DNA from: a virus
Length of the DNA stretch: 25,263 nt
IMG/VR virus record: IMGVR_UViG_3300028188_000025
Location: 1 to 25,263 of that record
Direction: 5' to 3' (one strand)
This document shows positions 1 to 25,263 of the stretch, in pieces (within the stretch, counting starts at the first letter, position 1; every line of letters starts with the position of its first letter). A program made the translations under genes and the position numbers. The notes below the pieces were generated by a model. The model was not told the DNA's origin. It ran no database searches and saw only the letters and a list, made by a program, of their open reading frames with translations.

Positions 1-312
1 TGTATATTGATTAACCCCCATTTGTGTTAGTATATGGTTTATAATTATAATTATATAATTGTATAAAACCTATTGTATTACACATAAACACACACACATA
101 CATATTAGTATATAAGTTTACATACATACATATAGCATATACATAACTACATATAGCATAGGGGGGGTATCAACCACAAAGAAAGAGAGTGTTATAGTAT
201 TATTATATACACATACAAAAATGTTACTATATAAAGCTATATATTATAACACATATACACATGACATGTCAATAGCATATAGAGATATTGGCTAAGGTTA
301 GCAAAGGGGGTA
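1..312. other. A+T-rich non-coding leader upstream of the terminase genes
   Basis: No credible gene is seen here; the longest ATG reading frame near its end is about 24 codons. The stretch is very A+T-rich with CA/TA microsatellite-like runs around 81-130. An imperfect inverted repeat lies at 36-70 (GGTTT at 36-40 against AAACC at 66-70, A+T-rich between them). A run of seven G sits at 161-167. Because it directly precedes the small terminase gene it may hold a packaging (pac or cos) site, but nothing in the sequence proves that. Confidence 0.6.
128..160. repeat. Direct repeat, 12 bp, two copies 21 bp apart
   Basis: ACATATAGCATA occurs at 128-139 and again at 149-160, a 21-bp period that is two helical turns. 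A shortened related copy (AATAGCATAT) lies at 271-280. The second copy abuts the G run at 161-167. Spaced repeats next to the small terminase gene resemble small-terminase recognition sites in some phages, but A+T-rich DNA also makes such repeats easily by chance. Confidence 0.5.
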
Positions 313-341
313 TTGACATTTATACGTATCCATGCTATAAT
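313..341 (+). promoter_or_regulatory. Consensus sigma70-type promoter with extended -10, upstream of the terminase genes
   Basis: TTGACA (313-318), a 17-base spacer, then TATAAT (336-341) preceded by TGC, so both hexamers are perfect and the -10 is extended. Transcription would start near 348, leaving only about 15 bases before the ATG at 363 and no room for a Shine-Dalgarno site. It probably drives the packaging and head genes. The same design (TTGACA-N17-TATAnT with TGC) recurs at 12095-12123. Confidence 0.8.
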
Positions 342-362
342 TACTGTATAAAGTATAAAACC

Positions 363-884
363 ATGAATAAAAACTATAAAATAGAATCAACTCCTAAGCA
401 GATTAAGGCTGTGAATAACATTGTAGCCCAAAAGCTTAAAGGAGAGCGTAACCTAGGCAAAGCCTTAAAGGAAGCAGGATATTCAGATATGGTAGCACAT
501 ACACCTAAAGGAGTTACTGAGAGCAAAGGATTTAAACAAGCCCTAGCTGATGCTGGTATTACAGAGACTAATGTAGCTACTATGTTAACGGAAGACTTAC
601 ATGCTAAACCACAGAATAGGTTAGGTGAGCTTAAGTTAGCAACAGAACTATTAGGCGGTAGAGAACAGAACCTCAATGTTAATGTTAATACAGAGCAGAA
701 CTTTGATTTAATTGAATCACTTATAGAACAAAATGGCGACATCGATAACCGAAAAGAAGCCAATGGAGAAGGAGAATGTAAAGGAGCCTGTGAAGAAGGC
801 GACTGCAGAGAGAGCGAAGCGAACACAGGATGTGAGCAACCTCTCACAACTCTTCAAGACCTACAATCAGAAGACAAGGAGTAA
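363..884 (+). CDS. terS: Terminase small subunit (putative)
   Basis: A 173-residue protein in the DNA-recognition role of the packaging motor. The N-terminal part (TPKQIKAVNNIVAQKL, then KALKEAGY, then TESKGFKQAL) has the pattern of phage small terminases: a helix-turn-helix region, a GYS motif and a TESKGF-like segment, followed by a LATELLGG helix and a polar tail. I chose the ATG at 363; the frame is open back to a TTG at 288, but that would run through a perfect promoter. The last 50 residues lie over the start of the large-subunit gene and are unusually acidic and Cys-containing (four Cys), suggesting overprinting. The large terminase immediately downstream supports the call. No Shine-Dalgarno sequence is visible. 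A frameshifted fusion with the next gene is possible but unsupported. Confidence 0.75.
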   Translation: MNKNYKIESTPKQIKAVNNIVAQKLKGERNLGKALKEAGYSDMVAHTPKGVTESKGFKQALADAGITETNVATMLTEDLHAKPQNRLGELKLATELLGGREQNLNVNVNTEQNFDLIESLIEQNGDIDNRKEANGEGECKGACEEGDCRESEANTGCEQPLTTLQDLQSEDKE

Positions 885-2226
885 AGAACCTGTAGTCCTT
901 TCTGAGTCTCAATCTGAGATATTCAATATAATAGTACAAAGACAACACCCAAGAAACCACATAATGACTACTACTCAATACGGGAAGTCATTTGTAGTGG
1001 CTATGGCAACCCTAGTAAGGGCTGCTACCTATCCTGAGAAATGGGCTATTATATCCTCCTCTCAACCCAAGGCTATGATTATCATGAAATACATCATTGA
1101 GATGTGTCATGAGAACCCTGAGTTTAGAGAACAGTTAGAGTTAGAGGAGAAACAGAAAGACAGACTTAAGAGAGAGGTATCTAAGACAAGAATCACCTTT
1201 AAAAGGGGCGGTGAGATATTTGTCCTTTCAGCAGATTCTAGAAATAAACAAGCAGCAGGTGAATCCCTTATGGGGTTTGGTTGTGCGAATATAGTCCTGG
1301 ATGAGTCCTCTCTTATAGATGATGACATATATGCCAAGATTAAACGTATGCTTGGTGGTCATGAAGATAACTTCATCCTTGAGATTGGCAATCCTTTTCA
1401 CAGAAATCACTTCCTAAGAAGCTACCACAATGACGATTACCACAAGGTATTCGTAGATTGGCAGAGGGCTGTAAAGGAAGGAAGACTACAGAAAGAGTTT
1501 GTAGAGGAGATGAGGAAGGAAGCATTCTTTGATGTTCTTTATGAATGTAAGTTCCCTAAGGAAGAGGATGTAGATATAGATGGTTGGTCAATCCTATTAA
1601 CAGAGGATGATGTAACCAATGCCTTTAGAACAGAAGATCCTAACTCATACGGTACCCCAAGACTAGGGGTGGACATAGCTAGGTCTGGAGGAAACTTTAA
1701 CGTTTGGGTCCTACGTACAAACAATTTTGCTCAGATACTTGGTAAGAGTACAACTAACAACCTAATGGATGTTATTGGTACCACTAAAGACCTTGCCTCT
1801 AGATATAACATAACAGAAGAGAACATCTTTATTGACGCTACAGGAATTGGTGCTGGGGTCTATGACAGGTTCAGAGAAACTGGCTGGAACGTACGAGGCA
1901 TCAACATGGCAGAGTCCGCTGTTAATAGAGATAAATATATAAACATAAGAGCCGAAGCTTTCTTTCGCCTACGGGAATGGATTAAGAAAGGTGGCACTCT
2001 TAAAAAAGATAGTGACTTCCTACAACTGAACGACCTTAAATACAAGATGCGTTCAAATGGAAAGTTAAAGATAATAGATAAAGACACACTTAGAAGAAAT
2101 GGTATTCCTTCTCCCGATGTAGCTGATGCTTTAATGCTAACATTCGGCAGAGAAGATGAGGGAAGAGCATTTGCTAATAAGAATAAGATAAAAATGAACA
2201 GACTAAAACAACCTAAATATGAGTAG
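733..2226 (+). CDS. terL: Terminase large subunit (ATPase/nuclease)
   Basis: This is the DNA-packaging motor, which translocates DNA into the prohead and cuts it. The ATPase domain has a Walker A-like TTQYGKS (residues 80-86), Walker B IVLDES (187-192, D190/E191) and a coupling-type LEIGNP (216-221). The RNase H-like nuclease domain shows acidic residues in GVDIAR (D314), FIDATG (D368) and SPDVADAL (D462/D465). The length of 497 residues is normal for the family. The start at 733 overlaps the small-subunit gene by 152 bases. An in-frame ATG at 763 is an alternative, and nothing later keeps the full ATPase domain. The 3' end overlaps the portal gene by 8 bases, so translation may be coupled. 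The gene ends in TAG, one of only three here. Product identity is secure. Confidence 0.95.
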   Translation: MATSITEKKPMEKENVKEPVKKATAERAKRTQDVSNLSQLFKTYNQKTRSKEPVVLSESQSEIFNIIVQRQHPRNHIMTTTQYGKSFVVAMATLVRAATYPEKWAIISSSQPKAMIIMKYIIEMCHENPEFREQLELEEKQKDRLKREVSKTRITFKRGGEIFVLSADSRNKQAAGESLMGFGCANIVLDESSLIDDDIYAKIKRMLGGHEDNFILEIGNPFHRNHFLRSYHNDDYHKVFVDWQRAVKEGRLQKEFVEEMRKEAFFDVLYECKFPKEEDVDIDGWSILLTEDDVTNAFRTEDPNSYGTPRLGVDIARSGGNFNVWVLRTNNFAQILGKSTTNNLMDVIGTTKDLASRYNITEENIFIDATGIGAGVYDRFRETGWNVRGINMAESAVNRDKYINIRAEAFFRLREWIKKGGTLKKDSDFLQLNDLKYKMRSNGKLKIIDKDTLRRNGIPSPDVADALMLTFGREDEGRAFANKNKIKMNRLKQPKYE

Positions 2227-3916
2227 TCAAAGCGAATTAAACAGTCTCCTACAATTATACAAAGGACAATACGAAGAACCAACAGAAATCACAGAGGGTT
2301 ATCGTTTTGATATGCCTAATACAATCAACATCATTGAGTTGTATTATGCCTCTAAGTTTAAAACTGGAGATAGAGATTCACAAGGAAACAAAAAGTATTT
2401 CTTCAACATCGTTAATCCACAATGTGGTAACGCTACAAAGAATATCGACATTGATAGAAATGAAATCAAGGTAAGAGCTGAGAGGAAGAAAGACAGAATC
2501 AAAGCCATGCTTTATAACGATAGATTGAAATGGTGGATGAAGGAAGAGAACATTGGCGTTCTACTAAACAAGATGAGTGTAAACCTTCCAATATATGGTT
2601 CTATAGTTCTTAAGAAAGTTGGAGATGACATTCACCTTATTCCGATGTCTAAGATAATGATGGAACCATCACTATCAAACAAAGACAATACACATGACAT
2701 CAACTCTGTATTCATTATAGAGGAACACAATATGTCTGCTTCTGATATAGCCAAGATGAAGAAGAAAGGCTGGGATGCAGAAGTAGTAGATAGGTTCATA
2801 GACCAGATGAGGAAGGATAGTAAGAACACAGAGATTATCTATGAGATGCATGCTGAGACTCCACCAGAGTACGAACCAACAATGTCATTCATTTCAGAAA
2901 GAGGAGACCTTTTCTTCAAAGCAAAAGAAGACAAAGCACCTTATAAGAAAATGGATTTGTTCACTATAGAGGGAAGAGCACTAGGGCTTGGTATAGTTGA
3001 ACTATTATCAGACTTACAGATTCGTAGGAATGAGATGGGTAACCAGAAAGCTGACTCAATGCGAGTTACCTCTAAGACCTTATTCCAAACCAGAGATGGA
3101 AACATTGACGGCAACATGCTAACCGACCTTCTTAACGGAGACATTATAGTAGCAGACCAACCTATTACACAGATTGATACTACAGAGAGAAACCTTGGTG
3201 CCTACGCACAGGAAGAACAAAACATAATCAAGGATACAAGAGACCTATCCTCAGCACATGAGATTGTAACAGGTGAATCATTACCTAGTAGAACTCCATT
3301 TAGATTGGGAGCAATGCAGTTACAACAGGCTTCTAAGATATTCGAATTCATTAAGGAGAACATGTCAATCTTCCTACAGGAAGTTTTTGAAGAATGGATT
3401 ATCCCTCGCTTTGAAAAGGAAATAGACAAAGACTTTGTATTCGAAGTATATGACGCTAAGACATTAAGGTCTGTATTTGAAACTGATGTTAACAGAAGGA
3501 TAAACGAAGCTACTAAGAGAATAGTATTAGAGACTGGAAGCTTCCCACCTAAAGAAGAGATAGACATCCTAAAGGAAGCACTAATGGCTGATGCTGATAA
3601 ACCTAAGTTCGTGGAAATCCTAAAGGGATACTTCAAAGACTTTAACAAAACTCTATTCATTGACATTACAGGAGAACAACATAACACAGCACAGGAAGTT
3701 GAAACAATGAGCAACATGCTACAACTAATGGCTCAGAACCCACAGATAATGCAGGACGAACAACTAAGAAGCTTCTTACTAGGCATAGCTGAAAAGACTG
3801 GTATCGATCCATCAATCCTACCAAGCTCACAGGGTAGTGCTGTACAACCTGCCTTAAACCAAACAGCACCACTAGGAGGACAGGTTCCCCTAGCTCAAAA
3901 TCCACAACAACAATAA
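2219..3916 (+). CDS. Portal protein
   Basis: A 565-residue protein likely to form the dodecameric ring at the capsid vertex through which DNA enters and leaves. It follows the large terminase directly (8-base overlap), the usual place for a portal. Features typical of portals are a GSIVLKKVGDDIHLIPM-type stretch in the first third, a GLGIVELLSDLQIRRNEM segment (wing/stem region), and a long helical C-terminal part ending in a Gln/Pro-rich tail. The tail from about residue 500 has met-rich helices (MSNMLQLMAQNPQIMQ). It ends in tandem stops TAA TAG. No Shine-Dalgarno sequence is seen; the start lies inside the preceding gene. Identification rests on gene order plus general sequence character, not on a catalytic motif. 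Confidence 0.85.
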   Translation: MSSQSELNSLLQLYKGQYEEPTEITEGYRFDMPNTINIIELYYASKFKTGDRDSQGNKKYFFNIVNPQCGNATKNIDIDRNEIKVRAERKKDRIKAMLYNDRLKWWMKEENIGVLLNKMSVNLPIYGSIVLKKVGDDIHLIPMSKIMMEPSLSNKDNTHDINSVFIIEEHNMSASDIAKMKKKGWDAEVVDRFIDQMRKDSKNTEIIYEMHAETPPEYEPTMSFISERGDLFFKAKEDKAPYKKMDLFTIEGRALGLGIVELLSDLQIRRNEMGNQKADSMRVTSKTLFQTRDGNIDGNMLTDLLNGDIIVADQPITQIDTTERNLGAYAQEEQNIIKDTRDLSSAHEIVTGESLPSRTPFRLGAMQLQQASKIFEFIKENMSIFLQEVFEEWIIPRFEKEIDKDFVFEVYDAKTLRSVFETDVNRRINEATKRIVLETGSFPPKEEIDILKEALMADADKPKFVEILKGYFKDFNKTLFIDITGEQHNTAQEVETMSNMLQLMAQNPQIMQDEQLRSFLLGIAEKTGIDPSILPSSQGSAVQPALNQTAPLGGQVPLAQNPQQQ

Positions 3917-3934
3917 TAGCGATAAAGAAAAAGC

Positions 3935-4207
3935 ATGATTAAAGTAAATAAAAGAGAACAAGACTTCTTAAACACATTCTCTAAATCAAACGAGTGGCAG
4001 ATTTATAAAGAGACTATACTTGTACCACTACTGAATGATATTGAAAGTGTTAATAGTAGTTTCCTGTTCGATAGCGAATTATCTGCTGGTGAAAAGTTCG
4101 CTGGCAGACAAATGGCTTCTAAGTTCGGCAGAGGACTGATTAGGATGACAGAGATGTTTGACGGTAACAAGACAACGACAAAGAAGCCACAAGATAACTT
4201 TGAATAA
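3935..4207 (+). CDS. Small head-module protein of unknown function
   Basis: A 90-residue protein between portal and scaffold. It appears mostly helical and soluble, with no membrane segment or recognisable motif. A central EWQIYKETILVPLLNDI helix is followed by a GEKFAGRQMASKFGRGLIRM stretch and a charged tail. Small helical proteins of this kind often sit between the portal and scaffold genes of phages, but the role is usually unknown. The leader is A-rich (AAAAAGC before ATG) without a Shine-Dalgarno site, like its neighbours. The 74 bases after it contain two small hairpins. Confidence 0.6.
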   Translation: MIKVNKREQDFLNTFSKSNEWQIYKETILVPLLNDIESVNSSFLFDSELSAGEKFAGRQMASKFGRGLIRMTEMFDGNKTTTKKPQDNFE

Positions 4208-4210
4208 ACT

Positions 4211-4250
4211 GGAGAGTAAACTCCTTAAAATCATTCGGTCACTAAAGACC
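4211..4250 (+). promoter_or_regulatory. Two small intergenic hairpins upstream of the scaffold gene
   Basis: GGAG (4211-4214) pairs with CTCC (4221-4224) around the loop AGTAAA. GGTC (4237-4240) pairs with GACC (4247-4250) around the loop ACTAAA. A second CTCCA at 4272-4276, just before the scaffold start at 4282, could compete for the upstream TGGAG. No T-run follows either hairpin, so neither is a standard terminator. A role in mRNA processing or in setting scaffold output is inference. Confidence 0.5.
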
Positions 4251-4281
4251 TTAAAATGAATAATTATTAATCTCCAATAAA

Positions 4282-4821
4282 ATGGTAGATGAACAAGAGG
4301 TAACCCCAACACCAGAAGAGGGTGAGGACAAAACCAAAGAAAATGAAGTTGTAGAGCAAGTAGATGACAAAGATTTGAAATCTGCGTTAGCTCAAAAAGA
4401 GCATTTCAGAGTAAAGACTGAAAAGCTCGAAGCAGAGAAGGCGGAACTTCTTGCGAAAGTCGAAGTCGCACAACAAAAGGAAGAGAAACCAACTCAAAAC
4501 ATAACTGAACAGTCCAACAAAGATGTTGATTCTTTGAAAGAAAGACTTGCCAAGATTGAATTTTCACAACAGAATCCAGACATAGATGCTGGAGATGTTG
4601 AACAGATTTTTGAACTAGCTGGACTAAATAGTAAATCACCAAAAGAAATTCTAGAGGAGAATGATATGGTGAAGGTCTATTTGGAAAAGAAGACTAAGGA
4701 TAAACAGGTTGCTAACGCAATTCCAGAAGGCAATAGGTCTGGTGGAATTCCACGTGAAAAACCAGTATCCGAAATGACAAGAGAAGAACACATGGAGTGG
4801 GCTAAACAGGTTATGGATTAA
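4282..4821 (+). CDS. Scaffold protein (putative)
   Basis: A 179-residue, very acidic and Lys/Glu-rich protein directly upstream of the major capsid gene. Residues 1-30 are a disordered acidic region. A coiled-coil-type heptad region follows (HFRVKTEKLEAEKAELLAKVE), then a Gln-rich linker, a second helical part, and a basic, Gly/Pro-containing C-terminal segment (RSGGIPREKPVSEMTREEHM). That is the usual layout of tailed-phage scaffolds, which template capsid assembly and then leave or are degraded. Position between portal and capsid supports it. It ends in TAA TAA. The start follows CAATAAA with no Shine-Dalgarno site. No protease gene for maturation is seen next to it; the cysteine peptidase at 13451 is far away. 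Confidence 0.75.
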   Translation: MVDEQEVTPTPEEGEDKTKENEVVEQVDDKDLKSALAQKEHFRVKTEKLEAEKAELLAKVEVAQQKEEKPTQNITEQSNKDVDSLKERLAKIEFSQQNPDIDAGDVEQIFELAGLNSKSPKEILEENDMVKVYLEKKTKDKQVANAIPEGNRSGGIPREKPVSEMTREEHMEWAKQVMD

Positions 4822-4842
4822 TAAAACTAATTCTAAACCATC

Positions 4843-5742
4843 ATGGCTTTAGGTTCAACACACACAACTCAGACCACAGCGGCATCCTATATCCCAGAAG
4901 TATGGAGCGAGCGTTTGAACGATTTCTTTCGTGCAAACTTAAGAGCTGCATCATTCTTCGAAGATTGGTCAAGCGATGTTGCTGGCGGTGGAGATATTAT
5001 CAATAGACCTAATGTTTCAGAAATGACAGCAAATAGTTATGCTTTCGGTTCTCTAACACAAGTTACATTGAATGCTCCAACACACGGTCTAATCACATTG
5101 ACAGTTAACATTCATTACGAAACATCTTTCTTACTACAAGACGATGTTATGGCTTCCTTGAAATCACCTTATGGTTCTCAAGAAGTATGGATGAAGAACG
5201 CAGGTTACACAACTGCTGCTACTTTAGAAGATGCTTTACTAGCATTATTCGAAGCATTCAGCAATACAGTAGGTGCTTCTCACTTATCTATGAACGATAG
5301 TAATATTCGTTCTGCTATTTCTACATTGAACGTTGCTAACGTACCAATGGAAGACAGAGCATTCTTCATGTACCCAACACAGATTTGGGCAGACGTAATG
5401 GGAATTGATAGATTCACTTTACTACAAAATACTAATGGTGCAGACCCAGTTCTTAAAGGACAGGTCGGTATGTTATATGGTATGCCAGTAATTGAATCGT
5501 CAAGAATTGGCGTTGGTACAGGTGTTGCTGATACTAAGGGTGCACGTTTAAATGCTTTGGCTCACAAGAGTGCATTAGCATTTGCAGTTGCTAACCCATC
5601 AGGTATGGCAGCAAACGCTGTAAGACTACAAACCCAATACTTACAAGAATATCTAGGTACTCTAGTTACAGCTGATGTTATTTTCGGTGTAATTGAGAAC
5701 AGAGATGCTTCTGGTATCTTGATGATGACATCAAGTTCATAA
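4843..5742 (+). CDS. Major capsid protein (HK97-fold, putative)
   Basis: A 299-residue protein in the standard capsid position after the scaffold. The N-terminus (YIPEVWSERLNDFFRANL) is typical of phage coats that begin with an arm and an IPEVWS motif. It is followed by GGGDIINRPNV (E-loop-like), a stretch of ITLTVNIHYETSFLLQDD, the long helix around residues 110-150, and late MLYGMPVIESSRI and LQTQYLQEYLGTLVTADVIFGV strands resembling the A-domain of HK97-fold coats. The codon choice is more even and richer in C than in flanking small genes, as expected for a highly expressed protein. A distinctive hairpin follows at 5764. The fold assignment is by general sequence pattern. Confidence 0.85.
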   Translation: MALGSTHTTQTTAASYIPEVWSERLNDFFRANLRAASFFEDWSSDVAGGGDIINRPNVSEMTANSYAFGSLTQVTLNAPTHGLITLTVNIHYETSFLLQDDVMASLKSPYGSQEVWMKNAGYTTAATLEDALLALFEAFSNTVGASHLSMNDSNIRSAISTLNVANVPMEDRAFFMYPTQIWADVMGIDRFTLLQNTNGADPVLKGQVGMLYGMPVIESSRIGVGTGVADTKGARLNALAHKSALAFAVANPSGMAANAVRLQTQYLQEYLGTLVTADVIFGVIENRDASGILMMTSSS

Positions 5743-5763
5743 TTAAAGAATATTAATTAAATA

Positions 5764-5804
5764 TTTTTCCTTTGGTGGGGGAACCATTCCGAACCCCCAT
5801 CAAA
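5764..5804 (+). promoter_or_regulatory. Strong intergenic hairpin, copy 1 of a repeated structure
   Basis: TTTTTCC (5764-5770) is followed by an 11-bp stem: 5771-5781 (TTTGGTGGGGG) pairs with 5794-5804 (CCCCCATCAAA), with one G-T pair and a 12-base loop. The right arm ends on the A of the ATG at 5804. No T-run follows, so it is not a standard terminator. A second hairpin with the same flank and outer stem is at 14809-14851. It may stabilise the capsid mRNA end, or control the next gene; both are inference. Confidence 0.7.
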
Positions 5805-6025
5805 TGGAATGGAAGGAAAAGTATATGGAAGATAAAAGAAGAGTTTCAGTTGGAATAACCAATCATATTAAAAAATTCATTAACTTCAAAGGAGATGAAA
5901 TATCCAGAGAACAAGCCCTTGGACTCAAACCAAAAATCAATATCGGTGAGCCGAAGGTCGATACAGACGAGAATAAAACAGAAGAAGGAGATGGAGGAGA
6001 AGGAGAAAAGGAAGAGGTTAAATAG
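5804..6025 (+). CDS. Small charged protein of unknown function
   Basis: A 73-residue protein with a basic N-terminal half (KYMEDKRRVSVGITNHIKKFINF) and an acidic Gly/Glu tail (EEGDGGEGEKEEVK). It sits between the capsid and glycosyltransferase genes. The ATG at 5804 overlaps the right arm of a strong hairpin. The in-frame ATG at 5825 follows AAAAGTAT, the leader type used by most genes here, and may be the true start, giving 66 residues. It ends in TAG. It could be a head-completion protein; no motif supports a specific role. Confidence 0.55.
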   Translation: MEWKEKYMEDKRRVSVGITNHIKKFINFKGDEISREQALGLKPKINIGEPKVDTDENKTEEGDGGEGEKEEVK

Positions 6026-6039
6026 TTATATTTAAAAGC

Positions 6040-7116
6040 ATGAAAGTATATTACATAAGTTCAAAATATGATGGCTGTAATTATCTGCGATGCCAATTAC
6101 CAATGTACGTAAACGGTTGGAACGGAACAAGGACAGATAATAGTGGCAAAGAGAAGCCAATGAAATTCATCCTGCCAGAAATAATGGACGCAGACATAGT
6201 AGTATTTCACAGGGCAGATACAATACAACATCATCAGCTTGGAAGAGAGTTGAAAAAAATGGGTAAGAAGATTGTATTCGATAATGACGATACATATAAG
6301 CTAGACGATGAACACCCATTTCACATGCTAGATGAAAATGGCTTCAAAGAAAATAAGAGAAGAAAGAATAACTTAATAGATAATTTTATTCTCAATTCAG
6401 ACTTAGTTACTTGCACAACAGAATTCTTAGCAGACGAATATAGAGAGATAAGTCCAAACGTAGTCGTCTTACCAAATTGTGTAGATCAATTCGATTGGGA
6501 TGAACCAATAAGGAACGAGGGCGACAAGGTTCGCATCGGAGTAGTTGGTTCAGTAGCATATAATCATGACTTTCAACACGTCAAAGATTATATAACTGAA
6601 TTAAACAAGAGAGATGATGTACAGCTTGTCTTGTTCGGACTTCATGGAATAAAACGCCAAAAGGAAAATAGACTCGTTAGAAGAGTATATAGAAAAGAAT
6701 TTGAGTTTTGGAACAACCTTGAAGGGCTTGAACATGTAGAGTGGTGTGAATTCAAAGACTATTTTAGAACATTGAATGAACTGAAATTAGACTTGATGAT
6801 TATACCAAGAGCTGAAAAAGATTTTAACAGGGCAAAGTCCAATGTTAAATTCTTGGAAGCAGCGATGCTAGAGATACCTGTTATAGCACAGGGGTTTACA
6901 ACAAATGATTCTCCATACGACAAAGATCTAAACGGAAAGAATGGCATTCTCATAAAGGACAATTCCAAATGGATGGAAGAGACTGTCAAGCTTATAGAGG
7001 ATAAAGATCTTAGAAGAAAAATTGGTAAAGAAGCTAAGCAATACGTATTGGAAAATTATTCAATAGATAAACATGCCAATAGATGGCGTGAAGAATATAA
7101 TAAATTATTAAAGTAA
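6040..7116 (+). CDS. Glycosyltransferase (GT-B fold, GT4-like)
   Basis: A 358-residue enzyme expected to transfer a sugar from an activated donor. It has two Rossmann-like halves: residues 1-160 with an AD(I/V)VVFHRAD strand region and FDNDDTY; and from IGVVGS (166-171) onward a donor-binding half. The region KSNVKFLEAAMLEIPVIA (266-283) fits the conserved donor-site stretch of GT4-type enzymes, with E273 in the expected acidic position. No signal peptide or membrane segment is seen, so it is cytoplasmic. Its start follows AAAAGC without a Shine-Dalgarno site, exactly like its structural neighbours, 14 bases after the preceding stop. A place inside the virion operon suggests glycosylation of virion or host-surface components late in infection; the acceptor is unknown. 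Confidence 0.8.
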   Translation: MKVYYISSKYDGCNYLRCQLPMYVNGWNGTRTDNSGKEKPMKFILPEIMDADIVVFHRADTIQHHQLGRELKKMGKKIVFDNDDTYKLDDEHPFHMLDENGFKENKRRKNNLIDNFILNSDLVTCTTEFLADEYREISPNVVVLPNCVDQFDWDEPIRNEGDKVRIGVVGSVAYNHDFQHVKDYITELNKRDDVQLVLFGLHGIKRQKENRLVRRVYRKEFEFWNNLEGLEHVEWCEFKDYFRTLNELKLDLMIIPRAEKDFNRAKSNVKFLEAAMLEIPVIAQGFTTNDSPYDKDLNGKNGILIKDNSKWMEETVKLIEDKDLRRKIGKEAKQYVLENYSIDKHANRWREEYNKLLK

Positions 7117-7121
7117 AAAGT

Positions 7122-7490
7122 ATGAGATTTATAGTTTTAGATGACGATAAAGTCAAAAGTTTAATCAAGAGCAAAGAAGAGATTGCCTACAAGATTAAAG
7201 ACATTACAAAAAAGATTGAAGACTTAGAGGAAGATAGAAACAAACTTGTGTTGAAGATACAACGCTATAACGATAAAGCAATACCTCTAATTGATAAATA
7301 CAAAGCAGAAGAAGAACTCGGGGAGTTCGAAGAATACAGCAGAGTATATTTCAAAGATGATGAACTTCGTTTAGAGATATTCGATTCATTAGAAGAGTTC
7401 AAGGAGTTTTATAAAAAACAGAAAGAGGAACTAAAAAAGAAACAAGAAGAAGATGGAAAACCTAGTGAAAATAAAGATACTGATAAATAA
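7122..7490 (+). CDS. Coiled-coil protein of unknown function
   Basis: A 122-residue, highly charged helical protein. Residues 8-50 form a Lys/Glu/Ile heptad-like coiled coil, residues 75-100 have a YFKDDELRLEIFDSLEEF segment, and the tail is Lys/Glu-rich and disordered. It starts 5 bases after the glycosyltransferase stop and its last 38 bases overlap the next gene, so the three are probably co-translated. It resembles small structural or assembly partners in phage operons; a specific function cannot be assigned. Confidence 0.55.
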   Translation: MRFIVLDDDKVKSLIKSKEEIAYKIKDITKKIEDLEEDRNKLVLKIQRYNDKAIPLIDKYKAEEELGEFEEYSRVYFKDDELRLEIFDSLEEFKEFYKKQKEELKKKQEEDGKPSENKDTDK

Positions 7491-8358
7491 TGCTTGGGGG
7501 AAGGTGTGGTCAACAATTAAAGACCACACTTTCAAGGTATCTGTGGACAATCAAGTTGAGTTCCCTGAAATAGTAATCCCAGAGGTTAAGATTCCAGAAC
7601 AACTTGATACCAGAGAAGAACTAACAAACATTGTTAACGCTATAATAAAGCAGACACAGGACCTAAAGATAAGCCCTGATACTTCTGCTACAAAAAAAGA
7701 ACTGTTAGATACCTTAAAGGAAATATCTGAAAGACTTAATGTTGATGAAGAAGAAGAGACAGATGATGAGCAAGAACTAGCCACTGTAAACGAAATTAAG
7801 GCTCTAAGAGACGACTTGAGTGCTATAGCAGGTAAACTACCTAAAACAGATTTAAAGCCCGTACAGAGCCAAATAGAGGCTCTCACGAAGACACTAGACT
7901 TCAGTGGTCTAAAGAAGTTCACAAGATTCACAGATATTAGGGTATTCATCAATGAGAAACAATTTGAGAAACTAGCCAAATCTATGGGTAGCGTTATAGC
8001 TACATCTGGTGGCTCAGGTCAAATCAAGAATGCCTCTGGAGTAATCAGTGATGATAATCCATTAGCGGTGAAAGTTGATAGTGAAGGTGGAACAGCTACA
8101 GCAACTGAGGGTTCTGGTGCAATTACAGTTGGTAGTTCATCTACATCTGTAGTATCAGCAAATGCTGATCGTAAAAGAATTATAATGGTTAACGATAGTG
8201 ATGAACCAATCTATCTTGCTTATGGAGAAGCCGCTGTAATGAATCAAGGAATAAGGTTGAATGCTTCTGGTGGAGCAATGATTGATGATATTTGGTTAGG
8301 TACAATATTTGCTATCTGTTCATCAGGTTCAAAAGAACTAACTTATATTGAAATCTAA
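7453..8358 (+). CDS. Virion decoration or head-tail structural protein (putative)
   Basis: A 301-residue protein in two parts. Residues about 1-170 are helical, with EFPEIVIPEVKIPEQLDTRE near the front and coiled-coil-prone charged stretches. Residues about 185-301 form a Gly/Ser/Thr-rich beta domain (SGGSGQIKNASGVISDDN, then RKRIIMVNDSDEPIYLAYG and LTYIEI at the end) like the small beta-sandwich domains at the ends of phage decoration and adaptor proteins. The start overlaps the previous gene by 38 bases, and the TAA of this gene overlaps the next ATG by one base. No catalytic residues are evident. Confidence 0.55.
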   Translation: MENLVKIKILINNAWGKVWSTIKDHTFKVSVDNQVEFPEIVIPEVKIPEQLDTREELTNIVNAIIKQTQDLKISPDTSATKKELLDTLKEISERLNVDEEEETDDEQELATVNEIKALRDDLSAIAGKLPKTDLKPVQSQIEALTKTLDFSGLKKFTRFTDIRVFINEKQFEKLAKSMGSVIATSGGSGQIKNASGVISDDNPLAVKVDSEGGTATATEGSGAITVGSSSTSVVSANADRKRIIMVNDSDEPIYLAYGEAAVMNQGIRLNASGGAMIDDIWLGTIFAICSSGSKELTYIEI

Positions 8359-10403
8359 TGAAAGATATTTTTAATCCAAGATCAAATACTGATTTAGTTA
8401 CAAGACCAGAATGGAATCAGAATGGTTTTGAGACAGCTGGCTCTGCCAACACAGATTCAGTGATGACTTTTGTAGATGGTACTAGAACATTTTCAATACA
8501 GCCAAGTGGTGCTGCTAGCTTTGATTACTGGATAGCTGGTGTTAAATACACTACTACAGGAGATACTGTTCAGTTAAGTGGTACAGCTACTACTGCAGAC
8601 GAAGGTATTTGGGTTATTCATTATGTTGGCGATACTTTAACTGCTACACAAAATCCTAATAGTGGACAAGTAGATTCAGTAATAAGAACTGGGGCTATTT
8701 GTGCGATTCTTTATTGGAATGCTACTGACGAAGAACTTATTTATTTTGGTGAAGAACGACACGGCAAATCTATGAGTCCATCAACTCACTCCTACCTTCA
8801 TTTTGTTAATGGACTAGAATATATATCTGGATTAGCTCTTACTGATATTATTGCAGATGGTTCAGGAGCAACAGATGAAGCACAATTTGGAGTTGATGCT
8901 GGTGGAGTTTCAGATGAAGATATATATGATGCTATAAGTGCTGTTACTTCAACTACAGGATTACCTATTTATTATATGTTAGGTGCTACTCCTCGTTGGG
9001 TTAAATATACAGAAGCTGGATTCAGTATGAGAACACTAGACGGAACAACTGCTGATAGACTTGCTTATAATCAATATACAGGTGGTGCTTGGCAACTTAC
9101 TGAAGTAGGTAATAATGATTTTGTACTTTGTCATGTATTTGCAACTACAGAAAAAGACAACCCAATGATAGCTATAATGGGTCAAGCAGATTATGCTACT
9201 AAGAAATTAGCTAGAGCAGGAGCTTTAGTAGAGATTAAAAGTTTAATTACAAATGATGTTCTTTTCCCAGAGATAAGACCAATAGGTACAGTAATATTTC
9301 AAACCAATACAGGGTATGCTAGTGCTATAAATGGAAAGATAGTTAGCACAGATGAAGGTGATGATTATGTAGATTGGAGAAGTGAAACTATTTCAAGGGT
9401 AGCCATAAGCACAACTGACCATGGTTCTTTAACAGGCTTAGGAGATGATGACCATACACAATATGCTTTACTTGCTGGTAGATCTGGTGGACAAACAGTA
9501 ATAGGTGGCACAGATGCTAGTGATGATTTAACTTTACAATCTACAAGTAACGCAACAAAAGGAAAAATTATACTTGGGACCAGTGCTTATGATGAAGTAA
9601 ATAATAGACTTGGTATTGGTACTAGCACACCAACTTATCCTGTAACAGTTGTTGGAAGTATTTACGCTTCAGGTTCTCATTTAATGGCTAATAATCAATC
9701 GTTATCATGGGGAGATAGTTCAACAAAAATAACTGGTAATTCTACTACTGATGTTATGACATTAACTGCTGGTGCTAATGTAGTTACGGTAGCAGAGATG
9801 GAAGCAGCCTATGACCATGTTGCCGCTAATGGTTCAAGTCATAGTTATATTAATCAAGATGTTACTACTACTGCTAGTCCAGAGTTTGCTAGTGTTGTTC
9901 TTACACCAAGTACAGACCCTGATGTAGATGAAGCTGGAGAATTATCATGGGATTCAGATGAAGAAGCTATCAGAGGTTATAGTACCGATAATACAGCTCA
10001 GGTAGTAATGAGCCAAGTAAAGAAGACTATTACTTTCTCAGTTCAATTAGCTGATAAGATTGCTACACACTCAGGAAGATCAACGCAGTCATTCTGTGTC
10101 TGGCAAAACAATACTGGATTTACTTTTAATATAACTAGAATTCATGCTAATTCAGATATTCTTGATTATGTGTTTGACCTGTTTAAATCAAGTAGTGAAA
10201 CGGATATAGGTGTTGCTAATGATACGTTATTACATAATGTTGAAGTTAGTGAAGAAGGTACAAGTTGTTCTTATATAAGCGTAACATCACCAACTGTTGA
10301 TACGATTGAGACAGGAAAATGGCTTATATTTGAACACAATGATGAAACATCTAAAGCTTTAACAGTTAATATAGAGGGTTATTTTGATGCTAATGTAGAT
10401 TAA
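8358..10403 (+). CDS. Tail fibre protein
   Basis: A 681-residue Gly/Ser/Thr-rich beta protein, the likely host-recognition fibre. The N-terminal half (to about residue 345) contains a virion-attachment-like beta region. DHGSLTGLGDDDHTQYALL (354-372) is the well-known phage-fibre signature, followed by GRSGGQTVIGGTDASDDLTL. A GIGTSTPTYPVTVVGS stretch (419-434) and TTTASPEFASVVLT (503-516) are the trimeric-fibre repeat types of T4-like fibres. The C-terminal 130 residues are a separate beta domain that probably contacts the receptor. Start and stop overlap the neighbouring genes by one base (TAATG), so translation is likely coupled. Confidence 0.8.
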   Translation: MKDIFNPRSNTDLVTRPEWNQNGFETAGSANTDSVMTFVDGTRTFSIQPSGAASFDYWIAGVKYTTTGDTVQLSGTATTADEGIWVIHYVGDTLTATQNPNSGQVDSVIRTGAICAILYWNATDEELIYFGEERHGKSMSPSTHSYLHFVNGLEYISGLALTDIIADGSGATDEAQFGVDAGGVSDEDIYDAISAVTSTTGLPIYYMLGATPRWVKYTEAGFSMRTLDGTTADRLAYNQYTGGAWQLTEVGNNDFVLCHVFATTEKDNPMIAIMGQADYATKKLARAGALVEIKSLITNDVLFPEIRPIGTVIFQTNTGYASAINGKIVSTDEGDDYVDWRSETISRVAISTTDHGSLTGLGDDDHTQYALLAGRSGGQTVIGGTDASDDLTLQSTSNATKGKIILGTSAYDEVNNRLGIGTSTPTYPVTVVGSIYASGSHLMANNQSLSWGDSSTKITGNSTTDVMTLTAGANVVTVAEMEAAYDHVAANGSSHSYINQDVTTTASPEFASVVLTPSTDPDVDEAGELSWDSDEEAIRGYSTDNTAQVVMSQVKKTITFSVQLADKIATHSGRSTQSFCVWQNNTGFTFNITRIHANSDILDYVFDLFKSSSETDIGVANDTLLHNVEVSEEGTSCSYISVTSPTVDTIETGKWLIFEHNDETSKALTVNIEGYFDANVD

Positions 10404-11002
10404 TGATAGAAGTAAAATTACAACCTAGAGAAAAGAATCATCCAGCTGTTGGACACTTACAATGGTGGGGCAGAAAAGGACATTTTTGGGACATGGATTT
10501 TATTGAGCATGCTAGTAAAGAACAACTAGATACTCTACAAGATGCTTTAGAGGAGGTTATTGTTCAGTTAGTTCCAGAGTTAATAGATTTAATAATAGAT
10601 ATTGAGGTTTGTGGTTCTTATGCTTATGGAATACAAAGATGCTGGTCAGACTTTGATATTCAATTAGTAGCTAAGAATCAGGAAGACCAAAAAAAGGTTG
10701 AAAAGATATTAGCAAGCAAATCTAATTTATTACATATTACTTGTTATGAGTTATCTGTGAGATTGAAACACAATATAGAAATACATTATAGCGTACATAA
10801 TAATAAGGAAACTGGTGTGGAAGTTTATTCTTTAAGGGAAAGAAAGTTATATAATCGTGAAGAGGGAAAAAGAATGTCAGAAAATTACCGAAGGAGATTT
10901 AATAAAGAAACTCATAGCTACAATGTATCATTAAGAGAACCACCAATTATTACTACTGTTTATTGGGATGATGATGGTAATGAAACGGAGGAAATAATAT
11001 AA
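10403..11002 (+). CDS. Nucleotidyltransferase-like protein (pol-beta superfamily motif)
   Basis: A 199-residue protein with the signature of minimal nucleotidyltransferases: GSYAYG (71-76) followed by SDFD (82-85, D83 and D85 as candidate metal ligands), on a VCGS strand preceded by helix VIVQLVPELIDLIIDIE. E126 in NIEIHY is a candidate third acidic residue. The family transfers NMP groups to proteins, RNA or small molecules. The N-terminal 50 residues have an aromatic-rich GHLQWWGRKGHFWDMDF segment that I do not recognise, and the C-terminal 50 are Arg/Asn-rich. It is flanked on both sides by structural genes with 1-base overlaps, so it is co-translated with the tail fibre. An A/T-rich leader is replaced here by GGAGG 10 bases before the next gene. 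Substrate unknown. Confidence 0.65.
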   Translation: MIEVKLQPREKNHPAVGHLQWWGRKGHFWDMDFIEHASKEQLDTLQDALEEVIVQLVPELIDLIIDIEVCGSYAYGIQRCWSDFDIQLVAKNQEDQKKVEKILASKSNLLHITCYELSVRLKHNIEIHYSVHNNKETGVEVYSLRERKLYNREEGKRMSENYRRRFNKETHSYNVSLREPPIITTVYWDDDGNETEEII

Positions 11003-11577
11003 TGGCATTTACAAAAACATTTAATGGTTCTACTGAGGATGGGTATGGCACTACTTCTGGTGTGAATACTGCTGCAACAACAATGTTAGTTGGTGCTGGG
11101 TCATCTTCTCAACAAGATCTTGATACTAAAGAGTTTCATTCTTTCATGTTCTTTGATACTTCTTCATTACCAGATAATTGTGTGGTAATTACAGTAAAAC
11201 TTAATTGGAGAGTAACCAGTTTTGCTGGTAGTGATAGGGCTATTACTAATAAAGTTTATATTGGTAGCAACACGATAGGCTCAACATTAGAAGCGGCTGA
11301 CTATGGAGATACCATAACTAATGGAGTATTACTTGGTAGTATGACTTTAAATACTGCTGGAGCAAAAACCTTGTCTAGTTCAAGTTCAGTTATTACAGGT
11401 GAAGTTAATTTAACTGGTTATACTAATATAGAAATGGATGCTTATTGGAATTCGTCTATCGGGCCATCATCTTGTATGATTACTATTGCTACTCAAGATA
11501 ATGGTACATCTGCATATAGACCAACATTAGAAGTAACCTATGAAATACCACAAATAATCAGCGTAAATATAATATAA
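11002..11577 (+). CDS. Virion beta-sandwich protein (DNRLRE-like)
   Basis: A 191-residue Ser/Thr/Gly-rich beta protein. FMFFDTSSLPDNCVV followed by VKLNWRVTS and a final YRPTLEVTYE is the pattern of the DNRLRE-type beta-sandwich, in which the short aliphatic/aromatic-DTSSLP segment begins a strand and the end is YRPTLxVxY. In phages such domains occur in fibres and surface proteins and may bind sugar. The same fold seems to recur inside the gene at 15350 (around residues 455-635). It is co-translated with the enzyme upstream (TAATG) and the repeat protein follows after 1 base. No enzyme motif is seen. Confidence 0.6.
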   Translation: MAFTKTFNGSTEDGYGTTSGVNTAATTMLVGAGSSSQQDLDTKEFHSFMFFDTSSLPDNCVVITVKLNWRVTSFAGSDRAITNKVYIGSNTIGSTLEAADYGDTITNGVLLGSMTLNTAGAKTLSSSSSVITGEVNLTGYTNIEMDAYWNSSIGPSSCMITIATQDNGTSAYRPTLEVTYEIPQIISVNII

Positions 11578-11578
11578 A

Positions 11579-11827
11579 ATGTCTATACAAAAATCATTAA
11601 ATAATTTAGTTGGCACAAATAATCTATCAGCACAAGAAGCTGCTAATCTTTTAGTTGGAAAGACTGGATTATCATTACAAGATGCACTACAAGAATATGC
11701 TGGAATTACTACAGGTTCAGCACAAGATGCATTAAATAAATTAAATGGAACTGGTGGAATATCATTAGCAGATAGTCTTACAAATATAGATGTGACGTTA
11801 GACAATCTAACAGTAAGTAAAATATAA
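11579..11827 (+). CDS. Protein made of 15-residue tandem repeats
   Basis: An 82-residue protein that is almost entirely repeats. Residues 10-24, 25-39, 40-54 and 55-69 are four units of about 15 residues with consensus LxGxxGLSxQDALxx, and residues 2-9 look like half a further unit. The last 13 residues (IDVTLDNLTVSKI) are different. The alternation of small hydrophobic positions suggests a compact solenoid or helical rod. Similar repeats occur in short phage virion proteins, but I cannot name a function. It sits 1 base after the beta-sandwich gene and 1 base before a membrane protein gene, so it is surely part of the same operon. Confidence 0.6.
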   Translation: MSIQKSLNNLVGTNNLSAQEAANLLVGKTGLSLQDALQEYAGITTGSAQDALNKLNGTGGISLADSLTNIDVTLDNLTVSKI

Positions 11828-11828
11828 T

Positions 11829-12056
11829 ATGAGTGAAAATCAAGCAACCATGATAATTGAACTTCTTAATTCTTTTAAGACAGATAATAAAGAAGAACAT
11901 TATCAAATAATTAAACGTCTTGATAAGACAAACGGTAATGTTTCAAAAAATACTGAACATAGACAACGATTTGAAGGTGGTTTTGGTGTTATTAAATGGA
12001 TACTTGGTTTTGTTGGATTAGGAAATATAGTTATTTTATTAAAATTATTTATATAA
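11829..12056 (+). CDS. Small membrane-anchored protein (XhlA-like, candidate lysis protein)
   Basis: A 75-residue protein with a polar, coiled-coil-prone N-terminal part (about 1-48) containing a KRLDKTNGNVSKNTEHRQR stretch and one hydrophobic C-terminal segment (about 54-75, VIKWILGFVGLGNIVILLKL). This layout, a helical soluble domain followed by a C-terminal membrane helix, is that of the XhlA family found with phage lysis genes. It could also be a virion membrane protein. It is the last gene before a new promoter, with about 90 bases before the following gene. No T-run terminator is seen after it. Confidence 0.45.
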   Translation: MSENQATMIIELLNSFKTDNKEEHYQIIKRLDKTNGNVSKNTEHRQRFEGGFGVIKWILGFVGLGNIVILLKLFI

Positions 12057-12094
12057 TAGTTCTTTACAATTAGTGGGTTATATTGTCTAATGAC

Positions 12095-12123
12095 TTGACA
12101 AGCATATCTTTTTGTGCTATACT
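12095..12123 (+). promoter_or_regulatory. Strong promoter of the HNH/phosphoesterase cassette
   Basis: TTGACA (12095-12100), a 17-base spacer and TATACT (12118-12123) preceded by TGC give an extended -10 promoter nearly identical in layout to the one at 313-341. Upstream short inverted repeats (ACAAT/ATTGT, ATTAG/CTAAT) around 12066-12090 could be operator sites, but are too short to call. A strong Shine-Dalgarno site and ATG follow at 12135 and 12147. Confidence 0.8.
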
Positions 12124-12134
12124 TTAAACATCAC

Positions 12135-12141
12135 AAGGAGG
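12135..12141 (+). promoter_or_regulatory. Strong Shine-Dalgarno site
   Basis: AAGGAGG lies 5 bases before the ATG at 12147 and so decides that start over the upstream in-frame GTG at 12114. The next two genes also have such sites: GGAGGAA at 12304-12310 before a GTG at 12313, and AGGAG at 12573-12577 before the ATG at 12585. Almost no other gene in the window has one. Confidence 0.85.
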
Positions 12142-12146
12142 ACATA

Positions 12147-12335
12147 ATGAGAGAATGTATTCATCGATTCAAGTATCGTAATACAACGAAACTTGATGGT
12201 CATCCGTTCGTAACACTGTTTGATCGTAAACTCGGCATCATTATCTTCATTGATAACAATGCCTTCACAGCCGAACCACAGAGATGGTTAAAGGAAAAAT
12301 TCTGGAGGAATCGTGAAGAAAAAACACAAAGGTAA
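12147..12335 (+). CDS. Small protein of unknown function, first gene of the SD-led cassette
   Basis: A 62-residue protein (CIHRFKYRNTTKLDGHPF at the front, LFDRKLGIIIFIDNNAF in the middle) with a hydrophobic strand at residues about 30-37 and a basic C-terminus. No known domain is recognised and no membrane anchor is convincing. It follows a strong promoter and AAGGAGG. Its last 23 bases overlap the HNH gene. Its sequence has more C in codon third positions than nearby structural genes. Being the first gene it may be an accessory or regulatory factor for the HNH nuclease; that is only inference. Confidence 0.55.
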   Translation: MRECIHRFKYRNTTKLDGHPFVTLFDRKLGIIIFIDNNAFTAEPQRWLKEKFWRNREEKTQR

Positions 12336-12588
12336 ACAGAAATTAAAATGCAGTAAGAAAAAGAATAAGCATCACATCAGACCTAAATCAAGGGGTGGCG
12401 GTGGTGGTGAAAACCTCGTATTACTGTGTATGGCATGTCATAACAAACTTCATCATGATTTCGGAACAATGACTCCAGATGAAATTATTGCCTTTCTAGT
12501 AACTCATTACTGGAATGACCAATGGTTCTGGGTTAAGAAATCACTTGATAAGTTTTCACATATTAACAAGTTAGGAGAAAAAGTATGA
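12313..12588 (+). CDS. HNH endonuclease
   Basis: A 91-residue, strongly basic HNH nuclease. The motif is complete: HH (H20, H21) in KHHIRPKSRGG, N34 in ENLVLLC, C39 plus C42-H43 in CMACHNK, and HH (H47-H48). The pattern is HHIRPxSxGG-NLVLLC-xxCHNxLHH with a short Gly linker (GGGGG). HNH proteins of this size nick or cut DNA and may assist packaging, act as homing-type nucleases, or degrade DNA. The start is a GTG placed right after GGAGGAA. It is the only gene in the window to stop with TGA, overlapping the next ATG by 4 bases (ATGA). Confidence 0.85.
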   Translation: MKKKHKGKQKLKCSKKKNKHHIRPKSRGGGGGENLVLLCMACHNKLHHDFGTMTPDEIIAFLVTHYWNDQWFWVKKSLDKFSHINKLGEKV

Positions 12589-13385
12589 AAAAGCAGAAAG
12601 TAGTAGGTAACGATAAGATCGGCAAACTTATCCGTTGCAACAACCACACTCTAAAGCCCAATAAAAAGGGTTACGTAGAGATTATCTTCTGGGGAGACGT
12701 TCATTATGGACACCCTCAGTGTGACATCAAAAAGGCACTTGCCATGCTTGATTACTGCATTAAGAACGACATCTATGTTATAGGCATGGGTGATATGCTC
12801 GAGTGCGGTACTCGTTTATCCATTGGCGATTCTGTTTACAAGCAGAATCTCAACCCTCAGGAACAAATGGAAGATATGCTTGAATTTTTAAAGCCTATCG
12901 TTGACTCTGGCTTACTACTTGGTCTCCACTCTGGAAACCATGAAGACAGAATTTCAAACATGTCTAGTCTGAACATAACCAAGAACATGTGCAGAGAGCT
13001 TGGAGTTCCCTACTTGGGCGGTGCTATGTGGCACAAACTCAAAGTTGGGAAAATCAACTACTCACTCTATACCATGCACGGTGCTGGTGGTGCTCAGTTC
13101 GTTCATACCAAACTTGGTAGGGCAGTGCAAATTGCCAACAACTTCTGGTGCGATGTATTCGCAATGGGACACGTACACGCCAAGGCTTGTGAGCCAATTG
13201 AGAGACAAAGGCTCAACATCCGTAACAAGGTTGTAGAGCAATTCAAGATGTACATTGTACTAACTGGTTCTTGGCTTACTTATGACAGGTCCTACGCTCA
13301 GACTTCTGGGTATGGTCCTGCCACAATAGGTAGTCCAAAGATTAAGTTATTTTCTGAAAGACGGAAAATTCATGGATCGACATAA
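12585..13385 (+). CDS. Calcineurin-like metallophosphoesterase
   Basis: A 266-residue enzyme with all five metal-site motifs: GDVHYGH (37-43), GMGDM (67-71, D70), GNHED (117-121), MHG (H165) and GHVHA (195-199). The family hydrolyses phosphoester bonds in nucleotides, DNA ends, RNA or phosphoproteins. The substrate cannot be inferred. It is cytoplasmic, with no signal peptide or membrane segment. It is joined to the HNH gene by a 4-base overlap and preceded by AGGAG. By eye it has a higher G+C than its flanks (about 40-50 percent in several 60-base lines) and uses more CTC and TGC codons. Pairing with an HNH nuclease suggests a role in DNA end processing. Confidence 0.88.
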   Translation: MKKQKVVGNDKIGKLIRCNNHTLKPNKKGYVEIIFWGDVHYGHPQCDIKKALAMLDYCIKNDIYVIGMGDMLECGTRLSIGDSVYKQNLNPQEQMEDMLEFLKPIVDSGLLLGLHSGNHEDRISNMSSLNITKNMCRELGVPYLGGAMWHKLKVGKINYSLYTMHGAGGAQFVHTKLGRAVQIANNFWCDVFAMGHVHAKACEPIERQRLNIRNKVVEQFKMYIVLTGSWLTYDRSYAQTSGYGPATIGSPKIKLFSERRKIHGST

Positions 13386-13398
13386 CCCACCTCAATAA

Positions 13399-13420
13399 GG
13401 GGGAGTGTAAAAACTCCCTC
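13399..13420 (+). promoter_or_regulatory. Intergenic hairpin after the cassette
   Basis: GGGAGT (13401-13406) pairs with ACTCCC (13413-13418) around GTAAAA, and the stem can be extended by one G-T and one G-C pair to 13399/13420. No T-run follows, so it is not a standard intrinsic terminator. Its core is similar to the hairpin at 4211-4224 (GGAG, then GTAAA, then CTCC). Confidence 0.5.
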
Positions 13421-13450
13421 TCCCACCTTAAAAATAACAATATTATATAT

Positions 13451-14458
13451 ATGTGTTTTAAAAAGAAAAATATGAATCATGGCTATTTAGAAAGAGAAGA
13501 AGAACCAGAGGATTATATCGTTGGTGCTTCTGGCATAGAACATATCGTTAGATTACCAGATGGTAATTGGTCTAACTTTCTACCAGCTGACGAACTACAA
13601 AGAAAGGGAGGCGTAGAAACAATGTCTTGTGTATCATTCGGTGCAACAAGTGCCATTGAAATGCAGATAAACCTTTTACTCAATAGTGGAATGCTTACAT
13701 CAAGAGCTAGAGAGTTTTTATCTGCTTACATGATAGATGGTAAGGTAAACTTCTCAGACAAATATATCGCCATTAAATCAGAGACTACACCACAGGGAAA
13801 CTACCTAACTAAAGTAGCACAGACAATTAGAGAGGTTGGCCTTATACCTGAGAGCATGTTGCCATTTGGTAACCCTGAAAGCTGGGGAGAATATCATAAC
13901 GCAGCACAGATTACAGCAGAGATGGATGCACTTGGACAACAATTCTTAGAACTATTTGTTATACAATATGAATGGGTACTCACACCTAATTCATCTGCTG
14001 GAAAGACCTTTGATGAAAATGGTGCTACTAGAATGCACCACTTGAAACAAGCTCCATTGTTAATTGCATCACATGGGCACTGTACAGATTTTTACTTCGC
14101 AATACACAAACAGAAGTATGGACAATACGATAGTTATAGTCCGTTTAGAAAAGAAAAGAATTGGAAGTATCACGTTCCATATACAATGAAGATACTCATT
14201 ACAGAGAAGTCAGAGTTTACAGAGGCTGAGATGACAGAGGCTAGACGTTTTGCCTTAGAACTTGTATCAGGAAAGCCATCTCGTATAGGATTTAGACACG
14301 AAGCTGCTGGAGAGGCTTACAGAATAGAAGAAGATGGAAGTTTAAAATATAAACGTGGCGTACCTTGTCCACTGTTTACCTCATTATGTGCTGATGGCAC
14401 TGTCTGGGGTATCAACGAAGAGACGTGGGAACGCTTACGTGCAGGATTAATTAAGTAA
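13451..14458 (+). CDS. Papain-like cysteine peptidase (C1-type, phage-encoded)
   Basis: A 335-residue protein resembling phage C1-type peptidases. Candidate nucleophile C60 lies in MSCVSFGA (58-65), followed by an alpha-helix (AIEMQINLLL). FSDKYIAIKSETTPQGNYL (101-119) and VGLIPESMLPF (129-139) match a segment conserved in phage relatives. H208 or H210 in SHGHCTD is the candidate general base, with D227-S228-Y229 further on as the third-site stretch. The C-terminus (RRGVPC-LFTSLCADGTVWGI region) is unassigned. No signal peptide is clear. An ATG at 13472 (AAAAATATG leader) is an alternative start. It is followed after 9 bases by a small hydrophobic protein, so a lysis role, or processing of virion proteins, is possible. 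Confidence 0.7.
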   Translation: MCFKKKNMNHGYLEREEEPEDYIVGASGIEHIVRLPDGNWSNFLPADELQRKGGVETMSCVSFGATSAIEMQINLLLNSGMLTSRAREFLSAYMIDGKVNFSDKYIAIKSETTPQGNYLTKVAQTIREVGLIPESMLPFGNPESWGEYHNAAQITAEMDALGQQFLELFVIQYEWVLTPNSSAGKTFDENGATRMHHLKQAPLLIASHGHCTDFYFAIHKQKYGQYDSYSPFRKEKNWKYHVPYTMKILITEKSEFTEAEMTEARRFALELVSGKPSRIGFRHEAAGEAYRIEEDGSLKYKRGVPCPLFTSLCADGTVWGINEETWERLRAGLIK

Positions 14459-14467
14459 AAAAATATT

Positions 14468-14644
14468 ATGAAAGAAAAGTTTTTAGAACTTTTAGGCAGT
14501 CGAAGATTTTGGCAATTAACAGCTGCTACAATCTTACAAATAGTAAGGATGTATTTACCAGACCTTGAACCGTTATTCAATGTTCTTACAGTATATCTAT
14601 TAGCAGTAGTTGCTATTGGTACAGTAGATAAAATAAGTAAATAA
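14468..14644 (+). CDS. Small two-helix membrane protein (holin-like)
   Basis: A 58-residue protein with two likely membrane helices: about residues 14-30 (FWQLTAATILQIVRMYL) and 36-53 (LFNVLTVYLLAVVAIGTV). There is a PDLEP turn between them, a basic start (MKEKF) and a Lys/Ser end. Size, two-helix layout and place after the cysteine peptidase suit a holin, which permeabilises the inner membrane at the end of infection. It is too short for routine gene finding but has an ATG, a TAA stop and a typical A/T leader (AAATATT). The alternative is a virion membrane protein. Confidence 0.6.
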   Translation: MKEKFLELLGSRRFWQLTAATILQIVRMYLPDLEPLFNVLTVYLLAVVAIGTVDKISK

Positions 14645-14878
14645 AACAACAATAATACACATATAGTTTACAGTAAATAGTAAACAGTAAACTACTTACT
14701 AGGTAATCTCTTTAATTTAGGGTTACTCGGTCAAACGAATAAGATCGTCTTGTAAAGGACAATAGTAACGACAATGTAATACGTCCACTACCCAAGACAA
14801 GTATTGAGTTTTTCCTTTGGTGCCATGTTTTCATGCTTCATGGCATCAAGGATAAAAATTTAATTAACAAACAAAAAT
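14645..14878 (+). ncRNA. Hairpin-rich intergenic region
   Basis: No gene is seen; the only ATG frames are a few codons long. Visible structure: AGTAAA three times at 7-base spacing (14672, 14679, 14686), able to pair with AGTTTAC at 14665-14671 in two alternative ways; GTCTTG (14747-14752) with CAAGAC (14793-14798) enclosing GGAC (14757-14760) with GTCC (14783-14786); and a strong hairpin at 14814-14851. No T-run makes a terminator. It is best viewed as an mRNA leader for the fibre genes or a small untranslated RNA. Confidence 0.45.
14809..14851 (+). promoter_or_regulatory. Strong intergenic hairpin, copy 2 of a repeated structure
   Basis: TTTTTCC (14809-14815) flanks a 13-pair stem: 14814-14827 pairs with 14839-14851, with one bulged T at 14816, one G-T pair and an 11-base loop. 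The flank TTTTTCCTTTGGTG and the returning arm CATCAA are the same as in the copy at 5764-5804, but the inner stem is CCATG/CATGG instead of GGGG/CCCC. It ends 27 bases before the next start at 14879. Confidence 0.7.
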
Positions 14879-15349
14879 ATGGATAAAAGTTATATCGGAA
14901 TTAAAGGACAAGTAAAACTAGAATGCCATGATAAAGATGGTAATCTTTTATGGGACACTGGTTTTATGCAGAACACAATCACCAATGCTTCACTAGCTAT
15001 TGTTAGTGGCTTAGTTGGCGATACAGGCTCAGAAGTAGCATTCACCTACTTAGCTGTAGGAACAGACAATACAGCTGAGAGTGCAGCTCACACAGCCTTA
15101 CAAGCAGAGACTACTACTAATGGATTGGAAAGAGCAGCTGCTGCTGTAACCCAAGAGACTACTGCTCAGACAGATGACACATTACAGCTTGTAAAGACTT
15201 GGACAGCAAGTGGAACTGTAGTAGTAGAAGAGGTTGGAGCTTTCAATGATGCTTCAGCTGGAACTATGTTAGGAAGAAAACTAACAACAACAAAAACAGT
15301 TAATAGTGGTGAAACTTTAGTAGGTACTTATCAATTCATTTTTAGCTAA
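14879..15349 (+). CDS. Phage tail-fibre-associated structural protein
   Basis: A 156-residue beta-rich protein: a strand-rich start (KGQVKLECHDKDGNLLWDTGF), TNASLAIVSGLVGD, then AFTYLAVGTDNTAE, an Ala/Thr-rich middle, and VVVEEVGAFNDASAGTMLGRKL with LVGTYQFIFS at the end. This order (NxLxxNA-GLAA-AFxYIAxG-T-GLFN-GTMLxR-Tyr/Phe strand) is familiar from small phage virion proteins near fibres. No catalytic motif is present. The gene starts 28 bases after a strong hairpin, behind an A-rich leader, and its TAA directly abuts the next ATG. It is likely co-translated with the lectin-like gene. Confidence 0.65.
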   Translation: MDKSYIGIKGQVKLECHDKDGNLLWDTGFMQNTITNASLAIVSGLVGDTGSEVAFTYLAVGTDNTAESAAHTALQAETTTNGLERAAAAVTQETTAQTDDTLQLVKTWTASGTVVVEEVGAFNDASAGTMLGRKLTTTKTVNSGETLVGTYQFIFS

Positions 15350-17608
15350 ATGGCAAACACCAAATCATTAGATTTAGAACTTGGCTCAAGCCAATATGCG
15401 AGTATAACTGATGGTAGTCAGACTGGTTTAGATATTACTACAGACTTTACTATAGAGTTTTGGGCTGATTTTGAAACTATAACAGGCTCTACAATTATAA
15501 ATAAATATGAATCTGGAGTAGGAGGATATTTAGTTGAACTTAGTAGCGGTAGTAATCTTAAAATATTATATTCAGCAGATGGTACTAATAAATCAGAAAG
15601 TTATACAACTGCTGCTATATCTGGTACTGGATGGCATCACTATGCTATTGTGGTAGATATTTCTGCACCAGCAGACACAATTATATATATAGATGGAGTT
15701 AGCCAAACAGTAACTGATAATTTAACAGCAGCTACTTCATTAGTTGGAACATCTGAACCTTTCCAAATAGGTGCGAATCAAACGCCTGCAGAATATTTAG
15801 ATGCAAAATTAGAACATGTCAGAGTATGGAATGATATTAGAACTGCCACAGAAATAGCTCAATATATGTTTCAAGAACCAGCAGTAGATGAAGCTGGATT
15901 AGTCTCTTGGTGGAAATTTGATGATAATTATTTAGATGAAACCTCTAATGATAACGATTTAACTGCTAGTGGTTCTCCTGTATTTAGCACTGATGTTCAA
16001 TGGACATTTGACGGTACAAAAGAAGAAATAGAACATTGTGTAGATGATGATACTGTAGCTTTATGGCATATGAATGGTGCAGCTGCTTCTGCTGCAAAGA
16101 CAGACAATGCAGAAGGCACTGCAGCTTTAGATTTAACAGAAGTAAACACACCAACTGCTGCAACTGGATTTGATGGTGAAGCTAATGGTGCTTATGAGCT
16201 GAATGGTAGCACTCAATATTTAGAAATCACTAATGATGCTGATATTTATGGAACAACAGGCTCGATAAGTGCTTGGATATATTTAGATATAGGTAGTACG
16301 AATTATGGAATTTATACTGATACATCAGCAACATTAAATGCAATACATGTACAATTTCTTGTAAATGCAGATGATAATTTAGTGTTCCATAAATATGATA
16401 ATTCTGACAATCAATCAGTAATAGGTAACATCTCTTTAAATACAGAACAATGGTATTATGTTAATGCTGTCTGGGAAGATGGAGAGGGTCTCAAGGTATA
16501 TGTAAATGGAGTATTAGACAATACAGGTGATATAACAACGGGTGCTAGTGGACATACTGCTTCTGATAATATTAACATAGGCAGAAGATATAATGGTTTG
16601 TATCTTAATGGTAAATTAGATGAAGTATCTTTATCAACTCGTGCTAAATCAGCAGAAGAAATAGCTAAATATTATAGTGGTACAGTAAGTGCGAAGTATT
16701 ATAGTGGAGCTGGCGATGGCTTTGTTGTAAATACAAATGTTACAAGTTGGGCAGCTAGTCGTAGTGATGCTACTGGTGATACAGCATATCCTGTAGCAGC
16801 TAGTGATGTATCGGCTATATTCAACCAACTATCAAACAATCAAATACATAGGGCATTTTATCCATTTGTTACAAGTACATTGCCAGATGATGCAGAAATA
16901 ACACTTGGTCAAGTAGCTATAAAATCTTCTGCGACAGCAGGAGCTAATGCAGACACTGTAGATGCAGACCTAGTATCTAATTCACAGGCAAGTACAACAA
17001 CACTTACAACAGCAGACTATGACCAACTCGGCACAACTGTATATGACTCAATAGCATTTGCAGATTGGGCAGTTGGATATAATATATTTACTTTAGACGA
17101 AACAGGACTAGCAGAAATAGATGCAACTGGTAACTCACAGTTTGGTATTAAGTGCTCAAGAGATACAGATAATAGTGTACCAACTGGACAGAACTATATA
17201 GCTTCTTATTTTTCAGAATCCACTGGCAACGAACCTTATCTATGGGTAGAGTATATTGCCGATAGTGGAGTTTCTTTCTCAGTATCATCAACAATGTCTA
17301 TATCAGAATCAGCATTACAAAATACTAATTATTCTGTAAGCGATACAATATCAATGTCTGAAAACATATCAGTTCTTAAAGGATTAGCATTTGCAGTATC
17401 AGATACAATATCAATAGCTGGTAGTTTTTTAGGAAGCCTAACTGCTAAAGTAAATAGTACATTAAACATTACAGATAATTTAAAAAGATTTACTTTATTA
17501 TGGACTGATAGAACTAAACCAACAACATCTTATTCCGATAGAAGCAAACCATCAACGTCTTATTCAGATAGGAGTAAGCCAACAACTAATTGGACTAATA
17601 GAACTTAA
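15350..17608 (+). CDS. LamG (lectin-like) surface/fibre protein with C-terminal repeats
   Basis: A 752-residue surface protein. Two laminin-G/pentraxin-type (ConA-like) domains are seen: about 5-170 (DFTIEFWAD, GWHHYAIVVD, IYIDGVSQT, VRVWNDIRTATEI) and 235-440 (GSISAWIYLD, QWYYVNAVWEDGEGLKVYVNGV, LDEVSLSTRAKSAEEI). A beta-sandwich (about 455-635) with FVTSTLPDDAEI, PYLWVEY at its end, follows. Then four about-18-residue Ser-rich repeats (643-716, YSVSDTISMS type), and lastly three 10-residue repeats (718-747) plus a half copy. Such proteins bind host surface sugars. The start abuts the previous stop. Confidence 0.75.
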   Translation: MANTKSLDLELGSSQYASITDGSQTGLDITTDFTIEFWADFETITGSTIINKYESGVGGYLVELSSGSNLKILYSADGTNKSESYTTAAISGTGWHHYAIVVDISAPADTIIYIDGVSQTVTDNLTAATSLVGTSEPFQIGANQTPAEYLDAKLEHVRVWNDIRTATEIAQYMFQEPAVDEAGLVSWWKFDDNYLDETSNDNDLTASGSPVFSTDVQWTFDGTKEEIEHCVDDDTVALWHMNGAAASAAKTDNAEGTAALDLTEVNTPTAATGFDGEANGAYELNGSTQYLEITNDADIYGTTGSISAWIYLDIGSTNYGIYTDTSATLNAIHVQFLVNADDNLVFHKYDNSDNQSVIGNISLNTEQWYYVNAVWEDGEGLKVYVNGVLDNTGDITTGASGHTASDNINIGRRYNGLYLNGKLDEVSLSTRAKSAEEIAKYYSGTVSAKYYSGAGDGFVVNTNVTSWAASRSDATGDTAYPVAASDVSAIFNQLSNNQIHRAFYPFVTSTLPDDAEITLGQVAIKSSATAGANADTVDADLVSNSQASTTTLTTADYDQLGTTVYDSIAFADWAVGYNIFTLDETGLAEIDATGNSQFGIKCSRDTDNSVPTGQNYIASYFSESTGNEPYLWVEYIADSGVSFSVSSTMSISESALQNTNYSVSDTISMSENISVLKGLAFAVSDTISIAGSFLGSLTAKVNSTLNITDNLKRFTLLWTDRTKPTTSYSDRSKPSTSYSDRSKPTTNWTNRT
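17501..17605 (+). repeat. 30-bp coding repeats (3.5 copies) at the end of the lectin-like gene
   Basis: Codes for WTDRTKPTTS, YSDRSKPSTS, YSDRSKPTTN and WTNRT: an aromatic residue every 10 positions, then DR and KP. The copies differ at silent and conservative positions, showing selection or repeated duplication. Located at the very C-terminus of the lectin-like protein. Confidence 0.8.
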
Positions 17609-17617
17609 ATAAAATAT

Positions 17618-18310
17618 ATGCATTTAGATGACTTACAAGACAAAACTAGATTATTATTAGGGGGAATATCTGATACAGAATATTCCGCTGCTAATCTTAA
17701 TATAGCTTTAAATAATTATTATCATGACTTTACCATTCATGCTATTTTGGCTAACAAAGAATGGGAAGTTAATGGTGAGGTTGCGACAACAGACATTGTT
17801 GCTAACCAAAGAGAATATCTATTACCAACAGACTTGTTAACTCTTAAGAGAATAGAGTGTAACCTAATGACAGGTGCCGCTGAAAATCAATGGACCAATG
17901 TTAGGATTATTGATTTAAGAAGTATCCCTCAAGCACTAACAAACCAACAAGATTCAGATGACACAAGAGAGTCTGCTTATGAGGTTAGGATCTATGATGA
18001 ATCAATATTCTTTAATTGGCTACCGAAGAACTCAGTTACTAATGGATTGAAAGTTTATTATAGTAAGGAAGCTACAGAGATGGTTGAAGGATCAAAGACT
18101 ACTGATGCTCCAAACCTACCAGAACATCTACATGTTGGATTGTGTTATGGTGCTGCATTCGATTATGCGATTGAAACAGAACAAAATAGACGCATCTCAA
18201 ACTTCAAAGCTTTACTAGAGGAGAAGATGGGAGAAACAACAACTTATTATAAACAACGTCTTGTAACAAAGAGGGCTAATCTTGGGTCAAGACAAGAACG
18301 ATATAATTAA
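17618..18310 (+). CDS. Head-tail adaptor protein (putative)
   Basis: A 230-residue protein with the profile of phage adaptors (gp4/gp6-like connectors): an initial helix (DDLQDKTRLLLGG), NIALNNYYHDFTIHAIL, WEVNGEVATTDIVANQREYLLPTD, where the YLLPTD-type beta element is characteristic, then LKRIECN, YEVRIYDESIFFNW and a long C-terminal helix (EHLHVGLCYGAAFDYAIETEQNRRI to the end). Adaptors form the ring between portal and tail. The place, directly before the propeller-type protein, supports this; the distance from the capsid genes is unusual. A/T leader, no Shine-Dalgarno site. Confidence 0.6.
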   Translation: MHLDDLQDKTRLLLGGISDTEYSAANLNIALNNYYHDFTIHAILANKEWEVNGEVATTDIVANQREYLLPTDLLTLKRIECNLMTGAAENQWTNVRIIDLRSIPQALTNQQDSDDTRESAYEVRIYDESIFFNWLPKNSVTNGLKVYYSKEATEMVEGSKTTDAPNLPEHLHVGLCYGAAFDYAIETEQNRRISNFKALLEEKMGETTTYYKQRLVTKRANLGSRQERYN

Positions 18311-18311
18311 T

Positions 18312-19814
18312 ATGGGAGTAATAACAATAGATAGAGATGATTTCACTAAAGGAGCGTCAACAGCTGACGGACTAGCTGATGGTGGTTTTAGTCCTTTAAG
18401 TAAAGGAATAAGACCAGTTGTTTCTAGTGGCAGTAGTTCTAATTATTCTGATGGAACTGGATACATAAGAACCCAAGCTAATGAAACTGATTTATCAGAT
18501 AATCTAGAACAATCAAAACCAATTATAAACATGCTTAATGTTGAGCAAAGTGGGACTACTTATGATGTTGTATTTGTTACGCAGGATGCAGCAGCTGAAG
18601 CATCTTTTTGGGGATGGACTGGATCATTATCCACACCACCAACAAAACAACAAACAGACTCTACTGGCTCAGAACAATATAATTCATTAATGAAAACACA
18701 AATGGTATGGTATGAAAGTGAAATATTTTGTGCTAATAATACCAATATACAAAAATTGACAGCAACATTATCATCAATGACTGAAAATTGGTGGACAGTT
18801 ACAGCAGGTGGAGCTGCATTAAACTCATTTCATGCACATCCAATGATTGTTTGGAATAATAGAATATATATTGGTAATAATAATAGTCTAGCAGAGTGGG
18901 ATGGGACAACAGCTACAGATGTAAAATTATCATTACCAGGGGATGCTATTATATCACTAGGAGTTGATAATTCTACTGGAAATTTACTAATTGGAACTAA
19001 CTCAAGTTATAACGCTAGTGGAACACGAAAACAAATTAGTAAAATATTTGTATGGGATGGGACATCGATTGACCCAAATAGATCAATAACAGTAGAAGGT
19101 AGAGTCACATCATTCTACACAATGGGTGGTATCACCTATGTATTCTATGGAACAAATCTTGGTTATTGGAATGGGCAAGGCATTACACACATAAGAAGAC
19201 TTAATATAGGTTATAGTTCTGGTAGTCTAATTTATTATGGTAAAGTAACAGACTTAGATGGAACATTATATATAGCAGAGGGTGAAAATATACTAGCCTA
19301 TGGTCCCATTACACAAGGAGGTAAGAAGATATTTTATTATCCATTCTTTGCTTCCTCTGGTAGAACACTTGGTGGAGTTAAAGCAGTTGGAGCTGCTGTA
19401 TTTTCTGGTAACTCAAGACCATATATAGCTACATGGTATGATGATTCCGAAGCTAATCCAAAACTAGAAGTATTTAATCCTTACGATTCAATATGTGGTA
19501 ATAATAATAAATTTTATACAAATAAATATTTTTTACCATCTAATTCAAGAATCAAAAAAGTAGAGGTTATAACTGAAAAATTAGCATCTGGAGATGGTAT
19601 GGATGTTCACGCTTACTTATCTTCTGATGAAAGTTTCTCTGAAGTAGGATCAATGAGTTATGCTTCTGATGGAGCTATAACACAAAAGACAATGGGTAAG
19701 AATAAAAGTATTGAAACAGCAATAGCTCAATTAAAGTTTAGTTTTGCTACTGGAACAGATGCTGGAATTAAACAGATAAAAGTACATTATGAGTCCATTG
19801 AAAAAGAGCTTTAG
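18312..19814 (+). CDS. Beta-propeller-like tail protein (nozzle/hub, putative)
   Basis: A 500-residue protein starting at ATG 18312, one base after the adaptor stop; a TTG 30 bases upstream in frame is unlikely. After a 35-residue N-terminal DRDDFTKGAST segment come repeated strand patterns: NMLNVEQSGTTYDVVFV, MVWYESEIFCANNTNIQKL, VWNNRIYIGNNNSLAEWDG, LLIGTNSS, ISKIFVWDGTSI, FYTMGGITYVFYGTNLGYWNG and LDGTLYIAEG. They resemble beta-propeller blades, and short-tailed phages use propeller proteins as tail nozzles. The C-terminal part (AYLSSDESFSE) is a beta domain. It ends in TAG and overlaps the next gene by 26 bases. Confidence 0.6.
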   Translation: MGVITIDRDDFTKGASTADGLADGGFSPLSKGIRPVVSSGSSSNYSDGTGYIRTQANETDLSDNLEQSKPIINMLNVEQSGTTYDVVFVTQDAAAEASFWGWTGSLSTPPTKQQTDSTGSEQYNSLMKTQMVWYESEIFCANNTNIQKLTATLSSMTENWWTVTAGGAALNSFHAHPMIVWNNRIYIGNNNSLAEWDGTTATDVKLSLPGDAIISLGVDNSTGNLLIGTNSSYNASGTRKQISKIFVWDGTSIDPNRSITVEGRVTSFYTMGGITYVFYGTNLGYWNGQGITHIRRLNIGYSSGSLIYYGKVTDLDGTLYIAEGENILAYGPITQGGKKIFYYPFFASSGRTLGGVKAVGAAVFSGNSRPYIATWYDDSEANPKLEVFNPYDSICGNNNKFYTNKYFLPSNSRIKKVEVITEKLASGDGMDVHAYLSSDESFSEVGSMSYASDGAITQKTMGKNKSIETAIAQLKFSFATGTDAGIKQIKVHYESIEKEL

Positions 19815-20196
19815 TGATAAGTTAAGAGGGATAGACAAGGCTTTTGCTATAGAAGATGATTTTAAGGATGAAAAAGAAAAAGAAAAAAAAGAAACTGAAG
19901 CCCTATTAAACATACCAGAAGATGAAAGAATAGATGAATCAGACCTTATTATATCAAGAGGTAAGGGTGGTGTAAGAGATTTGCATAATCATAATGGTGT
20001 AAGTTCAGAACGTATAAGTATTACAAACCTTATAGGCTTTATAGAAACAGTAACAGTAGCACCAACAAGTACACCTAGACATTTCTACGAACAATTTAAA
20101 ATTTATTATGACGATACAGCCTCACCATCAACTAGAAGGTTGTATATCTACTCAAATAAAGCACAAGAGTGGAGTTACGTCGCATTAACAGTATAA
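19789..20196 (+). CDS. Small virion protein (collar/fibre-type, putative)
   Basis: A 135-residue protein. A basic start (LKKSFSDKLRGIDK) is followed by a Glu/Lys-rich linker, the segment RGKGGVRDLHNHNGVSSERIS and a C-terminal beta domain (TPRHFYEQFKIYYDD, TRRLYIYSNKAQEWSYVALTV). The end with aromatic strands and a WSYVALT finish is common in small phage structural proteins. The 26-base overlap with the propeller gene suggests translational coupling. The function cannot be stated more closely. Confidence 0.5.
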   Translation: MSPLKKSFSDKLRGIDKAFAIEDDFKDEKEKEKKETEALLNIPEDERIDESDLIISRGKGGVRDLHNHNGVSSERISITNLIGFIETVTVAPTSTPRHFYEQFKIYYDDTASPSTRRLYIYSNKAQEWSYVALTV

Positions 20197-20200
20197 AAAT

Positions 20201-21805
20201 ATGCCACTAAATCAACAACAAATAAGCGAGCTGGACATAGCCTCACAGCGTGTAGCAGCTGGTCAGGGTCAGTCCCAAGATCAAGCAAACATAGATTATG
20301 CCATGGAAAACTTTGGCTATTCTTATAATCCACAAAATCAAGACACTGGTTTATCAAATGCAGTAACACCAGAATTAGATGATATTAATGTTGAAGAAGG
20401 AGAATCATCAATACTCCCCAATGGCGGACAAAGCACTCTTAGTCAAACTGCTGATAGTCTTTTCTCTAGAGAGTTATCAGGGTTTGAAAGATGGTTAATA
20501 GATTCTCAAGAGAGAAGAGAACAGGAAAACGAAAGACAACTAGCCCTACAAAAAACACAAACAGAAGCTTCTTTATTAGATTATAAAGATGCACAGAATC
20601 CAGAAGAATCTAAGTTAGAATTATTTAAAAGACTTAGAGAAGAAGAGGGCATTGTAAAACAAGAGAAAGCTATTCAGGATATAATGTCCCAAATTAGAGA
20701 TAGACAAGAACTACTTAAACAAGAGAAGGCTGGTCTATCTGGAAGAGGTGCTACAATGAAGTTTATACGAGGTACTCAAGCAAATCTTGAAGAAAAGGCT
20801 AATGCAGACATAACATCACTTACCTCAGCTGGAAAACTTTTACAGGATAACTTAAACTCGGCTACTAAATTAGTTGAAAACTATTACAATCTAACAATAC
20901 AAGATAGAGATGATGAAATAGCTAGAAGAAAATTCCTCTATGAATTAGACAATGATAACTTTTTGAAACTAACTGATGAACAAAAAGAACTCAACAACAA
21001 TAGAATAAGTATTCTTACAGACCTAAATAGCAGACAAGAGAATGAGAAGGGTGCTATCACACAACTAATGTTACAGAATCCTACAGCATGGCAAAAGGCT
21101 GCTGGAGTTCTTGACTTGACTGCATCATTTGATGATATTGCTAAACAGCTACTACCATTTATGTCAGCAGAAGAACTTGCTAAACAAAGAAGAAGTGGAG
21201 CTTCTGTAAAAGATAGTGAATATACAAAAGCAATTAAAGGTTATGCTGCTGAAGCTGCTGGTTTAGAATCACTTGGTTCACAAGAAGAAAGAGACGCTGC
21301 ATTTGAATCACTTGTAAATACTGCTGTACTAGAAAGTAATGGAACATTAAACTATAACACAGCACAACAAGCTATAATTCGACAAATGCAAGCAGACCAA
21401 GGAATTCCAGTAACTTATGGAGTTGGTGGAGATAATCCAGGTTCTAATGATCAACCAGAGATTCCAGATGAGGGTGATGATAATACTAATTCATCTAATT
21501 TTTTATCGTTTTTCTCTAATCCAAATCCGACAGAAGAAGAAAGGCGTGCAAAAGCGGAAGAATTTAATGAAAAGGCAAACAAGTATTTTAAAGATGTCTT
21601 CACTGGTGAAAGGGGCAGACAAAAAGCAAACACAAGAAAAACACAAGGAGAAGAAAGAGAAGAGTTCCTTGCAAGTTTAGACACAGAAGAAAAGATAAAA
21701 CAAGCTAGAAGAGATGGTAAACTTTCATATAGTGGAGCCATTAATGAATTAATGAAGCTTGGCTATAGTCATAGCGAAGCAATGAGCATTTTTAATAGAG
21801 GATAA
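20201..21805 (+). CDS. Internal virion (ejection-type) protein 1, putative
   Basis: A 534-residue, mainly helical protein with long coiled-coil-type stretches (about 95-260, Glu/Gln/Arg/Lys-rich, e.g. RQELLKQEKAGLSGRGATM). A Gly/Asp/Asn-rich acidic low-complexity segment lies at about 400-430, and the C-terminus is basic with a KLSYSGAINELMKLGYSHSEAM tail. Location upstream of an even larger internal protein and after the tail genes, as well as length, are typical of podovirus inner-core or ejection proteins. No enzyme motif is seen. A/T leader (TAAAAAT) and no Shine-Dalgarno site. Confidence 0.5.
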   Translation: MPLNQQQISELDIASQRVAAGQGQSQDQANIDYAMENFGYSYNPQNQDTGLSNAVTPELDDINVEEGESSILPNGGQSTLSQTADSLFSRELSGFERWLIDSQERREQENERQLALQKTQTEASLLDYKDAQNPEESKLELFKRLREEEGIVKQEKAIQDIMSQIRDRQELLKQEKAGLSGRGATMKFIRGTQANLEEKANADITSLTSAGKLLQDNLNSATKLVENYYNLTIQDRDDEIARRKFLYELDNDNFLKLTDEQKELNNNRISILTDLNSRQENEKGAITQLMLQNPTAWQKAAGVLDLTASFDDIAKQLLPFMSAEELAKQRRSGASVKDSEYTKAIKGYAAEAAGLESLGSQEERDAAFESLVNTAVLESNGTLNYNTAQQAIIRQMQADQGIPVTYGVGGDNPGSNDQPEIPDEGDDNTNSSNFLSFFSNPNPTEEERRAKAEEFNEKANKYFKDVFTGERGRQKANTRKTQGEEREEFLASLDTEEKIKQARRDGKLSYSGAINELMKLGYSHSEAMSIFNRG

Positions 21806-21809
21806 ATAT

Positions 21810-24800
21810 ATGGCATTTAGCGGAAGAGGAGAAAGGGAGCCAAGTAAGTTTACTACATTCCAATACTATGACAATCTTGCTAAACAACATGGTGTTCCTG
21901 AACCAGAAGTAAAAAAGCCCTCCTTATTTAGAAGAACAATAGACATACTACAAAGACCTAACTACGCTGTAGCTGGGTTTGCTGGTGCATTCACAGAGAG
22001 AGGTAAGGAAGCTGGAGAGAATCCATTTATAGAAGCATGGAAAGGTTTAAAGGGAGAGGATAAAGAAACATTCTCAGATGTTCTTGGTGATGTTGGAGTA
22101 GAAAACAAGTATGCTAAAGGCATAGCTGGCTTTGCTTTAGATGTAGTGTTAGATCCAACAACTTGGTTTGGTGGAGCATTTGTTAAGGCTGGTGCTAAAG
22201 TTGCTAAGGTTGGTCTTAAGGCTGGTGCTGCAACTGGAAAAGCAGTAGGACTTGGCAGACAAATAAGAGCCATAGAGACAACAGCAAGTGATATAGGGAC
22301 AGCCCTAAAGAGAGGCTTCCAAAGAGGATTCGGAACATCAACTAAGTTAACTAAACTTAAAGGAGTGTCAGATGATGCTCTTGGCAATTACAAAGTAACA
22401 GAGAAGGGTGTATTTGAAAGAAGTATAAATGAAGCTGGTGAAGAAGTATTTGAAAAGAAGGTTGGTATAGTAGAGAATGGCGTTATCAAAGACCTTAAAG
22501 GAAAGAAAGAAATAGGTTCTTTTGAAAGTGTTGTTGGTGGTATTCAAAAATACTTTAGTAAAGCCATTGGTAAACCAGAAGATTATGATGAGATATTAGG
22601 AGAAACTGGAGACCTATTTAAAGGATATGATCAGAAAACATTAGATAGTGCATTTGATATAATGGCTTATAACACTAAGCTTGAAAGTGGTGTATTAAAA
22701 GGTGCTGGGAAGATTGATGATATTGTATACAGGGGACAGCCAAAAGACTTTAAATTTAGAAGAGCTGTTTCAGATGTTTCTTCTGAAGATAATATATTAA
22801 TTGGTAAAGGTGTATTTACAACAACAAATAAAGATATAGCAAAAACTTATGGAGAAAATATTTCTGCATTTAAAAAACCAACAAAAAGAATACTAGATAT
22901 ATCCAATGCTAATGAAAAAGATTTAAGAAAAATAATGCCAGATAGCTTTTTTGAGGAAAGAAGGCTTGGTGGTTTAATTCATAGACCAGACGATACCTTT
23001 ACATCAACATATAAGACATATAAAGAAGCTGTTAAAAACGGTGATATTAAAGATGCAGAAGATATATTGATGAATAACATCATTGAAAAGTTTACTGGTG
23101 GTAAGGGTGTTGAAGAGCTTGTATCTGGTGGTTCATCAGAAATTGGTAAATTGAAATCTGCAAGAGATGCTGCTGCAAAATTTCTACAAAAGAAAGGATA
23201 CAACGTAATCAAACATCAGGGTGGAATAAGAGCTGGTGGAAAAAAATTACACGATGTTTACATAGCACTATCAGACGAAGCATTACAACCAATATCAAAA
23301 ACAGCAAAACAATTATACAAAAGTGGGGAAGGTGAAGTGGCTGCTGTTGTAAAACTAATGAAAGAACTTGGACAGAAGACTGGTAAACAACTTGCAGAGG
23401 CTAAGGGTATCAAGGGCAAGGAATGGTATATCCCACTTGTAGATAAAAACAAATTAAAACAAATCAAAAAGTATAATGATAGATACGAGATACTTGGAGA
23501 TAATCTTGCTAAGGAATTAAAAGGTGTTGTCCCAGAAAAAGACTTACTTAGAGACCCAGTAGAACTATATTCAAGAGCACGATTTGAATTAACTCATGAT
23601 GTTCTAAGACAGGAGACAATGGCTAATATGATAGAGGCTTTTGGCAAGAAGGCAGGAGCATTTACCAGTGAAGCAGAAGCAAGGGCAGCAGGATTTAAAC
23701 CAATCTTTAGGAATGGTTCTGAGGAATTAGTTGGTATGACTGGTGATAAAAAAGCTTCTAAGCTTCTTGGCTACTTACAGAATACAGATGCAAAGTTTGT
23801 AGATAATTCATTATTCCCAGAGTTTAAGACAGTTGATATGTTGGCTAAGGCTAGTGGATATGACAAGTTCACCTCAGTATTTAAAGAGTTGGTTACAGCT
23901 TGGTTCCCTGCATTCCATGTAAGAAATATGTTTTCTGGTTATGTACAGAATTATTCTGTGTTAGGAGCTAGAGCATTTGACCCAACTACAATCCCACAGG
24001 GCATAACAGTTATGTCTAAGAAACTAACAGAGAAGGCTGGATTAGATGGTGTAGCTGGTCATACATTTGGAGAGATAAGAGACGCACTAATAGATAAGTT
24101 TGGGTACTCGTCAAGGTACGTTGTTGATATAGATAATATCACAAGCACCATAGAGGCTGGTACAAAGTTTAAGAAATTAGCAAAGCTTCACCCTAGACGT
24201 GCTGGTAACTGGATTGAAATGAATCAGAAAGCCAATGCAACTATAGGAGCACTTAAACAAGGCAAGTCATTAGATGAAGCTCTCAACTTAGCAGAGAAAG
24301 CAGGATTCGATTACAGTAAGATAACACAATTTGAATCAAAGATAATGAAACGAGCTATTCCTTTCTACACATTTGCAAGGAAGAATGCTGCGTTACAAGC
24401 ATCAACATTTACTAAACATCCAGAGAGAATACTAAATCAAGTTAAGTTTACCAACATGTTATCTAATGTATTTGGTGGAGGTAAGCCAACGGAGGAAGAC
24501 TTAGATGGTGTTCCACCTTGGGCATTAAATGCTATGGGATTCAAAGTACAGGATGGTAAATATATTTCTAAGTTTGGATTACCAATGGAAGAGTTTGTAG
24601 AGAGGATAGCTAATCCAGTAAAGACAACTCTTACAAGTCTAAACCCTTTAATGAAATATCCACTAGAAGCAAAGACTGGATTTGATTTCTTTAGAGAGAG
24701 ACAGATTAAAGATATAACAAGTGTTAAAAGTTTAACTGCTGAAATACTAACACATGAGAAAACACCTAAGTGGTTAAAGGATGCTTTCCATGTTACAAGT

Positions 24801-25118
24801 TATGTTGGCAAAGATGGTAAGAAGAGATACAATGCTGACCCTGAAAACCTACACAAGTTGAGGAACTTACCAACATCAAGGTTTCAAAGTACAGCTGATA
24901 AGATGTTTGAAGATGGCATAACAAATGTTACGCCTGCAAAGATAGTATCATTCCTTATAGGAGCTCAACTCTATGACATAGATCAAGAGTTACAAGCTAA
25001 CTTCGCAGAGAAGGATTTAATAAAGGCATACCAAGAAGAACTACAATCAAGGGGCATTATATACGACTACTCAATGTTCCCAGAAAGTAAGACTACTAAC
25101 TTTGAATATAAGGAATAA
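21810..25118 (+). CDS. Large internal virion protein with ADP-ribosyltransferase-like domain
   Basis: An 1102-residue protein. Residues 1-150 are Gly/Ala/Lys-rich with GKEAGENPFIEAW. A domain at about 300-495 resembles the ADP-ribosyltransferase (ART) fold: DDIVYRGQ (R308), GKGVFTTTNKDIAKTYG (333-348), KRILDIS, then GYNVIKHQGG and HDVYIALSDEAL as the closing strand. The catalytic glutamate is not evident, so the domain may be a divergent or inactive ART. Residues 680-1000 hold features seen in phage ejection-type proteins: WFPAFHVRNMFSGYVQNY and FDYSKITQFESKIMKRAIPFYTFARKNAALQ. It is the last gene, followed by a terminator. The protein may be packaged and injected with the DNA; that is inference. 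Confidence 0.6.
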   Translation: MAFSGRGEREPSKFTTFQYYDNLAKQHGVPEPEVKKPSLFRRTIDILQRPNYAVAGFAGAFTERGKEAGENPFIEAWKGLKGEDKETFSDVLGDVGVENKYAKGIAGFALDVVLDPTTWFGGAFVKAGAKVAKVGLKAGAATGKAVGLGRQIRAIETTASDIGTALKRGFQRGFGTSTKLTKLKGVSDDALGNYKVTEKGVFERSINEAGEEVFEKKVGIVENGVIKDLKGKKEIGSFESVVGGIQKYFSKAIGKPEDYDEILGETGDLFKGYDQKTLDSAFDIMAYNTKLESGVLKGAGKIDDIVYRGQPKDFKFRRAVSDVSSEDNILIGKGVFTTTNKDIAKTYGENISAFKKPTKRILDISNANEKDLRKIMPDSFFEERRLGGLIHRPDDTFTSTYKTYKEAVKNGDIKDAEDILMNNIIEKFTGGKGVEELVSGGSSEIGKLKSARDAAAKFLQKKGYNVIKHQGGIRAGGKKLHDVYIALSDEALQPISKTAKQLYKSGEGEVAAVVKLMKELGQKTGKQLAEAKGIKGKEWYIPLVDKNKLKQIKKYNDRYEILGDNLAKELKGVVPEKDLLRDPVELYSRARFELTHDVLRQETMANMIEAFGKKAGAFTSEAEARAAGFKPIFRNGSEELVGMTGDKKASKLLGYLQNTDAKFVDNSLFPEFKTVDMLAKASGYDKFTSVFKELVTAWFPAFHVRNMFSGYVQNYSVLGARAFDPTTIPQGITVMSKKLTEKAGLDGVAGHTFGEIRDALIDKFGYSSRYVVDIDNITSTIEAGTKFKKLAKLHPRRAGNWIEMNQKANATIGALKQGKSLDEALNLAEKAGFDYSKITQFESKIMKRAIPFYTFARKNAALQASTFTKHPERILNQVKFTNMLSNVFGGGKPTEEDLDGVPPWALNAMGFKVQDGKYISKFGLPMEEFVERIANPVKTTLTSLNPLMKYPLEAKTGFDFFRERQIKDITSVKSLTAEILTHEKTPKWLKDAFHVTSYVGKDGKKRYNADPENLHKLRNLPTSRFQSTADKMFEDGITNVTPAKIVSFLIGAQLYDIDQELQANFAEKDLIKAYQEELQSRGIIYDYSMFPESKTTNFEYKE

Positions 25119-25120
25119 TA

Positions 25121-25148
25121 AAAAACAGGGCTATACAGCTCTGTTTTT
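25121..25148 (+). terminator. Intrinsic (possibly bidirectional) terminator
   Basis: A 12-bp stem, 25121-25132 pairing with 25137-25148 around the 4-base loop ATAC, with one G-T pair. The returning arm ends in five T and the stem begins with five A, so it can work on both strands. It begins 2 bases after the last gene's stop codon and closes the late operon. Confidence 0.85.
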
Positions 25149-25263
25149 AGTTAGATGGTACAATGTACCTCTTTCGTATTTAAACGTCTCTAAGGGGCTG
25201 TTTTAGCCCTCTGAGGGCATGCTTAGATGGTTAATATCTCTTCTTGAGGAGAGAGAAGTTGTT
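25149..25263 (+). ncRNA. Hairpin-rich non-coding end of the window
   Basis: Three perfect or near-perfect small hairpins follow the terminator: GGTAC/GTACC (25157-25169), GCCCT/AGGGC (25206-25218) and TCTCTTC/GGAGAGA (25237-25254, one G-T pair). GGGGCT (25194-25199) could pair instead with AGCCCT (25205-25210). TTAGATGGT occurs at 25151 and again at 25223. No ORF of note is seen here, though the window ends before one could be judged. This could be a structured leader for the next transcript or a small RNA. Confidence 0.4.

Follow-up and report, generated by a model that had tools for sequence, protein, structure and literature searches.

The stretch of DNA analysed here (hereafter, the window) is the whole 25,263-base virus record IMGVR_UViG_3300028188_000025 from IMG/VR, which represents a tailed phage, judging by its terminase, major capsid protein, SU10-type adaptor and fibre-like genes. 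Neither Rfam RNAs nor tRNA genes were found in it. Our attention was focused on three consecutive genes, coding for a fibre-like protein, a nucleotidyltransferase-like protein (below, the enzyme) and a putative beta-sandwich protein (below, the partner), with the following features:

8358..10403, plus strand: fibre-like protein, 681 aa, assigned by repeat content and position, with no family match
9630..11570, plus strand: unbroken DNA block, 74% identical to a second phage, covering fibre tip, enzyme and partner
10403..11002, plus strand: nucleotidyltransferase-like protein, 199 aa, with an ATG start
10613..10657, plus strand: catalytic motif from G71-S72 to D83-F84-D85 (GSX10DXD), invariant in three lineages
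10778..10780, plus strand: E126, putative third carboxylate for metal binding (h[DE]h strand), invariant in three lineages
11002..11577, plus strand: putative beta-sandwich partner, 191 aa, with a weak DNRLRE-domain match, found beside the enzyme in all three lineages

Just as originally predicted, the enzyme ORF overlaps by one base both the fibre ORF before it and the beta-sandwich-like ORF after it, TAATG being present at each junction. No strong sigma70-like site was found between the fibre, enzyme and partner genes, the best one (at 10776) having 9/12 matches; sigma70-like matches in general were no commoner than chance. Directly 3' of the partner gene there is an 82-aa ORF (11579-11827) made of repeats such as LVGxxxLSxQDAL, for which no family match of note was obtained. 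Further downstream, a strong sigma70-like promoter match (12095-12123; TTGACA-17-TATACT with a TG extension, 11/12) precedes HNH (12313-12588) and metallophosphoesterase-like (12585-13385) ORFs; a separate transcription unit is therefore suggested for these two ORFs. A near-identical copy of the virus was found in IMGVR_UViG_3300024256_000085 (99.9% over 13.9 kb, without any difference across window positions 8903-12499) and, for this reason, it does not constitute independent evidence. The contig of IMGVR_UViG_3300028274_000245 breaks off within a fibre tip 100% identical to that of the window (L017 8001-8345), and probably represents the same virus.

The signature of the enzyme is CGSYAYG-x5-SDFDIQL, with GSYAYG occupying residues 71-76 and SDFD residues 82-85, accompanied by an h[DE]h strand that carries E126 within IEI. 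GSYAYG followed by SDFD had been taken in the original prediction for the hallmark of pol-beta-type nucleotidyltransferases. This holds true, since all three superfamily motifs, hG[GS], [DE]h[DE]h and h[DE]h (listed in PMC7291057), occur in each of the three lineages that we know of, as C70-G71-S72, D83-F84-D85-I86 and I125-E126-I/V (I125-E126-I127 in the window), respectively. E126 would serve as a third metal ligand on a later strand. The motif spacing is exactly GSX10DXD, which passages of PMC7641770 describe for MntA adenylyltransferases, where it was tested by mutation. None of 200,000 shuffles of the enzyme produced the pattern GS.[AS].G.{4,6}SD.D[LIVMF], while a much looser pattern appeared in 0.4% of them.

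Relatives of the enzyme were found by DNA-pattern scans of IMG/VR. The second lineage is represented by IMGVR_UViG_3300009128_000060, with an enzyme 59% identical to that of the window, and the third by a single phage, found twice, in 3300013117_000152 and in 3300009431_000722, with an enzyme 46% identical. Thus, only three lineages are known, all of them uncultured phages from metagenomes. G71, S72, D83, D85 and E126 are invariant across these lineages: the predicted conservation of D83, D85 and E126 is borne out in both independent relatives, and the loss of G71-S72 and D83/D85 that would speak against the prediction is seen at neither 59% nor 46% identity. Two further blocks, the N-terminal HPAxGHxxWWGRxxxFWDMDFIE and YSLxERxLYxRE, are nearly or wholly invariant; lying outside the aligned core, they are markers of the family. 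The dN/dS values of the enzyme gene, 0.30-0.56 with silent sites near saturation in the more distant pairs, indicate purifying selection.

Other searches added no further members. By tblastn, nothing matched the enzyme among 50,697 records of phages and 72,556 of plasmids, and nothing matched the partner among the phage records; two pattern scans of GTDB contigs for the enzyme were negative as well. With the looser DNA pattern GSxxxG-x5-SDFDIQ, the members already known were recovered, all remaining matches being due to chance in other proteins. The fibre tip used as bait retrieved 45 loci, nearly all of them sharing a common fibre repeat alone, and not a single new enzyme relative. Such searches demand fairly close similarity, and therefore the enzyme family may be larger than what is seen here.

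In profile searches, the four best Pfam matches of the enzyme were all nucleotidyltransferase or pol-beta palm models falling in the same place: Polbeta (E 0.002), NTP_transf_2 (E 0.0035), the central palm of MTPAP-like proteins (E 0.008) and DNA_pol_B_palm (E 0.02), each of them below its curated cut-off. When the whole window was searched in six frames with NTP_transf_2 (PF01909; E 3e-5) and Polbeta (PF18765; E 1.3e-5), the enzyme ORF was the only one found, and its relatives match some of the same Pfam models on their own sequence. For profile-profile comparison, we used ten nucleotidyltransferases, nine of them plasmid-borne and the tenth taken from a viral contig. The enzyme family aligned by hhalign to these genuine minimal nucleotidyltransferases with P 9.4e-6 over 34 columns at the motif, versus P 0.78 and 0.15 for two unrelated protein families of the same phages serving as controls. 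Conversely, among the six best non-family matches of the new-family profile in the loci collected here, four were true nucleotidyltransferases. Neither PHROGs nor PADLOC offered anything convincing for the family, and in PDB sequence searches no match was better than E 0.046; the weak ones include DrrA and MntA.

Structure models were of low confidence. AlphaFold2 reached a mean pLDDT of 40 from the single enzyme sequence and of 49.8 from the three sequences. The latter model contains helix 39-56, strands 64-71 and 84-90, helices 93-121 and strand 125-131, an order of elements compatible with a palm, but at a pLDDT of 50. When these models were compared by Foldseek with PDB and BFVD, nothing meaningful was matched; the fourth-ranking BFVD match (E 0.035), to a nucleotidyl transferase from a Ralstonia phage, is only suggestive. 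Overall, the motif, the profile-profile comparison and the invariant catalytic residues uphold the predicted membership, making it very likely that the enzyme belongs to the pol-beta nucleotidyltransferase superfamily. It is also likely, judging from the sequence, that the enzyme is catalytically competent.

The gene order, namely a fibre-like gene, the enzyme and a homologue of the 191-aa partner, is the same in all three lineages. The question raised in the original prediction, whether homologues sit beside fibre genes, can be answered positively for both relatives. Since two other phage lineages show this order, the link between the enzyme and virion genes is now supported more strongly than it was from the window alone. 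At the two junctions, the second phage shows a gap of 2 bases and an overlap of one base, and the third phage a gap of 7 bases and an overlap of 14 bases. With the second phage, the window shares the uninterrupted block at 9630-11570, which begins inside the fibre gene and ends with the partner gene, while the other genes common to both are ordered differently relative to it. The fibre tip contained in this block (residues 412-681) is 69% identical between the two phages. The third phage possesses a C1q-like fibre tip unrelated to that of the window, and the enzyme (46%) and partner (43%) are the best-conserved proteins between these two phages; the next ones reach 25-28%, and blastp detected no terminase or capsid match. 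Thus, the enzyme and the partner form a constant pair combined with a varying fibre tip, and this makes the partner the first candidate substrate. The DNRLRE-domain match of the partner (E 5e-4) lies below the cut-off. Within the N-terminal half of the fibre-like protein, the part with residues 124-358 (window 8727-9431) is similar (28%, E 2e-18) to an unannotated protein in LR756501 and LR756503, both being uncultured 735-kb huge-phage records.

Such evidence induces us to propose, tentatively, that this minimal pol-beta-type nucleotidyltransferase, inherited within a virion surface cassette of fibre, enzyme and beta-sandwich-like partner, nucleotidylates the partner or the fibre. In this scenario, G71-S72, D83, D85 and E126 would bind two metal ions together with an NTP. 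The nucleotide, for which AMP is the best candidate, would be moved to a hydroxyl group of a co-translated neighbour, with the beta-sandwich-like partner as the first acceptor to consider and the fibre as the second. The modification would then alter or mature the host-binding surface. The catalysis itself, the nucleotide, the acceptor and any presence of the enzyme in virions are what we infer here. The proposal follows by analogy from MntA, a GSX10DXD enzyme that adenylylates the product of the neighbouring gene, according to passages of PMC7641770. On the other hand, the order of fibre, enzyme and partner genes may have been kept by joint inheritance, with no functional tie among them.

The MntA antitoxins of HepT/MntA systems (PF01909) resemble the enzyme in motif spacing and small size, and they too place a third carboxylate on a strand further along. 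However, membership in this group is not what the data show: the neighbours of the enzyme are virion genes, none of ten neighbouring proteins scanned matched HEPN, both termini of the enzyme carry conserved blocks, the length is 199 aa versus under 150 aa for MNTs (passages of PMC7641770), and the NCBIfam MntA model scores 13.1 bits against a cut-off of 60. Thus, in spite of the identical motif and of weak matches to MntA (NCBIfam, E 0.064; also in PDB) and to a PADLOC candidate family, we consider an MntA-type antitoxin or a phage-carried defence component highly improbable, and we set the toxin-antitoxin reading aside for want of a HEPN partner among the ten proteins. Accordingly, the enzyme is not filed with MntA, though it may work like MntA. 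Larger AMPylators, such as glutamine synthetase adenylyltransferase and DrrA (in its nucleotidyltransferase domain), bear a GX11DXD catalytic pattern (passages of PMC7641770); they exceed 300 aa, comprise several domains and act on other targets, unlike the 199-aa enzyme, whose similarity to them does not reach significance and is limited to the region of the motif.

The main rival of our proposal is a host-directed role, since the end of the structural genes, where the enzyme gene is located just before small membrane-protein, HNH and peptidase-like ORFs, is a usual place for host-directed genes. The enzyme would then be encoded by a moron or a gene for host takeover at the border between fibre and lysis genes, might enter the cell with the virion and, in the course of infection, would nucleotidylate a host protein or add nucleotides to host RNA or tRNA. 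We find this rather unlikely: morons come and go, whereas the enzyme keeps two kinds of neighbour genes in three lineages that are otherwise mostly unrelated. Phage tRNA nucleotidyltransferase-like proteins do exist and share the three superfamily motifs; they have been reported from Pectobacterium phages (passages of PMC7693777), and gp22 of Klebsiella phage fHe-Kpn01 was toxic to E. coli (passages of PMC7291057), all of these being of the CCA/poly(A) polymerase type according to their authors. The enzyme, however, matches none of the corresponding models, no poly(A) polymerase or CCA-adding head-domain model being present among its Pfam or NCBIfam matches up to E 1; the nearest is the weak MTPAP-like central palm match below the cut-off.

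We regard two more readings as improbable. According to one of them, the nucleotide is added to a sugar, a glycan or another small acceptor with which the virion is decorated. Glycosyltransferase genes lie between the capsid and adaptor genes in all three phages (window 6040-7116; L009 5929-7439 in the second phage; L113 12985 to L114 1409 in the third), small-molecule nucleotidyltransferases exist in the superfamily, and the enzyme has a weak match to ANT(4')-II (E 0.08). But the enzyme gene is coupled to the fibre and partner genes rather than to the glycosyltransferases, which are common in phages, and sugar-nucleotide synthesis normally relies on another fold. Still, the glycosyltransferases of all three cassette phages let us speculate, from these three phages only, that virion decoration may be a common theme. 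The cluster in the third phage includes a PIG-L deacetylase, a UDP-GlcNAc 2-epimerase, a hexapeptide transferase, a radical SAM protein and glycosyltransferases. The other reading sees an inactive structural or chaperone protein built on the nucleotidyltransferase fold, assisting fibre assembly or partner attachment. It would agree with the position between two likely virion genes and with the strongly conserved HPAxGHxxWWGRxxxFWDMDFIE block outside the catalytic core, a possible binding surface. The five catalytic residues, however, are invariant at 46% identity, although over half of the remaining positions differ, which argues against a pure scaffold, as such a protein needs no such invariance.

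What is known here, by superfamily, is the chemistry and the fold; what is new is an enzyme family that reaches no model cut-off in Pfam or NCBIfam. The abstracts and passages of the literature consulted describe neither a nucleotidyltransferase in a fibre operon nor nucleotidylated virion parts, in agreement with the original statement that no described equivalent was known. Our preferred reading, modification of the partner or the fibre by an enzyme whose relatives attach nucleotides to proteins or RNA, points to the possibility that certain phages alter the chemistry of the parts with which they themselves bind the host. The broader idea, that a dedicated phage nucleotidyltransferase acts on the phage's own host-recognition proteins and that enzyme and target are exchanged as one block, is more tentative still. 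If the enzyme does modify the fibre or the partner, receptor binding could be adjusted or matured by chemical means built into the phage, and virion assembly would join the processes that involve AMPylation-type chemistry. If its action lies elsewhere, an enzyme family not filed before, which is inherited together with a fibre cassette and can be recognised between two distant phages more readily than their capsid or terminase proteins, still offers a clear and testable target.

We would also like to comment on the ORFs at window 13451-14458 and at L008 9083-10198 of the second phage, which occupy like positions, are weakly similar to each other (23%, E 0.001) and look peptidase-like by eye; these ORFs may encode lysis enzymes.

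What the first reader, a model, noticed from the sequence alone, without database searches (positions are those of the whole stretch)
22707..23294. ADP-ribosyltransferase-like domain inside a putative ejected internal protein
Residues 300-495 of the 1102-residue protein show the order YRGQ, GVFTTTNKDIAKTYG, RILDIS, GYNVIKHQGG and a closing strand, resembling ART folds found in other phage polyvalent proteins. T4 injects its Alt ADP-ribosyltransferase with its DNA, so this might be an analogous early effector. The catalytic glutamate is not obvious and the domain may be degenerate.
Basis: partly seen in the sequence, partly recalled or inferred. Interest (0 to 1): 0.6.

Follow-up and report, generated by a model that had tools for sequence, protein, structure and literature searches.

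The report
ADP-ribosyltransferase module inside phage protein
A large structural protein of an uncultured tailed phage carries, in a swappable slot, an enzyme-type module of a known kind (a phage "polyvalent" ADP-ribosyltransferase) that is probably delivered with the DNA to modify host proteins, although its active site is altered and its activity is untested.

Summary
Residues ~300-506 of the 1102-aa ORF (22707-23327) form a divergent ADP-ribosyltransferase (ART) of the phage "polyvalent" kind. Pfam and PHROGs do not recognise the window sequence, but two relatives aligned to it by BLASTP (E 7e-7, 2e-8) pass Pfam's ART-PolyVal cut-off. A separate ART profile matches the region (hhalign E 4e-6) and not two control stretches. 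The AlphaFold model (pLDDT 68) finds ART-PolyVal phage proteins, PARPs, RES toxins and the anti-CRISPR ART AcrIF11. The active-site positions read R308 - F336/T337 - D482. The three closest relatives have His at 308 (YHG), as in the H-Y-D family; Arg occurs in more distant members. D482 is His in one relative. There is no obvious catalytic Glu, so activity is open.

New here: the domain is a clean ~199-residue insertion. The closest homologue (848 aa, 48% identical) lacks it. In the same slot other homologues carry a different ART lineage, an acetyltransferase-like domain, or nothing. The carrier lies in the virion structural module, so delivery with the DNA is plausible but inferred. A new member of a known kind (polyvalent proteins).

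The parts
21810..25118 (+). 1102-aa ORF that carries the domain; last complete gene of the fragment, downstream of tail-fibre-like and structural ORFs
   Evidence: the ORF listing; neighbour families; position of homologues
21894..22514 (+). conserved N-terminal part of the carrier protein (residues ~29-235)
   Evidence: iterated HMM hits in most full-length homologues
22707..23327 (+). ART-PolyVal-like domain, residues ~300-506; a net insertion of ~199 aa relative to homologue L009
   Evidence: BLASTP, hhalign, structure and fold search, insertion mapping
22731..22733 (+). R308, strand-1 active-site position (H in the closest relatives, R or H in the wider set)
   Evidence: alignments, L127
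22815..22826 (+). F336-T339, strand-2 active-site region; F336 aligns with Tyr of YFT in relatives, T337 with S of FST in L089
   Evidence: alignment A6; placement against diphtheria-type toxins by reading the A6 profile alignment
23250..23261 (+). H481-D482-V483-Y484, closing strand where the third catalytic residue (E/D) is expected
   Evidence: alignments; L001 HDVY, L127 HHVY
23337..25091 (+). conserved C-terminal part (residues ~510-1094), mostly helical, no known fold found; weak LPD38 signal in a homologue

Best explanation
The domain is a divergent ART of the phage polyvalent type, carried as a replaceable cargo in the middle of a large virion-module protein of a probable short-tailed phage. 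Most likely the carrier is packaged in the virion and enters the cell with the DNA, where the ART module uses NAD+ to modify a host protein (for example a transcription, translation or defence component) early in infection. Shown here: the ART relationship, the insertion into a slot, and other cargo in the same slot of homologues. Inferred: virion location, delivery, catalysis and target. The altered active site (R308, F336/T337, D482) leaves open whether it is active as ADP-ribosyltransferase, acts only as NAD+ hydrolase, or has lost catalysis.
For: L001 protein: BLASTP E 7e-7 to the window domain, PF18760 ART-PolyVal 33.8 bits against a cut-off of 31.2. L127 protein: E 2e-8 over 188 aligned columns, PF18760 31.9 bits. 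hhalign of the window domain with an 18-sequence ART profile that excludes L001/L005: Prob 86.8, E 4.3e-6; controls Prob 1.2 and 0.2. 11 of the 23 aligned members (A6) match PF18760. Foldseek against viral models: 9 hits at E<=1e-3, the functionally named ones 'PolyVal ADP-Ribosyltransferase' or 'ART-PolyVal-like', best 1e-5. VIA-align: ranks 2-17 are tankyrase, PARP2, PARP4, PARP13, RES-type toxins, AcrIF11, RhsP2 and Tpt1, all ART-superfamily to my knowledge, Z 4.3-5.7. A6 profile against PDB sequences: best hits are diphtheria-type toxins, E 0.0026 and 0.02; PARP12 at 0.7. Slot: L009 lacks residues 300-506; L011, L081 and L083 carry ARTs of another lineage between conserved ends of the same carrier; L014 carries a domain matching annotated phage acetyltransferases, E 6e-11. 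Published: ARTs are the commonest protein-modifying domains of polyvalent proteins and GNATs also occur there (PMC5512222).
Against: No direct Pfam, PHROG or PDB sequence hit for the window domain itself. First active-site residue is R where the closest relatives have H; the second is F/T where Y is typical; no Glu; D482 is H in L127, so the third position is not conserved. The model is middling (pLDDT 67.6) and was built on an alignment that already assumed ART homology, so the fold result is not fully independent. No evidence of packaging or injection; one PHROG that matches 9 of 32 carrier homologues is labelled 'tail fiber protein; host specificity'.
Confidence: 0.62

Rival explanations
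1. The domain is a degenerate ART that has lost catalysis and now serves as a binding or structural module (host-factor binding, packing, or spacing within the virion protein).
For: Two of three H-Y-D positions are substituted (R308, F336), the third (D482) is not conserved in L127; the slot can be empty (L009, L010, L012, L013, L015), so the domain is dispensable for the carrier.
Against: Other members with R in strand 1 keep a Glu in the closing strand (L080, L088, L089, L094, L097), so R at this place is compatible with an intact-looking ART; F keeps an aromatic residue and D an acid. The domain has kept its order of motifs despite low identity.
Confidence: 0.27
2. The carrier is an external tail or host-recognition protein and the ART module is not injected.
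For: phrog_19395 'tail fiber protein; host specificity' matches 9 of 32 carrier homologues; tail-fibre-like genes lie nearby.
Against: An NAD+-using enzyme has no clear use outside the cell; ARTs and GNATs in polyvalent proteins are read as delivered effectors (PMC5512222). The carrier shows no lectin-like or collagen-like domain and its C-terminal half is predicted helical.
Confidence: 0.1
3. The resemblance is chance and the domain is not an ART.
For: No direct family hit; low pLDDT in loops 27-43 and 151-160 of the model.
Against: Independent profile match with clean controls, two Pfam-recognised intermediates, and ART cargo in the same slot of homologues.
Confidence: 0.05

Closest known systems
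ART-PolyVal (Pfam PF18760), ADP-ribosyltransferases of phage polyvalent proteins, Tox-ART-HYD2 clade (Iyer et al. 2017, PMC5512222)
   Same: Fold matches, motif order (YxG; GxxFT; closing strand near HDVY), carried as one domain inside a large phage protein, related by intermediates that pass the Pfam cut-off
   Different: Not recognised by the Pfam model itself; R308 in place of His, F336 in place of Tyr, long helical insert before the last two strands
T4 Alt (Alt/VIP2 clade, R-S-E)
   Same: Phage ART that acts from the virion early in infection; R in strand 1
   Different: Different ART clade, no sequence relation detected here; Alt has the R-S-E site, the window domain lacks the Glu
AcrIF11 anti-CRISPR ADP-ribosyltransferase (PDB 6KYF; PMC12421852)
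   Same: Best solved-structure Foldseek match (E 0.02, prob 0.98); small phage ART with a variable helical region, Asp needed for activity
   Different: Stand-alone small protein with His and Tyr at the first two positions (in AcrIF11Pae2); the E-value is not significant on its own
LPD38 (PF18857), phage-only polyvalent domain
   Same: One carrier homologue shows a weak match in the C-terminal region
   Different: Below cut-off; the window protein itself shows no match

Membership tests
ART-PolyVal / Tox-ART-HYD2 | Sequence match to the family model PF18760 above its cut-off | tested here: not met
   Window domain: no PF18760 match; its relatives L001 and L127 do pass
ART-PolyVal / Tox-ART-HYD2 | Homology to recognised members | tested here: met
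   BLASTP E 7e-7 and 2e-8; hhalign E 4.3e-6 with negative controls
ART-PolyVal / Tox-ART-HYD2 | ART fold | tested here: met
   Foldseek (viral) and VIA-align matches dominated by ARTs; limited by pLDDT 67.6 and an alignment that already held ART-PolyVal members
ART-PolyVal / Tox-ART-HYD2 | Active site H (strand 1), Y (strand 2), D (strand 5), as described in PMC5512222 | tested here: not met
   Window has R308, F336 (or T337), D482; only D retained
ART-PolyVal / Tox-ART-HYD2 | NAD+-dependent modification of a target | not testable with these tools
   Needs a biochemical assay
Phage polyvalent proteins | Large multidomain protein combining effector domains with non-catalytic domains | tested here: met
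   1102 aa with conserved N and C parts and ART between; homologues swap ART, GNAT-like or no cargo
Phage polyvalent proteins | Packaged in the virion and delivered with DNA | not testable with these tools
   Only gene position in the structural module
T4 Alt/VIP2 (R-S-E) clade | R-S-E active site | tested here: not met
   R308 and T337 could stand for R and S, but no Glu at the expected place of the closing strand (HDVYIALSD)

The most novel reading that the evidence does not exclude
A conserved virion protein family of short-tailed phages acts as a delivery chassis with one fixed slot, into which phages swap alternative host-modifying enzymes (two ART lineages, an acetyltransferase, or nothing), and the window's ART works with a non-standard R-F-D (or R-T-D) site, possibly as an injected anti-defence enzyme comparable to AcrIF11.
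Probability: 0.2. Interest if true: 0.6.

Novelty: new member of a known kind. Interest (0 to 1): 0.4.

Why it matters
Polyvalent ARTs are among the commonest predicted injected effectors of phages, yet the searches run here turned up no polyvalent-protein ART tested for activity. This case gives a small, well-bounded domain with natural controls: the same carrier with and without the module, and with a different enzyme in the same slot. That makes the idea of a virion chassis with swappable effectors testable, and adds an active-site variant whose activity would show how far the H-Y-D site can drift.

Tried and rejected
Direct Pfam, PHROG and PDB-sequence searches of the window protein: nothing significant (JAK1 kinase hits at E 0.1 are chance). 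The Salmonella phage tail-fibre hit at E 0.7 was treated as chance. Searching viral and genome contigs with the whole 1102-aa protein found no relative; only the C-terminal profile did. The HMM of the L011-type ART lineage does not hit the window domain even with filters off, so the window ART and the L011-type ARTs are distant; the link rests on the hhalign match and on L001. The VIA rank-1 match to a cyanophage A4 pre-ejectosome chain (Z 6.8) was not used as evidence: its aligned residues are scattered over 943-1607 and Z is in the range of common arrangements. The C-terminal model (pLDDT 76.5) gave no usable PDB match, so it neither supports nor excludes an ejectosome role. Paper searches found nothing on ART-bearing ejection proteins of short-tailed phages beyond the polyvalent-protein literature. 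No Pfam match was found for the L014 insert; its acetyltransferase reading rests on annotated phage hits. The full-length family profile against PDB sequences gave only an implausible eukaryotic hit.

Full report
Observation. The window is a 25,263-base virus record. The window also encodes a terminase large subunit, a major head protein, a glycosyltransferase and an Mre11-like exonuclease, and a protein with a laminin-G-like domain. A podovirus assignment rests on the names given to distant relatives and is therefore probable only.

Is it an ART? The window sequence alone matches no Pfam, PHROG or PDB-sequence entry. Intermediates give the link. A scan of viral contigs found L001, whose 342-aa protein passes the ART-PolyVal cut-off (33.8 against 31.2 bits) and aligns to the window domain by BLASTP at E 7e-7. 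A second scan with a small alignment found L127, a 214-aa protein next to phage structural and terminase-like genes (my reading of the translations); it also passes the cut-off and aligns at E 2e-8 over 188 columns. These E-values are for single comparisons after scans that yielded 30 and 349 pattern-matching stretches, so a correction of a few hundred-fold is fair; they stay near or below 1e-5. Independently, an 18-sequence profile of another ART lineage (A9, without L001 or L005) matches the window domain by hhalign with E 4.3e-6 over strands 1-2; two control stretches, one from the same protein and one from the neighbouring ORF, score 0.045 and 0.35. L001/L005 match that same profile at 6e-12.

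Structure. AlphaFold2 with a 23-row alignment gave mean pLDDT 67.6, pTM 0.65, with a long helical insert and weak loops. Foldseek against viral models returns nine hits at E<=1e-3, those with a functional name being PolyVal ADP-ribosyltransferase or ART-PolyVal-like. Against PDB only AcrIF11 (6kyf, E 0.02, probability 0.98) stands out. VIA-align puts tankyrase 2, PARP2, PARP4, RES-type toxins, AcrIF11, RhsP2, Tpt1 and PARP13 at ranks 2-17, Z 4.3-5.7. Each Z is modest, but nearly all upper rows being one superfamily is not expected by chance. Because the alignment contained ART-PolyVal members (11 of 23), this is support and not independent proof. The same alignment's profile finds diphtheria-type toxins (E 0.0026, 0.02) and, more weakly, PARP12 by sequence.

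Active site. The published description of polyvalent ARTs is His (strand 1), Tyr (strand 2), Asp (strand 5), grouped with the Tox-ART-HYD2 clade (PMC5512222). In the window these are R308, F336 (with T337 next to it) and D482. L001, L005 and L127 have His at the first place. In the wider alignment both YHG and YRG/FRG occur; several R-members keep a Glu in the closing strand (L080, L088, L089, L094, L097). L127 has His where the window has D482. By established knowledge of the R-S-E ARTs, R and an S/T-rich second strand go together, so R308-T337-D482 is a possible working triad; that is inference.

Architecture. A profile of the C-terminal part found 65 viral loci. Iterated HMMs show conserved N-terminal and C-terminal parts in most full-length members. 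The closest homologue, L009 (48% identical over the C-terminal part), aligns across the region with a net 199-residue gap at window residues 300-506, flanked by clearly matching sequence (MAYNTKLESGVLKGA / EGEVAAVVKLMKELG against MFKNKSIERNIREGA / EGDVAKAVGVMKEIG). L010, L012, L013 and L015 are also short. L011 and L081 carry an ART of another lineage between the same conserved parts; L083 has one further towards the C-terminal end, within the C-terminal match. L014 carries a domain that matches annotated phage acetyltransferases at E 6e-11. The ART segment has a lower G+C (31.7%) than its flanks (38.2% and 37.0%), which fits acquisition but is weak evidence. ARTs and GNATs are both listed as polyvalent-protein domains.

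Delivery. Homologues sit at the end of the structural gene block, after the 'phage stabilization protein' gene in two deposited genomes and beside tail-fibre-like genes in others. That fits a virion protein. Injection is inferred from the polyvalent-protein model and from T4 Alt; it is not shown. The helical C-terminal part matched no solved structure.

Verdict. A real, divergent ART-PolyVal-type domain in a polyvalent-type carrier; a new member of a known kind with an altered active site. It works, if it works, like a polyvalent ART; strict membership by the H-Y-D signature and by the Pfam cut-off was tested and not met. The cargo-slot comparison is the most useful new element. Whether it is an active enzyme is undecided: I put catalysis at about even odds.

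Noticed in passing
L075, L076, L078, L080, L105, L126 and others (alignments A6, A9): Large phage proteins carry highly divergent small domains, mostly ART-like, between near-invariant linkers (EARKYKSAEEFVKA before, KTKSQLTDIYNQA after), sometimes in tandem (L075 248-436 and 441-620; L126). The linkers are far more conserved than the domains, which suggests a cassette exchanged by recombination at the linkers.
   Followed up: partly
L080 4137-8735 and neighbours: A phage with several genes related to the window's (37-71% identical segments to the proteins at 8358, 10403, 18282, 20201) has, after the homologue of 20201, an unrelated 1533-aa protein that again carries ART-like domains: carrier replaced, cargo type kept.
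   Followed up: partly
L014 ORF 4409-8533, residues ~530-720: Acetyltransferase-like domain in the same slot as the window's ART.
   Followed up: partly
window 6040-7116: Glycosyltransferase-like ORF (phrog_7162, E 4.5e-39) within the head/tail gene block.
   Followed up: no
window 12585-13385: Mre11-like DNA repair exonuclease (phrog_7339, E 1.7e-38) embedded among structural genes.
   Followed up: no
window 15350-17608: 752-aa ORF with a laminin-G-like lectin domain (PF13385, E 2.4e-44, two stretches), a likely receptor-binding fibre.
   Followed up: no
window 22707-23327 (ART model against PDB 9k3a_B): Highest VIA-align row is a cyanophage A4 pre-ejectosome chain (Z 6.8, 148 residues scattered over 943-1607); could be a common arrangement or an ART-like part in an ejectosome protein.
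   Followed up: no
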